DNA of 64,000 bases from Fidelibacterota bacterium (lineage in GTDB: Bacteria > Pseudomonadota > Alphaproteobacteria > Rhodospirillales > Rhodospirillaceae), in contig CANJRX010000001.1 of assembly GCA_947476895.1 (NCBI GenBank), positions 310,865 through 374,864 on the forward strand, read 5' to 3'. Below the pieces are notes generated by a model that was given only the letters and a program-made list of their open reading frames with translations, was not told the DNA's origin and made no database searches. The position numbers and the translations under genes are program-made. Positions 1 to 64,000 of this stretch are shown here, in pieces (position 1 is the stretch's first letter; each line of letters begins with the position of its first letter).

Positions 1-56
1 TCGGGATGGCCTTCCGAGACGGATTCACTCGTGAACACATAGTCAGTCTTGGACAA
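1..56 (-). CDS. metK: S-adenosylmethionine synthetase, N-terminal fragment
   Basis: This is the first 18 codons of MetK, which makes S-adenosylmethionine from methionine and ATP in the cytosol; the rest lies off the left edge. The peptide contains TDYVFTSESVSEGHP, the near-invariant MetK start. The start is read as TTG at 56-54, because AGGAG lies six bases before it and no in-frame ATG is close. A PhrR-type regulator followed by metK is a common alphaproteobacterial order. Identity is firm despite the short fragment; the TTG start is an inference from the ribosome binding site. Confidence 0.9.
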   Translation of the reverse strand, partial: MSKTDYVFTSESVSEGHP

Positions 57-177
57 GGCGGTCTCCTGGGTGCGGGGGATGGTGAGGAATTGGGGCTAAA
101 AACGTTCGCCCGGCGTAAAGGAAAGCCCCGGTTTTTGCAAGAGTCTGGCGACTCGGGAGAACTTGCCGGGAATCAAA
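57..177 (-). promoter_or_regulatory. metK leader region, possible structured 5' UTR
   Basis: About 120 bases lie between the terminator of the regulator gene and metK. A GGGGCT at 92-97 can pair with AGCCCC at 124-129 around a 26-base interior, and GAGT/ACTC can pair within 141-155. SAM-binding riboswitches often precede metK in this class, but I could not fit a known SAM riboswitch consensus, so this is only a candidate structured leader. Confidence 0.3.
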
Positions 178-207
178 ACGCCGCCGCGAAGGTGTTCGCG
201 GCGGCGT
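178..207 (-). terminator. Intrinsic terminator of the PhrR-type regulator
   Basis: A perfect 13-bp inverted repeat (178-190 with 195-207) with a 4-base loop lies about 27 bases past the regulator stop. On the minus strand it is followed by TTTTGA, a short T tract. It should separate the regulator transcript from metK. Confidence 0.75.
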
Positions 208-234
208 TAGACGTCAGGGCAATGGCCCTAATGC

Positions 235-729
235 TTATTCTTCAACCGGCTCTTCGGGCGAAGCCAAAGACTTGGCCAGCTCGTAGATACGACGGCGTAC
301 GTGATAATCCTTGATGCGGTAGTAGGCGCGCACCAACTCCAAGGTTTCACGCTTGGTCTTGGGGTCGTTTTCGCGCGGTTCAACATCCGGCGTTTCCACG
401 CTGAGGTTGCGCGGGCTGGCCTGGGCCGTGGCTTCGTCCATTTCTTCAAAGAAGAAGGACATCGGGCAATCGAGAACCCGGCTTAAATCCCACAGACGGC
501 TGGCCCCGATACGGTTAGCGCCACGCTCATATTTCTGCACTTGCTGGAAGGTCAGGCCAATAGCCTCACCCAGCTTTTCCTGGCTCATGCCCAAAAGGGT
601 ACGGCGCAAACGCACGCGGCTGCCCACATGGACGTCTACCGGGTTCGGCTTGCCCGACGGCATCCGGCCACGCGTGGAGCGTGCCGTTCCGTTGTCTTCC
701 AAGTCGTCTTGTTCCTGCGGTAAACCCAT
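235..729 (-). CDS. XRE-family transcriptional regulator, PhrR/PraR type
   Basis: A 164-residue DNA-binding protein with a Cro/CI-type helix-turn-helix at about residues 33-90 (SQEKLGEAIGLTFQQVQKYE), an acidic linker, and a helical tail containing the motif ELVRAYYRI. This arrangement fits the rhizobial PhrR/PraR family, whose gene lies beside lnt (actA) in Sinorhizobium as it does here. The ATG at 729 is chosen because TAGGG lies just upstream; a reading frame open to 783 has no better start, and an internal ATG at 663 would leave the HTH intact. Targets cannot be read from the sequence. Confidence 0.85.
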   Translation of the reverse strand: MGLPQEQDDLEDNGTARSTRGRMPSGKPNPVDVHVGSRVRLRRTLLGMSQEKLGEAIGLTFQQVQKYERGANRIGASRLWDLSRVLDCPMSFFFEEMDEATAQASPRNLSVETPDVEPRENDPKTKRETLELVRAYYRIKDYHVRRRIYELAKSLASPEEPVEE

Positions 730-946
730 GGTGACCCTACTAACAAAAGGCGGTTTAGGCCAAAAACTACACAAATCTGTCATAAATCGCGGTGTGGACA
801 GCTACTGATCGTTGAATGACCCCACAACCAGCACCACTTTTTGACACAAAAGCTCGCTCAGATCAAATTCCCATACCTGAGCATTGGTATGCTTTTTGGC
901 ACACTGTTAAGGCCGATTTGTGGCCCCCTCGGTTCGGTTATGTCGG

Positions 947-2566
947 TTATATAGGCCGCGCTGTTCTGCGGCGCCAGTTTAGCAACGCAAAGCCCGCAGC
1001 AATGGTTGCGAAAAGGATGGGGACCAAATTCCCGGTAAAGCCGAAGGGTGTAACCCCAGCCGTTGCAACCGGTAGTCCGACGTCCACTACCCCCCGGCGA
1101 CCCAAACCCAGTTCCGCGACGGTCCGGCCATAGCCATCGATGACGCCCGAAATCCCGGTGTTGGCAACCCGCACCAAGGGTAGCCCTTCCTCTACAGCCC
1201 GCAGCCGGGCCATGGCGTAGTGCTGATAGGGACCGGTGCTCACGCCGAACCAGGCATCGTTGGTCAGGTTTAACAGCCAGCGCGGCCGCGCGTCGCTATT
1301 GCTGAAATGGTTGGGGGTCACTTGCCCCGAGAAGATCACCTCGTAGCAAATCAACGGCGTGAACCCGGGCACCCCTGCGAGGCTCCAGGTCGTAAGGCCA
1401 GTGCCGGCCGAAAAGTCACCGTAGCCGCTGGCGATCTTGTCGTAGGGAATCAGCCAGCGCATCGGCATGTACTCGCCGAAAGGCACAAGGTGAGTCTTGT
1501 CGTAGGTGGCAGCGATGGCGCCGTCTGGCGTCACGGCATAGAGCGAATTGTAAATCGCCGTCCACTTCACGCCGTCATTCAAGCCCCGGTCGGCGCCGGT
1601 GATCAGCAACCCGTTTGAGGGCGCGGCGGCCGCGACGGCCAAGCGGTGGCGCTCATCGGCATTGAGCATGAACGGAATAGCGGACTCGCCCCAGATCACA
1701 TGGGTGACATCGGCTGGCCGATCCGTCGCGCTGAGCGTGATGTAATCTTGAAGCTGTGATTCCCACTGGCTCGGGCGCGCACGGTCTTTTTGTGAGATGG
1801 CGGCTTGCACCAGGCGGAACTTCACGCCCGGCACAAATTCCGTTTCCGTCGCCGACAACCGCAATGCGCCGCCGACACCGATGATCACAAACAGAACCAC
1901 CGGCGTTGCCGCTGTGATCCAAGCGCGCGTAAACCGCGGTGGCTTAGCGAGAACCGCAGGCGCCAGGGCCGCGATCACCGTCAGCAAGGTCAAGCCATAA
2001 GTGCCGATGAGTGTCGTGACCTGAATGACCGCGAGGCCGACAAATGAATTTACCGACCAGACCGCGCCGGTGGGGTTCCAAGCGAAGCCCGTGAAGATCC
2101 AACTGCGCACCCATTCAATCAACGTCCATACGCCGGCGAACAACAAGGTGCGCAAGGTCATGATCGCGACGTGATCGTTGGGCATGTCTTCATCGCGTGG
2201 CGGCGGAATCAGGTGCGTGAGGGCTGCGACAATCGCGATGAATAGCCCGATAGCTGCACAGAGGGCCGTCACGGCGGGATAAGCAATCGCGCCGAAGGCT
2301 TCGCTATCGACAAAGAAGGCGTTGGTGATCCACCAGAAGCTGGTCACGTAGTGACCGAAGCCAAAGGCCCAGCCGGTCGCGCATGCTGCGCGCCAGGTTT
2401 TGCAGCCGTCTAAGAGCCACAGCAATACGGGGAAAGAGATCCAGAGGACGGGCACAAATGAAAAGGGTGCAAAGGCAAAGATCGCGATAGCGCCTGCGAG
2501 GAACGCAATGCTTAAGCGCCGCCAGCCGGTGAGGCGGCCGAGCTTTTTCGCAAGTGACGCGATCAA
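947..2566 (-). CDS. lnt: Apolipoprotein N-acyltransferase
   Basis: Lnt transfers a fatty acid from phospholipid to the N-terminal cysteine of diacylated lipoproteins at the periplasmic face of the inner membrane. The 539-residue protein has about six hydrophobic segments before residue 235, then a nitrilase-type domain with the expected triad: E294 (GESAIPF), K357 (YDKTHLVPFGEY) and C407 (ICYEVIF). A last membrane segment lies near 510-530. Its start overlaps the stop of the upstream CorC-like gene by 4 nt, so the two are translationally coupled. The S. meliloti orthologue, actA, is needed for acid tolerance. Confidence 0.95.
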   Translation of the reverse strand: MIASLAKKLGRLTGWRRLSIAFLAGAIAIFAFAPFSFVPVLWISFPVLLWLLDGCKTWRAACATGWAFGFGHYVTSFWWITNAFFVDSEAFGAIAYPAVTALCAAIGLFIAIVAALTHLIPPPRDEDMPNDHVAIMTLRTLLFAGVWTLIEWVRSWIFTGFAWNPTGAVWSVNSFVGLAVIQVTTLIGTYGLTLLTVIAALAPAVLAKPPRFTRAWITAATPVVLFVIIGVGGALRLSATETEFVPGVKFRLVQAAISQKDRARPSQWESQLQDYITLSATDRPADVTHVIWGESAIPFMLNADERHRLAVAAAAPSNGLLITGADRGLNDGVKWTAIYNSLYAVTPDGAIAATYDKTHLVPFGEYMPMRWLIPYDKIASGYGDFSAGTGLTTWSLAGVPGFTPLICYEVIFSGQVTPNHFSNSDARPRWLLNLTNDAWFGVSTGPYQHYAMARLRAVEEGLPLVRVANTGISGVIDGYGRTVAELGLGRRGVVDVGLPVATAGVTPFGFTGNLVPILFATIAAGFALLNWRRRTARPI

Positions 2567-3486
2567 CCGCTATTTTCCGGCAGTGCGGGCGCGGGCAGCC
2601 CGCGCACACGCAAATGGCGCACACGGCGCGGATCGCCGTCTATGATTTCAAACTCGATGCCGGACGGATGTTTGATGAGTTCGCCGCGTCCCGGCACATG
2701 GCCGGCCAGGCTGATCACAAGCCCGCCCAAAGTATCGGTGGCCGCGTACTCTTCGGCGGTGAAGACATCGCCAAAACGTTTTTCGAATTCTTCCAGCGTC
2801 ACGCGCGCGTCGGCGGAAATGCTGCCGTCGGCCTTCTCGATAATGGTCACCGCTTCTTCGCCGTCATGCTCGTCATCGATCTTGCCGACGATTTGCTCGA
2901 CCACGTCTTCAATTGTCAGGAGCCCGTCGATGCCGCCGTATTCGTCCACGACCAGCGCCATGTGCGTGCGCTTCAGGCGCATCTCCAGCAGTAAATCCAG
3001 AACACGTACAGCCGGGGAAACGAACAACAGCGGGCGCACGATTTTTGAAAGCGGCGGATGTTCGATATCGGGTGCCGCCACCATCACAGCGACGTCTTTG
3101 ATGTGCACCATGCCGATAACGTCATCGAGCGTGTCGCGATAAACCGGCAGGCGCGAGTGGCGCTCTTTCATCAAGAGGCCCAGCACGTCGGGCATTTTGG
3201 TCTCGACCTCGACAGCGACAATATCCGGGCGCGGCACCATGATGTCGACCGCGGTCACGGCGCGCATATTCAAAACGTTGGCGAGCAACAGGCGTTCGTT
3301 GGGATCAATCACCGGCCCGTCGGACGGGCTTTCTTCGTCGCGCTCTTCGATCAACTCTTCGATGACGTCGCGCACGGTTTCGGCCGCCTCGGCGCTGTGC
3401 GGCGAAATCCAACGGCGCAGGGTTTTTAGAATACCGCCCTTGTCTTCGCCGTCATCAACGGGGAGTTGGCGCGAGGCTTCACTCAT
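2563..3486 (-). CDS. corC: CorC/TlyC-like CBS-domain protein
   Basis: A 307-residue soluble protein with two CBS domains (about residues 82-140 and 145-200; MVPRPDIVAV and MALVVDEYGG) and a C-terminal CorC_HlyC transporter-associated domain (about 215-295). It lacks the membrane DUF21 domain, as in E. coli CorC (YbeX). CBS pairs bind adenine nucleotides. The family is linked to Mg/Co efflux and was mislabelled hemolysin in the past. The order ybeY-corC-lnt matches many proteobacteria; it overlaps both neighbours by 4 nt. The exact role is uncertain. Confidence 0.88.
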   Translation of the reverse strand: MSEASRQLPVDDGEDKGGILKTLRRWISPHSAEAAETVRDVIEELIEERDEESPSDGPVIDPNERLLLANVLNMRAVTAVDIMVPRPDIVAVEVETKMPDVLGLLMKERHSRLPVYRDTLDDVIGMVHIKDVAVMVAAPDIEHPPLSKIVRPLLFVSPAVRVLDLLLEMRLKRTHMALVVDEYGGIDGLLTIEDVVEQIVGKIDDEHDGEEAVTIIEKADGSISADARVTLEEFEKRFGDVFTAEEYAATDTLGGLVISLAGHVPGRGELIKHPSGIEFEIIDGDPRRVRHLRVRGLPAPALPENSG

Positions 3487-3980
3487 AGCTTAGCGCGCCG
3501 TTTTGGGGCCGGTACGGCATAGGGATCGGCGATGCCGAGCTGGGCGAGAATCTTAGTCTCCAGTGTTTCCATCATCAGCGCATCTTTGTCGTCTTCGTGA
3601 TCATAGCTCAAAAGATGCAGAACGCCATGCACCACCAGGTGAGATAGATGGGCGCTTAAGGTCTTGTTTTCGGCCTTCGCTTCGCGGGCGGTCACACCGT
3701 AAGCAATGGCGATGTCGCCGAGGACGCGCGGTTTCGCGCCGGGCGGGTTTTCAGCCGGGAAAGACAAAACATTCGTCGGCTTATCCTTCCCCCGAAAGGT
3801 CGCGTTGAGTTTACGCATAACATTGTCGCTGGTCAGCAACACGTTCACTTCCACTGGGCCCTTAGATTTAGCCCCCGTGAGCGCGGCTGTGGCGGCGCGT
3901 CGGCAGATGGCGCGCACGTTGCGGGAAGCCTTCGTCCAGGCGGGCGAGTCGATGATGATATCAAGCGTGGAGGGTTTCAT
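3483..3980 (-). CDS. ybeY: Endoribonuclease YbeY (rRNA maturation)
   Basis: YbeY is a zinc-dependent RNase used in 16S rRNA 3' maturation and ribosome quality control. The protein has 165 residues and carries the metal-binding motif HGVLHLLSYDH at residues 118-128, with the three histidines at 118, 122 and 128; the usual Gly before YDH is Ser here. An upstream RGKDKPTNVLSFP block is also typical. The gene overlaps phoH and corC by 4 nt on each side. Confidence 0.95.
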   Translation of the reverse strand: MKPSTLDIIIDSPAWTKASRNVRAICRRAATAALTGAKSKGPVEVNVLLTSDNVMRKLNATFRGKDKPTNVLSFPAENPPGAKPRVLGDIAIAYGVTAREAKAENKTLSAHLSHLVVHGVLHLLSYDHEDDKDALMMETLETKILAQLGIADPYAVPAPKRRAKL

Positions 3981-4948
3981 TCCGCGTCGGACGCTTTCTT
4001 GCGGGCGGCATCGCGTTTGTCGTAGGCATCGACAATACGCGCGACCAGATCGTGGCGCACGACGTCGCGGTGGGTGAAAGAGACCCGGCCTACGCCCGTA
4101 ACGCCGTCCAAGGTCTCGAGCGCGTCTTGCAGCCCGGACTTAGTGCCGCGCGGCAAGTCTACTTGGCTCAAATCGCCCGTGACCACCATGCGCGAATTTT
4201 CACCCATGCGCGTCAGCGCCATCTTCATTTGCACGGGCGTGGTGTTCTGAGCTTCGTCGAGAATAATAAAGCAGCTGGTGAGCGTGCGGCCGCGCATGAA
4301 GGCGAGCGGGGCCACTTCAATTTCGCCTGACAGCAAAAGTTTTGCGACGTAATCGCCCGGCAGCATGTCGTAAAGGGCGTCGTAAAGCGGACGCAAATAG
4401 GGATCGATCTTTTCGCGCATATCGCCCGGCAGAAAGCCTAGGCGCTCGCCGGCTTCAACGGCGGGGCGCGACAGAATGATACGATCAACGGTTCCGGCCA
4501 GCTTTAGCGCGACGGCTTTCGCAACGGCCATGTAGGTTTTACCTGTGCCCGCCGGGCCAAGAGCAAAAACCAATTCGAAATCCTGCAAGGCCTGCAGATA
4601 TCCCGCCTGTCCCGGCGTGCGCGCCGTGATGTGGCGCTTGCGTGTACGGATTGAAAGATCACCGATGTCACTCGTGCTGCTGTCTTGTGCCAACCGCGCA
4701 CTCCCGTCTACGTCGCCCATTTCGATCGCATGTCCTTCCGTCAGACGTTTATAGAGCTGCTTCAACGCCGCTTCGGCTTTCAATGCCCGCGCCGGCGGGC
4801 CTTCAATCGTGATGGTGTTGCCGCGACTATGCAGCACAACGTCCAAGCGCTGTTCGAGCCGCGTGAGATTCTCGTTGAGGGGTCCAACCAACTGGCGTAC
4901 CAGGCCATTGTCGGAAAACTCGCAGGTTAAAAGCGCTGCTCCGCTCAT
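3977..4948 (-). CDS. ybeZ: PhoH-like P-loop ATPase
   Basis: A 323-residue cytosolic ATPase of the PhoH/YbeZ family, thought to work with YbeY in RNA metabolism. It has an N-terminal KH-like region and a P-loop domain with Walker A GPAGTGKT (131-138) and Walker B FIILDE (227-232). The ATG at 4948 is preferred over the longer reading frame to 4981 because it forms an ATGA overlap with the miaB stop, as do the other junctions in this operon. Confidence 0.93.
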
Positions 4949-6318
4949 GCCGATGCAGCTGGTTCTAAAGCGTCGGCCCACACAGCGCCCAGGCTATAAG
5001 CCTCGACCGATACGATCTTCACCGGAACGATGGAGCCGATGTGCTTGGGATCGGCCATCACATGCACGGGTTGCAAATAGGGGCTGCGGCCCACCACCTG
5101 TCCGGGATAGCGCCCGCTGTTGGTCAAAAGAATGTCGAAGGTTTTGCCGACGCAGTTGGTGTTAAAGGTGCGCAGCTGCGCATCCAACACTTGCTGCAGC
5201 AAATGCAGCCGCTCGGTTTTCAGATCATCGGGCACTTGCGCTTTTATGCCGGCGGCCGGCGTGCCGGGGCGGGGACTGTATTTGAACGAGAACGACTGAA
5301 TGAAGCCGACGGTGTTGATCAGCTCCATCGTCGCATCGAAGTCTGCGTCGGTCTCTCCGGGATAGCCGGTGATGAAATCCGATGACAGCGTCATATCGCT
5401 CCGCGCCGCGCGCAGCTTATCGATGATGTTCAAATAGTCTTTCGCGGTATGGCCGCGATTCATCGCTGCTAGGATTTTATCCGACCCCGATTGCACCGGA
5501 AGATGCAGGAACGGCATCAACTGCGGCACATCGCCGTGGGCGGCAATCAGATCATCACCCATGTCGCGCGGATGGGATGTGGTGTAGCGAATCCGCGCGA
5601 GGCCATCGATCTCGGCTAAATCGCGGATCAGGCGCGCGAGAGTCCAGCTGGCACCACTGCGCGCCGGATCGTCGCCGTGATAGGCGTTGACGTTCTGGCC
5701 GAGCAGGGTGATCTCGCGCGCGCCGCCGGCCACCAGGCCGCGCGCTTCGCGTAAAATATCTGCTGCGGGCCGTGAGTATTCAGCGCCGCGCGTATAGGGC
5801 ACCACACAGAAGGTGCAGAATTTGTCGCAGCCTTCCTGGATCGACAGAAACGCCGTCGGCCCTTCGGCGCGGGGTGCAGGTAAGAAATCAAACTTAGGCT
5901 CGGCGGGAAATTCGGTATCCAACACGCCTTTGCCGCCCCGCGTCGCACGCGCGACCATCTCGGGCAGGCGGTGGTAGGTCTGAGGTCCCAAAACGATATC
6001 GACAAAGGGTGCCCGGGCGGTGATCTCGGCGCCTTCGGCTTGGGCCACGCAACCGGCGACGGCGATGATCATGCCCTCCTTGGCGGCCTTCAGGGGGCGT
6101 AAGCGGCCCAGGTCGGAAAACACCTTCTCGGCGGCTTTTTCACGGATATGGCAGGTGTTCAGAATCACCATGTCGGCGTCGTCGGGCTGGTCAGTCGGCG
6201 CATAGCCCAAGGGGGCCAGCACGTCGGCCATACGCCCGGAGTCGTAGACGTTCATCTGACAGCCGTAGGTCTTGATGAACAGTTTCTTTCGGGGAACGAG
6301 CTTGGTAGGGTCTTCCAT
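4945..6318 (-). CDS. miaB: tRNA-2-methylthio-N6-dimethylallyladenosine synthase
   Basis: MiaB is a radical-SAM enzyme that methylthiolates i6A37 of tRNAs reading UNN codons. From the ATG at 6318 the protein has 457 residues. The MTTase N-terminal cluster cysteines are C20 (KTYGCQMN), C56 and C90; the radical-SAM cluster is CDKFCTFC (C164, C168, C171); a TRAM domain ends the protein. The frame is open to a TTG at 6435, which would add 39 basic residues not seen in typical MiaB; neither start has a strong ribosome binding site. It is first in a block with phoH, ybeY, corC and lnt. Confidence 0.92.
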
Positions 6319-6456
6319 TACGTTGTTTTTAAACGCCTTTTTTGAATCACGTCGAGAATAGAATGCTTCAGCCCGGGCTTTAGGTCCCGTTCCGTTTGCC
6401 GGTTTCTCATACTCTATAGACGGCCTGAATGGCAAAGGGCGGGAAGCCGCTTTTTG

Positions 6457-7224
6457 TTACGCCGCGACCCGTCCGGCCAAAAGCCCGGCCATGCCCTGGC
6501 GTACAACCCGGTCGCAATGGGCCGCGAGGGCTTTGCGGTTGGCAAATTGGGCAAGGGTGACCGGCGGGTGAAACATGATTTCCACCGTCAGCGTGCCCAG
6601 CTTCGAGATGTGCCAAAGGTGCGCCACCATTTCCATATCGCCGTACCAGGCGACAAAGGGACGCCAGCCGACGCCGATCGGCAAACCATTGAGGCGGGTA
6701 TAAGCGATCGAAACCGGCTGGACGACAATGCTGCCCTTAACGCCGCTCCGGTCCGTGACATGGCGCTCGGCCACCGTGAACAAAGCGCTCTTAAACGGCT
6801 TCATGTGCGTGCCGTCGCCGGAGGTGGATTCCGGAAACATGATCAAGGTATCGCCGTCATCCAGGCGTTCTTGAATCTGGTCGCGTGCATTGCTGGTGGC
6901 GCTGCGCTTGCGGTCGATGAACACGCTGCGCCCAGCCTTCGCCATGATGCCGAACACGGGCCATTTGGCGATATCGGCCTTGGCGATGAAATCGCCGGCG
7001 ATCAACGAACCGAGGGCTACGATATCGAAATATGAGATGTGGTTACTCACCACCAGATGAGGTTTGGCTTTGGTCGGTTGGCCGTGCACCACAACGCGTA
7101 TGCCGACGATGCGTTTGAGAATGCGATAGTACCAGCACCGAAAGGGCGCGGAGTTTATGCGCAGGCCGTTGAGTGTTCCGGCGATGAGGGTGGCCAAGAG
7201 CGATGCGGTGAGAAAGCCCGCCAA
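6457..7224 (-). CDS. olsA: 1-acyl-sn-glycerol-3-phosphate / lyso-ornithine lipid O-acyltransferase
   Basis: A PlsC-superfamily acyltransferase of about 255 residues with the HX4D catalytic motif NHISYFD (H62, D67) and the acceptor motif FPEST (130-134), plus an N-terminal hydrophobic segment. The gene directly follows an OlsB-like N-acyltransferase, so it most likely adds the second acyl chain to lyso-ornithine lipid. A general lysophosphatidate acyltransferase (plsC) cannot be excluded from motifs alone. The start is uncertain: no in-frame ATG exists near the N terminus and TTG at 7224 is the best candidate. Confidence 0.82.
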   Translation of the reverse strand: MAGFLTASLLATLIAGTLNGLRINSAPFRCWYYRILKRIVGIRVVVHGQPTKAKPHLVVSNHISYFDIVALGSLIAGDFIAKADIAKWPVFGIMAKAGRSVFIDRKRSATSNARDQIQERLDDGDTLIMFPESTSGDGTHMKPFKSALFTVAERHVTDRSGVKGSIVVQPVSIAYTRLNGLPIGVGWRPFVAWYGDMEMVAHLWHISKLGTLTVEIMFHPPVTLAQFANRKALAAHCDRVVRQGMAGLLAGRVAA

Positions 7225-7280
7225 GCGCAGCGACGCAACCGCCGTGCCGATGCCTGCTGTCGGTAAGGACGGCTCCGGGA

Positions 7281-8183
7281 TTAAGACGCGCGTTTGAATG
7301 ACTTGGACCCGTGACGTTCGTCGAGATCGTAGTGGCGCGTATAGCGGTCGGCGATCATTTCAGTTTTGACGATGATACAAACGTCGGTGGTGTTGAACTG
7401 ATGGTCAATCACCGCGCCGTCGCCGATATAAGCCCCGACGCGCAAATAACCCTTCAGCAGCGGGGGCAAGCTGGCCAGCGCGCGCTTCGGATCGATGGAC
7501 TCTTTAGGCAAGAGATTCATATTGGTGAAGCGTTCAGGCAGGGCGCGGGTGCGAATGGCTTCCGGCGCCAAGTGATAGTGATAAAGGTACGACAGTTGCA
7601 CCGCGAGTTTCTCAGGGTCCGTTCCGGGCAAACTGGCGCAGCCGAACATCAAATCGATGCTATGTGTGTTCAGGTATTCGGCGATGCCGCGCCACAGCAG
7701 ATTAAGCGTCGCGCGGTCGCGGTAATCGGCATCCACGCAACTGCGGCCCAGCTCCATGACGGTGCCCGGATAGCTGGTCAGCTTCGCGATGTCGTATTCC
7801 GAACCTGAATAAAATCCGCCGGCGGCGCGCGCATGTTCGCGGCGCATGATGCGATAGGTGCCGACCACCTGGGTTTCGCGCGGACGCTCCTGGTCCACCA
7901 CGATCAGGTGATCGCAGACGGTGTCATAGCGGTCGAAATCGCGGCGCGTGACTTTCATCTCGGGCAGCGGATGGGCGCCCATCTCGTCATAGAACACCCG
8001 GTAGCGCAAAGCCTGCGCCGCATCCAATTCCTTGGCCGATGTGGCGAGGCGGATGATCTGGTTGCCGGCGACAACCGGCTCGAAGCCGCGCGTGGTATCG
8101 CGCGTGAACTCGCCCGCTGTCCCGGGAAGGGATGCGCCAGCGAGGATTTTTTGATTGGCAGCCTGGGGGAATAGAGCCGTCAT
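7281..8183 (-). CDS. olsB: L-ornithine N-alpha-acyltransferase (OlsB family)
   Basis: OlsB-type enzymes of the GNAT fold transfer a 3-hydroxyacyl group from ACP to ornithine, the first step of ornithine lipid synthesis. The core shows AQALRYRVFYDEMG, VGTYRIM, ELGRSCVDADYR and DLMFGCASLPGTDPE, all characteristic. From ATG 8183 it has 300 residues, within the family range. The frame stays open to a GTG at 8357 and would add 58 Ser/Thr/Arg-rich residues; I judge that part to be leader, but an ATG at 8336 is possible. It is followed 56 bp later by olsA. Confidence 0.85.
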   Translation of the reverse strand: MTALFPQAANQKILAGASLPGTAGEFTRDTTRGFEPVVAGNQIIRLATSAKELDAAQALRYRVFYDEMGAHPLPEMKVTRRDFDRYDTVCDHLIVVDQERPRETQVVGTYRIMRREHARAAGGFYSGSEYDIAKLTSYPGTVMELGRSCVDADYRDRATLNLLWRGIAEYLNTHSIDLMFGCASLPGTDPEKLAVQLSYLYHYHLAPEAIRTRALPERFTNMNLLPKESIDPKRALASLPPLLKGYLRVGAYIGDGAVIDHQFNTTDVCIIVKTEMIADRYTRHYDLDERHGSKSFKRAS

Positions 8184-8452
8184 GTGAAATCCGCGTCCAT
8201 GTCTGTTGCGGGGGTCGTTCTTGCGTCGTCCCAGAAACTGCAAGGTCGTTCGAAGTGTCGACTTTAACGTCGCGCCGGTTTTGCGGGTCAGCAACACCGT
8301 CGAGCGAAGTGTCGATCTTGTCAGGTCGCGGACCATCACAGGAAGCCCCACAACCACTCCATTGCGCTATTGTTGCGTATTTATGACAGAAAGCCTAGGC
8401 CTTCCGTTCTACTTATCGGAAGACTGTATCCGCGATGCCACAATATGTCGTG

Positions 8453-8908
8453 TTATCGTTCTGTTTCTTTTTCGGACTCTATGGGCACAACAAACAGCTC
8501 CAGGCGATGTCCTACAAGTTTGTAACCATGGGCCTGGGCGATCTCGTGTTGCAGGCGCTCGATATCGTCGTTGCGGAATTCCGTCACTTTGCCTGAGCGC
8601 ATGTCGATCAAGTGGTCGTGGTGAGTGCTGGGCGTTTCTTCATAGCGGGCGCGGCCGTCGCCGAATTCATGGCGTTTCACGATGCCGGCATCTTCGAACA
8701 AACGCATCGTACGATAGACGGTCGCTATGGAAATGCGGTTGTCCTCAGCCACTGAGCGGCGGTGCACTTCTTCGACGTCGGGATGATCGTGAGAGTCCGA
8801 CAGCACCCGGGCAATGATCCGGCGCTGCTCGGTCATTTTCATGCCCTTTTCGGTGCAGATTTGCTCAATATGGGAAACTGCGTGCGCCATGTCGTTCGGC
8901 CATACCAT
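8453..8908 (-). CDS. fur: Fur-family metalloregulator (alphaproteobacterial Fur/Mur)
   Basis: A 151-residue winged-helix repressor. The DNA-binding part (ISIATVYRTMRLFEDAGIV) is followed by the dimer and metal-binding part with HHDHLID and GHRLELFVVP. The HGYKLVGHRLEL block matches alphaproteobacterial Fur/Mur, which in rhizobia senses Mn(II) rather than Fe(II); which metal applies here cannot be told. The start region lacks a Shine-Dalgarno sequence; ATG 8908 and ATG 8890 are both possible. A Fur-box-like site exists before bfd in this window. Confidence 0.9.
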   Translation of the reverse strand: MVWPNDMAHAVSHIEQICTEKGMKMTEQRRIIARVLSDSHDHPDVEEVHRRSVAEDNRISIATVYRTMRLFEDAGIVKRHEFGDGRARYEETPSTHHDHLIDMRSGKVTEFRNDDIERLQHEIAQAHGYKLVGHRLELFVVPIESEKETER

Positions 8909-8912
8909 TTTA

Positions 8913-8938
8913 GGGGAAAAATCGCAGGGGAAAATCGC
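8913..8938. repeat. Short tandem repeat just upstream of fur/mur
   Basis: GGGGAAAAATCGC (8913-8925) is followed by GGGGAAAATCGC (8927-8938). The pair sits 5 bases before the fur/mur ATG, where a ribosome binding site would be expected. It may be an operator for autoregulation, or chance. Confidence 0.4.
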
Positions 8939-9103
8939 CGGCGATTCGTCCCTTCATATATCATAGTGGTTCTGGCGCGCTCTTGAAAAGGGCAGCCAGA
9001 GCCCTTTCCGGGACCGTAGATGCCATTAATAATCACGTTCATATGCGCTATTTTGGGCAGGTAAGACGTGTGCGCCCCCTCGAATCAGGCTGAATAATTC
9101 CCG

Positions 9104-9364
9104 ATGGACGCAAAAAGCTATTTCATCGATATCACCGCAGACGTGTGCCCGCTGACCTTCGTCAAGACCAAGTTGTTGCTTGAGAAGATGCCGGCAGGGG
9201 CTTTGGCCACCGTTCGGCTAAAGGGTGCGCAGCCCCTGGATAATGTGCCGCGCTCGGTCCGCGCTCATGGTCATGAGGTGATTTCGCTGACCGTCGAAGG
9301 TGGGGAGGCGTCCGCCGCCGCCGACCCGCGTCTGCCGCACATTTTGATTGTGAAAAAACGCTAG
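9104..9364 (+). CDS. TusA/SirA-family sulfur carrier-like protein
   Basis: An 86-residue protein of the TusA (UPF0033) fold, with the Cys-Pro motif at C15-P16 (TADVCPLTFVKTK) that carries persulfide sulfur in TusA. TusA proteins pass sulfur for tRNA thiolation or cofactor synthesis; many paralogues exist, so the partner is unknown. The gene lies between fur/mur and rimI, a conserved alphaproteobacterial position. Its stop shares a CTAG with the convergent rimI. Confidence 0.88.
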   Translation: MDAKSYFIDITADVCPLTFVKTKLLLEKMPAGALATVRLKGAQPLDNVPRSVRAHGHEVISLTVEGGEASAAADPRLPHILIVKKR

Positions 9365-9810
9365 AGGGTGCGGCGCATGACAATGGCGTCGACGCGCGGC
9401 TGAGAAATCCCGCCGTAATAGTCAGGCCGTCGACCGCAGTCCTCAAAGCCGTGGTTTTTATAAAGCGCCAAGGCCGCAGCGTTGTCGGCGGCGACTTCCA
9501 GGAACAGGTGCTGTGTCTTTCCGCTGCGCAGCGTTTCGGTGGCGACGTGCATGAGTTGAGCCGCGATGCCTTTGCGGCGATGTGCTGGGTCGACCGCGAT
9601 TGTCAGGATTTCGGCCTCATCGGCAACGGCGCGTACGAGGATAAAACCCAGCGGCTCATCGCGGTCGGCCGCGATCCACCCCGCCACGCCCGGCTGATTC
9701 AAAAGTGTGGCGAATTCGTTTGCTTGCCATGGCGTTGGAAAGCTTGTGGCGTGCAACGCTTCCAGTACGGAAGCGTGATCTTGCGCCGCTTGTAAAATCG
9801 CCGGCGTCAC
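9361..9810 (-). CDS. rimI: Ribosomal-protein-alanine N-acetyltransferase RimI-like
   Basis: A 149-residue GNAT protein. Motif A is visible as VDPAHRRKGIAAQLM, with LEVAADNAAALALYKNHGF near the C terminus, as in RimI, which acetylates the N terminus of ribosomal protein S18. Its start overlaps the tsaB stop by 4 nt. The tsaB-rimI pairing is widespread and supports the call, though related GNAT enzymes are hard to separate by sequence. Confidence 0.9.
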   Translation of the reverse strand: MTPAILQAAQDHASVLEALHATSFPTPWQANEFATLLNQPGVAGWIAADRDEPLGFILVRAVADEAEILTIAVDPAHRRKGIAAQLMHVATETLRSGKTQHLFLEVAADNAAALALYKNHGFEDCGRRPDYYGGISQPRVDAIVMRRTL

Positions 9811-10481
9811 GGCCGCAAGCGCCCGCCGTGTTGCGGCATCACGGCGTCGGGTGCGCGCACATAAACCGGCAACGGTCCGCCGCTTGCGGGTTCGCGTTGT
9901 GAAGCGATGCGCGCGATCACAGCCGCTTCGGGAAAAGCATCAGCCGACGATAACGTTGCGCGTGGACCAAGTGCGGCCACCGCAAGGACGGCTGCATCTC
10001 CTACGACCAAAACCGGATGGCCCTGGTTCCAGTCCGCAAGATTTGTCGGCGCAAGAACACGTACCGTCTCAATCTCCTGCAGACGGTTATCAAACTTCTG
10101 CACATAGAGATCGCCACGTTTGGTATCGATGGCGGCAAGCACGTGCGCGCCTTCGAGGCGTTCAGCTTCGGGAACCGCGGCCGCCAAAACTTCCGTCGTC
10201 ATGATGCCGATGACGGGCTTGCCCGTGGCCAAACCCAATCCTCGTGCGGCGGCCAAACCGACACGCACACCGGTGAATGACCCCGGTCCCACGGTCACGG
10301 CGACGCGGTCCAAGTCTGCGTATTTTACACTGCCCTGGTTCATGACGCTTTCGATCAAAGGCATCAGGGCTTCGGCTTGCCCCTGCTCCATGACCTCGCG
10401 CGCCGCAGCCAGCACGTGTCCGTCGCGCCACAGGGCGACGGAACAAGCGGCAACGGAGGTGTCGAAAGCGAGAATGAGCAT
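9807..10481 (-). CDS. tsaB: tRNA threonylcarbamoyladenosine synthesis protein TsaB
   Basis: A 224-residue ASKHA-fold protein starting LILAFDTSVAACSVAL, with the GPGSFTGVRVGLAAARGL block typical of TsaB. It is the partner and scaffold of TsaD in making t6A37 on ANN-decoding tRNAs. TsaD itself is encoded 6 kb away at 16240. It is coupled to rimI by a 4-nt overlap. Confidence 0.94.
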   Translation of the reverse strand: MLILAFDTSVAACSVALWRDGHVLAAAREVMEQGQAEALMPLIESVMNQGSVKYADLDRVAVTVGPGSFTGVRVGLAAARGLGLATGKPVIGIMTTEVLAAAVPEAERLEGAHVLAAIDTKRGDLYVQKFDNRLQEIETVRVLAPTNLADWNQGHPVLVVGDAAVLAVAALGPRATLSSADAFPEAAVIARIASQREPASGGPLPVYVRAPDAVMPQHGGRLRP

Positions 10482-10568
10482 AAGGCGATCAATTCATATT
10501 GAACTTGGAAGCGGCCAACAGGATATTCGCTATCACACACAACCGCCACAGACGCTTATAGTAAAGTC

Positions 10569-11135
10569 ATGACCCTGGTTGAAATCGCGCCGCCCGCCTT
10601 TGATGTCGATATTTTCATCGCCTATGCGACGTCACAGAATTTTACCGGCAAGCCCGTCTATGGCCGCCCTGCCTGCTATCTGCATGCTGATGCGGCCGCT
10701 TGCCTCACGCGTGCTATCGATCTTGCGCGGCCTCTAGGTCTGCGCTTCAAAGTTTTCGATGCCTTCCGTCCGTCGGAAGCGCAGTGGGTGCTGTGGAACC
10801 ACACGCCGGACCCTGAATTCCTCGCGGACCCCAAACGCGGCTCACCGCATTCCATGGGCGCTGCCGTGGATCTGACACTCATCGACGGCGAAGGCCGCGA
10901 GCTTGATATGGGTACGGCCTTCGATGCTTTCACGCCGCGTTCGCACCACGGCGTGCTCGACATTCCCGCCGAAGCGCAACGCAACCGAGCACTTTTGCTC
11001 GGCATCATGACGGCGGCAGGGTGGGATTTTTATCGCAACGAGTGGTGGCACTATCAGCTGTTCAGCCCACGCGGCCGATATGAAGTGCTGAGCGATAAGG
11101 CGCTGCCTGTTTCGATGATGCCACCCGCTTCCTAA
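10569..11135 (+). CDS. ddpX: D-alanyl-D-alanine dipeptidase (VanX/DdpX family)
   Basis: A zinc dipeptidase of 188 residues that cleaves D-Ala-D-Ala. The zinc ligands are in SPHSMGAAVDLTL (SxHxxGxAxD) and EWWHY, and the substrate-binding FDAFRPSEAQ is present. No clear signal peptide is visible, so a cytoplasmic location is likely, as for VanX and E. coli DdpX. There are no vanHA partners, so the likely role is recycling of cell-wall dipeptide rather than vancomycin resistance. It is divergent from tsaB across 87 bp. Confidence 0.9.
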   Translation: MTLVEIAPPAFDVDIFIAYATSQNFTGKPVYGRPACYLHADAAACLTRAIDLARPLGLRFKVFDAFRPSEAQWVLWNHTPDPEFLADPKRGSPHSMGAAVDLTLIDGEGRELDMGTAFDAFTPRSHHGVLDIPAEAQRNRALLLGIMTAAGWDFYRNEWWHYQLFSPRGRYEVLSDKALPVSMMPPAS

Positions 11136-11144
11136 AAAGAGCAG

Positions 11145-12395
11145 CTAGGCCTGAGCCAGAATTTCGGCGATGGATTTAGGTTTGCGCATGGCGCGTGCCG
11201 GACCGCGTTCGATTTCCAAAGCAAGACCCAACCACTCTGCGGCTTTGTCGGTGTCGCCGCGTTCACGGCGTTCGACATCAGCCAGCAGTTGCGCTGCGCG
11301 TGCACGGATCGTCGGCGCGGCGTCAGCTCCTGTAAGGCCCGACAGACGATTGCGCGTTTGTCCCCACAGTTCGGCATCCAAAGACGCCGAGGCCACAGCC
11401 AAACGGCTTTCGGGATGATCGGGCGCCGCTTTCGCAAGGCCATCAATGCGCCGCGCCCAATCCAGCGACGACTCACCCGGCACAAGAATGCGGTACGCCG
11501 CAAGCAACTCTAAGCCCGGCTTCACGGCCCAGGCGCGCTCGACAGCGCCCGCAGCTTTGCGGCCGCGGCCTTGCGCTGTCATCGCTTTGGCATAGGCAAC
11601 GACCGCGGCTTGATTGGTGTCGTCCACGTCCATCGCCTTCTTGGCAGCGTTCGCCGCAGTCGAAGCATCGCCGCCGGCCAAGGTGGTGTGTGACTGCAAC
11701 GTGAGCAGCCGCGACTTCAAACGCTTCAGTTCGGTGGGTGAAAAAGCTTCGCGCGCGAGCTTGTCGTCCAAGGCGGTGAGTGCGCCCGACCACCGTTCCA
11801 GGCTGATTTCTGATTCCAGCACCGTCTGCAAAGCCCAACCCGGCGCATCTTTGCGTGCCAGCGCGCGGCGCGCATGCGTCAGGGCTCCGGCCATATCGCC
11901 GTCGCGCACGGCCTTTCCGGCCAAGGTCCGAAGACCCGCCAATTCGGTTTCAGGGCGGTTCAACAAGGCCGCGGCGGCAGCTTGCATCTCGCCTGCGTCA
12001 CCCGAAAGTTCAGCCGCATCCATACGCAAGACCAGCACAGCTGGATTGTCGTTGAGCAATGTACCCGCTTGGCGTGCGAGTCTCTTCGCGACTTGCGCTT
12101 GGCCCGCTTGCACGGCGGCAAAACCGTCGCCCAAGCTAGTAAGGCCGCGCTTGAAGCGCCGTTCGCGCCGCGCAGCTGCAAAAGCCTGCACCGTGCCGCC
12201 GATCAAAGCGATCACTTTCACGATCAGAAGAATTACGATCACCGCGACGATGATGGCGGTCACAAGAATGCCGACAGAGGTTTCGATCTGCCAGCCGCGC
12301 CAGGTCATGCTGACGGCGCCGGGATCGTTGGCCAGCCACACCGCGCCGGCTACCAGGGTCGCGACGGCGATCACAAATAAAATGAGGCGCGGCAT
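11145..12395 (-). CDS. hemY: HemY-like TPR membrane protein
   Basis: A 416-residue inner-membrane protein with two N-terminal membrane segments (about residues 2-22 and 40-66), the HemY_N signature, and TPR-like helical repeats after residue 85. This is the proteobacterial HemY named from the E. coli hemCDXY operon; it is not protoporphyrinogen oxidase. It lies 4 bp after the HemD-Mic60 fusion in the same direction, so the two are probably co-transcribed. Its biochemical function is not settled. Confidence 0.88.
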   Translation of the reverse strand: MPRLILFVIAVATLVAGAVWLANDPGAVSMTWRGWQIETSVGILVTAIIVAVIVILLIVKVIALIGGTVQAFAAARRERRFKRGLTSLGDGFAAVQAGQAQVAKRLARQAGTLLNDNPAVLVLRMDAAELSGDAGEMQAAAAALLNRPETELAGLRTLAGKAVRDGDMAGALTHARRALARKDAPGWALQTVLESEISLERWSGALTALDDKLAREAFSPTELKRLKSRLLTLQSHTTLAGGDASTAANAAKKAMDVDDTNQAAVVAYAKAMTAQGRGRKAAGAVERAWAVKPGLELLAAYRILVPGESSLDWARRIDGLAKAAPDHPESRLAVASASLDAELWGQTRNRLSGLTGADAAPTIRARAAQLLADVERRERGDTDKAAEWLGLALEIERGPARAMRKPKSIAEILAQA

Positions 12396-12399
12396 TGCG

Positions 12400-15300
12400 T
12401 CACTGACCGTTGCTTGAGGAAGGACGCGCGGGCTGATCGCCGGTGCCGACAGCAGCCAAGGCCGCGACGGTCTTGGTGGTTGCTTCGTTGGCAGCGCGTT
12501 CGGCTGCGACGCGCGCCTTGGCGACGTCGAGCCAAGATGCTGCGGCGGTCGCAGCGCTGCCGGAAAGGCCGTTCATTTCCATCACGGCGGCCGCGAGATC
12601 ACCTTCTGTCAAACGCGCTTGCGCACGCGCGAGCACAGCTGAAACACTCGTGCCGGCGGCATCACCGTCTAAGCGGCGTACCGTGATGATCAAGAACACG
12701 CGGTCCAAAATGCGCCGATACCAGGCGGCGGTGTCGTTCGGGATAATGCTCGCCCGCATCACCGCACCCGCTGTGGGCGTAAAGCGGCGTTGCAACTCTT
12801 GCAGCGTCGGCAAGCCTTTCTCGGCGGCCGCAGCGAAACCCGTGTCGTCAATCGTGACGCTGCCCGAGCGCGCTGCGAGTGCCTTGGCGGTTTCAAGCTC
12901 TAGTTTGAACGGATGACCTGAGAGGATAGCTTCGCGCCACTGCGCCACGGCCATCAGCAAAGCGATGCTCGCACTTTGCTCGACCATCGTGCGCCGACCA
13001 ACGGTTTCCAGTGTCGTCACGCGGTCGCTCAAGGCGAGCACGCTGTTGGCTTCGGCGCTGCGGCCTTCCAGCATGTTGAGACGTTTGCTCAAATCTTCCA
13101 GCCGCGCCGAATTACCGATGGCGGCTTCCAAGGTCGCAAGCCGTGCGCTGACGGCCGTGAGCTGTTTAGCCTGGCTCGACAAACTATCGCCGAGCGACGT
13201 GACCGCACCGCCGTCTTCGCCCGCGCCACTGCGCGCTTCCAAGGCGGCGAGGCGTTTGTTGATGTCTTGCTTGGCCGTGTTGAGAGTTTCCGGCGTGACG
13301 GTGTTGACGGCTTCTTGCTCAAGCACGCCCACGCGCGCTTTCAACGCATTGATGTCGACTTGTAGTGATGAGCCGGCGTCCGCTGGTGTATGGCCGGGTG
13401 TGCCCTGGACCATGGACGTCACGCGCGGCACCCACCACGACGCACTGCCCATGACGGCCGCAGCCACTGCTGCCAACACCACAAAAAGCGCCAGCACGCG
13501 TCCTGCGCCGCTGCGGCTTTGGCGGTTTTCGCGCGGCGCTGATGGCGCCGCTGCCGCGGGGCGCTCAATGGGCTCAGGTTCGGGTTGAGGTGTTTCGCTG
13601 TGGCCCAGATACTTGAAGCGCTGATCTTTCGCCCGCAAATCGGCGGCGTCTTCGGCGAGCAGACGTGCGGCACGCCCACCGCTGCGCGAAGCCGGCTTGC
13701 TGTCCGACGGCGGCGGCGTGGGCGCAGCGGCCTCGGGGACTGGATCTGGCGCGGAATTGTCTGACACGGTCTCTGCTTCCTTCGCTTGCGGTATCGACGT
13801 CTTGGCTTCGGGTTCAGCGATGTGTGGATCAGGCTCCAAGACAGACGCCGCAATCGGCGCCTCTATTGTAGCCGAAGGCGGCGGTTCCGCCACGCTTGGT
13901 GGACTTTCAGGGGGTGCGCTTTCAGCTGCGCTCTCCGCCATGGCCCAGATGGGGTTGGCGGGGGGGATGTCCTCGGCCGTCTTAGGTCCGCCAAACAAGC
14001 CTTTAAAGCGTGTCGTCCAGCTAGGGCCTGCGGGTAAGGCGGCCCGTTCAGCGCGGTGGCGCGCTTTTTCTTCCTCGGCCTTCTGCTGGCGTTCGGCTTT
14101 TTCGGCTGCGGCGCTGGCTTTTTCGGCCTGGCGCTGTTCTTCGCGTTCCTGAGCAAGCTGTGCCTTCTCGGCGGCTTTTGCGGCTTTTTCAGCTTCAGCC
14201 CGCTCTCGTGCTATGCGCTCGCGCTCAGCCCGCTCCGCCGCCAGACGTTCACCCGCGATGCGGTTCTGCTCCGCCTGTTCGCGCGCGATGCGTTCCCGTT
14301 CAAGGCGCTCCGCGTCCGCTTTCTCGCGGGCGATGCGGTCGTGTTCAGCTTTTTCAGCAGCGCGCTTTTCGCGCTCAACACGCTCAGCTTCGGCGCGCTC
14401 CTGCGCGACGCGTTCCTGCTCAAGACGTTCGGCTTCGGCCTTTTCGCGGGCGATACGGTCTCGTTCAGCTTTTTCGGCCGCACGCTTTTCGCGCTCAACA
14501 CGCTCGACCTCGGCACGCTCCTGCGCAAGGCGTTCACGCTCAAGACGTTCAGCTTCCGCCTTATCGCGCGCGATCCGATCCTGCTCCGCCTTTTCAGCAG
14601 CGCGCTTCTCACGTTCAACGCGTTCTGCTTCAGCGCGCTCTTGGGCTATGCGCTCGCGCTCAAGACGTTCGGCTTCCGCTTTTTCGCGGGCGACACGGTC
14701 GCGTTCAGCCTTCTCAATAAGTTGGCGTTCCAGCTCCTGCCGTTTGATCTCCGCTTGCTCAAGGGCAAGACGCTCTTGCTCGCTTTTGGCGGCCGCTATT
14801 TTTTCGGCGGCGATGCGATCACGCTCGGCCTTCTCGGCGGCCATCCGTTCACGTTCAATGCGCTCTTGCTCCGCGCGCTCCTTAGCTAAACGCTCACGCT
14901 CGATTTTCTCGGCGGCGGCTTTCTCAGCGGCAATGCGATCCCGTTCGGCTTTCTCGGCTGCCAAGCGTTCACGTTCGATGCGTTCTTGCTCAGCGCGTTC
15001 TTTGGCAAGGCGCTCGCGTTCAACTTTTTCAGCTGCAGCTTTCTCAGCCGCAACGCGATCTCGTTCGGCCTTCTCAGCCGCCAAACGTTCACGCTCAAGA
15101 CGTTCTTGCTCGGCGCGCTCTTTAGCAAGGCGCTCGCGCTCGGCTTTTTCAGCGGCGGCCTTCTCGATGGCTAGCCGTGCGCGCTCTTCTTTTTCGCGTT
15201 GTTTATGGGCAGCTTCTTCGCGCGCAGCCGCTTCCTTGGCGATCCGGTCCTGTTCGGCTTTTTCGGCGGCCGCTTTTTCGCGCGCGGCTTGCTCTTGCGC

Positions 15301-16125
15301 CAACCGTTCGCGCTCCGCCTTCTCGCGTGCTTTGCGGTCTTCTTCGGCGCGGACGCGCTCAGATTCTTCGCGGGCGCGGGTCTCGCGTGCCGCACGTTCC
15401 TCTTCGACCTTGTCGACAAGCTTCGTGTCAACCGCGGCGAATACCGTGTCGAGGTCGGATGCCCCCGGCACGCCCACACCGCCCAGCTTCAACGCGCGCA
15501 GAGGCGCGGCCACAACAGGCGATGCGGCGACACAGGGCAGCTCGCGCACCAAAGCTTCCATCTCATGACGTTGCACGAGAGCGACAAAGGCGCGCGCTTC
15601 GTCGGCGCCGAGGAACAGCGCTTTGTCGATGGAGCGGTTCTGCAAAGCCGCGCGCAAAACCTCGGGCATCTCGTCGGCGCGCTTTAGGGTGTAAAGCGGC
15701 AAGGGGCGCACCGCGAAGCCCATGTTGCTCAACATGGCCGGAAGATTGACGGGCGCTGCCGTGCTGCAGGCGTAGACCAGCGCGCCGTTGGCAGGTTTGA
15801 GTTCGCGCTCCACCAGCCGCGCGAGGTCGGCAGAGTCATCTTTCGCCGCATGCACTTGCTTGAAGCCGAGCGTGCGCAAGGTGGCCGCCGTCACTTCGCT
15901 GTCGGCGAACACCGGAAAGGTGCGCACGCCCACGGCGTCGGCCAAGGCTCGCGCACCGTCGGAGCCCGTCACCAGGAAGCCTTGCGCGTTGGCGAGGTTG
16001 ACCTTGGGGTGTGGCTCGCGTTCAACCGTCAACAAGGGCGCAACAACTGCTTCGTGGCCGCGCGCTTTCAGCGCCGCGACCGCAGCCTTTGCATCCTCAG
16101 CCGATTGTGTGATCAGAACCCGCAT
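12400..16125 (-). CDS. Fusion: uroporphyrinogen-III synthase - charged helical repeat - Mic60/mitofilin-like domain
   Basis: A single uninterrupted 1241-codon gene. Residues 1-235 are a HemD domain (MRVLITQSAEDA, YACSTAAPVNLP, FLGADEARAF), which closes hydroxymethylbilane to uroporphyrinogen III in the cytosol. Residues about 236-700 are Glu/Lys/Arg/Ala-rich helix with eight 40-residue repeats at 331-650. Then come a Pro/Ala-rich linker (715-865), one membrane segment (876-898), a periplasmic coiled coil, and a C-terminal helical domain (about 1045-1210) like alphaproteobacterial mitofilin (COG4223). Bacterial Mic60 shapes intracytoplasmic membranes and is usually a separate gene beside hem genes. 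Upstream hemC is absent. The fusion itself is seen; its function is inferred. Confidence 0.85.
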   Translation of the reverse strand: MRVLITQSAEDAKAAVAALKARGHEAVVAPLLTVEREPHPKVNLANAQGFLVTGSDGARALADAVGVRTFPVFADSEVTAATLRTLGFKQVHAAKDDSADLARLVERELKPANGALVYACSTAAPVNLPAMLSNMGFAVRPLPLYTLKRADEMPEVLRAALQNRSIDKALFLGADEARAFVALVQRHEMEALVRELPCVAASPVVAAPLRALKLGGVGVPGASDLDTVFAAVDTKLVDKVEEERAARETRAREESERVRAEEDRKAREKAERERLAQEQAAREKAAAEKAEQDRIAKEAAAREEAAHKQREKEERARLAIEKAAAEKAERERLAKERAEQERLERERLAAEKAERDRVAAEKAAAEKVERERLAKERAEQERIERERLAAEKAERDRIAAEKAAAEKIERERLAKERAEQERIERERMAAEKAERDRIAAEKIAAAKSEQERLALEQAEIKRQELERQLIEKAERDRVAREKAEAERLERERIAQERAEAERVEREKRAAEKAEQDRIARDKAEAERLERERLAQERAEVERVEREKRAAEKAERDRIAREKAEAERLEQERVAQERAEAERVEREKRAAEKAEHDRIAREKADAERLERERIAREQAEQNRIAGERLAAERAERERIARERAEAEKAAKAAEKAQLAQEREEQRQAEKASAAAEKAERQQKAEEEKARHRAERAALPAGPSWTTRFKGLFGGPKTAEDIPPANPIWAMAESAAESAPPESPPSVAEPPPSATIEAPIAASVLEPDPHIAEPEAKTSIPQAKEAETVSDNSAPDPVPEAAAPTPPPSDSKPASRSGGRAARLLAEDAADLRAKDQRFKYLGHSETPQPEPEPIERPAAAAPSAPRENRQSRSGAGRVLALFVVLAAVAAAVMGSASWWVPRVTSMVQGTPGHTPADAGSSLQVDINALKARVGVLEQEAVNTVTPETLNTAKQDINKRLAALEARSGAGEDGGAVTSLGDSLSSQAKQLTAVSARLATLEAAIGNSARLEDLSKRLNMLEGRSAEANSVLALSDRVTTLETVGRRTMVEQSASIALLMAVAQWREAILSGHPFKLELETAKALAARSGSVTIDDTGFAAAAEKGLPTLQELQRRFTPTAGAVMRASIIPNDTAAWYRRILDRVFLIITVRRLDGDAAGTSVSAVLARAQARLTEGDLAAAVMEMNGLSGSAATAAASWLDVAKARVAAERAANEATTKTVAALAAVGTGDQPARPSSSNGQ
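14176..15135 (-). repeat. 120-bp x 8 in-frame tandem repeat (40-residue charged helix)
   Basis: Inside the HemD-Mic60 fusion, residues 331-650 fall into eight exactly 40-residue units. Conserved blocks per unit are ERLAKERAEQ, ERIERERLAA and EKAERDRIAA, then EKAAAEKIER or EKAEAERLER. No unit is longer or shorter. Codon usage differs between units, so the copies are not recent. Composition fits a single-alpha-helix (ER/K) or coiled-coil rod. Confidence 0.92.
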
Positions 16126-16195
16126 GGTCTAACCGGGTCTCTCCCTGGCAATAGCGTCTCAAGTGTTGTAGAGGCTGCTTTCACCACTGAAAAGC

Positions 16196-16225
16196 ATTTT
16201 ACGGGGCTATTATCGCCCGTAAAAT
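16196..16225. promoter_or_regulatory. Perfect 10-bp inverted repeat in the tsaD/HemD-Mic60 divergent promoter
   Basis: ATTTTACGGG at 16196-16205 is exactly repeated in inverse at 16216-16225, separated by 10 bases, so the half-sites are centred two helical turns apart. It lies in the 114-bp gap between two divergent genes, 14 bases before the first tsaD start. It could be an operator or an RNA hairpin in the tsaD leader. Confidence 0.5.
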
Positions 16226-16239
16226 CTATGTGAAAACAT

Positions 16240-17307
16240 ATGGTTCCTATGATCGTACTGGGTATCGAGACCAGCTGTGATGAAACCGCCGCCGCCGTCG
16301 TGGACGGTGACGGTCGCGTGCTTTCTCATGCGGTTTTAAGCCAGATCGCCGAACACGTTCCCTACGGCGGAATCGTGCCCGAAATCGCCGCGCGTGCGCA
16401 TCTCGCGCATTTGGACCGGTTAATCACCAAGGCCATGGATGAGGCGAAGGTTTCTTATGCTGATCTCGCGGGCGTCGCTGCGACGGCAGGTCCCGGATTG
16501 ATCGGCGGCGTCATCGTCGGTCTCATGACCGCCAAGGCCATCGCCGCCGTTCATGATATTCCGCTGATGGCGGTCAACCATCTCGAAGGCCATGCGCTGA
16601 CCGCGCGCTTCACGGACAACGTTGAGTTCCCCTACTTGTTGCTGCTGGTCTCCGGCGGGCACTGTCAGCTTCTGGCGGTGGAAGGTGTGGGGCGCTATCG
16701 ACGCCTTGGCACCACGGTCGATGACGCCGCCGGCGAGGCCTTCGATAAAGTCGCGAAGATGTTGGGCCTCGGTTATCCCGGCGGTCCGGCGATCGAGCGC
16801 GCAGCATCGAGCGGCGATAAAACCCGCTTTGCTTTTCCGCGCCCACTCAAAGGCAAACCCGGCTGCGATTTTTCATTCTCGGGTTTGAAGACCGCTGTGC
16901 GCCTTGCTGCTGAAGCGCTGCCGGAAGGGGCCTTCACCGAAAAAGATGTCGCCGATCTCGCAGCATCTTTTCAAACAGCGTTGGTAGACTCCATCGCTGA
17001 TCGCGTCGCGCGCGCGACGGATATTTTTCGGAAAGCATATCCAAACGGAAAATCTTTGGTGGTCGCCGGCGGTGTCGCTGCCAACACGGCCTTGCGCGAT
17101 GTGCTGATGAAGACCGCGACGAAAGCGGGTCTGTCACTCGCGGTACCGCCGCAGGCGTTGTGCACGGACAACGCCGTCATGATCGCGTGGGCTGGCATTG
17201 AGCGTTTAAAATTGGGCCTTACTGACGCGCTTGATTTTAAAGCCCGGCCACGCTGGCCGCTGGATCCTGATGCGCCAAAGGCCACCGGCGCAGGCGTAAA
17301 AGCCTAA
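16240..17307 (+). CDS. tsaD: tRNA N6-adenosine threonylcarbamoyltransferase
   Basis: TsaD transfers the threonylcarbamoyl group to A37 of ANN-decoding tRNAs together with TsaB. The 355-residue protein begins with [17 protein letters not shown], carries the Fe/Zn-binding histidines H114 and H118 (NHLEGH), and has [11 protein letters not shown] near the C terminus. An ATG at 16249 is an equally good start. Its stop overlaps the convergent epimerase gene by 4 bp. Confidence 0.96.
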
Positions 17308-18314
17308 ACTTTATAATAGTCGCGGAACCAGGCGACCGTTTTGCCGAGGCCTTCATCCAACGATACTTGGGGCTGATACCCCACCGCGCGGTTCAGCGCG
17401 CTCACATCGCACCACGTACCTTCGACATCGCCCGCTTGAATGGGCATGAAGTTGATGACGGCTTTTTTGCCGATATGTTTTTCCAAGGTGGCGATGAAGT
17501 CCATCAGGTCCACCGGCGCACCGCGCCCGATGTTGAAAATACGAAACGGCGCAACACCGCTGCCATCAGGTGTGGGCGACATTGCATCCCACGACTCATC
17601 GGCCACCGGCACATGATCGGTCAGGCGCACGACGCCTTCGACGATGTCATCGACGAACGTGAAATCGCGCATCATCTTGCCGTCGTTGTAAACTTCGATC
17701 GGATCACCCGCACAAATCCGCGCGGTGAATTTTTGCGGCGCCATATCGGGGCGGCCCCAGGGGCCGTAAACCGTGAAGAAGCGCAAACCCGTCATGGGGA
17801 TTTTGAAAATATGCGCGTAGGAATGCGCCAGCAATTCATTGGCGCGTTTGGTCGCGGCATAAAGACTTAAAGGATGCGCCGCGCTGTGATGCTCGGCGAA
17901 GGGCATGGCCCTGTTGGCGCCATAAACCGAACTGGTCGAGGCAAAGACCATGTGCTTCACGTCTGCGGCGCGGGCCGCCTCCAGCACATTCATGAAGCCG
18001 GTGAGGTTGGAGTCTATATAAGCCTGCGGATTGTCGATGCCGTAGCGCACGCCGGGCTGAGCGGCCAAGTGCACGATGTGCGTTGGCGCGATCTCATCGA
18101 CCAAAGCCAGCACGGCGGCTTTGTCGGTCAGGTTAAGGCGGTGGCCGGTAAAACCTTTGCGACCTTCCAGGCGCGCCCAACGGGCTTCCTTCAGCTTCAC
18201 ATCGTAATAGGACGTGAAACCGTCCAGGCCATGCACCCGCCGGCCGTCGTCGAGAAGCCGCGCCGCAACGTGCGATCCGATAAAACCCGCAGCGCCTGTG
18301 AGAAGAATGGTCAT
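17304..18314 (-). CDS. NAD-dependent epimerase, UDP-glucuronate 4-epimerase-like
   Basis: A 336-residue extended short-chain dehydrogenase. It starts with the NAD-binding GAAGFIGSH; the catalytic YAATK follows an ASTSSVYG block; the C-terminal half has [13 protein letters not shown] and [12 protein letters not shown]. Length and these blocks fit UDP-glucuronate/UDP-glucose 4-epimerases such as LpsL or CapI, which make sugar nucleotides for envelope polysaccharide. The ATG at 18314 is used; the reading frame is open to 19184, but that part is antisense to gpsA. Substrate is inferred. Confidence 0.88.
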
Positions 18315-18434
18315 GAGATGGTCTAGGCCTATTTTCTGAGACATAGCAACGGGGTTCGGCGCCTTTTGTCGCGGATATACTCCCCGCGACCATGGGCTCG
18401 ACAGGGGCCCAAGGCCCATGCCAAGACAGACGCT

Positions 18435-19454
18435 ATGCAAAGCGTGGGAATCATAGGGGGCGGCGCCTGGGGTACGGCTTTGGCCGTGGTCGCGCGCCGG
18501 GCCGGCCGCGATGTGACGCTGTGGGCCTTGGAGTCCGAGGTGGTCACGGCCGTTAACAGCCAGCACCGCAACCCGCCTTACCTGCCCGATGTTCCGCTGG
18601 ACCCGGCCATCACCGCCACCGGCGATATGATTTCGGTCGCCAAGTCCGACGCTATTCTGTTGGTCGCTCCCGCCCAGCACCTGCGCGGCGTATGCCGCAC
18701 GCTGGCGCCTCATATTAAAGCCGGCACGCCGGTTGTGATCTGCGCCAAGGGTATTGAGCGCGGCAGCTCGGCCCTGATGACCGATGTTGTGGCCGAAGTT
18801 CTGCCCCACGCCGCCATGATGGTGCTGTCCGGCCCCACTTTCGCCCGCGAAGTGGCGATGGGCCTGCCAACCGCCATCACTTTGGGCGCAGCGGATCAAA
18901 CCTTGGGCCGCAAAGTGGCCGAAGCCATCAGTTCGCCGACCTTCCGGCCGTATCTCTCCGAAGACGTGATCGGGGCCGAAGTGGGCGGCGCGGTTAAAAA
19001 CGTGCTCGCCATCGGCTGCGGCATGGCCGACGGCAAAGGTCTCGGCGCCAATGCGCGCGCGGCGTTGCTGACGCGGGGCCTGGCCGAGATCGTGCGCCTG
19101 GCCGTGGCCCGCGGCGGCCAGCCTGAAACGCTCATGGGTCTTTCGGGTCTCGGCGACTTGGTGCTGACCGCCACATCGCTTCAATCGCGCAACTATTCGC
19201 TCGGTGTAGCCTTAGGCAAGGGTCAAACCCTCGACGAAGTGTTGGGCGCGCGGCGCTCGGTGACGGAAGGTGTCACGACCGCCGAAGCCGTGGTCACCCT
19301 CGCCGCCAAATTGAAAGTCGATATGCCCATCTGCGCCGCTATCGACCGTGTACTCAATCATGGTGCCGCCATCGACGACATGCTGCGCGGCCTTTTAGAG
19401 CGCCCCTTGCGCGATGAAGTCGACGCGGCCATCAAGCGGAAGAATAACGCGTGA
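18435..19454 (+). CDS. gpsA: Glycerol-3-phosphate dehydrogenase (NAD(P)+)
   Basis: GpsA reduces dihydroxyacetone phosphate to sn-glycerol-3-phosphate, the backbone for phospholipids. From ATG 18435 it has 339 residues, starting with the Rossmann motif VGIIGGGAWGTALA; the catalytic lysine lies in GGAVKNVLAIGCG and the substrate loop in GLSGLGDLVLT. The frame extends to 18366, but the extra residues precede the Rossmann fold with no match to the family. It overlaps manC by 4 nt. Confidence 0.95.
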   Translation: MQSVGIIGGGAWGTALAVVARRAGRDVTLWALESEVVTAVNSQHRNPPYLPDVPLDPAITATGDMISVAKSDAILLVAPAQHLRGVCRTLAPHIKAGTPVVICAKGIERGSSALMTDVVAEVLPHAAMMVLSGPTFAREVAMGLPTAITLGAADQTLGRKVAEAISSPTFRPYLSEDVIGAEVGGAVKNVLAIGCGMADGKGLGANARAALLTRGLAEIVRLAVARGGQPETLMGLSGLGDLVLTATSLQSRNYSLGVALGKGQTLDEVLGARRSVTEGVTTAEAVVTLAAKLKVDMPICAAIDRVLNHGAAIDDMLRGLLERPLRDEVDAAIKRKNNA

Positions 19455-21118
19455 GCAAAACGATCCGCCTTTACCCTGTGATCCTTTCCGGCGGCAGCGG
19501 CTCGCGGTTGTGGCCCTTGTCGCGCGAAGAATTTCCCAAGCAGCTTCAGCCGCTGACATCTGAACGCAGTCTGCTGCAGGAAACCGCGCTGCGCCTCGGT
19601 GATGCGGGCACCAAGAAATTTCACGTTGAAGCGCCGATCATCGTCTGCAACGACGCGCATCGTTTTGTGGTGGCCGAGCAGCTGCGGGCTGTGGGCATCG
19701 AACCCAAAGCCATTATCATCGAGCCGCAGGGACGCAACACAGCCCCCGCCGCTTGCGTAGCCGCGCTGCTGATCGAGAATGAACCCGACGCGTTGATGCT
19801 GGTGATGCCGTCCGATCATCTGGTGCGTAATCCCGAAGCCTTCCGCGATGCTGTTGTTAAGGCCGCGGCCGTTGCGCAAAGCGGACACCTCGTGACCTTC
19901 GGTATTCAACCCACGGCAGCCGCAACCGCTTACGGCTATATCAAGCAAGGTAAAGCGTTGTCGGACTCGGCTCACGCAGTCGAACGCTTTGTCGAAAAGC
20001 CCGATGCTGCTAAAGCCGCCGCGTTCTTGAACGAAGGCGGCTATTACTGGAACGGCGGCATCTTCTTATGGCCCGTAGCGCTTTATTTAAGCGAACTCGC
20101 GCGCAACGAACCGTTGATCACACCGGCGTGCCGCGAAGCGCTCACGCAAGGCCAAAACGATTTGTTCTTCTTCCGCCTCGACGCGACGGAATTTGCAAAG
20201 GTCCCTGCGCAGTCTATCGACTATGGTGTCATGGAGCGCACCGATAAGGCCGCCGTGGTGCCCGTCGATATGGGCTGGTCCGATGTCGGATCGTGGAGCG
20301 CATTGCACGAAGAAGCGCAGCACGACGAAGCCGGCAACACCATGCTGGGCGACGTGCTCGCCATCGACACGCGCAATACGTATGTGCGCACTGAAAAGCA
20401 GCTGACGGCCGTCATCGGATTGAACGATGCAATCGTCGTCGTCACTGCCGACGCCGTGCTGGTGGCCGACAAAAAACACGATCAACAGGTCAAGCAGATC
20501 GTCGAACGTCTGAAGGCTGCAGGACGCTCTGAAGCCACGGCGCAAGCACGCACGCATCGGCCTTGGGGTTGGTTCCAGACCATGGACGAAGGCCACCGCT
20601 TCAAGGTGAAGCGTTTGTGTGTGAAGCCGGGCGCAAAACTCTCGTTGCAAAAGCACTGGCATCGCAGCGAGCATTGGGTTGTCGTGACCGGCACCGCTTT
20701 GGTCACGCGCGGCACCGAAGATTTCACCTTGCGCGAAAATGAATCGACTTATATCGCGGCCGGTACGACGCACCGCCTCGCCAATCCCGGCCACGTCGAG
20801 CTGCACATGATCGAAGTGCAGTCGGGTGAATATGTAGGCGAAGACGACATTGTGCGCATCGCCGACGATTACGGCCGCAGCGAAAATGCGCCCAAGCGCC
20901 CCATCACGAAGCCTAAGGCATCGAAGAAAAAGGCCGCGCTGAAGAAGTCCGCGCGCAAGATCCGGCGCAAAGCCAATCCCGCCGCCGCGCATACCGGTCC
21001 TCGGGGCCGCCGTGTGCGCCGCCGTGTCGTGCGTCCGTCCACGAAGGTCAACACCCGCAAAGCCGCACCCAAAAAGACACCACCCAAATCACCAACGAAG
21101 CCGCGCAAGCGGCGGTAA
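19451..21118 (+). CDS. manC: Mannose-1-phosphate guanylyltransferase / mannose-6-phosphate isomerase with a basic C-terminal tail
   Basis: A type II bifunctional enzyme making GDP-mannose. The N-terminal pyrophosphorylase has GGSGSRLWPLSREEFPKQ and the zinc-binding cupin isomerase domain is in the last third (RPWGWFQTMDEGHRFKVKRL, then LQKHWHRSEHWVV). Typical homologues end near residue 475. Here a further 79 residues (477-555) follow, 32 of them Lys or Arg, with Pro, Ala, Ser and Thr. This resembles histone H1-like tails and could bind nucleic acid or polyanions; that is inference. The gene is coupled to gpsA. Confidence 0.93.
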   Translation: MSKTIRLYPVILSGGSGSRLWPLSREEFPKQLQPLTSERSLLQETALRLGDAGTKKFHVEAPIIVCNDAHRFVVAEQLRAVGIEPKAIIIEPQGRNTAPAACVAALLIENEPDALMLVMPSDHLVRNPEAFRDAVVKAAAVAQSGHLVTFGIQPTAAATAYGYIKQGKALSDSAHAVERFVEKPDAAKAAAFLNEGGYYWNGGIFLWPVALYLSELARNEPLITPACREALTQGQNDLFFFRLDATEFAKVPAQSIDYGVMERTDKAAVVPVDMGWSDVGSWSALHEEAQHDEAGNTMLGDVLAIDTRNTYVRTEKQLTAVIGLNDAIVVVTADAVLVADKKHDQQVKQIVERLKAAGRSEATAQARTHRPWGWFQTMDEGHRFKVKRLCVKPGAKLSLQKHWHRSEHWVVVTGTALVTRGTEDFTLRENESTYIAAGTTHRLANPGHVELHMIEVQSGEYVGEDDIVRIADDYGRSENAPKRPITKPKASKKKAALKKSARKIRRKANPAAAHTGPRGRRVRRRVVRPSTKVNTRKAAPKKTPPKSPTKPRKRR

Positions 21119-21124
21119 GCTTTT

Positions 21125-21227
21125 CCCCTCCCCTGCAAGGGGAGGGTCAGGGAGGGGTCGTTCTGGCTGCAGAAAATAAAGCGCTTAGCTAACGACCCCC
21201 TCCTAGCCTCCCCCTTTTAGGGGGAGG
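21125..21227. repeat. REP-like paired palindromic element, copy A
   Basis: Left module 21125-21162 holds the hairpin CCCTCCCC-TGCAA-GGGGAGGG followed by TCAGGGAGGGGTCGTT. Right module 21191-21227 is its near mirror: AACGACCCCCTCC, TAG, CCTCCCCCTTTTAGGGGGAGG. The two are separated by 28 bases, so the whole element can form one large hairpin. It lies after manC and may end transcription. A second copy, in the reverse module order, is at 38304-38408. Confidence 0.85.
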
Positions 21228-21262
21228 TATAGTCATTCGAGTTTATTTCATGAGGGTCCCCC

Positions 21263-21550
21263 ATGCTCTGCACGATCATCTGTTACGACAAACCGGGCAG
21301 CCTCGATCTGCGCATGGCGACCCGACCCACACACTTGAAGTGGATCGAAGGCAGCGGCGTGACATTTACATATGTCGGCCCGCTCCTGGCCGATGACGGC
21401 CAGACACCGCGAGGCTCACTGTTCGTCGGTGAGTTCGACAGCCTAGACGCGGCACGCACGTTTGCTAAATCCGATCCTTACGCGTTGGCCGGCCTGTTCG
21501 AAACGGTCTCCGTTCACCCCACACGCAAAGTCTTCCCGGCCGATAAATGA
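21263..21550 (+). CDS. YciI-family protein
   Basis: A 95-residue YciI-like protein with a ferredoxin-like alpha-beta fold. The N-terminal MLCTIICYDKPGS, the RPTHLKWIE histidine and GSLFVGEFDSLDAARTFAKSDPY are typical. The family is related to muconolactone isomerase folds and has no general agreed function. It overlaps the following Rieske gene by 4 nt, so the two are probably co-expressed. Confidence 0.87.
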   Translation: MLCTIICYDKPGSLDLRMATRPTHLKWIEGSGVTFTYVGPLLADDGQTPRGSLFVGEFDSLDAARTFAKSDPYALAGLFETVSVHPTRKVFPADK

Positions 21551-21882
21551 CATCCCAAGTCCTTTGCCGCCGCGAAGACCTGGACGCCACCGGCGCCAAG
21601 GAAATCGTGCTGGACCGAGACGGCGCGCGGCTTCCGGTGTTTGTGTTGAAGTTCGGCGAGCGCATTCTGGGCTACGTCAATTCCTGCCCCCATGCCCGCC
21701 TGCCGCTCAATTTTAAAGAAGACAGCTTCTTCGATGTCAGCGGCACTTATTTGTTCTGCGCCAACCACGGCGCGCATTTCGACGCCGTCAGCGGTAGATG
21801 CATGCGCGGGCCGTGCAAGGGCCAAAGCCTGACGCCATTTCCTATTCGTATCGAAGGCGATGTAATTTTTGCCGCGCCTTGA
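21547..21882 (+). CDS. Rieske [2Fe-2S] protein
   Basis: A 111-residue stand-alone Rieske protein. The cluster ligands are CPH (in SCPHARLPLN) and CANH (in FCANHGAHFD), 33 residues further on, the standard CxH...CxxH pattern. It resembles Rieske ferredoxins and small NirD-type subunits and should carry electrons in the cytosol. No oxygenase or reductase partner is adjacent; YciI precedes it and acs follows. Confidence 0.9.
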   Translation: MTSQVLCRREDLDATGAKEIVLDRDGARLPVFVLKFGERILGYVNSCPHARLPLNFKEDSFFDVSGTYLFCANHGAHFDAVSGRCMRGPCKGQSLTPFPIRIEGDVIFAAP

Positions 21883-21912
21883 CTATCATCGGGCATAGAC
21901 GAGGAGAATGTT

Positions 21913-23853
21913 ATGACCGACGACACTGTGATCGATGTCCCAGAGAATTTCGCGCGCAACAGCCTGATCAACGCGCAGCGTTATAAAGAACTGGTCGAGG
22001 AATCGACGCGCGACCCGCTTTCCTTTTGGCGCGAGCAGGGAAAGCGCCTGGATTGGATCACGCCTTATACGCGTCTCAAGGATGTGTCCTTCGACAAGAA
22101 GGACCTGCACATCCGCTGGTATTACGACGGCACCCTCAACGCAAGTTTCAACTGCCTCGATCGCCACCTGAAAACCCGCGCTACGCAAACCGCCATCATC
22201 TGGGAAGGCGACGACCCGAAGCAGGCCAAGCACGTCACCTATGCCGAACTGCATGAGATGACCTGCCGTCTCGCCAACACGATGAAGACCTTGGGCGTCA
22301 GCAAAGGCGACCGGGTTTGCATTTATCTGCCGATGATCATCGAAGCGGCCGTAGCCATGCTGGCATGTGCGCGCATCGGCGCGGTGCATTCCGTGGTGTT
22401 CGGCGGGTTCTCACCGACCTCTGTCGCCGACCGCATCAACGATAGCGGCGCAAAGATTGTGATCACCGCCGACGAAGGCCGGCGCGGCGGGAAGACCGTG
22501 CCCTTGAAAGCCAACGTCGATGAAGCCCTCAAGAAAACCACCACCATACGCAATGTAATCGTGGTCAAGCACACCGGCGGTCCGGTCACCATGACCACGC
22601 CGCGCGATGTCTGGTATCACCTGATGACCGAGAAAGCGCACAAGGTCTGCGACCCGGTCGAAATGAACGCCGAAGATCCGCTGTTCATTCTGTATACGTC
22701 CGGCTCCACCGGAAAACCCAAAGGCGTGGTGCACACCACGGGCGGCTATCTCATGTTCGTGGCGATGACTCACGAATACATTTTCGATTACCACGACGGC
22801 GACATTTACTGGTGCACGGCCGATGTGGGTTGGGTCACGGGTCACAGCTATATCGTCTATGGCCCGCTCGCCAACGGCGCGACCACGCTGATGTTTGAAG
22901 GCATCCCCAACTATCCCGACACATCCCGCTTTTGGCAGGTGATCGACAAACACGGCGTGAATATTTTCTACACCGCGCCTACCGCCATCCGTGCGCTGAT
23001 GCGCGATGGCGACGCGCCGGTGAAGCGCACTTCACGCGCGACGCTACGCGTTCTTGGCAGCGTCGGCGAGCCGATCAATCCCGAAGCCTGGCTGTGGTAT
23101 CACCGCGTCGTCGGCGATGGTCGTTGCCCGATCGTCGATACCTGGTGGCAGACGGAAACCGGCGGCATTTTAATCGCGCCCCTGCCGGGCGCTGTACCGT
23201 TGAAACCCGGCTCCGCTACTAAACCGTTCTTTGGCATTGAACCCGTCATCGTCGATGCAGACGGCAAAGAACGCGAGGGGGCTTACACCGGCAACCTCTG
23301 TATCAAAACCTCCTGGCCCGGCCAATCGCGCACCATCTACGGCGACCACCAGCGTTTCATCGATACGTATTTTTCAACCTATCCCGGCATGTATTTCACC
23401 GGCGACGGCTGCCGCCGCGATGAAGACGGCTACTACTGGATCACAGGCCGCGTCGATGACGTCATCAATGTCTCCGGCCATCGCCTGGGAACAGCCGAAA
23501 TCGAAAGCTCGCTGGTCGGCAATCTGAATGTCGCCGAAGCCGCCGTGGTCGGCTATCCCCACGACATCAAAGGCCAAGGCATTTACGCCTACGTCACGCT
23601 GAAGGCCGGCATCGCGCCGACAAAGGAACTACACGACGAATTGATCAAGTGGGTCGGCTCCGACATTGGCCCCATCGCCAAACCCGACGTGCTGCAATGG
23701 GCGCCGGGCCTGCCAAAGACGCGCTCGGGAAAAATCATGCGCCGCATCCTGCGCAAGATCGCCGAGAACGACGTAAGCAATCTGGGCGACACAACAACCC
23801 TCGCCGATCCGTCGGTGGTGGATGATCTGGTGAAGAACAGGGCGGGGAAATAA
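21913..23853 (+). CDS. acs: Acetyl-CoA synthetase (AMP-forming)
   Basis: A 646-residue adenylate-forming enzyme that activates acetate to acetyl-CoA. It has the ATP motif [11 protein letters not shown], the TWWQTETGG block and the C-terminal catalytic lysine K607 in TRSGKIMRR, the residue acetylated by Pat-type enzymes and restored by CobB in other bacteria. GAGGAG lies six bases before the ATG, a strong ribosome binding site. Length equals that of E. coli Acs within a few residues. Confidence 0.96.
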
Positions 23854-23891
23854 CACCCTCAAATTTCTGAAGAATCGCACTGGGGGATTAA

Positions 23892-24377
23892 ATGACCAAG
23901 CGCATCGATGCTTCTAAAGTCTCTTCGATAGTCGGTACTCTCTATCCAGATCCGTACGATCTGCCATGTCGCACACGAGTCAGACAGAAACTTGGTGATG
24001 AGGCAGGACTTACGCAGTTCGGCGTCAATCTTCTTCGTTTGCCCCCTGGCGCGTGGTCGAGCCAGCGCCACTGGCATACGCGGTCAGATGAGTTTGTTTA
24101 TGTGCTATCAGGTGAAGTTGTGCTTGTAACCGATAGCGGCGAGGAAATATTGCGTACAGGTGATGCTTCGGGCTTTAAGGCCGACGATAACAATGGCCAT
24201 TGCCTACAAAATCACTCCAACGCCGACGCGCTCGTACTTGAAATCGGAACGCGAGCTCCCGACGATAACTGTTATTATCCCGATATTGATATGGTGTGCC
24301 CGGCGGGAGGCAAGCCCGCCATCTATACGCACCGTGATGGCAGCCCTTACGAAAACATCAGGCGTCGCGGACCTTAA
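23892..24377 (+). CDS. Cupin-domain protein
   Basis: A 161-residue protein with one conserved barrel domain. Metal-ligand motif 1 is HWHTRSDEFVYVLSG (two His, Glu) and motif 2 is near GHCLQNHS. Substrate is unknown; such proteins are often annotated as sugar isomerase-like or transcription-linked cupins. Base composition is visibly more A/T-rich than in acs, which may mean later acquisition. Its TAA overlaps the stop of the convergent TPR gene (TTAA). Confidence 0.82.
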   Translation: MTKRIDASKVSSIVGTLYPDPYDLPCRTRVRQKLGDEAGLTQFGVNLLRLPPGAWSSQRHWHTRSDEFVYVLSGEVVLVTDSGEEILRTGDASGFKADDNNGHCLQNHSNADALVLEIGTRAPDDNCYYPDIDMVCPAGGKPAIYTHRDGSPYENIRRRGP

Positions 24378-25801
24378 CGCCCCTCTTGCGCCGCCATCAT
24401 CAGCAGCACGTGGTCGCGCTGGGTTTCCATGACCTTCACGTTGCTCTCTAAGTTCAGCTCGGTGAAAACCTGACCAGCTTGCTCGAAAGCTTCGGCGGCT
24501 TGCTTCAGGCAATCGAGATTGCGGGCGGCCATGCCTTTTTCTTTCAGCGCGGCGCCGATGTTGGCGAGCGCCGTCGCCCATACCAGCGGGGCTGTGGTGC
24601 GGCTGCGCGTCTGCGCGATCTTCAAAAACACGGCCACGGCTTTGTCGAACAGGCCGGGCTGTGAGGTCAGGCGACCCATGGTGATGAGTAGGCTGCCGAG
24701 TGAATTCTGAATATCGGCCCAACGCTCTGGCGAATCCGTAATGGTCCAAATGCCGGTGGCGGCCGAGAAAGCTTCGGCGGCGTCTTTTAAATGCACCGGC
24801 TCGCCAGTGGCTTGAGCGAGGTTGTGCAGCGCGAGTCCAAGCCGCGTTTTCAAAGCCGCGTAGTCGTCTGCGAAAACCTCTTTGCGCACCATGGTCAGTG
24901 CGGCGCGGTAATATTCCACGGTCTTGTCGGCTAACTTCGGACGTTCAGTCTGGGCGCTGATCAACGCGAGCGCATCAGCAATGTGCGTGCCGATCATGGC
25001 TCGCTCGTGCATGGGGAAAGCGTCTTCGCCCAGGATCAACGCGCCTTGGTACACCGACACAGCGCGCTCTAATGTTTTGATGTCGCCGGTGCGGGCCCCT
25101 TCCAGCAATAGAAGCGCGGCATAACAGGCTTGCGCTGTCGCGCATTCGGCCACGGTGCCGATGAAGTCTCCTTCGGCAAAGCGGGTGGCGGCGCGCAGCA
25201 CGGGTCGGAACAAGGTCGCGCGGGCGCGGATACCGTCGGCGGACTCAACGTTAACGGCAGATAGCGCGGTCCCGAAAACCAGATCGCCGGTGGCGTCGTC
25301 GAACAGCGCCGGAACCTCCAGGCGCTCAAGCGCTGACATCGTCGCGCTATGGGGATGCAAAGGTGTGGAACGGCTGAGGAAGCGAAGGCACCACGATGCG
25401 CCGCGCTGTGTGGGCACGCTCTCGCCCCAGATCAACAGGTCGGCACTTTCACGCTGCAGCCACTTGCGGCCCAGCTCGACAGCCATGGAGACGAACAGCG
25501 GATTACGATGATCGGCACCGGGGGCCGACAACGCACGGTCGGCGACGGTGATCGAAACGCCCATGCGGCCCGACAAACGGTCGTGGATGTGGCGCGCCGC
25601 CAAGCCTTCGGTATCGCCGGCCAGGGGGCTGATCAAAATGCGTAAGGGTTCGATGCCGTAAAGGACGTCTTCCGGTTCATCCAACGCGAAGGGATCGACC
25701 TCGTGGTCGGGGGCGGCATGTTCTTTGGCGGGCCATTTTGCCGTGCCGCGCCGTAACAGGTCCAGAAACGGGCCGAATACCGTAACTGTTACATTTCCCA
25801 A
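24374..25801 (-). CDS. TPR-repeat protein of unknown function
   Basis: A 475-residue protein that I do not recognise. The N-terminal 170 residues look globular (PLRILISPLAGDTEGLAARH, LLIWGESVP), with a possible alpha/beta fold. Residues about 200-470 are helical and carry TPR-like repeats (KTVEYYRAALTMV, KDAAEAFSAATGIW, DKAVAVFLKIAQTR, KQAAEAFEQAGQVF). There is no signal peptide or clear membrane segment. It is transcribed towards the cupin gene and starts about 100 bp from the SDHAF4-like gene. It may be a scaffold or adaptor; nothing in the sequence tells its partners. Confidence 0.75.
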   Translation of the reverse strand: MGNVTVTVFGPFLDLLRRGTAKWPAKEHAAPDHEVDPFALDEPEDVLYGIEPLRILISPLAGDTEGLAARHIHDRLSGRMGVSITVADRALSAPGADHRNPLFVSMAVELGRKWLQRESADLLIWGESVPTQRGASWCLRFLSRSTPLHPHSATMSALERLEVPALFDDATGDLVFGTALSAVNVESADGIRARATLFRPVLRAATRFAEGDFIGTVAECATAQACYAALLLLEGARTGDIKTLERAVSVYQGALILGEDAFPMHERAMIGTHIADALALISAQTERPKLADKTVEYYRAALTMVRKEVFADDYAALKTRLGLALHNLAQATGEPVHLKDAAEAFSAATGIWTITDSPERWADIQNSLGSLLITMGRLTSQPGLFDKAVAVFLKIAQTRSRTTAPLVWATALANIGAALKEKGMAARNLDCLKQAAEAFEQAGQVFTELNLESNVKVMETQRDHVLLMMAAQEGR

Positions 25802-25899
25802 GAAGGCGTCGAGACATTCATCCTAACCCCGTGCCAAAGCACGAGCCGGAATCAATCCCTTAGCAAGGGCAGTTTAAAATTCTGTTGAGAATCGGCCCG

Positions 25900-26079
25900 C
25901 TAGAAGTCCGAGCAGCGGCCTTTGCGTTCCCAGTCGCCGAAACGGGTTGGCTCGGGTCCCTTGGGCCCGCCGATTTCCTCTTGGGGAGTGGGGCTTTTCC
26001 CCGCCTGGGTGTCGGGCTGAATTTTGGGCTTCAGCGCGGCAGCGATGGGCGAAAGCGGTAAGGGCAGCGTTTTGCTCAT
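25900..26079 (-). CDS. DUF1674 protein, SDHAF4-like (succinate dehydrogenase assembly)
   Basis: A 59-residue gene starting at ATG 26079 and ending with TAG at 25900. The C-terminal half carries EIGGPKGPEPTRFGDWERKG followed by RCSDF, the DUF1674 signature that ends almost every family member. The family is the bacterial relative of mitochondrial SDHAF4, which binds the flavinylated subunit of succinate dehydrogenase. It is divergent from htpX, a frequent alphaproteobacterial pairing. No sdh gene is in the window. Confidence 0.9.
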   Translation of the reverse strand: MSKTLPLPLSPIAAALKPKIQPDTQAGKSPTPQEEIGGPKGPEPTRFGDWERKGRCSDF

Positions 26080-26160
26080 GAGGTTCAGGATACCTCACCA
26101 CTTGAGAATCCCATCAAAAAACATATTTAAGGTCCAGGTCCTCAAGGAGAAGCCATAGCT

Positions 26161-27105
26161 ATGAGCACAATGCGCGTAGGTTTGTTGCTGGCGGCCATGA
26201 CCGGCTTGTTTATGGCGGTGGGTTATCTCATCGGTGCTCAGCAGGGCATGATCATCGCCTTTGTCTTGGCGCTTGGCATGAATGTCTTCGCCTACTGGAA
26301 CTCCGACAAGATGGTGTTGTCCATGTATGGCGCGAAGCTCGTGGACCGGAATTCTGCCCCGCGTTTTTATAACCTCGTCGAGCGTCTGGCCCAGCGTGCG
26401 CAACTGCCCATGCCGCGCGTCTTCGTGATCGAGAATCCGCAACCGAACGCTTTCGCCACGGGCCGCGATCCCGAACACGCTGCCGTGGCCGCCACCACCG
26501 GCCTACTCAATTTGTTGGATGAGCGCGAGCTGGCCGGCGTCATGGCGCACGAACTCGCGCACGTCAAAAATCGCGACACGCTCGTGATGACCATCACGGC
26601 GACGCTGGCTGGCGCTGTCGGCATGCTCGCGAACTTCGCCATGTTCATGGGTGGTCGCAACCGCAACAGTCCGCTGGGCGCGATTGGCGGCATCCTTGTA
26701 ATGCTTCTCGCACCTCTCGCCGCCATGCTGGTGCAGATGGCGATTTCGCGCACGCGCGAGTACGGCGCCGATGAAGGCGGTGCCGCCATCAGCGGCGATC
26801 CGCTGGCGCTTGCATCGGCGCTCGCGAAGCTTGAACACGGCGCGCGCGTGGTGCCCAACAACGACGCCGAAGCCAATCCGGCCACGGCGCACATGTTCAT
26901 CGTCAACCCTTTGAGTGGACGCGGTGCGGATAACTTGTTCTCAACGCACCCGGCCATGGCGAACCGCATCGCAAAGTTGCAGCAGATGGCGGGCGGCAAA
27001 GCGCCGCCGCGTAAATCAGAAAGCGATGAAGGGCCGTGGGGTCCGGCAACGGAAGTTAGAAAGGCACCGCCTAAGCCACCGCGTCGTCCCGGACCGTGGG
27101 GTTAA
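26161..27105 (+). CDS. htpX: Protease HtpX homologue
   Basis: A membrane-bound M48 zinc metalloprotease of 314 residues, with two N-terminal membrane segments (about 6-26 and 30-48), the catalytic HELAH at residues 130-134, and two more hydrophobic segments at about 140-200. The third zinc ligand is likely in [10 protein letters not shown]. HtpX degrades misfolded inner-membrane proteins. The last 30 residues are Pro/Arg/Lys-rich. An AAGGAG lies 12 bases before ATG 26161, rather far. Confidence 0.94.
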
Positions 27106-27120
27106 AATCCGTGGGGCTAA

Positions 27121-27840
27121 TTATTTTGTGCCTTTAACGAAGCCGCGGCATTCCGGCACGCGCGTCGGCGCATCGATGGCTTTCCAGAAGCTGGTATTCT
27201 GGAAGCCCGCCGCGCGCACCATATGAGCCAAGCACGTGCTTGTGGGGGCCCACCAGTTGGTCGGGTTATCGCCGTATTGCGCGTCTGGATAAAACTCCAT
27301 CACCAGATGTCCGCCGTGACCCAAGCCCAAATCGCGATAGGGGCTGTAGTCATCGCTGACCGCGCTTTCCACATGAATGGTACTGGTGCACACGGCAGAT
27401 AATTTATCCAAGGCCAGCAGCGGATGGCGCAGGTGATAAATCGTGCCGAAGAAAAACACGACGTCGAACATGCCAAGTCTCTCAGGGCTCACGTCGTAAA
27501 CGCTCATCTCGATACGCTTGCAGCGGTCTTCGCTATGGCCAAGCGCCATGCGGCAGAGATCGAAGGTCTCCCACTCCACGCGCTTAGCATCGATGCCGGC
27601 GCTGTCTGAAAAATCGTCGATGGCGACAACTTCGCGGGCACCTCGGCGCAGGGCCTCGAATGTCCAGTACCCATCCCAGGCGCCCACATCGAGCACGCGC
27701 AAGCCCGTGAGGTCGGCGGCCACGCCGTATTTATCGGGCTGCTTCGGCGCCCAGCCGGGTGTGGTCACGCCGCCCGGCAGCGTGATGCGGTGATACCAAA
27801 AAGGTATCTCGGAGATTTTGGCTTGAAGGTTGCTGGTCAT
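27121..27840 (-). CDS. SAM-dependent methyltransferase, CmoB/DUF1698-like
   Basis: A 239-residue class I methyltransferase. FWYHRITLPGG and the SAM-binding LDVGAWDGYWTFEA followed by VVAIDDF mark the CmoB-like (DUF1698) group, often labelled tRNA (mo5U34) methyltransferase. E. coli CmoB is about 320 residues and uses carboxy-SAM made by CmoA; this protein is shorter at the N terminus and no cmoA is present, so a different substrate is quite possible. It is convergent with htpX, 15 bp apart. Confidence 0.72.
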   Translation of the reverse strand: MTSNLQAKISEIPFWYHRITLPGGVTTPGWAPKQPDKYGVAADLTGLRVLDVGAWDGYWTFEALRRGAREVVAIDDFSDSAGIDAKRVEWETFDLCRMALGHSEDRCKRIEMSVYDVSPERLGMFDVVFFFGTIYHLRHPLLALDKLSAVCTSTIHVESAVSDDYSPYRDLGLGHGGHLVMEFYPDAQYGDNPTNWWAPTSTCLAHMVRAAGFQNTSFWKAIDAPTRVPECRGFVKGTK

Positions 27841-27961
27841 AAGAATCCCCGGATCCCCATTCAGCTAAATATCCAAAACGCTTTCAGATTCCAAGAGGGT
27901 TTTAGGTCCTGGGATGAGGCGGGAATTGACTTTAGGGCGGCTGTGGAGGCATGTGGCGCCC

Positions 27962-29284
27962 ATGTCAGACCAGACCCCGCCAAGTGCTTCGCCTAGCTCA
28001 GATATTGCCGCCCGCGCTGCGGCCCTCTCTATGCTGGAAGGCGTATTTACACGTGCAAAATCCACCGATGACCAATTTGAATCGGCCGTCGCGAAGTTAG
28101 AGCCGCGCGACCGCGCCTTCGTACGGCTGTTGGTCGCGACCGTGCTGCGCCGCTTGGGCCAGATCGATCTGGTCCTCGGCAACTTCGTCGAACGCCGCCC
28201 GCCCGACCGCGTGATCAATGTGCTGCGCCTCGGTGCGGCTCAATTGCTTTTCATTGCCACGCCGCCCCACGCTGCCGTCGCCACATCGGTTGCCTTGGTG
28301 AAACAAGGTCACGAACGTCACGCGGGCTTGGTCAACGCTGTGCTGCGGCGGGTGTCTGAAAAAGGCGCTGGTCTTATCGCCGCGCAAGATCCTGCCAGCT
28401 TGAATACGCCGCTATGGCTTTGGAAATCGTGGATCGCGGCCTACGGCGAACCCGCCGCGCGCGCGACCGCGGAAGCGCATTTGAGTGAGCCTCTGCTCGA
28501 TATCACCGTCAAAGACCGCGCCACGCGCGACCTATGGGCCGAGCGTCTTGAGGCGAGCGTGTTGCCGACAGGAAGTCTGCGCCGCGTCGCCGGTGGGCGC
28601 ATTCAAGATCTGCCCGGTTTTGCAGATGGCGCCTGGTGGATTCAAGATGCGGCAGCGGCCTTGCCCGCCAACATGCTGCTGCATGTTTTGGGCGATAAGG
28701 CAGGTAAAACTGTCATCGACCTGTGTGCCGCACCTGGCGGCAAGACAGCGCAACTTGCTGCGGCGGGATGCAGCGTGACGGCGGTGGATTCATCCACCGA
28801 ACGTCTGGGGCTGCTGCGCGCCAATTTGAAACGCCTGAACTTGCAGGCTGATGTTGTCGATGCCGACGCGACGAAATGGCGGCCGCGTCAGTTGGTCGAT
28901 GCCGTGCTGCTTGATGCACCTTGCTCTGCCACCGGCACCATTCGCCGTCATCCCGATCTGCCCTATCTCAAGCGCCCCGATGACATCGCGGCCTTCGTCA
29001 GTTTGCAGACCAAGCTGCTCACGGCCGCCGCCGAGATGGTGAGACCGGGCGGGCTGATTTTTTACAGCGTCTGCTCGCTGCAGGCTGAAGAACGCCGGCC
29101 GGTGGTCGAGGCCGTGCTGGATGCGAACGCTAACCTCGCGCGGGTCAAAATTCCCAAGGAAGCCGTGGTGGGCGAATCGCAGTTTGTGGACCACAAGGGC
29201 GAGCTCCGCACCCTGCCGAGTCAGTGGCCCGAACGGGGCGGATTGGACGGATTCTACGGCGCTTTGTTGCAGCGCAACGGCTAA
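27962..29284 (+). CDS. rsmB: 16S rRNA (cytosine-C5)-methyltransferase RsmB/Sun-like
   Basis: From ATG 27962 the protein has 440 residues. The N-terminal NusB-like RNA-binding domain (about 10-135) precedes a NOL1/NOP2/Sun methyltransferase domain with SAM motif DLCAAPGGKTAQLA and the catalytic cysteines in DAPCSATGTIRRHPD and YSVCSLQAEE. It would methylate C967 of 16S rRNA. The frame is open from 27914, but the extra 16 residues are not typical. A GGAGG precedes the chosen start by 12 bases. Confidence 0.92.
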   Translation: MSDQTPPSASPSSDIAARAAALSMLEGVFTRAKSTDDQFESAVAKLEPRDRAFVRLLVATVLRRLGQIDLVLGNFVERRPPDRVINVLRLGAAQLLFIATPPHAAVATSVALVKQGHERHAGLVNAVLRRVSEKGAGLIAAQDPASLNTPLWLWKSWIAAYGEPAARATAEAHLSEPLLDITVKDRATRDLWAERLEASVLPTGSLRRVAGGRIQDLPGFADGAWWIQDAAAALPANMLLHVLGDKAGKTVIDLCAAPGGKTAQLAAAGCSVTAVDSSTERLGLLRANLKRLNLQADVVDADATKWRPRQLVDAVLLDAPCSATGTIRRHPDLPYLKRPDDIAAFVSLQTKLLTAAAEMVRPGGLIFYSVCSLQAEERRPVVEAVLDANANLARVKIPKEAVVGESQFVDHKGELRTLPSQWPERGGLDGFYGALLQRNG

Positions 29285-29317
29285 AATCACATACTTATCA
29301 GATACTTAGACACGCTC

Positions 29318-29364
29318 TTGCAAATCATTCGCAAAGGCCCTACATCATTGCGACTGCTTCGCAA
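29318..29364. promoter_or_regulatory. Two Fur-box-like palindromes before bfd
   Basis: TTGCAAATCATTCGCAA (29318-29334) fits the 7-1-7 Fur box pattern TGnnAATnATTnnCA. TTGCGACTGCTTCGCAA (29348-29364) has the same length and 6-bp perfect arms. The two begin exactly 30 bp apart, three turns of the helix, and lie 46-92 bases before the bfd start. Iron-dependent repression of bfd by Fur is established in other bacteria. Confidence 0.6.
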
Positions 29365-29409
29365 TACCCACTGGGCACGTCCGGTCGAAGACCGGCAAAG
29401 AAAGACCGC

Positions 29410-29598
29410 ATGTACGTTTGTATCTGCAACGCTCTGACCGATAGCGAAATCGCCGAGGCTTCACGCCGCGGCGCGCGCACTGTTCAGGAAGCCTATGCGG
29501 TCCTCGGTGTGGAAATTAACTGCGGCCAGTGCAAATGCATGGCGCAGGACATCATCAATGCGGCTGAGCCCGCCTACATGATGCAAGCCGCCGAGTAG
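29410..29598 (+). CDS. bfd: Bacterioferritin-associated ferredoxin
   Basis: A 62-residue [2Fe-2S] protein starting at ATG 29410. The four ligands are the CIC pair (C4, C6) and CGQC (C38, C41). Bfd docks on bacterioferritin and passes electrons to its heme so that stored iron leaves as Fe(II). The neighbour is bfr, but tail-to-tail rather than in one operon as in E. coli. Two Fur-box-like sites precede it. Confidence 0.93.
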   Translation: MYVCICNALTDSEIAEASRRGARTVQEAYAVLGVEINCGQCKCMAQDIINAAEPAYMMQAAE

Positions 29599-29609
29599 CT
29601 CGGCGGCTT
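29585..29609. terminator. Strong hairpin spanning the bfd stop, between bfd and bfr
   Basis: AAGCCGCCGAG (29585-29595) pairs perfectly with CTCGGCGGCTT (29599-29609); the 3-base loop is the bfd stop TAG. There is no T run on either side, so it is not a classic intrinsic terminator, but it sits where two convergent transcripts must end. Confidence 0.5.
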
Positions 29610-29620
29610 CGTAGTCCCTC

Positions 29621-30100
29621 TTAGCCTTCCGCCGATTTGCTCTGCAGCTGCACGTAATTCTGCAGGCCCATGCGGTTGATCAGGTCCAGCTGGGTCTCGA
29701 TGAAGTCGATGTGCTCTTCCTCGGATTCCAAAATGTCTTCGAACAGTTCGCGGGTGATGTAGTCGCTGACCTTTTCGCAGTGGGTGATGCCGTCCTTAAG
29801 GGCGGGCAGCGCATCCAATTCCAGCTTCAGGTCGCATTGCAGAAGTTCCTGCACGCCTTCGCCGATCATCAGCTTGCCCAGGTCTTGCAAGTTGGGAAGG
29901 CCGTCGAGAAACAGCACGCGCTCGATCAGCTTATCGGCATGCTTCATTTCATCGATGGATTCTTTGTATTCATATTCGCCAAGTTTCGTGAGGCCCCATT
30001 GGCGCAACATGCGCGCATGCAGAAAGTATTGGTTGATGGCGGTCAGTTCATTCTTGAGCACTTGGTTCAAGAACGCGATGACTTGTTTGTCGCCTTTCAT
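29621..30100 (-). CDS. bfr: Bacterioferritin
   Basis: A 159-residue heme-containing ferritin that forms a 24-mer iron store. All ferroxidase ligands are at the E. coli positions: E18, E51, H54, E94, E127 and H130, and the heme-binding M52 is present (DEMKHAD). It is therefore a complete, heme-type Bfr rather than a heme-free subunit. It converges on bfd with only 22 bp between the stops. Confidence 0.96.
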
Positions 30101-30269
30101 GGGAAGTCCTTTCGAAACTGGCGTATACTATTTTGTGGCGCATTGTTGAGGCTTTGACGCGCTGCGGTCAACTCTTTCATGCGAAGAAAGATATGGAAAT
30201 CAGCGCATTAAGACTTATTCTCGGCTGTGTCTCGTGCAGTCGCAAAGCATTCACAGTTGCAATGAAACC

Positions 30270-31037
30270 ATGACCCTTAAACCCACGCATGATCTTCACG
30301 TTACATCGCAGTTCGGTCCGCGCGCGGCGTCTTATGTGACCAGCGCGGTTCATGCCTCCGGCGAAGATCTCACCGAGATTGCGGTCCTGGCCGAACAACG
30401 CAAACCGCAACGCGCCCTCGATCTGGGCTGCGGCGGCGGGCATGTGAGTTTTCATGTGGCGCCCTTTGCCGGCGAAGTAACGGCCTATGACCTCTCAGCG
30501 GGCATGCTGAGTGCGGTGAAGGCCGAAGCCGTCAAACGCCGCCTCAACAACATCATCACGCGGCGCGGCAGTGTTGAGCGTATCGATTCAGACGATGCTC
30601 GTTATGACTTCGTCGCCAGCCGTTATAGCGCGCATCATTGGCACAACATCGCGGCCGGGCTTTCTGAAGCGCGACGTGTGCTGACGCCGAACGGCATCGC
30701 GATTTTCGCCGATGCCGTGGCGCCCGAGGTTCCGCTGCTGGATACACATTTGCAGGCCATCGAATTGCTGCGCGACTCATCTCATGTACGCGACTACGCG
30801 CCAAGCGAGTGGGTCGAGTTCCTGAAAGCGGCCGGCTTCAAGCCCGGCGCGCCAAAGCTGCGCCGCATTCGTATGGAGTTCGCAAGCTGGGTGACCCGTA
30901 TGGCGACGCCCGAGGTGAACATCAAAGCCATTCGCGCGTTACAATCCACCATGCCGCGCGATGTGGCCGATTACTTTGAACTGGAAGCAGATGGTTCGTT
31001 TACCATCGACGCCATGACCATCGAAGCCGCTCCGTGA
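30270..31037 (+). CDS. Class I SAM-dependent methyltransferase, UbiE-like
   Basis: A 255-residue methyltransferase with motif I ALDLGCGGGHVSFH, post-I VTAYDLSAGML and a Methyltransf_11-like core; SRYSAHHW takes the motif II region. It resembles the YcgJ/UbiE group, but a separate true UbiE is at 47584. ATG 30270 is preferred to the frame's earliest start at 30234. Its stop overlaps the possible GTG start of the next ABC gene. Substrate unknown. Confidence 0.82.
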   Translation: MTLKPTHDLHVTSQFGPRAASYVTSAVHASGEDLTEIAVLAEQRKPQRALDLGCGGGHVSFHVAPFAGEVTAYDLSAGMLSAVKAEAVKRRLNNIITRRGSVERIDSDDARYDFVASRYSAHHWHNIAAGLSEARRVLTPNGIAIFADAVAPEVPLLDTHLQAIELLRDSSHVRDYAPSEWVEFLKAAGFKPGAPKLRRIRMEFASWVTRMATPEVNIKAIRALQSTMPRDVADYFELEADGSFTIDAMTIEAAP

Positions 31038-31054
31038 TAGCTTTAGGAATGAAC

Positions 31055-32623
31055 ATGATCATTCGCCCCTTCCTCATTCTTCTGGCCACCAGCGCACTGT
31101 TTGCGAGTGTCGCGCACGCTGAGAATGTCCTGCGCTGGTCCAGCCAGGGCGACGCCATGACCATGGACTCTCATGCGCAGAACGAGGGCCAAACCCGCAC
31201 CTTCGCGCAGCAAGTGGAAGACGCGCTGATCAACCGCAAACCCGATCTCACCAAAGAGCCCGGCCTAGCGGTCTCGTGGAAGCTGATCAATCCAACCACC
31301 TGGGAATTCAAACTGCGCGCAGGCGTGAAGTTTCACGACGGCCGCGCCTTTAGCGCCGACGACGTTGTGTTCTCCTTCAAGCGCGCGCAGATGCCGACGT
31401 CCGACTTGAAGGATCTCATCACCACAGTGGCCGACGTGGTCAAGGTCGATCCTTTAACAGTGCACATCACCACCAAGGGCCCCGACCCCATTTTGCTTGA
31501 TGAGATCACCAACATCTTCATCATGTCCAAAGGTTGGTCTGAGGAGCATAAGGTCGCCGTCCCTCAGAACTATAACGGCGGCGAAGAAACCTACGCGGTA
31601 CGCCACAAGAACGGCACCGGTCCTTTCAAGCTGGAACTGCGCGAGCCTGACGTGCGCACCGTGATGGTGAAGAATGCCGATTGGTGGGGCCTTAAAGACA
31701 ATCCCCACAACGTCGACCGCATTATCTATACGCCCATCCGTAATCCGGCGACGCGCATCGCGGCACTGCTCTCGGGCGAGCTTGATTTTCTTTTAGATCC
31801 GCCCGTGCAGGACATTGCACGCATCGAAGCGTCTGGAATGTTTGCGATTCAGAAGGCCGTCTCGCCTTGGACAATCTTTCTCGGCATGAACAGCGGCCGC
31901 AAGGAACTGACTTCGTCATCGGTCAAAGGCAAGAATCCTTTCGCCGACATCCGCGTGCGCAAAGCCGTCAACATGGCCGTGGATGTGAACGGCATCACCA
32001 CGCGTATCATGCGCGGCTTCGGTCAGCCCGCAGGCAGCCTCGTGCCGCCCGGTGTATATGGTTACGACAAAAGCCTCGACACGCATTTGGCTTTCGACGC
32101 CGAAGGTGCAAAAAAACTTCTCGCCGAAGCGGGTTATCCCACCGGCTTTGATGTGCGGCTTGATTGTCCCAATGACCGCTACTTGAACGACGAGCCGACC
32201 TGCCAGGCCATCGTCGGCATGCTGGCACGTATCGGTGTGAAGGCGGCGCTTGATTTGAAACCGCGCACGCTGCACTTCCCCAAGGTCCAGACCAAGCAGA
32301 CGGACTTTTATATGTACGGCTGGGGCACGGACACGACAGACGCCCACAACCACTTAAGCTTCCTAAGCCTGCCTACATCGACCACGAACGCCACCGAATA
32401 CAGCGACCCCAAGCTGTTTGAACTCGTCAACGCCATGGCGACCGAGATCGACGTGGCCAAGCGCGACGCGATGATCAAAGAAGCCTCGGTCCGCCTGCGC
32501 GATGCCTACAGTTATGTGCCGCTCTATCACCCGATCATCGCCTGGGCCACGCGCAAAGGCCTGAACATCCCGATCACCCTCGATAACTTGCCCCATTTTC
32601 AGTTTGCCCGCTTTGCACCTTAG
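31055..32623 (+). CDS. ABC transporter substrate-binding protein, peptide/nickel family 5
   Basis: A periplasmic binding protein of 522 residues. It begins with a clear signal peptide (IIRPFLILLATSALFASVAHA) ending in an AHA site, and the SBP_bac_5 signature appears in WEFKLRAGVKFHDGRAFSADDV. Such proteins bind di- or oligopeptides, opines or nickel. The ATG at 31055 has AGGA six bases upstream; starts at 31049 and 31034 are in frame. It leads a cluster with two permeases and no ATPase. Confidence 0.9.
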   Translation: MIIRPFLILLATSALFASVAHAENVLRWSSQGDAMTMDSHAQNEGQTRTFAQQVEDALINRKPDLTKEPGLAVSWKLINPTTWEFKLRAGVKFHDGRAFSADDVVFSFKRAQMPTSDLKDLITTVADVVKVDPLTVHITTKGPDPILLDEITNIFIMSKGWSEEHKVAVPQNYNGGEETYAVRHKNGTGPFKLELREPDVRTVMVKNADWWGLKDNPHNVDRIIYTPIRNPATRIAALLSGELDFLLDPPVQDIARIEASGMFAIQKAVSPWTIFLGMNSGRKELTSSSVKGKNPFADIRVRKAVNMAVDVNGITTRIMRGFGQPAGSLVPPGVYGYDKSLDTHLAFDAEGAKKLLAEAGYPTGFDVRLDCPNDRYLNDEPTCQAIVGMLARIGVKAALDLKPRTLHFPKVQTKQTDFYMYGWGTDTTDAHNHLSFLSLPTSTTNATEYSDPKLFELVNAMATEIDVAKRDAMIKEASVRLRDAYSYVPLYHPIIAWATRKGLNIPITLDNLPHFQFARFAP

Positions 32624-32669
32624 CTTTTCGCGCCCTAGACCTAACCCACGCCGGGCCTAATATAGGCGC

Positions 32670-33641
32670 ATGATTCAACACTTCCTCCGCCGCGCGCTGC
32701 AAGCCGTCGCTGTTATGGCGCTGGCGACGTTGGTGGCGTTTTTGTTGTTCAATTATGTGGGCGATCCGGTCAGTAACATGCTGGGCCAGGAAGCCAGCCG
32801 CGAAGATCGCGAAGGCTTGCGCGAGCGCCTTGGCCTCAACGATCCTTTCGTCGTGCAGTTCGCGCGCTTCGCCGGCAAGGCTGTGCAAGGCGACTTTGGA
32901 ATCTCTTACCGTTTGCAACGACCCGTGGCCGATCTTTTGGCTGAACGCTTGCCCGCAACCATCGAGCTGGTCTTTGCGTCTGCCATCTTCGCCGTGGCGC
33001 TGGGTGTGTCGCTCGGCATCTTCACCGCCATCAGACGCGAGTCATGGATCAGCCGCACAATCTTAGCTGTGTCGCTGGTGGGCGTGTCTTTACCCACCTT
33101 CGTCATCGGCATCGGGCTGATCTATCTTTTCGCCGTGACGTTGGGATGGCTCCCGTCCTTCGGGCGCGGCGATGTGGTGCAGCTCGGCTGGTGGAGCACG
33201 GGCTTGCTCACGGCGTCGGGTTTGAAGGCGCTCCTTCTCCCCGCCGTCACGCTCGGCCTTTTTCAGATGACTTTCATTCTGCGCCTTGTGCGCGCCGAGA
33301 TGCTGGAGGTCTTGAGCGCAGACTTCATCCGCACCGCCCGCGCCATGGGTCTCACCGAGCGTATGATCAACACGAAATACGCGCTGAAGAATGCTGGGCT
33401 GCCGGTCATCACGATCATTGGCTTGAAATTGGGCGAGTTGATCGCCTTTTCCATTGTCACGGAAACCGTCTTCCAATGGCCGGGCATGGGATTGCTGTTC
33501 ATCCAAGCCGTATCCTTCGCCGACATTCCTATCATGGCGGCCTACCTGTTCATGGTGGCCTTGGTGTTTGTGCTCATAAACTTGGCGGTGGACTTGCTGT
33601 ATGTGGCACTTGATCCGCGCCTGCGTGGGCGTGCGGCATGA
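32670..33641 (+). CDS. ABC transporter permease, DppB type
   Basis: A 323-residue permease with about six membrane segments. The first lies at residues 9-28 and is followed by a periplasmic loop, as in DppB/OppB. The EAA loop that contacts the ATPase is visible as EVLSADFIRTARAMGL. A 4-nt overlap with the next permease shows they are coupled. Together they form the membrane channel for the upstream binding protein. Confidence 0.93.
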   Translation: MIQHFLRRALQAVAVMALATLVAFLLFNYVGDPVSNMLGQEASREDREGLRERLGLNDPFVVQFARFAGKAVQGDFGISYRLQRPVADLLAERLPATIELVFASAIFAVALGVSLGIFTAIRRESWISRTILAVSLVGVSLPTFVIGIGLIYLFAVTLGWLPSFGRGDVVQLGWWSTGLLTASGLKALLLPAVTLGLFQMTFILRLVRAEMLEVLSADFIRTARAMGLTERMINTKYALKNAGLPVITIIGLKLGELIAFSIVTETVFQWPGMGLLFIQAVSFADIPIMAAYLFMVALVFVLINLAVDLLYVALDPRLRGRAA

Positions 33642-34555
33642 GTGACGCGCTGACACCCGTTGCCAAGCCGGGCTACCTCTGGACGCGCTTCCGGCGGTCG
33701 CCTCTGGCCATGACGGCCGCGGCCGTAACGCTTCTCATTGTCGGCGGCGCGCTGCTGGCCCCGTTGCTGGCATCACAAAATCCGTTTGATCCTGCAGCCC
33801 TCGATTTATCCAACGGACTTTTCAAGCCGGCGTGGCTTGAAGGCGGCGATGCGCGGTTCCTCCTCGGCTCCGACGATCAAGGCCGCGACATGCTCTCGGC
33901 ACTTTTATACGGCAGCCGCATTTCATTGCTGGTCGGCGTGGCCTCTGTGCTGTTCGCGGCGGTCATGGGCGTCGCCGTTGGCCTCATCGCAGGCTACGCT
34001 GGCGGCTGGATCGATACCCTCGCGATGCGTCTTGCCGACGTGCAGCTGACCATCCCGGCTATTCTTATTGCGTTAATGGTCGACGGCCTCGCGCGCGCAA
34101 CGCTACAGCCCGCGGTTCACGAAGCCGCCGCCATTTACGTGCTGATCTTCAGCATCGGCATCGCCGATTGGCCGCAGTATGCGCGCATCGTGCGCGCCGC
34201 AACGGCCGTGCAGAAAACCTTGGGCTACGTGTCGGCGGCCCGCGTCATGGGCGTGCCCGCGCCCGTGATTGTGTTCAAACACATCCTGCCCAATGTGCTG
34301 ACGTCCGTTATGGTGTTGGCGACGCTGGGCTTGGCGCTCGCGATCATTTCCGAAGCGACCTTGAGCTTCCTGGGCGTTGGCATGCCGCCGACCGCACCGT
34401 CGCTCGGCACCTTGATCCGCATCGGCAACAACTTCCTGTTCTCTGGCGAATGGTGGATCACGCTGTTCCCATCCCTGACCCTCGTGATTTTAGCGCTTGC
34501 CGTGAATATGCTGGGCGATTGGCTGCGCGACGCGCTTAATCCTAAACTTAAGTGA
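33638..34555 (+). CDS. ABC transporter permease, DppC type
   Basis: A 305-residue permease of the DppC/OppC type: N-terminal cytosolic stretch, one membrane segment (about 30-50), periplasmic loop with LLGSDDQGRDMLSALLYGSR, then five more segments. The ATPase-contacting loop is YVSAARVMGVPAPVIVFKHILPN. The next gene on the strand is an MFS carrier, so no DppD/DppF ATPase follows; the pump must borrow ATPase subunits encoded elsewhere. Confidence 0.93.
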   Translation: MSDALTPVAKPGYLWTRFRRSPLAMTAAAVTLLIVGGALLAPLLASQNPFDPAALDLSNGLFKPAWLEGGDARFLLGSDDQGRDMLSALLYGSRISLLVGVASVLFAAVMGVAVGLIAGYAGGWIDTLAMRLADVQLTIPAILIALMVDGLARATLQPAVHEAAAIYVLIFSIGIADWPQYARIVRAATAVQKTLGYVSAARVMGVPAPVIVFKHILPNVLTSVMVLATLGLALAIISEATLSFLGVGMPPTAPSLGTLIRIGNNFLFSGEWWITLFPSLTLVILALAVNMLGDWLRDALNPKLK

Positions 34556-34638
34556 ATGCATAGCTGGATTGCGCGATTTGCGGGGGCGCACTTAAGGCCT
34601 GCGGCCTATCTTCCGCCACCCTCGAAAGCGGTGCGGTC

Positions 34639-35844
34639 ATGACGGAACAGAAGAAAACCAATTGGGAGTGGATCGTGCTCGCCGCCGCCGGCGCGCTCAT
34701 GATCACCATGGGGTCCCGCCAATCCATGGGCTTGTTCCTGGCACCCATCGGGATTTCCACCGGGCTCGGTATTGCAAGCATCAGCTTCGCCATGGCCATC
34801 GCCCAGTTCACCTGGGGCGCGGTGCAGCCCATCGCCGGTGCGGCGGCTGATCGCTATGGCCCGGGCCGTGTGATCCTCACCGGTCTTCTAGTGCTTTGCC
34901 TCGGCAACATCCTTACGCCTTTCGCCACCACCTCTACCGGCCTCATTCTCACTATCGGTGTGCTGTCGGCGGCGGGGGCGGGCTCAGCCAGCTTCTCGGT
35001 GCTTGTCGGCGCTGCAGGTAGATTGCTACCGCCTGAAAAGCGCAGCTTCGCGGCCGGTGTCATCAATGCCGGCGGATCGTTCGGCCAGTTTGTCTTCGCA
35101 CGGATTTTGCAAAACCTCATCGCGTTGTTCGGTTGGATGAGTGCCATGTGGTTCATGGCGGCTGTCATGATCGCGGCTTTACCGCTCGCGCGCGTCCTGC
35201 GCCGTCCCGCCGATAGTACCGGGGCTGCAAAAGTCGGGGGAAATTTGGGTGACGCCGTGAAGGGCGCGCTTAAGAATCCGAGCTATCTTCTGCTGCACGC
35301 GGGGTTCTTCACCTGCGGCTTTCACATTGCGTTTCTGGTCACGCATCTTCCGGGCGAAATCGCGCTCTGCGGACTATCGCCCGGCGTCGCCAGCTGGTCG
35401 CTTGCGATTATTGGTCTGGCCAATGTCATGGGCAGCCTCGCCGCGGGTTGGGGCTCGGGGCGTTATCTCAGCAAAAACATTCTGACCGGCATGTATGCTT
35501 CGCGTGCCGTGTTGATTTTGATTTATCTCGCCGCGCCCAAAACCGCGCTTACGTTCTATCTGTTTGCAGCGGGTTTGGGTGTGACGTGGCTTGCGACGGT
35601 ACCGCCTACAGCGACGGTTGTAGGCAAGCTCTTCGGTCAGCGTTATCTCTCAACGCTGTTTGGCCTCACGTTACTCTCGCATCAAATCGGCGGATTTTTT
35701 GGCGCCTGGCTTGGCGGTCTCGCCGTCACGCGTTTCGGAAACTACGATTGGATGTGGTACGCCGATGCGACCTTGGCCGCCGCCGCCGCACTCATCAATC
35801 TTCCCATCCGCGAACCGCGCCTCGCACGCGAAGCGACAGCTTAA
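34639..35844 (+). CDS. MFS transporter
   Basis: A 401-residue carrier with twelve predicted membrane segments. The loop between segments 2 and 3 carries the MFS signature GAAADRYGPGRVIL. It resembles the oxalate/formate- and monocarboxylate-type (OFA, YbfB-like) antiporters, whose substrates are small organic acids, but substrate cannot be read from sequence. It follows the ABC permeases by 83 bp and converges with the PhyH-like gene at a 5-bp gap. Confidence 0.88.
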   Translation: MTEQKKTNWEWIVLAAAGALMITMGSRQSMGLFLAPIGISTGLGIASISFAMAIAQFTWGAVQPIAGAAADRYGPGRVILTGLLVLCLGNILTPFATTSTGLILTIGVLSAAGAGSASFSVLVGAAGRLLPPEKRSFAAGVINAGGSFGQFVFARILQNLIALFGWMSAMWFMAAVMIAALPLARVLRRPADSTGAAKVGGNLGDAVKGALKNPSYLLLHAGFFTCGFHIAFLVTHLPGEIALCGLSPGVASWSLAIIGLANVMGSLAAGWGSGRYLSKNILTGMYASRAVLILIYLAAPKTALTFYLFAAGLGVTWLATVPPTATVVGKLFGQRYLSTLFGLTLLSHQIGGFFGAWLGGLAVTRFGNYDWMWYADATLAAAAALINLPIREPRLAREATA

Positions 35845-35849
35845 GAGAG

Positions 35850-36623
35850 TTACATTCTTGAGGGCGCTAAGACGGATTTGTTGTCAACGGGAACGATCTC
35901 TCGCAATAAGTTGAAGGTGTCCACATCGACAGCGGACGATTTTCCGTAGGCGCTCAGTCTCAGTGCTAACCGCGTGGCGGTGAGATGAGGCGAGACGGTC
36001 GTTCTATGCATGGAATATGTATCAAAAAAGAGAACGTCGCCGGGCTTCAAAATCAAATCGATCGTTCGAAATCCCGCTTCCTTAATGATGCGTTCGGCGT
36101 TGTCCTCATAAATCTTTCTATCGCCAAGCCAATGTGGCGAAAGAATCCATTTCCCCGGATTCTCGAGCGCAAAGGTAAGCCCGGGCGCGGTGATGCTGCA
36201 CTCGGTCAACGGAATCCAAGCTATAATGCAATACTGCGGCGCGCCCTTTCCGGTGGGCATGGCTGGGGCATCTTGATGCCAGCCGTAGGGCGTAAAGTTG
36301 GGCCGCGTCCAAAACAGAGTGTTATCAAGATCGTTGAAGACCAGCTCGTCCTTCAGGACGCTGTTGAACACTTCTGTGATTGTCGGGGAAAGCTGCGTTC
36401 TTTTGAGTTCATCCGGAAGGACCACATCGCTCATCACGCCGTTGGTCACGCTAATGTACGCTTTTGAATCGCTATAATTATCGGCGGCATAGGAGATAAT
36501 GCGATCCGTGGTCTCTCGCGGAATCAGACCCCGCCAAATCGCCAAGCCGAACTTCCGCACAAAGGGTTCGACCTGCTCGACGGACGAAACGTCAAACTCC
36601 GTGCTGTCAGCTGGTATCTGCAT
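35850..36623 (-). CDS. Phytanoyl-CoA dioxygenase (PhyH)-family protein
   Basis: A 257-residue Fe(II)/2-oxoglutarate oxygenase. The iron triad is H116 and D118 (WHQDAP) with H206 (TYSMHRT), and R218 is placed to hold 2-oxoglutarate. PhyH-family enzymes hydroxylate or halogenate a wide range of lipids, ectoine-type compounds and natural products, so the substrate is open. The gene is visibly more A/T-rich than its neighbours, and it lies just past the 3' end of a tRNA gene; both hint at acquisition by transfer. Confidence 0.82.
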   Translation of the reverse strand: MQIPADSTEFDVSSVEQVEPFVRKFGLAIWRGLIPRETTDRIISYAADNYSDSKAYISVTNGVMSDVVLPDELKRTQLSPTITEVFNSVLKDELVFNDLDNTLFWTRPNFTPYGWHQDAPAMPTGKGAPQYCIIAWIPLTECSITAPGLTFALENPGKWILSPHWLGDRKIYEDNAERIIKEAGFRTIDLILKPGDVLFFDTYSMHRTTVSPHLTATRLALRLSAYGKSSAVDVDTFNLLREIVPVDNKSVLAPSRM

Positions 36624-36757
36624 ATTCAGAATGCCTCCGCGTAACTTTTCACCGTGCTGCTATTTTGCACGACCTTGGCGAAACGGCAAAAAACAAATCC
36701 GCGTTGAGACGCGCGCGCCGAGACGGTCCAATTTCTATTTGCGGGGAAAGCCCGGAT

Positions 36758-36833
<76 letters not shown>

Positions 36834-37078
36834 GCACCAACACCGGAAATTTGGAAGCCCGGACGGAAAGTCCCGCTACCAAAAGCGGGCGGAGAATGGT
36901 GCCAAAGCCGCGCGAAGTCAAGGCGGCCTGTAACGCTCTACTAGCGACTTAGAGGCCTGTAATTGCGTCCGTTTTCGGCCTTTCCGCGTCCCTTGCGCAG
37001 GGTCCTTCCGGTCAGTAGGGTATCCATGCCTGAAGGTTTCAAAGGCCAAATTTCTCTAAGCTTGGGTGAACGCAAACC

Positions 37079-37381
37079 ATGGATACCATTCTGATCCCGC
37101 TGCTGCAGGTCTTGAGCGTCGCGTTGGACCTCTACAAATGGGCGGTGATCATCTGGGTGGTCTTGAGCTGGCTGGTGGCCTTCAACGTCGTCAACAGCCG
37201 CAATCAATTCGTCAGCACCATTGGTCGCGCCCTCGATAATATTGTCGAGCCGGCCTTGCGCCGTATTCGCCGCTACGTGCCTGTGTTCGGCACCATGGAT
37301 ATTTCAGCGGTGGTCTTGTTCCTGATCATCCTTTTGATCCAGCTCGTCATCGGCCGCCTGATCGTCAACCTCGCGTCGTAA
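37079..37381 (+). CDS. YggT-family membrane protein
   Basis: A 100-residue inner-membrane protein with two hydrophobic segments (about 5-35 and 74-97). The middle carries [20 protein letters not shown], the family hallmark (PxLxPxRRxxPxxGxxDxS). YggT proteins are linked to osmotic-shock tolerance and cell-wall or division clusters. It is followed after 1 bp by folD; the small DUF167 gene often between them is missing here. Confidence 0.9.
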
Positions 37382-37382
37382 C

Positions 37383-38303
37383 ATGAGCGCAACTCTTATC
37401 GCCCAAATCATCGATGGCAAAGAAGCTTCAGCCCGGTTGAAAGACGCCGTGGCGGCGGCCGTGGCGGACCTCAAAGCAAAGCACAACATCGTGCCCGGCC
37501 TTGCGACCGTGCTGGTGGGTGAAGATCCGGCTAGCCAGGTTTATGTAGCCAGCAAGAACAAGACGGCTCACGCACTGGGCATGAACTCGCGCCAAATTAC
37601 GCTGCCGGCTGATGCGCCCGAAGCCGACGTGCTCGCGCTCATTCAAAAGCTCAACGCCGATCCGGACGTGCACGGCATTCTCGTGCAGTTGCCGGTGCCA
37701 AAGCACATCGACAGCTTCAAGGTCATTACCACGACGTCGCCTTCCAAAGACGTCGACGGCCTACATCCCGAAAGCGCCGGGCGCTTGGTGGCGGGCGGCG
37801 AAGCGCTAGTCCCCTGCACACCCATGGGCTGCGTGATGATGGCGAAGGATGTGCTGGGCGATCTCTCTGGCCTTCATGCCGTGGTTGTCGGGCGCTCAAA
37901 TCTTGTCGGCAAGCCCGTGGCGTCTTTGTTACTGAACGAAAACTGCACCGTCACCATCGCGCACTCGCGTACCAAGGATCTGGCCGCGGTATGCCGTACG
38001 GCCGACATTCTGGTCGCGGCTGTAGGCCGCAAAGAAATGATTCGCGGCGATTGGATTAAGCCGGGCGCCACGGTCATCGACGTTGGCATCAACCGCGAAA
38101 CGCAAGCCGACGGCAAAAACAAACTCTTCGGCGATGTGCATTTCGCCGAAGCGTCGCAAGTCGCGAAGTTCATCACGCCCGTGCCTGGCGGCGTTGGTCT
38201 CATGACCGTGGCGTGCCTGATGGTAAATACGCTGAAGGCTTGCGTGACGCAGAACGGCATTACGAATGTTGTCGTGCCGATGCGCTTGCCGCCGCGGAAG
38301 TAA
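37383..38303 (+). CDS. folD: Bifunctional methylenetetrahydrofolate dehydrogenase/cyclohydrolase
   Basis: FolD interconverts 5,10-methylene-THF and 10-formyl-THF with NADP+, feeding purine and fMet synthesis. The 306-residue protein has the catalytic [13 protein letters not shown] (Y54, K58), the substrate loop [12 protein letters not shown], the Rossmann [13 protein letters not shown] and the C-terminal [15 protein letters not shown]. Its stop abuts REP-like copy B. Confidence 0.96.
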
Positions 38304-38408
38304 AACGACCCCCTCCTTGATCCTCCCCCTTTCAGGGGGAGGAAACCGAGATGCGCGCTTCCTTTTTTATTCCCTCCCCTGAAAGGGGAGGGCTAGGGAG
38401 GGGTCGTT
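38304..38408. repeat. REP-like paired palindromic element, copy B
   Basis: Left module 38304-38342 begins AACGACCCCCTCC and contains the hairpin CCTCCCCC-TTTC-AGGGGGAGG. Right module 38372-38408 is CCCTCCCC-TGAAA-GGGGAGGG then CTAGGGAGGGGTCGTT. It fills the whole gap between the convergent folD and crotonase genes; the last bases form part of the crotonase stop codon. Relative to copy A at 21125-21227 the module order is swapped. Confidence 0.85.
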
Positions 38409-39171
38409 AGAACTTCGAAAAATCCGGCGCGCGTTTTTCAAAGAAGGCGGTGATGGCTTCGCGCAGCTCGCCGGACTGCAAGCGCTCGCCGAAGATTTTG
38501 GCCTCAAGGCCGATGCGCCCCGCCACTTCGTTTCCGTCGGCTTTCAGCAAAGCCTTGGTCGCGCGCAATGCGGCCGGTGGTTTCGCCGCCAGAACTTTCG
38601 CCTTTTCCTGAACGATGGCTTCCAGCTGATCGGCGGGCACGACGGCGTTGATCAGGCCGAAGCTTGCGGCGGTCTCAGCATCAAACTTTTCCGCCAGCAT
38701 CAGAAGCTCAGTGGCTTTGCGCGTGCCCAAGTGCCGCGCCAGCAACAGGCTCGAGGCGAACTCCGGCACCAGGGCCAAATTCACAAAAGGCAGTTGGAAC
38801 TTCGCCGTCGGCACGGCGTAGGCAAAATCACAGTGCAGCAGCACGGTCGTGCCGATGCCCACCGCAATGCCGTTCACGGCGGCGATGACGGGCTTCGGGA
38901 AGCTCGCAAGGGCGTGCATGAAGCGGAATACCGGTGCATCGTTATCCGTCGGCGGATTTTCCATAAAGTCGCCAAGGTCGTTGCCGGCGCTGAAACTATC
39001 GCCGCTGCCGGTGATGACAACCACGCGCACGTTGTTGTCGGTCTCGGCGGCTTTGAAGGCCGTCGCCGCTTCGGCGTACATGGCCGTGGTCAGCGCGTTC
39101 TTCTTGTCGGCGCGATTGAAGCGCAGCGTGAGAATGCCGCTGGTTATGTCTGTGACAACGTGACCACTCAT
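38407..39171 (-). CDS. Enoyl-CoA hydratase/isomerase-family protein
   Basis: A 254-residue crotonase. The oxyanion hole residues are in SFSAGNDLGDF and NGIAVGIGTTV. At the first catalytic Glu position of true hydratases the protein has Phe (QLPFVNL), while E137 is present in LALVPEFASSLL. This single-Glu pattern is typical of delta3-delta2-enoyl-CoA isomerases (PECI/ECI2 type) rather than hydratases, so isomerase is the better guess. It overlaps the HAD gene by 4 nt. Confidence 0.86.
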   Translation of the reverse strand: MSGHVVTDITSGILTLRFNRADKKNALTTAMYAEAATAFKAAETDNNVRVVVITGSGDSFSAGNDLGDFMENPPTDNDAPVFRFMHALASFPKPVIAAVNGIAVGIGTTVLLHCDFAYAVPTAKFQLPFVNLALVPEFASSLLLARHLGTRKATELLMLAEKFDAETAASFGLINAVVPADQLEAIVQEKAKVLAAKPPAALRATKALLKADGNEVAGRIGLEAKIFGERLQSGELREAITAFFEKRAPDFSKF

Positions 39172-39842
39172 GAGACCCCCTCAAGTGCCGACGACAATTG
39201 ATCCATATGATCGATTACTTTTACCGCGCCGGCTGCTTTAAGCCGCGTCTTTTGTTGTGACGAACAATGGCCGCCACCTACAAATCCAATCACCTTCATA
39301 CCCGCCCCAACAGCAGACACTACGCCGTTGACGCTGTCTTCCACCGCAATGCAGCGCTGCGGTGAAACGCCAAGTCCCTCGGCGGCATACAAATAGACGT
39401 CCGGTGCAGGTTTGCCCCGTTTCACGGCCTCGGCGGAATAAACGTGGGGCGTAAAAAAGTCGATCAAGCCGACTTTGCGAAGCTTCACAGCAAGGCGCAT
39501 GGCGCCCGATGATGACGCCACAGCTTTGGGCAGTGATATGGCCGCTACGGCTGCCAGCGCGCCGTCACAAGCAACAAGCGAGCGGTCGACTTCGTCCGCC
39601 GTGAGCTGCTGCAGACGCGGCATGAAGTGTTCCGGTAATGGCTGACCATGCTGGCGTTCATGATCCTGATTGAGGCCGGCCGCATAGTGCGCAAACGTAA
39701 CGCCTAAATATTTCTCGGCGTATTCATGCGGGTCATAGACCAAGCCGATCTCGGCCAGACATTGCCGCTCGATGCGCTGGTAAATCTCTTCGCTATTCAC
39801 CAGGACGCCGTCGCAATCGAAGATGACGGCGTCCAAGGACAT
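39168..39842 (-). CDS. HAD-superfamily phosphatase, beta-phosphoglucomutase-like
   Basis: A 224-residue HAD hydrolase with motif I FDCDGVLVNSE (nucleophile and acid Asp), a cap domain, motif II SSSGA, the lysine in KRGKPAPDVY, and motif IV VEDSVNGV. It resembles phosphoglycolate phosphatase and beta-phosphoglucomutase relatives; substrate unknown. It lies 5 bp after argG and overlaps the crotonase, suggesting one transcript. Confidence 0.87.
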   Translation of the reverse strand: MSLDAVIFDCDGVLVNSEEIYQRIERQCLAEIGLVYDPHEYAEKYLGVTFAHYAAGLNQDHERQHGQPLPEHFMPRLQQLTADEVDRSLVACDGALAAVAAISLPKAVASSSGAMRLAVKLRKVGLIDFFTPHVYSAEAVKRGKPAPDVYLYAAEGLGVSPQRCIAVEDSVNGVVSAVGAGMKVIGFVGGGHCSSQQKTRLKAAGAVKVIDHMDQLSSALEGVS

Positions 39843-39847
39843 CCGGC

Positions 39848-41059
39848 TTACTTCTTGCCGTGGGCCATCGCACCCAGTCGCAGGCGCAGCGCATTGAGCT
39901 TAATGAAGCCTTCGGCGTCGAACTGGTTGTAAACCGAGTCTTCTTCGAAGGTCACGTAGTCCATGCGGTACAGCGAATTGGGCGACTTGCGGCCCGCGAC
40001 ACTGGCGCTGCCTTTGAACAGCTTCAAACGCACCACGCCGTTGACCCATTCCTGCGTCTGGTCGATGGCGGCCTGCAGCATTTCGCGCTCGGGCGCGAAC
40101 CAATAGCCGGTGTAGATCATCTTGGCATAGCGCGGCATCAGCTCGTCTTTGAGATGCATGGCTTCGCGGTCGAGCGTGATCGACTCCATCGCCCGGTGGG
40201 CCACATGCAGCAACGTGCCGCCCGGCGTCTCATACACGCCGCGGCTCTTCATGCCCACGTAACGGTTTTCAACAAGGTCCAAACGACCCACGCCGTGTTT
40301 GCCGCCGAGGCGATTAAGTTCGGCCAGCAGGTTGGCGGGTGAAAGTTTTTTGCCATTCACGGCAATCGCATCGCCCTTCGCGAATTCGATCTCGACGTAT
40401 TCAGCCTGGTCGGGCGCCTTCTCGGGCGACACGGTCAGCTTGAACATATCGTCGTGGGGTTCGGTCCACGGATCTTCCAGCACTTTGCCTTCATAGGAAA
40501 TGTGCAGAAGGTTCGCGTCGGTGGAATAGGGCGCTTCGCCGCGCTTGTCTTTCGGGATCGGAATCTGATGCTTCTCGGCGTAGTCGATCAGGCTCGCGCG
40601 GCTGGTCAGGCTCCACTCGCGCCACGGCGCGATGACTTTGATGTCGGGCTTCAGCGCGTAAGCTGTCAGCTCAAACCGCACTTGGTCGTTGCCTTTGCCG
40701 GTGGCGCCGTGGGCGATGGCGTCCGCACCGGTTTCGATGGCGATCTCGATCAGGCGTTTGGCGATGAGCGGGCGGGCGATAGACGTGCCCAGCAGGTACA
40801 CGCCTTCATACAACGCGTTGGCGCGGAACATCGGGAATACGAAGTCGCGGACGAATTCTTCCTTCAAGTCGTCGATGTAGATCTGTTTGATCCCCATCAG
40901 CTCGGCCTTCTTGCGCGCCGGCTCCAGCTCTTCGCCCTGGCCGATGTCGGCGGTGAAGGTCACAACCTCGCACTGCTTTTCGACCTGCAGCCAGCGCAGG
41001 ATGATGGAGGTGTCGAGACCGCCGGAATACGCCAGCACGACCTTTTTGGGTTTCGCCAT
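39848..41059 (-). CDS. argG: Argininosuccinate synthase
   Basis: ArgG condenses citrulline and aspartate with ATP in arginine synthesis. The 403-residue protein starts with [17 protein letters not shown], the PP-loop ATP site, and has [15 protein letters not shown] and the [15 protein letters not shown] block. Length is typical of the alphaproteobacterial type. It heads the minus-strand set argG-HAD-crotonase; whether the latter two relate to arginine metabolism is unclear. Confidence 0.97.
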
Positions 41060-41148
41060 AAAACGCCTCTAACAGCTGAGAAAACGGGACAAAGTGGCGC
41101 GCAGTATAGGCAGGCAGGCTATGGGAGCAAGTGAAGGATTAAGGCTGA

Positions 41149-41577
41149 CTAGCTCTTGATGAACTTCAAAACGCCCAGGCGATTGGGGCCCTGTCCGCCG
41201 CCGCCGTCTTTCACGTGGTTGACGCCGTCCAGCACCGTAACCTCTTCCAGGTCGAAGGGGCTGACGCCTTCCAGGCAGGCCACGTTCACGCCCAACTGCT
41301 CAGGGTTCGAGCGGCGCTGGTGGTGCGTATAGATGCCGCAGGCCGAGCAGAAATAGTGCTTCGCCGTGCGCGTATTGAATTGATACAGCGTCAGCTTGTC
41401 TTCGCCCTTGGTGACCTTCAGATCGCCGGTCTTGGCCGAGACCGCGACGGCCCCACGCATGCGGCACATGGAACAGGTGCAACGTCTTGCGGTATTGAGA
41501 CCGTCCACAAGCTGCACTTCAAACTGCACACTGCCGCAATGGCAGGCGCCTTTATGGGGTGAGTTGATTTGCGGCAT
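41149..41577 (-). CDS. GFA-family (glutathione-dependent formaldehyde-activating enzyme-like) protein
   Basis: A 142-residue zinc protein of the GFA/CENP-V fold. The ligands lie in GACHCGSVQFE, RRCTCSMCRM and FCSACGIYTHHQRR. Only a few members have shown S-hydroxymethylglutathione synthase activity, so the name describes the fold. It follows rlmN with 4 bp between genes. Confidence 0.87.
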   Translation of the reverse strand: MPQINSPHKGACHCGSVQFEVQLVDGLNTARRCTCSMCRMRGAVAVSAKTGDLKVTKGEDKLTLYQFNTRTAKHYFCSACGIYTHHQRRSNPEQLGVNVACLEGVSPFDLEEVTVLDGVNHVKDGGGGQGPNRLGVLKFIKS

Positions 41578-41581
41578 GCTT

Positions 41582-42763
41582 CTAAATCCCCGCTTCTTTT
41601 TCTGCCCACATTTGTTTCGCGGCCTCGGCTTCGGCGGCGTCTTTCAGGCGCTGTTCTTTGGCCGAGAGGCGCTCGCTGTCGGTTTTGAGCTGACCGCAGG
41701 CGGCCAGGATATCGCGGCCGCGCGGTGTGCGCACGGGGGCGCTGAAACCGGCGTCCCACAGAACTTGCGCGAAAGTCTCAACCGTCGCGGCATCGGAACA
41801 TTCGTAAGGCGTGCCGGGCCAGGGATTGAACGGGATCAGGTTGAACTTGCAGGGGATATCTTTGGTCAGCTTGATCAACGCGCGGGCATGGGCGGGCGTA
41901 TCGTTCATGCCCTTCAGCATCACGTATTCAAACGTAATGCGCCGCGCGTTGCTGGCGCCGGGATAATCGCGGCAGGCCTGCATCAGTTCTTTCAACGGAT
42001 ACTTCTTGTTGATCGGCATGATGACCGAGCGCGTATCGTCGTCGGGTGCGTGCAATGAAATGGCCAGGTTCACACCCAGTTCAGCGCCGCAGCGATGAAT
42101 TTCCGGCACGACACCCGAAGTCGACAAAGTGATGCGGCGTTTGCCGACCGCGATGCCTTCGCCGTCCATGATGATCTTCAAGGCCGTGGCGACATTTTCG
42201 AAATTATAAAGCGGCTCACCCATGCCCATCATGACGATGTTGGAGAGCAAACGCCCTTCATCGGTCGGCGTCGGCCATTCGCCGTAGCTGTCGCGTGCCA
42301 CCATGAACTGCCCGACGATTTCCGCCGGCGTCAGGTTGCGCACCAGGCGCTGTGTGCCCGTGTGACAGAAGCGGCAGGTGAGCGTGCAGCCCACTTGTGA
42401 CGACACACACACCGCGCCGCGGTCATCGTCGGGGATGAAAACCGTCTCGGCCTTTTGGCCGTCGTCGAATTCCATCAGCCATTTGCGCGTGCTGTCGGTG
42501 GAGGTCTGCTCGCGGGCGATCTTGGGACGCGCCACCACAAAGTGGTCCACCATCTTGGTGCGAAGAGCTTTGGAGAGATCGGTCATATCGGCGAAGTCGG
42601 TGGCACCGCGGTGATAAATCCAGTGCCACAGCTGCTTGGCGCGGAAGGGCTTCTCGCCAAATTTCGCCATGGTCGCGGCCAAAGCTTCGCGGCTTAAGCC
42701 CACCAGATTGGTGCGGCTGTCCGTGGCGTGCGCGGTCTCGGGGCGGGCTGAGTCAGGGGCCAT
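41582..42763 (-). CDS. rlmN: Dual-specificity RNA methyltransferase RlmN
   Basis: A radical-SAM enzyme that makes m2A2503 in 23S rRNA and m2A37 in tRNA. From ATG 42763 it has 393 residues, with the cluster cysteines at C126, C130 and C133 ([12 protein letters not shown]), [12 protein letters not shown], and the catalytic cysteine in [20 protein letters not shown]. The frame opens at 42799, but the Cys-rich extra residues look spurious. Confidence 0.95.
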
Positions 42764-42843
42764 AAACCCGCACCTAAGGCACAATGGCTCCGGCGGCAAG
42801 AGTTATCCCCAGGCCGATATAAATAGATAAATATATCAATGGG

Positions 42844-43635
42844 TTATGATTGGCGGTGCGCCGACAAATCTTTGATGCGGGGTGCGGGTCCACAGAGCGC
42901 GCAATCGGGGTCTGGATTGACCTTCACCTGGCGCATGACGGCCCCCAGGGCGTCGTAAATCAGCAAGCGCCCGGCCATGCTGTCGCCGATGCCCAGAATC
43001 TCTTTCAAGACTTCGGTGGCCTGCAGCGTGCCCAGCACACCGGCCACAGCTCCCAAGACGCCGGCTTCGTCGCAGGAGGGGATTTGCCCTGCCGGGGGCG
43101 CTTCCGGGTAGATGCAGCGGTAGCAGGGACCACCAGCATGCGGTTTGAACGTGGAAAGCTGACCATCGAATCGCAACACCGCTGCCGAGACCAAAGTCTT
43201 CTTGGCGAAGAAGCAAGCATCGTTGACCAGAAAGCGCGTCGGGAAATTATCGCTGCCGTCGGCGACGATGTCGTATCCGCCGATGAGCGTCGTCGCGTTA
43301 TCGACGGTCAAGCGCATGGTGTGCTCGACGAGAGTCACATCGGGATTGATGGCAGCGACCGCCTCTTTCGCGCTGCGTGTTTTTGAAACGCCAATGCGGT
43401 CCGTCGTGTGCGCGATCTGGCGCTGCAAGTTTGAAAGATCGACTTTGTCGTCATCGACAACGCCGATGGTGCCGACACCCGCAGCCGCGAGATAGAGGAT
43501 CAACGGCGAGCCCAAACCACCCGCGCCTATCACCAGCACTTTGGCCTTCAGCAATTTTTCTTGGCCGATGCCGCCTACTTCCTGCAGCAGGATGTGGCGG
43601 GCGTAACGCTGGATCTGGTCTTCCGTGAAGTCCAT
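42844..43635 (-). CDS. moeB: MoeB/ThiF-family adenylyltransferase
   Basis: A 263-residue E1-like enzyme that adenylates the C terminus of MoaD or ThiS before sulfur transfer. It begins FTEDQIQRYARHILLQEVGG, has the ATP site VLVIGAGGLGSPLILYL, and zinc ligands CYRC and CALC. The ATG at 43635 overlaps the dut stop (TGATG). Whether it serves molybdopterin or thiamine cannot be told; neither moaD nor thiS is near. Confidence 0.92.
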   Translation of the reverse strand: MDFTEDQIQRYARHILLQEVGGIGQEKLLKAKVLVIGAGGLGSPLILYLAAAGVGTIGVVDDDKVDLSNLQRQIAHTTDRIGVSKTRSAKEAVAAINPDVTLVEHTMRLTVDNATTLIGGYDIVADGSDNFPTRFLVNDACFFAKKTLVSAAVLRFDGQLSTFKPHAGGPCYRCIYPEAPPAGQIPSCDEAGVLGAVAGVLGTLQATEVLKEILGIGDSMAGRLLIYDALGAVMRQVKVNPDPDCALCGPAPRIKDLSAHRQS

Positions 43636-44099
43636 CAGCTCTTGTGAGCAACGCCCGTGGAACCAAAGCCACCTGCACCGCGTGCGGTGTCGGCCAGGTC
43701 TTCTTTCTCTTCCCACATGATGGTGCGCACAGGGGCGACAACCATCTGCGCGATGCGAAGCCCGCGCGTGATCGTGAAAGCGGCTTTGCCGTGGTTGATC
43801 AGGATTACGCCCACTTCGCCGCGATAATCGGCATCAATGGTGCCGGGGCTGTTGAGCACGGTGACAGCGTTCTTAGCCGCAAGGCCCGAACGCGGGCGCA
43901 CTTGGGCTTCAAAGCCAGCGGGGAGCGCGATAGCAAAGCCCGTCGGAATAATCGCGTGCGCGCCGGGGGCCAGCACCACATCGGCGTCTACAGCCGCGCT
44001 TAAATCCATGCCGGCGGAAAGTTCAGTTTGATAGGACGGCAGCGGCAGATCGTGACCGTTGGGCAGGCGCTTGATGGAGACGGATGTGACGACGGGCAC
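43635..44099 (-). CDS. dut: dUTP diphosphatase
   Basis: A 154-residue trimeric dUTPase that keeps uracil out of DNA and supplies dUMP. Motifs 1-5 are recognisable: [38 protein letters not shown] and a C-terminal [10 protein letters not shown] that closes on the substrate. coaBC-dut is a very common proteobacterial pair; here dut follows coaBC by 8 bp. Confidence 0.97.
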
Positions 44100-44107
44100 T
44101 TAAAACC

Positions 44108-45319
44108 TCACAAATTGCGTTCGACAAAAGTAGCGATGCGTTCGGCCAGTCTTTCCGCAACCGCGCGTTTGCGCAAGGTGGGCCAGCTTTCTACGCCCTC
44201 GGCGGTGACCAGATGCACGGTGTTGCTGTCGCCGCCAAAGGTGCCGCTGCCGGGCGAAACGTCATTGGCTAAAATCCAATCGACGTTTTTCTTGGCGCGT
44301 TTTGTTTTGGCGGCTTCGATCAAATTCTCGGTCTCGGCGGCAAAGCCGATCACCAGCTTGGGGCGCGTGGGGCCCGCCTGCGCCAGCGTGGCAAGGATGT
44401 CGGGATTCTCTGCAAATTTAAGTTCGGGTGTTTTGTCCGCGCCCTTTTTGATTTTCTGATCGGCGTTCTGCGGCGACCAATCGGCTACGGCAGCAGCACA
44501 GACCACGATCTCAGCGGGCAAAGCCTCCGTGCAAGCTTTCATCATTTGCTTGGCGGTTTCCACATGCGTGACTTTGACGCCGTCGGGATCGGGCTCCGCT
44601 GTGGGACCGGCGACGAGCGTAACTTGCGCGCCGAGCTCCGCGAGCGCCGCAGCAACAGCATGACCCTGTTTGCCCGACGACCGGTTGGCGATATAGCGCA
44701 CGGGGTCGATAGGCTCATGCGTCGGGCCGCTGGTCACCAGCGCCCGCAAACCCGTGAGCGGTCCTTGGCCGTCGCTCTTTTGGAAAAAGCGTGTGAGGGC
44801 TGCGATAATCTCAGACACTTCGGCCATGCGACCGTTGCCGACTTCGCCGCAAGCCAGATCACCAGCGCTTGGGCCGACAACTTTGACGGCGCGGTCTTTC
44901 AGGATTTGCAAATTGGACTGAGTGGCCGGGTGGGTCCACATCATCACGTTCATGCTGGGTGCGATCATCACCGGCTTGTCGGTGGCGAGCAGCGCGGTGG
45001 TCGCAAGATCGTCGGCCTGACCCGTCACCATCTTGGCCATGATGTCGGCGGTGGCGGGGGCGACCAGAATAATGTCGGCTTCACGCGAGAGGCGGATGTG
45101 ACCCATCTCGGCTTCGTCTTTAAGGTCGAACAGCTCCTGGTAACATTTGTCGCCCGAAAGGGCCGCGAGGGTCAGTGGCGTCACGAAGTGCGCGCCGCCT
45201 TTGGTCAAGATGCAGCGCACGTGCGCACCCCGTTCCCGCAAACGCCGGATCAAGTCAGGCGCCTTCACAGCAGCAATGCCGCCCGAGACGATCAAAAGGA
45301 TGCGCCGATTTTCAAGCAC
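44108..45319 (-). CDS. coaBC: Phosphopantothenoylcysteine decarboxylase / phosphopantothenate-cysteine ligase
   Basis: A bifunctional 403-residue coenzyme A enzyme. The N-terminal flavin decarboxylase (CoaC) has ILLIVSGGIAAVKAPDLI, the catalytic His region and PSMNVMMWTHPATQ; the C-terminal ligase (CoaB) has TSGPTHEPIDPVRYIANRSS and GFAAETENL. Both halves look complete. It precedes dut in the same direction. Confidence 0.96.
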   Translation of the reverse strand: MLENRRILLIVSGGIAAVKAPDLIRRLRERGAHVRCILTKGGAHFVTPLTLAALSGDKCYQELFDLKDEAEMGHIRLSREADIILVAPATADIMAKMVTGQADDLATTALLATDKPVMIAPSMNVMMWTHPATQSNLQILKDRAVKVVGPSAGDLACGEVGNGRMAEVSEIIAALTRFFQKSDGQGPLTGLRALVTSGPTHEPIDPVRYIANRSSGKQGHAVAAALAELGAQVTLVAGPTAEPDPDGVKVTHVETAKQMMKACTEALPAEIVVCAAAVADWSPQNADQKIKKGADKTPELKFAENPDILATLAQAGPTRPKLVIGFAAETENLIEAAKTKRAKKNVDWILANDVSPGSGTFGGDSNTVHLVTAEGVESWPTLRKRAVAERLAERIATFVERNL

Positions 45320-45402
45320 GTGCTGATTCCAAGGGCTGATAACGGAAGCTTGGACTTTAACGCCCGAAACTTAACGTAAGATAAGCGCTCCCAACAGGAA
45401 TT

Positions 45403-46014
45403 CTAGGCCGCAGGTAAAGCCGATGTGAGGCCCAAGTCCTGCTCAACTCTTAAGACCCAGGCCCGGACAGAGGGCCAACGGGCCAGATCCAAGCCGGCTT
45501 CATGAGAGAATCGCGTATAGGCCACCAGCGCGATGTCGGCCAGGGTCAACCGCTCGCCCACAAAATAGTGGCGACTATCCAGGTGACCATTCATGACCGC
45601 GAGCGCGCGTTCGCACTTTGGCATTAGAGCCGGATCGATCTCGTCATCGGACTTTTTCACGAACTTCTTGTAATAGCGGCGCACGGCAATCGCAGTTTCA
45701 TGGCTGTATTGTTCCCAAAACATCCATTGAAACATTAGCGCGCGGTCGAAAGCGTCCGTAGGAACCAAATCGGTGCCCGCCGCCAAATGCAATATAATGG
45801 CGTTGGACTGCGCAAGAATGCGGCCGTCACCAAATACGACAGTAGGGACTTGGCCGGCAGGATTGATGGCTAAGAATTCGGGCGTGCGCGTCTGAGCGTT
45901 GACGACGTCAATCTCAATCCACTTAAGCGGAATGCCGAAACGGTCCGCGACGAACTTCACCTTCAAGCAGTTGCCGGAGCCAGAATCGCCGTAAACCGTC
46001 AGTGGCGTCGTCAT
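45403..46014 (-). CDS. Glutathione S-transferase-family protein
   Basis: A 203-residue protein with a thioredoxin-like N-terminal domain (LTVYGDSGSGNCLKVKFV; PTVVFGDGRILAQSNAI, the cis-Pro and SNAI glutathione site) and an all-helical C-terminal domain (LTLADIALVAYTRF). The class and substrate are unclear. It lies 7 bp after ubiB and before coaBC on the same strand. Confidence 0.9.
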   Translation of the reverse strand: MTTPLTVYGDSGSGNCLKVKFVADRFGIPLKWIEIDVVNAQTRTPEFLAINPAGQVPTVVFGDGRILAQSNAIILHLAAGTDLVPTDAFDRALMFQWMFWEQYSHETAIAVRRYYKKFVKKSDDEIDPALMPKCERALAVMNGHLDSRHYFVGERLTLADIALVAYTRFSHEAGLDLARWPSVRAWVLRVEQDLGLTSALPAA

Positions 46015-46021
46015 GCATTTC

Positions 46022-47578
46022 CTATCGGAACATGAGCGCGGCCAACAGAGCCGCAGCGGCTAACCACGGCGCCCACAAGAACCAACGCGCGGTGCGGGGC
46101 TTGCCTTGCTCCTCGCCGCGCAAGGCGCGGGCAGTGTCGGGATGGAGTCGCAAACCGTCACGGGCCATATCGGCGGTGACAGCATCGACCCGGTCGATGA
46201 TGCGCGGCAGTTTTTCCAGGGTCTCGAGTGTCGTACTGACTACGTCAGCGATTTTGCCTTCGGGGCCTAGGCGCTCGCGCATCCAGCCTTCGATCAAAGG
46301 CTGCGCCAGTTCCCACATGTTGACTTGCGGAGCCAGCGTGCGGCCCACGCCTTCAGCCAACAGCATGCTTTTTTGTAACAGCAATAACTGCGGCTGCGTC
46401 TGCATCTCAAAGGTTTCAGTGACCTGAAATAACTGCCCCAGCAAACGCGCTATCGAAATGTCGGAAATGGGTTTGCCCAAGATCGGCTCGGCGATGGAGC
46501 GCGCCGCTTGCGCGAAAGCATCGACGGATTTATCGGCGGGCACATAGCCTGCGCGCACGTGTACTTCCGCCACGCGTTTGTAGTCGCGCGTCAAAAACCC
46601 TAGCAGCATTTCGCCGAGGTTTTTTTGCGTCTCGCCATCGACGCGGCCCATGATGCCGAAGTCCATGCCGATCAGCGTGCCGTCTTTAGCGATGAACAAA
46701 TTGCCGGGGTGCATGTCGGCGTGAAAGAAGCCGTGTTTGAAAACCATTTTGAAGAACACTTCGGCGGCGGTCTTCACAACTGCCACTGCATCGATGCCTG
46801 TGGCGGCGACGCCGGCTTGATCGTCCACGCGTACGCCCGAGACACGTTCCAAAGTCAGCACGCGTTCGGCGGTGCGTTGCCAGTCCACGGCGGGAACTTT
46901 GAAAGTGGGATCGCCCGCGAAGTTCTCGGCCATTTCCTGCGCGGCGGCGGCTTCAAAGCGCAAATCCATTTCGATGCGCACGGATTCGGCGAAGGTGCGT
47001 ACCACTTCGATGGGCTTGAGGCGCGTGAGGCTCGGCGCGTGGCGTTCAGCCAACTCAGCGATCCACAACAAGACGTCGATATCCCGCGCGAAAGCGGCCT
47101 TCACGCCGGGGCGCAAGACTTTGACCGCGACTTCGCGGCCTTGCGTATCAACGGCAAAATGAACTTGCGCGATAGAGGCTGCGGCCACGGCTTGCTCATT
47201 GAAGCTCGCATAAAGGCTGCTGAGCGGCACCGCCATATCAGCTTCAATCGTGGCTTTAGCCTCGACGAAGGGGAACGGCGGCAGGCGATCTTGCAGGCCA
47301 GACAAATCAGCCGCGGTTTGCTCGCCAAGTAAATCGGCGCGCGTCGATAAGGCCTGACCGAATTTGATGAAGGTGGGGCCGAGCGCTGTCAATGCCAGCG
47401 CCAAACGCTGACCGGGGCGCAGGCCCTTCACATCTTTGCGCTTGCGCCAAACGATACGGGCGGCGCGGGCCGCCGCGGCGCCCGCGGGATGAATCTCTAA
47501 AAGGAATAAGGCGTCGTACTGCGCAAAACTGCGCGCGATCACCCATAAACGCCCAAGATTGCGAGACGTGCGGAACAT
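46022..47578 (-). CDS. ubiB: UbiB atypical kinase/ATPase for ubiquinone synthesis
   Basis: A 518-residue ABC1/ADCK-type protein. The KxGQ motif is in FIKFGQALSTRAD; the Ala-rich nucleotide loop in QAVAAASIAQVHFA; the catalytic loop in FHADMHPGNLFI with IGMDFGIMGR as the metal site. One or two C-terminal membrane segments anchor it. It aids ubiquinone synthesis by extracting lipid precursors. It follows ubiE by 5 bp. Confidence 0.95.
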   Translation of the reverse strand: MFRTSRNLGRLWVIARSFAQYDALFLLEIHPAGAAAARAARIVWRKRKDVKGLRPGQRLALALTALGPTFIKFGQALSTRADLLGEQTAADLSGLQDRLPPFPFVEAKATIEADMAVPLSSLYASFNEQAVAAASIAQVHFAVDTQGREVAVKVLRPGVKAAFARDIDVLLWIAELAERHAPSLTRLKPIEVVRTFAESVRIEMDLRFEAAAAQEMAENFAGDPTFKVPAVDWQRTAERVLTLERVSGVRVDDQAGVAATGIDAVAVVKTAAEVFFKMVFKHGFFHADMHPGNLFIAKDGTLIGMDFGIMGRVDGETQKNLGEMLLGFLTRDYKRVAEVHVRAGYVPADKSVDAFAQAARSIAEPILGKPISDISIARLLGQLFQVTETFEMQTQPQLLLLQKSMLLAEGVGRTLAPQVNMWELAQPLIEGWMRERLGPEGKIADVVSTTLETLEKLPRIIDRVDAVTADMARDGLRLHPDTARALRGEEQGKPRTARWFLWAPWLAAAALLAALMFR

Positions 47579-47583
47579 GCGTG

Positions 47584-48369
47584 CTAGATCCGCCAGCCCG
47601 AATGCATGGCCGCAATGCCGCCACTCAAGTTGCGCACTTTCACTTGATCGAATCCGACAGCGCTCATGCGTGCAGCCAATGCGTCTTGATCAGGAAAGCG
47701 GCGGATACTTTCGGCGAGATAGCGGTAGGCTTCGCGGTCGCCGGCGACAAAGCCACCGAGCCACGGCAAAACCTGGAATGAATAGGCGTCGTAAATCTTG
47801 TCCAACACCGGCACCAGGACTTTGCTGAACTCAAGACACAGCAAACGCCCGCCCGGCTTCAAGACACGCCGGCCTTCGGCCAGCGCCTTATCGATATGCG
47901 TTACGTTCCGCAAACCAAAAGCAATCGTATAGGCATCGAAACTCATATCGGGAAACGGCAGGGCTTCGGCGTTGCCGCAAATCCATTCCACGTCGTTCAA
48001 CCGCCCGCGGTCGACGGCGCGGCCGCGGCCCACGCTCAGCATCTCGGCGTTGATGTCGCAAACCGTCACCGGCAAAACTTTTGCGGCGGTGTTGGTTTCC
48101 ATACGCTCGAGCATACGGAAAGCGATGTCGCCGGTGCCGCCCGCCACATCAATGATGGCCTGGCCCGCGCGGGGCGCCAGCCAATCGACCATGGCGGCTT
48201 TCCACAGGCGGTGGATGCCGGCGCTCATCAGATCGTTCATGAGGTCGTATTTGGGCGCCACGGCGTCGAATACGCTGCGCACCATGCCGGCCTTCTCGGA
48301 TTCGGGCACCGCCCGGAAGCCGAAATGGGTTTCGCCGTCTGCAGGCTCTTGTGGATGTGGGCTGCTCAT
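47584..48369 (-). CDS. ubiE: Ubiquinone/menaquinone methyltransferase UbiE
   Basis: A 261-residue C-methyltransferase of ubiquinone synthesis. FGFRAVPESEKAGMVRSVFD, YDLMNDLMSAGIHRLWK, the SAM site DVAGGTGDIAFR and FGLRNVTHIDKAL are diagnostic. ATG 48369 is chosen; an ATG at 48405 adds 12 residues. It is divergent from mutM across 91 bp, a classic alphaproteobacterial arrangement. Confidence 0.96.
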   Translation of the reverse strand: MSSPHPQEPADGETHFGFRAVPESEKAGMVRSVFDAVAPKYDLMNDLMSAGIHRLWKAAMVDWLAPRAGQAIIDVAGGTGDIAFRMLERMETNTAAKVLPVTVCDINAEMLSVGRGRAVDRGRLNDVEWICGNAEALPFPDMSFDAYTIAFGLRNVTHIDKALAEGRRVLKPGGRLLCLEFSKVLVPVLDKIYDAYSFQVLPWLGGFVAGDREAYRYLAESIRRFPDQDALAARMSAVGFDQVKVRNLSGGIAAMHSGWRI

Positions 48370-48460
48370 GGCCGGACCATAATCGAAGGTCCCTTCAAAA
48401 ACCATGAATCGTCACCAACTAGGGCCTAGGCTAGTATCTGCTTCTATCCCTTGAGGTCAC

Positions 48461-49300
48461 ATGCCCGAGCTTCCCGAAGTTGAAACCGTCTGCCGCGGCC
48501 TGATCGGCGTTTTAAAAGGCCGCCGCTTCGCCAAGGTCGAACTGCGGCGCAAGGACTTGCGGATTCCCTTTCCCAAAGGCCTCGCGGCGGCGCTGACGGG
48601 CCGGCGGGTGGAGCGCATCTATCGCCGGGCCAAGTACATCATGATGGCTCTGGATGACGGCCAGGTGCTCATCATCCATCTCGGCATGTCTGGGCGCATG
48701 GTCATTGTTAAAGACGCGAGCTCGCCCGGGGCTCATGACCACGTCATTTTCACGACCGATAAGGGCACCGAGATTCGCTTCAACGATCCCCGGCGCTTTG
48801 GCCTCATGACCCTGGCGGCGGCGGCGGAGCTCGACCAGCACAAGCTCTTTCGCCACTTGGGTGCCGATGCCGTTGGCGATGTTTTCTCGCCTGCAATGCT
48901 TTCCGCAGCCCTCAAAGGCCGCAAGACCTCGATCAAGGTGGCGCTGCTCGATCAGCGCATCGTTGTCGGCGTCGGCAATATCTATGCCTGCGAAAGCCTG
49001 TTCCGCGCTGGGATATCACCCAAGCGCAAAGCCGGCAGCGTGGCAGGTCCGCGTGCCGAGGCCCTGGTGCCGGCCATTAAACAGGTCCTGGCGGAGGCCA
49101 TTGCGGCAGGCGGCTCGTCACTCCGCGACCATGTGCAACCCTCCGGGGAACTGGGTTACTTTCAGAACGCCTGGAAAGTTTATGGCCGTGAAGGCGAATC
49201 GTGTGGCTGCGGCAGCAACAAAGCCCCCGTCGATCACAAAGTAAAACGCATCGTGCAAGGTGGGCGCTCGACCTTCTTTTGTCCCTACCGCCAGACCTAA
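48461..49300 (+). CDS. mutM: Formamidopyrimidine-DNA glycosylase with altered zinc finger
   Basis: MutM removes 8-oxoG and formamidopyrimidines. The 279-residue protein starts PELPEVETV, with P2 nucleophile and E3, and has the helix-two-turn-helix VGVGNIYACESLFRAGI. The C-terminal finger normally has C-x2-C and C-x2-C. Here the first half is ESCGCG (C-x-C) and the last is FFCPYRQT, with Arg (CGC) in place of the final Cys (TGC would be one base away). Zinc binding is therefore doubtful, but the finger hairpin GGRSTFF is kept. Confidence 0.94.
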   Translation: MPELPEVETVCRGLIGVLKGRRFAKVELRRKDLRIPFPKGLAAALTGRRVERIYRRAKYIMMALDDGQVLIIHLGMSGRMVIVKDASSPGAHDHVIFTTDKGTEIRFNDPRRFGLMTLAAAAELDQHKLFRHLGADAVGDVFSPAMLSAALKGRKTSIKVALLDQRIVVGVGNIYACESLFRAGISPKRKAGSVAGPRAEALVPAIKQVLAEAIAAGGSSLRDHVQPSGELGYFQNAWKVYGREGESCGCGSNKAPVDHKVKRIVQGGRSTFFCPYRQT

Positions 49301-49460
49301 AATTCACCCGACGAGTCGCGCTTAATCCCCTCTATAAAACCAGTCTTGGGCGTTAAGGCGGCTGAAAGCCTTGAAGTAGCCCGGAATCGCTGCCCGTTGA
49401 CTACACCCGGCGCATCTCCTATAAGCCGCGCTTCATTTCGACAGACCTCCATCGGATCCA

Positions 49461-49727
49461 ATGGCTCAGCATAAATCAGCGAAAAAACGTATTCGTCGCA
49501 ACGCCCGCGCAGAAGGTGTGAACCATTCACGCCTCAGCCGGATTCGCAACCATGTGAAAGCTGTTGAGACAGCCATCGCCTCCGGCGACAAAACCGCCGC
49601 TCTGGCTGCTTTGAAATTGGTTATGCCCGAGCTGATGCGCGGCGCTTCCAAAGGTGTCGTTCATAAGAAGACGGTTTCGCGCAAAATCTCGCGCCTCACC
49701 GCCCGCGTCAAAAAGATCGCGGCCTAA
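49461..49727 (+). CDS. rpsT: 30S ribosomal protein S20
   Basis: An 88-residue basic helical protein that binds 16S r[19 protein letters not shown] at the start and the C-terminal [17 protein letters not shown] are typical. Its place just before dnaA is conserved in many alphaproteobacteria. Confidence 0.97.
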
Positions 49728-50392
49728 TCTCCTTTCTCTAGCCTTTCATTTTCGTAAGACGCGTTACGTCCGCGGCTGCTCATCGCGGAGTCTTTCCTAT
49801 GCGCATGGCACGGGGGCGGAGTCTCTCGTCCGTTCGCATGGTGCTGGCGCAACATACGCACGAACATTGCGCTTATGTGCGCACATCATTGCCAGTCCCG
49901 AGTCTGCACGTATCACGCTCTTCTTCTCTCAAGTCGTTGCGAATCAACGGCATGTTTCACGCTTATTGTTTCGATCGTAAACGTGCTGCGCGCAAACTCT
50001 GAAAAAAAATCTGTCAACACATCTTTGGGCTTGTCTCATAAGCATCGCTCGCTAAATTGATCTTCATCCGAAGCGACATCGGCCCGCGCAAAACGCGCTG
50101 AGAGCGACTTCGGAGTTCAACATGATCAGGATCAAAACACGTAAGGGCTGCTTCGATTTCCGTTCAGCTCAACCGGCCAATTCATGTGAGCAGTTATCGC
50201 GTGCGTGTTACTGAGTGATTATGATTGTTTGATTCTGGGGTGGAAGAATTCCGAGTCAGAAGCGTTGTTGAAGGCTGCAACTAAAAGCGCCGCAGAACGT
50301 TTTCTGAAAGTCTAAAGGGGCATCGTCTTAAGCCGTTGTCTGTCGCTTCTTGAAAGCGAGATGAACGGTTGTTCTCGAGGGGATAGCGTAGC
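49728..50392 (+). promoter_or_regulatory. Long dnaA upstream region with clustered GANTC sites
   Basis: No credible gene is seen in these 665 bp. Six GANTC sites occur at 49788, 49819, 49900, 49941, 50231 and 50253, against about two to three expected by chance. In Caulobacter, CcrM methylation of GANTC in the dnaA promoter tunes dnaA transcription. GCGGAGTCT occurs twice 30 bp apart at its left end. No cluster of TTATCCACA-type DnaA boxes was found, so this does not look like oriC. Confidence 0.5.
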
Positions 50393-51850
50393 GTGAAAAT
50401 TTCTGACGAAGCGGCCGTCGATCAGGCTGAATGGGATCGCGTCAAAACGCGCCTCAAACAGGAGTTCGGCGAGTCGGCGTTCAAAAGCTGGGTCACACCC
50501 ATCACCGCGACTGCGTTTCGTAACGGCGAAGTCGAATTGGCTGTGCCGACGCGCTTCATGAAAGATTGGATTTCCACGCATTACGCCGAACGGATTCGCG
50601 CGTTGTGGAATGGCGAAAACCCCAGTGTTCGCAAGGTTACTTTGAAGGTTGAGGCTGCGCGCAATGCCGCCAAGGCCGACGCTGCCGCTCGCGAAAAAGC
50701 CGCTGTTCAAGCGCCCGCGTCTAACCGCATGACCGTTCCCGGCGCACGTTCCGTGACTTCGGCCCGCGCTGTGCCGGCGCCCGCGCAATTCGCAGCGCCT
50801 CACGCTTCATCTCCTTTGGGCGCCGATCTCTCGGCTCCGCTCGATCCGCGTTACGTGTTCAAAAACTTTGTCGTCGGCAAGCCCAACGAGTTTGCATACG
50901 CCGCTGCCAAGCGCGTCGCCGAATCCGATCAGGTCAGTTTCAATCCGCTGTTTCTTTATGGCGGCGTCGGCCTCGGCAAAACGCATTTGATGCATGCCAT
51001 CGCCCACGAAATCCGTAACCGCGCGCCGCATCGTAAAGTGGTTTATCTGTCCGCCGAAAAGTTCATGTACAGCTTCGTGCGCGCCCTCAGAAACCAGGAC
51101 ATGGTGTCGTTCAAGGAGCAGTTCCGCTCCGTCGATGTGCTCATGATCGACGACGTGCAATTCATCTCAGGCAAAGATTCGACGCAGGAAGAATTCTTCC
51201 ACACGTTCAATGCGCTCGTTGATCAGGGCCGTCAGATCGTTCTGTCCGCCGATAAATCGCCTTCGAATCTTGAAGAAATCGGCGACCGTTTGCGTTCGCG
51301 CCTGCAGTCGGGTCTCGTCGCCGATCTGCATCCCACCACCTTCGAACTCCGTCTCGGCATCCTCGATGCGAAAGCCGAACAGCTGGGCGTCGTCGTCCCG
51401 CAGAAGGTGAAAGAATTCCTCGCCCACAAGATCACGTCCAATGTGCGCGAACTTGAAGGCGCTTTGACCCGCTTGGTTGCCCACGCTCAGCTGGTGGGCG
51501 GCGCCTTGACCCTGGAAACCGCGCAAGACCTGTTACAGGACCTCCTGCGCGCCCACGACCGCCGCCTGACCATGGAAGAGATCCAAAAACGGGTGGCCGA
51601 ACACTTCAAAATCCGCGTTTCGGATATGAGCTCGGCGCGTCGCAGCCGGGCCGTTGCGCGGCCCCGCCAAGTGGCTATGTACCTTTCCAAGCAGCTGACC
51701 TCGCGGTCTCTGCCGGAAATCGGCCGGGCTTTTGGCGGCCGCGACCACACCACGGTCATGCATGCCGTCCGCAAAGTCGAGGAACTGGTGAAGCTGGACA
51801 CGGCCTTTGCCGAAGACGTGGAACTGCTCACCCGGATGCTGGAAAGCTAA
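50393..51850 (+). CDS. dnaA: Chromosomal replication initiator DnaA
   Basis: A 485-residue AAA+ initiator that melts oriC. Domain I covers about 10-90, followed by an Ala-rich linker (90-150), then the ATPase with Walker A GVGLGKTH (190-198) and Walker B MIDDVQFI. Domain IV binds DnaA boxes through RPRQVAMYLSKQL and GGRDHTTVMHAVRK. The start is GTG 50393 after GAGGGG. dnaN, recF and gyrB follow in the classic order. Confidence 0.98.
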   Translation: MKISDEAAVDQAEWDRVKTRLKQEFGESAFKSWVTPITATAFRNGEVELAVPTRFMKDWISTHYAERIRALWNGENPSVRKVTLKVEAARNAAKADAAAREKAAVQAPASNRMTVPGARSVTSARAVPAPAQFAAPHASSPLGADLSAPLDPRYVFKNFVVGKPNEFAYAAAKRVAESDQVSFNPLFLYGGVGLGKTHLMHAIAHEIRNRAPHRKVVYLSAEKFMYSFVRALRNQDMVSFKEQFRSVDVLMIDDVQFISGKDSTQEEFFHTFNALVDQGRQIVLSADKSPSNLEEIGDRLRSRLQSGLVADLHPTTFELRLGILDAKAEQLGVVVPQKVKEFLAHKITSNVRELEGALTRLVAHAQLVGGALTLETAQDLLQDLLRAHDRRLTMEEIQKRVAEHFKIRVSDMSSARRSRAVARPRQVAMYLSKQLTSRSLPEIGRAFGGRDHTTVMHAVRKVEELVKLDTAFAEDVELLTRMLES

Positions 51851-51859
51851 GGCAATTTT

Positions 51860-51893
51860 GGGGGCTTTTTGAGCCTCCGAAATCGGCTTTCGG
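51860..51893 (+). terminator. Overlapping hairpins after dnaA
   Basis: GGGGGCT (51860-51866) can pair with AGCCTCC (51872-51878), and alternatively CCGAAA (51877-51882) with TTTCGG (51888-51893). The two stems exclude each other. There is no long T tract, so this may be a weak terminator or an RNA processing point between dnaA and dnaN. Confidence 0.35.
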
Positions 51894-52094
51894 TTCTCGC
51901 GCCCAACCTTCCCGAAATTCAAGGATTCCACGGCCTTGGACCGCGCCCGTCCGCCGGGGCGGCGGGGTGATTTCCCCTAGGTTTCGCGCGCGCTCTCTGG
52001 TTATACTTAGAACCCTTTTTCGCCGGCCTGGGGGGCCAGATCTGGGACTGAAGTCCGGCGCTGTCCGAAGCTTAAAAACGAACTCATTTCACAT

Positions 52095-53213
52095 ATGAAA
52101 CTCATCATCGAGCGCGCTGCCCTCCTCAAATCCCTAGGCCACGTGCAAAGTGTGGTGGAGCGCCGCAATACCATCCCCATTCTCTCGAACGTGCGTTTGG
52201 ATGCGTCCAAAGGGCATTTGTCGCTCAACGCCACCGACATGGACATCGAGATCGCCGAAAGCACGGCGGCCGAAGTCACGAAGAGCGGCGCAACCACCGT
52301 TCCCGCCCATACGCTCTATGACATCGTGCGCAAGCTGCCTGACGGCGCGCAGGTCGAAGTCACCTCCAGCGGCGACGGCGGCCAAATCGCGCTGGCCGCA
52401 GGCCGTTCGCGCTTCAATCTCGCCAGCCTGCCCGTGGCCGATTTCCCGGCCATGTCCGACGGCGACTTGGGTCATACCTTCAAGCTCGCCGCCGCTGATT
52501 TGCGCGGTTTGATTGATCGCACGCGCTTTGCGATCTCGACGGAAGAAACCCGTTATTACCTGAACGGCATTTATCTGCACGCCGCCAAAAGCGACAAGGT
52601 CGCGGTGTTGCGTGCTGTCGCCACCGATGGTCATCGCCTCGCGCGCGTCGAATTGCCGCTGCCCGAAGGGGCTGCCGGCATGCCGGGCGTGATCGTGCCG
52701 CGCAAAGCCGTCATCGAAGTGCGCAAGCTGATCGAAGAAACCGAAGGCGATATCTCGATCTCGATGTCGGATTCGAAAATCCGTTTCGGCTTCGACAACG
52801 TCACGCTGACCTCGAAGCTCATCGACGGCACGTTCCCCGATTACGAACGCGTCATCCCGACCGGCAACGACAAAGTGCTGGAAGCTGAGCGTAAGCCGCT
52901 GTTCGATGCTGTCGACCGCGTCTCGGCCATCAGTTCGGAAAAGTCGCGCTCGATCAAAATGAACTGCGAAAAAGGCCTGATCACGCTCTCCGCCTCCAGC
53001 CCTGAAGCCGGTAGCGCTGTGGAAGAAGTCGAAGCCCGGTATTCCGCCGGTCATTTGGAAATCGGCTTTAATTCGCGCTATCTGCTCGAAATCTTGGGCC
53101 AGATTGAAGGCGAAGCTGCCCGCTTCACCATGGCCGATGCCGCCTCGCCCACCGTGATTCGTGACGTGGCTGATGCCTCGGCCATGTATGTGCTTATGCC
53201 GATGCGGGTGTGA
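52095..53213 (+). CDS. dnaN: DNA polymerase III sliding clamp (beta subunit)
   Basis: A 372-residue ring-forming clamp made of three similar domains. MKLIIERAALLKSLGHVQSVVERRNTIPILSN is not quoted in full elsewhere; the key start motif is VVERRNTIPILSNV, and the C terminus ends YVLMPMRV, the usual clamp end that forms the protein-binding pocket. It is 244 bp after dnaA and overlaps recF by 4 nt. Confidence 0.97.
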   Translation: MKLIIERAALLKSLGHVQSVVERRNTIPILSNVRLDASKGHLSLNATDMDIEIAESTAAEVTKSGATTVPAHTLYDIVRKLPDGAQVEVTSSGDGGQIALAAGRSRFNLASLPVADFPAMSDGDLGHTFKLAAADLRGLIDRTRFAISTEETRYYLNGIYLHAAKSDKVAVLRAVATDGHRLARVELPLPEGAAGMPGVIVPRKAVIEVRKLIEETEGDISISMSDSKIRFGFDNVTLTSKLIDGTFPDYERVIPTGNDKVLEAERKPLFDAVDRVSAISSEKSRSIKMNCEKGLITLSASSPEAGSAVEEVEARYSAGHLEIGFNSRYLLEILGQIEGEAARFTMADAASPTVIRDVADASAMYVLMPMRV

Positions 53214-54460
53214 GCGCCCTCCGCGAAAAAAACGTCGCCGCATCAACGGCGCAAGGGTCCGCAGCCGCTGTTTATGCAGTGGCGGCTTTCCCAACCGTTG
53301 CCTCAATACCTGTCGCCGTCACACGGCTCACGCTTACCGATTTTCGCTGCTACGCGGGTCTGCGCATGGACGTCGACCGCAGGCCCGTGGTGCTGACGGG
53401 CGCGAACGGGGCCGGCAAAACCAATCTGCTTGAAGCGTTGTCGTTCTTGGCTCCCGGCCGGGGTTTGCGCGGCGTGCGTCTCGATCAAATCGGCCGCCAG
53501 ATGAAGCCCGCGCGCGATGGCGGAACACCTTGGGCTACCGCCGTGACACTCACCACGCCCGATGGCCCCATTGAAATGGGTACCGGATTGACGGCATCCG
53601 AACGCCGTCAGACCAGAAGCGTGCATATCAATGGTCAACCTGCCAAAGGTGCCGGCGCTATGGCGCGTCACGTCGGAACGCTTTGGCTGACGCCTTCTAT
53701 GGATCGTTTGTTTCAGGATGGTCCGTCGTCGCGTCGTAAATTTCTTGACCGTCTTGAGGTGGCTTTCGATGCCGATCATGCCGGCCGTATCGCCGCTTAT
53801 GATCATGCTTATCGCCAGCGCCTGCGTTTGATGCGCGATGGCAATGGCGATGCGGCGTGGTTTGCAGCGCTTGAAGACACTATGGCCCGCCACGGCATGG
53901 CGCTGGCCGCCGCGCGTCATGATCTGGTGGCGCGCCTCAACCGCGATCTCGCGGCCTGCACCGGACCATTCCCAACGGCCACTTTGGCCCTCGTCGGTAC
54001 GGTCGATGCCTGGCTCAACGAAATGCCCGCAGTCGATGCCGAAGACGCCATGCGCCGCAGCCTTTGGGATGAACGCCGGGGCGTGATGGGGGCCGGCGCC
54101 GGTCCACACCGCTCGGATCTTGGCGTCGCGATGACCGCTTTGGGCCACGCCTCTCACGGCCAGCCCGCCGCTTTGTGCTCCACCGGCGAGCAAAAGGCCC
54201 TGCTGATTTCCATCTTGCTGGCCCAGGCGCGTCTGCAACGCGCCAAACGCGGCCATGCGCCCTTGTTATTGCTGGATGAAGTGGCCGCCCACCTGGACGA
54301 GAACCGCCGCGCGGCGTTGTTCGCCGAAATACTTCGCCTCGGCGCGCAGGCCTGGATGACCGGAACCGACGCGAGCCTGTTTCACGAATTTGGTGAATCA
54401 GCGCAGTTTTACGGTGTCGAAAACGGTACCGTTTCGCGCCGTTCGCCACCCATTTTTTGA
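53210..54460 (+). CDS. recF: Recombination and gap-repair protein RecF
   Basis: A 416-residue SMC-like ATPase that loads RecA at gaps with RecO and RecR. The family core begins at about residue 39 (RLTLTDFRCYAGLRM), with Walker A GANGAGKTNLLEA and the signature and Walker B regions near the C terminus (CSTGEQKALLIS, LLLLDEVAAHLD). The extra 38 N-terminal residues arise from the GTG at 53210 that overlaps the dnaN stop; a downstream start is possible but no good candidate is visible. Confidence 0.94.
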   Translation: MSALREKNVAASTAQGSAAAVYAVAAFPTVASIPVAVTRLTLTDFRCYAGLRMDVDRRPVVLTGANGAGKTNLLEALSFLAPGRGLRGVRLDQIGRQMKPARDGGTPWATAVTLTTPDGPIEMGTGLTASERRQTRSVHINGQPAKGAGAMARHVGTLWLTPSMDRLFQDGPSSRRKFLDRLEVAFDADHAGRIAAYDHAYRQRLRLMRDGNGDAAWFAALEDTMARHGMALAAARHDLVARLNRDLAACTGPFPTATLALVGTVDAWLNEMPAVDAEDAMRRSLWDERRGVMGAGAGPHRSDLGVAMTALGHASHGQPAALCSTGEQKALLISILLAQARLQRAKRGHAPLLLLDEVAAHLDENRRAALFAEILRLGAQAWMTGTDASLFHEFGESAQFYGVENGTVSRRSPPIF

Positions 54461-54483
54461 GCGGCTTTTTGAGCTAAAACTGA

Positions 54484-57009
<2,526 letters not shown>

Positions 57010-58155
57010 GTGCCCCCAGCGGATCGTACGCCTGAGCCTTTCAAGGAACTATTTAACGCTGCGCTGGTGAATGACCTCGCGCGCCATGTGAAGCGGCGTT
57101 GCCGCGACTTCGACGACAAAGGCTTTGCAGCTGCGGCCGTAAAAGACTTCAAGACCCTCGAATTAAAGGCGCGGGCGAATCAAATCGCCGCGGCGCTCGG
57201 TGTTTATCTGCCGCCGCACGTTCCGACGGCCTTAAAGCTCCTCGTTTCCACGCTGCGTCCTTTGGACAAAACGGGTGAACCAACAAACGACGCCGATGCA
57301 GGACTTGCGGGCATGGTGATCTGGCCCATGGGCGAATATATCGCGCGCGCCGGTCTCGATCATCCGGATGAATCGCTCGCTGCTTTGCGTGAACTCACCA
57401 TCCGCAGCACCGCCGAATTTGCGATCCGGCCCTTCGTCGTGAAACACCCCAAGAAGATCATGGCGGCTTTCAAATCCTGGACGAAGGATTCCAATCATCA
57501 CGTACGGCGTCTGGTTTCAGAAGGGTCGCGGCCCCGCCTGCCCTGGGGTTTGCGGCTAAAAGCTTTTGTCGACGACCCCGCGCCGCTGCTGCCGCTTTTG
57601 GAAATACTGCGCGATGATCCTTCGGACTACGTGCGCCGCTCCGTCGCCAATAGTCTCAACGACATTGCCAAGGATCACCCCGACCTTGTGGCCGCCATCG
57701 CGGCGCAGTGGCTGAAGAAGGCCTCGCCGGCCCGCGAACGCCTGATCCGTCATGCGTGCCGCACGCTCATCAAAGCCGGCCACGGCAAAACGCTAAAGGC
57801 TTTAGGCTTTGACGCCGCACCGCGCATCAAGCTCAAAGGATTCACTTTGAGTACGCCCAAAGTAAAGTTCGGCACACATGCGGCCTTTGCGCTCGAACTG
57901 CGCAGCACATCGCCCACGCCGCAGAAGCTCGCGCTCGATTACGTCGTGCACCACCGCAAGAAAAACGGCGGCACGACGCCCAAGGTCTTCAAATGGAAAA
58001 CGCTGCTGCTCCAGCCAAAGCAATCTTTGAAGCTGGAGCGCCGCCACGCCCTACGTCCCATCACCACCCGAGTTTACTATCCGGGCGGTCATAGGATCGA
58101 GATCGTCATCAACGGCAAGGTGATGGACGGCGCAGACTTTGTGCTGGTGATGTAG
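57010..58155 (+). CDS. DNA alkylation repair protein, AlkC/AlkD-like HEAT-repeat
   Basis: A 381-residue protein with helical HEAT repeats (about 20-260: LAALRELTIRSTAEFAIRPF, LLEILRDDPSDYVRRSVANS) followed by a beta-rich C-terminal domain (270-381) that looks immunoglobulin-like. This two-part build is that of AlkC-type glycosylases, which excise N3-methylated purines. The start is GTG 57010, directly after the gyrB TAA, so it is likely translated by coupling with gyrase. Glycosylase activity is inferred from family only. Confidence 0.85.
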   Translation: MPPADRTPEPFKELFNAALVNDLARHVKRRCRDFDDKGFAAAAVKDFKTLELKARANQIAAALGVYLPPHVPTALKLLVSTLRPLDKTGEPTNDADAGLAGMVIWPMGEYIARAGLDHPDESLAALRELTIRSTAEFAIRPFVVKHPKKIMAAFKSWTKDSNHHVRRLVSEGSRPRLPWGLRLKAFVDDPAPLLPLLEILRDDPSDYVRRSVANSLNDIAKDHPDLVAAIAAQWLKKASPARERLIRHACRTLIKAGHGKTLKALGFDAAPRIKLKGFTLSTPKVKFGTHAAFALELRSTSPTPQKLALDYVVHHRKKNGGTTPKVFKWKTLLLQPKQSLKLERRHALRPITTRVYYPGGHRIEIVINGKVMDGADFVLVM

Positions 58156-58158
58156 CGG

Positions 58159-58629
58159 TTATTCTTTGACCGATTCTGGCGCCGGCTCAGGAACCGGTTC
58201 TGTGGGGGCCACGAGCTGCATGCGGTCGTCGTTTTCGTTCAACGTATTGACCGTGCTCATGTGGTCTTCCCAGGTCTCAGCAAACTCAGCTAATGCCTGC
58301 GCCAAGACCTGATCCAAAGGCTTCGCCATACGCATGGCCAAGTCGATCAGCCGATCTTCCAGAGCCGCCGCAACGTGAACGCTCAAGAAGCCAGGTTCCG
58401 ACATCCTGGCCAAAAACTGCTTCTCGGCAGCCGTCATCGTGGGGGCGGCTTTTTTCTGAACCGCTTTTCTCTGGGGCGCTTTTGCCTTGGGCGCAGCCCG
58501 CTTCACGGTCTTTTTTGCGACCTTTTTTGCAGCCTTCTTCACGCTCTTTTTGACGAGCTTTTTGACAGACTTTTTGACGGTCTTTTTAGCGGCCGGCTTT
58601 TTCGCCGTTTTCTTCTTCTTTTTAGCCAT
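58159..58629 (-). CDS. Lys-rich histone-like protein with a C-terminal helical domain
   Basis: A 156-residue protein. The first 60 residues are mostly Lys, Ala and Val in KKxxKK repeats (TAKKPAAKKTVKKSVKKLV), like histone H1 tails and Pseudomonas AlgP. The rest (65-130: EKQFLARMSEPGFLSVHVAA, EDRLIDLAMRMAKPLDQVLA) looks like a compact helical domain that I do not recognise, followed by an acidic Pro/Glu tail. DNA binding and nucleoid compaction are plausible inferences. It converges with the HEAT gene at 3 bp. Confidence 0.75.
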   Translation of the reverse strand: MAKKKKKTAKKPAAKKTVKKSVKKLVKKSVKKAAKKVAKKTVKRAAPKAKAPQRKAVQKKAAPTMTAAEKQFLARMSEPGFLSVHVAAALEDRLIDLAMRMAKPLDQVLAQALAEFAETWEDHMSTVNTLNENDDRMQLVAPTEPVPEPAPESVKE

Positions 58630-58746
58630 GGAAAGCTCCCTAATTGAAAATCGCGGCCGCGCGTTTACACGCCCTTAAACCGCCGCATTTATTTTGCATA
58701 AGCCACCATAAGGGGCTTCACGAATTCATGCCACAGTATCACTGCC

Positions 58747-60675
58747 ATGGCTAAAGCGAAGCGACACACACCAGACGACGAGACGCCGAAGGATGAAGGC
58801 GGTTCCAAGAAGAGCCGCAAGTCACCGCGTCGTTTTCGTGCATCGACCGTAGTTTACAATCTCCTGGCGGTTCTGGTGTGGTGCATGATCATCGCCGGCG
58901 TCCCGCTGGCGTTCTTTGCCCTCGATCTGCCGACCGTCGATGAAGCCGTGCTCACACGCCGGCCCAATATCCGCTTGTTCGACGCCACCGGCTGGGAAAT
59001 CGCCAACTTCGGCGACATTTACGGCGCGTCCGTCAATTTAAAGACTCTGCCCTCTTATGTACCGGCGGCCGTGGTGTCGGTGGAAGACCGGCGTTTTTAT
59101 AGCCATCCCGGTGTCGACATCCGCGGACTAGCCCGCGCCTTTGTGCAAGACATCAAAGCCGGTGCGCGTGTTCAGGGTGGGTCCACCATTACGCAGCAGG
59201 TCGCCAAGAACCTGTTCCTCACGCCCGACCGCACCATCGCCCGCAAAGTCAAAGAAGCGCTTCTGGCCGTGAAGCTTGAGCGCATGTTCACCAAGGACGA
59301 GATTCTTTCGCTTTATATGAACCGGGTTTATTTCGGGAACGGCATTTACGGCTTCGAAGCCGCCTCGGAACGCTTCTTCAACCGCCCTGCCAAGGATCTG
59401 ACGATCTTTCAGTCGGCGGTGCTGGCGGGCCTGTTGAAAGCGCCGTCCCATTACAATCCGGTGCGCGAACCCGACCGGGCTAAAGAACGCGCGCGCGTTG
59501 TGCTGAAAACCATGGTCGAAACCCAGGCCATTACGCCCGAGCAGTCCACCGCGGCCTTGAACAGCGCCGATCACGCGCTGAAGGCCGTGGCCAATCCCAC
59601 CAGCACCGGGCGTTACTTTGCTGATTGGGTGCTGTCGCAGGTCGATTCCTACATCGGCGCCGTCGATCGCGACGTGATTGTCAAAACCACCCTCGATGGC
59701 CGCCTCCAGGCCCAGGCTGAAACCGTTCTCGCGAAACACCTGGATGCTTCAGGCGAGAAACTGAACGTGGGCCAAGGCGCGGTCGTGGTGCTCGGCACCG
59801 ACGGCGCTGTCCGCGCCATGGTCGGTGGCCGTGACTACGGTGACAGCCAGTTCAACCGTGCGACCCAGGCTTTGCGGCAACCGGGTTCGGCCTTCAAACC
59901 CTTCGTCTATTTGGCGGGTGTCGAAGCCGGCTACCGGGCTGACGACATGATCACCGACGCGCCCTTGAAGATCGGCAAATGGAAACCGCAGAATTTCACC
60001 AACACTTATGAGGGGCCCGTCACCTATGAGACGGCCTTCGCCAAATCCCTCAATACGGCTGCGGTGCGCGTCGCCCAGCACGTTGGCATCAATGCGGTGA
60101 TCAACGTGGCCCACCGTTTGGGCATTGCGGAGAAGCTTCAGCCGGATTTGTCGTTGTCGCTGGGCTCGGGCGAAGTAACGCTCTTGGAATTGGCCGGGGC
60201 TTACACGCCGTTTGCCAACGGCGGCCAGGCCGTACTGCCCTATGCCATTGAGTCCATTACCGATCGTGACGGCAAACAGCTTTATGTGCGCGCTGGCGGC
60301 GGCCTGGGCCAGGTGATTGCGCCCGAGCCTTTGGCTGTCATGAACCATATGATGACCCAGGTGATTGCGCGGGGCACCGGCACGGCGGCGGCCTTTGGTT
60401 ATCCTGCGGGCGGCAAGACCGGCACCAGCTCAGACTTCCGCGACGCCTGGTTTATGGGCTTTACGGCCGACTATGTGACCGGGGTTTGGGTCGGCAATGA
60501 CTCAGGCGCTTATATGAAGAAGGTCACCGGCGGTGGTTTGCCCGCGCAAGTCTGGCGCGCCGTCATGATCGCCGCCCACGTCGGGCACATGCCGCGGGAC
60601 TTGCCCGGCACGACGGTTGAAGCGCCGCCGGAAGATCTCATCAGCCGGTTTTGGCAGGCGCTCACGGGCAACTGA
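58747..60675 (+). CDS. Class A penicillin-binding protein, PBP1A family
   Basis: A 642-residue bifunctional peptidoglycan synthase. A basic cytosolic head is followed by a membrane anchor (about 34-60). The glycosyltransferase (GT51) domain has the catalytic Glu in VSVEDRRFYSHPGVD and GGSTITQQVAKNL. The transpeptidase has the serine in PGSAFKPF, the SLN triad in KSLNTAA and GKTGTS. It is shorter than E. coli PBP1A and lacks the OB-like insert. Divergent from the Lys-rich gene across 117 bp. Confidence 0.93.
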   Translation: MAKAKRHTPDDETPKDEGGSKKSRKSPRRFRASTVVYNLLAVLVWCMIIAGVPLAFFALDLPTVDEAVLTRRPNIRLFDATGWEIANFGDIYGASVNLKTLPSYVPAAVVSVEDRRFYSHPGVDIRGLARAFVQDIKAGARVQGGSTITQQVAKNLFLTPDRTIARKVKEALLAVKLERMFTKDEILSLYMNRVYFGNGIYGFEAASERFFNRPAKDLTIFQSAVLAGLLKAPSHYNPVREPDRAKERARVVLKTMVETQAITPEQSTAALNSADHALKAVANPTSTGRYFADWVLSQVDSYIGAVDRDVIVKTTLDGRLQAQAETVLAKHLDASGEKLNVGQGAVVVLGTDGAVRAMVGGRDYGDSQFNRATQALRQPGSAFKPFVYLAGVEAGYRADDMITDAPLKIGKWKPQNFTNTYEGPVTYETAFAKSLNTAAVRVAQHVGINAVINVAHRLGIAEKLQPDLSLSLGSGEVTLLELAGAYTPFANGGQAVLPYAIESITDRDGKQLYVRAGGGLGQVIAPEPLAVMNHMMTQVIARGTGTAAAFGYPAGGKTGTSSDFRDAWFMGFTADYVTGVWVGNDSGAYMKKVTGGGLPAQVWRAVMIAAHVGHMPRDLPGTTVEAPPEDLISRFWQALTGN

Positions 60676-61255
60676 GCCGCCCCCGAATCGTTTTCATGCC
60701 CCTCCGAAGCTCTTAATGCGCGTGAATGTAGTGCGTGAGCGCTGCTATTAACTACCAACGGTATAAAAATAAGCAGTTTTTTGGAATATTGTTTCTTATT
60801 TTTTACGCCAGGCCCGTTTTGGGGCCTAAATAGCCACACTCTCTATGTGTCTAAATAAGAAACTGAAAAACCACCCGAAATTCCTACCGATAGGGGCGTA
60901 GACGGGTGCGAGTGCCTACCAATTGAACAGGGTCGCGAGTGATCATAAGCCAATTGGCAAAATCTTCGCAATAATCTGACCGTGTATCGGCAGAATCGCG
61001 CAACTTAATTTTTGTTGCCACTCTGGACCGGTCCCCCAATGATCCGCCCCGCCATAAGGGCCGATTGGGGAAACGGCGGTCCACCGCGGGCGAAGGATAT
61101 CGTCCAATGACCGGGAAACGACTTTTTCCGGCCATAAAAAAACCGGACAGAAACGGCAAGACTTCCGGCACTGCGCACAGGGAACACTATTTTAAGCCAG
61201 GCGTTTTACCTGGTGGGTGGCGCTGCGCGTAAGTTGTGGCCAAGGAAACGAGGAA
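60676..61255. other. 580-bp gap after the PBP gene, A/T-rich, no supported gene
   Basis: The stretch 60740-60880 is A/T-rich with poly-T and poly-A runs. A GGTATAAAAATAAG and an inverted repeat AGGCCC/GGGCCT (60810-60827) are visible, but the T run is on the wrong side for a terminator. An open frame on the minus strand (60884-61171) is Arg-rich with no family resemblance. I see no RNA gene that folds convincingly. Confidence 0.5.
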
Positions 61256-61996
61256 ATGACTTTGATCCCATCGTCCATCCGCGTGCGGGTCTCCCGTATC
61301 GTGGCGTCCGTGCTTCTGGGCGCCGTATTCGTGGCTACCCAAGTCTCCCCCGCCCGGGCCATCGATATCCCGGCTGACTTCCACATCGATTTCGCCAGCA
61401 TCGTCGTCTCTAAGGACGAATTGGTGTGTCTGGCCTTGAACGACTATTTCGAAGCCCGCAGTGAAACCATGGCTGGCCGCATCGCGGTCGCGCGCGTTGT
61501 TTTGAACCGCGCCATGGACCCGCGCTTCCCGTCCAACCTCTGTGACGTGGTCAAGCAGAGCAAAATGCAGGGCGTTGCCCACCGCTGCCAGTTCTCCTGG
61601 TACTGCGATGCGCGGAACGACGTGCCCTACGAGGCCGACCAATGGCGCACGTCCTTAAAGATCGCGACGGCCGTGTTGCAGGTGGATTCAAGCATCCCCG
61701 ATCCTACGGGCGGAGCACTTTGGTATCACGCCGATTTCACGAACCCGTCGTGGGCGGCGGAATACGAATCCACCACCATCATCGGCACGCACGTGTTTTA
61801 TCGTGAGCCGGACACCGAGCGCACCAAAGCGCCCGCGGCGCGCAAACCGTTTATCTATCGCATGAATGCGTTTGCCGAATACGTCGGCAGCAAGGCGCAG
61901 CGCGCCAAGGCCCAGACCTATGCTTCGGCGGCGGATACTGTGTCACCCGTAGCGGTGCAAAGCGGCCCCGCTCCGACGCAGCCATTCGCGCGCTAA
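61256..61996 (+). CDS. SleB-type cell-wall hydrolase
   Basis: A 246-residue secreted protein with a signal peptide (about 1-34, ending SPARA). The Hydrolase_2 (SleB-like) domain follows: LALNDYFEARSE holds the catalytic Glu, then RIAVARVVLNRAMD, CQFSWYCDAR and ALWYHADFTNPSW. These domains cleave peptidoglycan glycan chains in other bacteria. The last 54 bases are also the end of the opposite-strand YgjP-like gene. Confidence 0.86.
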   Translation: MTLIPSSIRVRVSRIVASVLLGAVFVATQVSPARAIDIPADFHIDFASIVVSKDELVCLALNDYFEARSETMAGRIAVARVVLNRAMDPRFPSNLCDVVKQSKMQGVAHRCQFSWYCDARNDVPYEADQWRTSLKIATAVLQVDSSIPDPTGGALWYHADFTNPSWAAEYESTTIIGTHVFYREPDTERTKAPAARKPFIYRMNAFAEYVGSKAQRAKAQTYASAADTVSPVAVQSGPAPTQPFAR

Positions 61997-62668
61997 GGGC
62001 CAATCCACCTTTTCTGCCAGAAGCGTCTCAACCGTGTCCCAGAACAACGGGCTATGGTTCATGTGCTTAAGGTGCGCGACTTCGTGGGCCGCCACGTAAG
62101 TCAGCACGTTCGGTGGCGCCAAGATCAGCCGCCACGAAAATGAAAGTTTGCCGTCGCGCGTACAACTGCCCCAGCGCGAGCGCGTATCGCGCACGGTGAC
62201 GCGTGTGATGGTCACGCCTAAGGCTTTGGCAAAGTCGTGAACGGCGGGCGTTAAAGCCTCGCGGGCTTCAACCTTCAGCCAATCGCGCAAACGCCGCGCC
62301 GTATGCTCGGTGCGGCCGGTCACGAAAATCTCAGGGCCTTCGCGCCAGACGCCGCCTTTAGCTTCGGGCTTTAAGCGAATCACATGATCCACGCCGCGAA
62401 AGGGAACGCTCAGGCCATCCGCAAACGCGATGCGCGGCGGCAGCCTCTCCAGGTGCTTGGCGATCCAATCTGTTTTACTCGCGAGAAACGTCATGAGCAG
62501 CTTGTCACTGGCCCGTGGTGGGCGCACCAGCACGACGCAGCCGTTGATGGGGTCCACACGCAAGCTCATGCGCCGCGCGCGTGAATTGACGTCCACCACA
62601 ACACGATCCGCGAGCGCGGTATCCAGAGCTTTGGCAAGTCCGGTGTGGCTAAGAAGCAGTGCGGTCAT
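61943..62668 (-). CDS. YgjP-like M48/SprT-type metalloprotease
   Basis: A 241-residue cytosolic protein of the DUF45/YgjP family. The zinc motif is HEVAHLKHMNHSPLFW (HExxH with a third His), after the hallmark DTRSRWGSCTRDGKLSFSWR. No substrate is established. The C terminus runs 54 bp into the SleB-type gene on the other strand, an unusually long tail-to-tail overlap for this window. Confidence 0.88.
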   Translation of the reverse strand: MTALLLSHTGLAKALDTALADRVVVDVNSRARRMSLRVDPINGCVVLVRPPRASDKLLMTFLASKTDWIAKHLERLPPRIAFADGLSVPFRGVDHVIRLKPEAKGGVWREGPEIFVTGRTEHTARRLRDWLKVEAREALTPAVHDFAKALGVTITRVTVRDTRSRWGSCTRDGKLSFSWRLILAPPNVLTYVAAHEVAHLKHMNHSPLFWDTVETLLAEKVDWPLAREWLRRSGAALHRYG

Positions 62669-62671
62669 GAC

Positions 62672-63109
62672 TTAGAGAATGCGCGATGTCGTGTGCTCAT
62701 GCAAAGGCCCCGCATCGCGTTCCGAGATGCAGCGGCCTTGCATTGAAATGCCGGCCGTATGCACGCTGGTGGCATCACCGCTGATCAACGGATGCCAAGC
62801 CGCCAAGTCCTTGCCTTCTTTGAGAAGCCGGTAAGCGCAGGTGTGCGGCAGCCAATCGATCGTCTTGAGCGAGGCGGGGGTCAGCACGACGCAGTCCGGC
62901 ACCAGGGCTTTGCGCCGCGCGTAATTCCCGCAGCGGCAGCTCGTCGTATCCAACAAGCGGCACGCAACATTCGTGGGAGTCAGCGAGCCGTTCTTTTCAC
63001 GGATTTTATGCAAACAGCATTTGCCGCAGCCGTCGCACAGGCTTTCCCATTCGGCCTGACTCATTTGCTCGAGGGATTTTTCGCGCCAGAAAGCTCGAGC
63101 AGGGCTCAC
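62672..63109 (-). CDS. UPF0260 (YcgN) Cys-rich protein
   Basis: A 145-residue cytosolic protein with the cysteine pattern CDGCGKCCLHK and further cysteines in TSCRCGNYARR and PDCVVLTP, typical of UPF0260. The Cys set probably binds a metal or iron-sulfur cluster, but the function is unknown. It overlaps the Sco1 gene by 4 nt and abuts the YgjP-like gene. Confidence 0.92.
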   Translation of the reverse strand: MSPARAFWREKSLEQMSQAEWESLCDGCGKCCLHKIREKNGSLTPTNVACRLLDTTSCRCGNYARRKALVPDCVVLTPASLKTIDWLPHTCAYRLLKEGKDLAAWHPLISGDATSVHTAGISMQGRCISERDAGPLHEHTTSRIL

Positions 63110-63723
63110 GAGGCGCTAAGCTGCCGCAGGCGGGCGGCGATGTCTTGCGCCGTCGCATCTTTGTCAAAGTGCGCGAGATATTTGCCGTCGCGATCCATCA
63201 GGTAGACGTAACCTGTGTGGCTCACGGTGTAGTCGCCGGTGTCTTTGCCGTCGCCGTCTTTCACCGGCACTTTGGCCGCGTAGACCTTGTAGCTTTGCGT
63301 GGCGGTCTTCACCTGTTCGGGCGTTCCCGTCAGCGCGACGAAACGCGGATGAAAGGCGGCCACATAAGCCGCCATGGCCTCCGGCGTATCGCGTTCGGGA
63401 TCGAGCGTGATGAACACTGGCTGCACATTCTCAGCAGCCGGACCGGCTTCTTCCAGCGCGTGGGTGATGATCTGCAGTGTCAGGGGGCAGATGTCAGGGC
63501 AATGGGTGAAGCCAAAGAACACCAGGCTGTAGTGGCCTTGCAGGCTCGCCTCGGTCACAGCGTTGCCTTTGGCATCCATCAGCAAGAAGGGCCCGCCGAT
63601 AGCGACCGTGCCTGTTCCGGTCACGACCTGCGGCTGCGGACGCACGCCCGGCAGATACAGCGTCAGGATCAGCGCCATCGCGCCTAGGAGGGCAACCGCA
63701 ACGGCAATACGTTTGGCGATCAT
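63106..63723 (-). CDS. SCO1/SenC copper chaperone
   Basis: A 205-residue membrane-anchored thioredoxin-fold protein, with one N-terminal segment (about 8-27). The copper ligands are the two cysteines in FTHCPDICPLTLQ and the distal histidine in YTVSHTGYVYLMD. SCO proteins deliver copper to the CuA centre of cytochrome oxidase. It lies beside a CcmI-like gene for cytochrome c maturation, fitting a respiratory assembly theme. Confidence 0.93.
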   Translation of the reverse strand: MIAKRIAVAVALLGAMALILTLYLPGVRPQPQVVTGTGTVAIGGPFLLMDAKGNAVTEASLQGHYSLVFFGFTHCPDICPLTLQIITHALEEAGPAAENVQPVFITLDPERDTPEAMAAYVAAFHPRFVALTGTPEQVKTATQSYKVYAAKVPVKDGDGKDTGDYTVSHTGYVYLMDRDGKYLAHFDKDATAQDIAARLRQLSAS

Positions 63724-63729
63724 GTGGTG

Positions 63730-64000
63730 TTACTCGAGCGACTGAATGCCGCGCTCCACATAGGCCTTCAGCGGCGAGTCGGCCGGCATCGTCGCCAGCG
63801 CCTGGGTCCATGCCGCGCGGGCACCTTCTTTGTCGCCGGTGCGCACCTTCGCCAAACCAGAGACGTAGAGCGCGTCAGGTTGCTTGGGGTCCAGCTGCAG
63901 AATGCTTGCGGTGGCATCGGTCACGTATTGGGGCAGAGCGCCTTCACCGGCCACGTCAACCGTGGTCATGAGGGACGCGAGGTACTGCATGCGCGGCTCA
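63730..64000 (-). CDS. ccmI: TPR protein, cytochrome c biogenesis CcmI/CycH-like (C-terminal part)
   Basis: Partial gene running off the right edge; about 90 C-terminal residues are visible and the frame is open to the last base. The visible part has one clear TPR (PDALYVSGLAKVRTGDKEGA) and the block RAAWTQALATMPADSPLKAY, as at the end of the periplasmic TPR domain of CcmI, which presents apocytochrome c for heme attachment. The call rests on this tail and should be taken as probable. Confidence 0.72.
   Translation of the reverse strand, partial: EPRMQYLASLMTTVDVAGEGALPQYVTDATASILQLDPKQPDALYVSGLAKVRTGDKEGARAAWTQALATMPADSPLKAYVERGIQSLE

Follow-up and report, generated by a model that had tools for sequence, protein, structure and literature searches.

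The window, as we call the whole stretch of 64,000 nucleotides that was analysed, contains on its reverse strand a single open frame of 1241 amino acids in which a HemD-like (uroporphyrinogen-III synthase) domain is fused to a Mic60/mitofilin domain. The features of the locus are the following.

12400..16125 (-): fused hemD-like/mic60 gene, 1241 aa; an open frame with HEM4 and Mitofilin, kept in relatives
15421..16125 (-): HemD-like head (residues 1-235) with replaced cleft motifs (Pfam HEM4, AlphaFold2 (AF2) model and PDB match, residue counts)
14044..15411 (-): E/R/K/A single alpha helix, residues 239-694, 456 aa, repeat of about 40 aa (autocorrelation, charge spacing, 120-bp tandem repeats)
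13681..14043 (-): Pro-rich stretch, residues 695-815, starting with the short amphipathic segment SWTTRFKGLFGGPK (read from the sequence)
13609..13680 (-): juxtamembrane motif GGRAARLLAEDAADLRAKDQRFKY, residues 816-839, found only in the clade whose head is converted (motif HMM)
13432..13500 (-): membrane helix, residues ~876-898, with an Arg-rich N side (hydropathy; orientation predicted by the positive-inside rule)
12490..12996 (-): mitofilin domain, residues 1044-1212 (Pfam; profile match to PDB 7pv1)
11145..12395 (-): hemY-type TPR membrane protein, the next operon gene (HemY_N; TIGR00540 at 77.7 bits, below its cut-off of 142)
16240..17307 (+): tsaD, divergent neighbour marking the locus in relatives (phmmer conservation; named from reading the translation)

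The fusion is real and occupies one frame. HEM4 covers residues 15-220 with 73.3 bits (cut-off 27.5) and Mitofilin covers the C-terminal region with 58.1 bits (cut-off 27.4) when hmmscan is run on the protein, although the latter domain escaped a six-frame PF09731 search of the genome. A preliminary description of this DNA had proposed one frame running from a HemD domain through a charged helix, a Pro-rich linker and a membrane segment to a mitofilin domain, and both the order and the identity of the two ends agree with these profile searches. The C-terminal Mitofilin domain places the protein in the Mic60/mitofilin family, and the Mic60-domain profile aligned with the mitofilin region of solved MIC60 (7pv1) over 66 positions with an E value of 9.6e-10. 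In the charged helix, oppositely charged residues at i+4 outnumber like ones by 134 to 9, the heptad phases stand at 5-8 each and no heptad hydrophobic stripe was seen, as corresponds to an ER/K single alpha helix. The most hydrophobic 19-residue window was 877-895, ahead of a putative coiled coil read from the sequence. Considering the Arg-rich N side of the membrane helix and the positive-inside rule, the N terminus is predicted to be cytoplasmic. The combination of membrane helix and mitofilin domain is that of Mic60/mitofilin from Alphaproteobacteria and mitochondria, from which this protein differs by a cytoplasmic part of about 875 residues. The single alpha helix may hold the head up to ~68 nm from the membrane.

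The same domain order was found in relatives at the genus, family and order level, as the preliminary description had suggested looking for. Both domains lie in a single frame in 17 loci, beyond the window, of the clade, made up of Rhodospirillaceae-like MAGs, to which this genome belongs and whose fused heads we call F1 (one of the 17, L051, has the head partly in another frame), in 4 more loci, and in 14 canonical HemD-Mic60 fusions (L057-L060, L062-L064, L066, L068-L073). Since the same one-frame fusion recurs in further loci, neither chance nor a local error accounts for it. That two genes were joined artificially, in assembly or sequencing, would be in line with the MAG loci L050, L052 and L133, where the head and the Mic60 domain are split over two frames, but it is hardly conceivable given the clade and canonical loci just listed, and the fusion in relatives rules out a sequencing error as its origin. 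hemD and mic60 had been described as normally separate in alphaproteobacteria; in this order, however, their fusion is common and no exception, with the 14 canonical cases checked directly.

The canonical fusions resemble the window in domain order, in the neighbour hemY and, in most of them, in tsaD. They differ from it in having hemC adjacent, in keeping the invariant HemD residues, and in having only 83-275 residues between the domains, membrane helix included, without a charged-helix array. The HemD-HemX fusion (NCBIfam PRK06975, NF005411) likewise joins an N-terminal HemD to a C-terminal membrane protein whose gene has the same place in the operon, and is distinguished from the window protein by the latter's Mitofilin-family domain, long single helix and rewritten cleft. 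No match to HemX (PF04375) was found in the window protein up to an E value of 0.1, and the Mic60 profile aligned weakly with E. coli HemX by hhalign, over 14 columns only (E 0.048). The operon order is hemC-hemD-hemX-hemY in E. coli and hemC-hemD-mic60-hemY in these genomes, and a passage of PMC7641849 calls alphaproteobacterial Mic60/IMMP a diverged HemX homolog. The HemD-Mic60 pairing is the alphaproteobacterial counterpart of HemD-HemX; the earlier statement that HemX is an analogous but different partner does not agree with that passage or with the matching operon order. In a literature search of limited reach, which is no proof of novelty, no paper was found joining mic60 with hemD or heme biosynthesis in alphaproteobacteria, or describing a mitofilin/uroporphyrinogen-III synthase fusion there; mitofilin appeared together with hemD in one paper, PMC7641849.

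The hemC gene, reported as missing beside the fused gene, is indeed not at this locus; it adjoins 24/24 canonical loci vs 0/23 F1 loci. It was found elsewhere in the window's genome, on contig C6, and a second HemD (HemD2) lies on C4, adjoining hemB, which answers the preliminary question about further copies and rules out both that hemC is absent from the whole genome and that the fused copy is the sole HemD. HemD2 was present in 22 of the 25 F1 genomes and in none of the 36 others, where nine weak matches corresponded to canonical HemD itself; it was not found in G017 (76% complete), G018 (89% complete) and G024. A cysH-hemD2-hemB cluster is seen in most genomes of the genus, and hemC, hemD2 and hemB form one cluster in G019 and G022. 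In G024 (99% complete) GluTR, HemB, HemC, HemE and HemD2 were all not found and the fused frame is open; because hemC-hemD2-hemB are clustered in G019 and G022, one assembly gap could explain three of these absences. This genome, apparently without the pathway but with the head, is only suggestive of a non-catalytic role. HemB, HemC and HemE were also not found in G070, which we dropped as a clean second case since its head lies in broken frames. A search for HemE in 23 genomes of the clade, ten of them of unknown completeness, found none in 13.

The AF2 model of residues 1-235 had a mean pLDDT of 92, and all 13 PDB chains matched at E<=0.001 were uroporphyrinogen-III synthase. By this match and by the HEM4 score the head belongs to the HemD fold family; it has the same fold as the solved enzymes (3re1, 4es6, 3mw8, 1jr2, 1wd7) but its cleft motifs are replaced. 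The changes in the window protein include R7Q, V75D, G76S, G96D, D127N, R175D and T176E, among others. As a reference we took the 44 positions that are near-invariant in 24 canonical HemD, of which 20 were altered in the 24 F1 rows compared. Of these 20 changed positions, 19 fall in strand-to-helix junctions of the model, and of the 24 retained ones, 8 do (Fisher p 3e-5), while in HemD2, used as a control, 24 of the 44 were lost and the junctions hold 13 of the 24 lost vs 14 of the 20 kept (p 0.36). Judging from the model, these junctions line the cleft, and it is there that the F1 changes concentrate, with no such bias in HemD2. Over the 44 positions the net charge was +1.0 in canonical HemD, +0.5 in HemD2 and -4.6 in F1; the substrate of uroporphyrinogen-III synthase bears eight carboxylates. 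Nine positions were lost in F1 but kept in HemD2 (7, 8, 75, 76, 127, 175, 202, 220, 223), and the V-G pair lost in F1 is present in 4/4 solved enzymes aligned. Many of the cleft residues that are invariant in canonical HemD, and so expected in the enzyme, are absent from the fused head. It scored 70 bits against NCBIfam PRK09189 (cut-off 223), a level that canonical L073 (126) and HemD2 (43) also fail to reach. Some residues were retained in F1, namely S54 in 15, Y145 in 22 and S173 in 17 of the 24 rows, as was T79 in the window head; Y145 and T79 presumably correspond to human Y168 and T103. HemD evolves fast, and activity is poorly predicted by its sequence. HemD2 retained 45% of the 44 residues, less than F1 (56%), and the positions it has lost include 11 of the 20 that differ in F1. 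Taking the residue pattern together, the fused head probably no longer makes uroporphyrinogen III.

In the tree, the F1 heads grouped together with 100/100 support, their long stem measuring 1.06 changes per site, and this group was nested among canonical HemD via forks of 86-92% support. The head is under purifying selection: across 8 pairs, some of which have a genome in common, omega was 0.05-0.18, and over 21 rows 33 columns were invariant. It was more conserved than HemD2 in 20/20 genomes, each compared with the window's genome. A dead domain retained merely as the start of the mic60 frame could account for the broken head frames in G070 (L142) and L051, but this constraint disfavours such a relic and makes it very improbable.

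We consider it fairly probable that the fused gene encodes a Mic60-type membrane organiser whose cytoplasmic N-terminal HemD fold no longer makes uroporphyrinogen III and acts as a docking head. Synteny and the tree suggest an ancestral operon hemC-hemD-mic60-hemY, in which hemD was frequently joined to mic60, and a clade ancestor in which hemC would have left the locus, HemD2 appeared beside hemB and the cleft of the fused HemD been rewritten. HemD2 would then carry out the chemistry of uroporphyrinogen III synthesis. The mitofilin domain would act on membrane shape from the periplasm, and the two-lobed, now acidic cleft, held out on the single alpha helix, would dock a different ligand or protein partner, coupling membrane organisation to something cytoplasmic.

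The preliminary description had seen here an active tetrapyrrole enzyme tethered to the membrane. That idea suits the canonical fusions but probably does not hold here, because a second HemD exists and the fused copy has replaced cleft residues which canonical HemD and HemD2 both retain. Were the head still to make uroporphyrinogen III at the membrane, HemD2, which often lies near cysH, could serve another branch such as that of siroheme, in agreement with the cysH-hemD2-hemB cluster, and the HEM4 score, the intact fold and the retained Y145 would be explained; we nevertheless regard this as unlikely, given the nine positions lost in F1, the turn of several positions to acidic residues, the open fused frame of G024 where HemB and HemC were not found, and the place of HemD2 next to hemB, a common-trunk gene, and even between hemC and hemB in G019 and G022. 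Somewhat less likely still is a non-catalytic head that would bind some tetrapyrrole, or a precursor of one, and report the heme status to Mic60. The head descends from a tetrapyrrole-binding fold, its two-lobed structure is conserved, it is strongly constrained and hemY is still in the operon, all of which such a sensor would explain, but an octacarboxylate is disfavoured by cleft positions that are acidic on balance, and HemE was not found in the 13 clade genomes counted above, with the same reservation on completeness. A non-catalytic binding head, rather than a tethered active synthase, is the most likely reading.

We know of no agreed answer to why mic60 has its place in the heme operon in Alphaproteobacteria. 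Here the heme enzyme and Mic60 seem to be separated, with a head that looks freed of the pathway yet is strongly selected on Mic60. If true, the HemD fold would serve Mic60 in some way besides making uroporphyrinogen III, which bears on what mitochondrial Mic60 did in its ancestral form; the head is open to testing on its own. As a wider and more tentative proposal, which we hold to be possible without favouring it, a duplicated heme enzyme would have been split by function, one copy for the chemistry and the other as a Mic60 head whose cleft is inverted to acidic, joined by a long spacer and a juxtamembrane motif particular to the clade and forming a cytoplasmic antenna that ties inner-membrane architecture to a partner. 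The clade spacers, of hundreds of residues, are built in two ways, as a charged single helix in one genus and as a Pro-rich stretch in another, and therefore their reach rather than their sequence may have been selected.

The gene under study encodes a HemD-like head (residues 1-235) and a mitofilin (Mic60) domain in a single frame, and its parts and neighbours were the following:

12400-16125, minus strand: fused hemD-like/mic60 gene, open frame of 1241 residues
Residues 15-220, minus strand: HEM4 domain (Pfam, 73.3 bits, above cut-off)
Residues 239-694, minus strand: charged helix of 456 residues, between HEM4 and Mitofilin
Between HEM4 and Mitofilin, with the charged and hydrophobic helices: Pro-rich stretch
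Residues about 876-898, between HEM4 and Mitofilin: single hydrophobic helix
Residues 1044-1212, minus strand: Mitofilin domain (Pfam, 58.1 bits, above cut-off)
Directly downstream of the fused gene: gene of a hemY-type TPR protein
Divergent neighbour of the fused gene: tsaD

The N terminus of the fused protein is predicted to be cytoplasmic. The preliminary description had proposed the one-frame HemD-Mic60 fusion, and had named a sequencing error joining two genes as the danger to it. The fusion was borne out by the length of the open frame, by both profile matches and by its occurrence in relatives. A profile search gave a HEM4 match in 59 of 61 genomes (the window genome counted among them), and 40 loci were retrieved for comparison. 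HEM4 and Mitofilin shared one open frame in 17 loci of the clade of Rhodospirillaceae-like MAGs besides the window (first set of loci checked, including L051, whose head sits partly in another frame), in 4 additional clade loci (second set) and in 14 canonical loci, that is, of relatives with the hemC-hemD-mic60-hemY order. Considering this recurrence, an assembly or sequencing artefact was ruled out. The two domains lay in separate frames in L050, L052 and L133, and some other retrieved loci were truncated by contig ends. In a wider set, HEM4 matched in 218 of 225 genomes of the order, all at least 90% complete; at least 49 genomes outside the clade, counted by eye among the matches listed and judged from frame length only, had the match in a frame of at least 550 aa. 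In a Baikal-G1 MAG (G070; L142:5973-6820) the HemD-like head was split over frames, by either decay or base-calling errors, while the Mic60 and hemY frames were open.

The HemD-Mic60 pairing is of a kind already known, from the genomic context in PMC7641849 and the fused HemD/HemX named in NCBIfam; the window protein, unlike the latter, pairs HemD with Mic60. PMC7641849 describes an alphaproteobacterial context in which TsaD-GpsA-YciI-EVE adjoins HemC-HemD-IMMP-HemY, with IMMP (mitofilin) as a diverged HemX homolog and Rhodobacteraceae without HemC; membrane shaping by bacterial Mic60 is reviewed in PMC12136173. By reading translations, tsaD, gpsA and a YciI-like frame (21263-21550) at 16240-21550 of the window match that context, with a mannose-1-phosphate guanylyltransferase-like frame (19451-21118) intervening. 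E. coli HemX (L182) and Mic60 (window residues 1143-1156) have in common a short stretch, I/V-T-I/V-R-R-x-D, at matching operon position and too short for significance. A limited search of the literature on Mic60/mitofilin with hemD or heme did not find the converted head, the partner gene HemD2, the arm or the motif described below.

The canonical gene order is hemC, hemD, mic60 (the latter two fused or separate) and hemY, usually with tsaD divergent. hemC adjoins all 24 canonical loci (L057-L073, L099, L100, L105-L109) and none of the 23 loci with the fused heads of the clade, or F1 (L034-L056). The preliminary description had already noted that hemC is absent from the window locus. The window genome has both hemC, on a different contig, and another hemD, a second HemD (HemD2) beside hemB. 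In most loci HemD2 follows cysH as well as adjoining hemB; G019 and G022 have it between hemC and hemB. It was found in 22 of 25 F1 genomes, and not in G017 (76% complete), G018 (89%) and G024 (99%); in the 36 non-F1 genomes it was not found, the 9 weak matches there being canonical HemD itself. One genome (G051, 63% complete) had two canonical hemC-hemD-mic60-hemY loci, L099 and L100, either a duplication or a mixed bin.

We aligned 24 F1, 24 canonical and 21 HemD2 sequences, dropping the partial L103 and L104 and one L051 fragment. Residues near-invariant in canonical HemD (at least 23 of 24 rows) gave 44 window positions, at which canonical rows kept 98-99% of the residues, F1 56% and HemD2 45%. 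By this bulk count HemD2 is more divergent than F1, which counts against a simple reading, but the two groups differ in the kind of residue lost. Counting as lost a position whose canonical residue is kept by less than half of the rows, F1 lost 20 and HemD2 24 (11 in both, 9 in F1 alone, 13 in HemD2 alone). HemD2 retained R7 (21/21), S54, V75, G76 and D127 (20 each), Y145 and S173 (21 each), R175 (18), S202 (19) and P223 (21/21). In the 24 F1 rows, R7 was replaced by Q in 19, V75 by D/E in all 24, G76 by S in 22, D127 by N in 20, R175 by D/E in 24 and T176 by E in 23; P223 was kept in just 2, S54 in 15, Y145 in 22 and S173 in 17. The mean net charge summed over the 44 positions was +1.0 in canonical HemD, +0.5 in HemD2 and -4.6 in F1.

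The AlphaFold2 model of the head (mean pLDDT 92) has the HemD fold, and all 13 PDB chains matching it at E<=0.001 were uroporphyrinogen-III synthases. Strand-to-helix junctions, which form the ligand cleft in the HemD-type fold, hold 19 of the 20 F1 losses versus 8 of the 24 kept positions (p 3e-5, same model); this bias was absent in the HemD2 control (13/24 lost versus 14/20 kept, p 0.36). With the junctions assigned to the cleft by general knowledge of the fold, an octacarboxylate substrate would meet acids in F1.

F1 heads (28 rows) grouped together in the tree (support 100/100); their stem measured 1.06 changes per site and the inner branches were shorter; the forks nesting it among canonical heads had 86-92% support, none starred. 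Omega was 0.05-0.18 for the head (8 pairs, some from a common genome) and 0.08-0.16 for Mic60 (5 measurable pairs). In non-independent comparisons with the window genome, all 20 genomes showed higher conservation of the head than of HemD2, while head and Mic60 were conserved to a similar degree. Across 21 F1 head rows, 33 columns were invariant. Judged from these sequences, the head is not decaying.

In G024, profile searches for GluTR, HemB, HemC, HemE and HemD2 found none of the five; its fused protein is an open frame of 1316 aa. One gap might account for three of the absences (HemC, HemD2, HemB), because these genes are neighbours in G019 and G022. HemB, HemC and HemE were not found in G070, whose head is in broken frames; HemB was present in the other 31 of the 33 genomes of that search. 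A search for HemE in 23 F1 genomes, with completeness established for 13 of them, left 13 without a match. The preliminary description suggested that the fusion would tether a soluble tetrapyrrole enzyme to the organiser of intracytoplasmic membranes. The head would instead have lost synthase activity and may serve in docking; that a synthase role was lost and a new binding role gained, both together, we consider moderately probable.

The charged helix has a repeat of about 40 residues; at i+4 opposite charges outnumber like ones by 134 to 9, and a heptad stripe is absent. It is therefore read as a putative single alpha helix. An alpha helix rises 0.15 nm per residue, and the 456-residue arm would measure about 68 nm. 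The spacer of L053 (from G024) reaches a similar length (789 residues before the Mic60 domain begins), yet it is rich in Pro and contains short amphipathic motifs that recur; that of L129, probably of the same genus by the tree, resembles it. In both, a short amphipathic segment of cationic character occurs several times; the window protein contains a single such segment, at residues about 700-716. Linker length is not common to the whole clade, since the linkers of L054, L135 and L137 span only 157 to about 240 residues. Of 25 F1 Mic60 frames in the two sets of loci (window excluded; L132, L136, L138 and L140, repeats of other loci, left out), 23 contain a juxtamembrane motif, GGRAARLLAEDAADxRAxxQRF, which is missing from L054 and L137; the motif HMM matched none of the 24 frames of canonical Mic60. 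Because 18 of the instances served to build this HMM, their matches follow by construction; the weakest matches had E 1.6e-3.

Among 32 loci from genomes with a name, 14 carry the label Rhodospirillaceae and 10 Candidatus Marinimicrobia, the latter in our view wrong; the rest are Alphaproteobacteria, Proteobacteria, Caenispirillum, Rhodobacteraceae or uncultured, and some genome labels name lakes, e.g., Baikal and Erken. On contig C6 of the window genome (L102), hemC belongs to a cluster, named by reading translations, of hemA (glutamyl-tRNA reductase), hemL, a histidine kinase, a response regulator, hemC, hemE and hemF. Alphaproteobacteria mostly make ALA by ALA synthase, glutamyl-tRNA reductase being unusual there; GlutR_N matched in 51 of 61 relatives. 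A two-component system thus lies within this heme cluster. A third HEM4 protein of different type (L094-L098) occurs in five members of the genus (G001, G007, G010, G012, G017); that of L097 scored 116.7 bits and lies near a SelO-like frame, named by reading.
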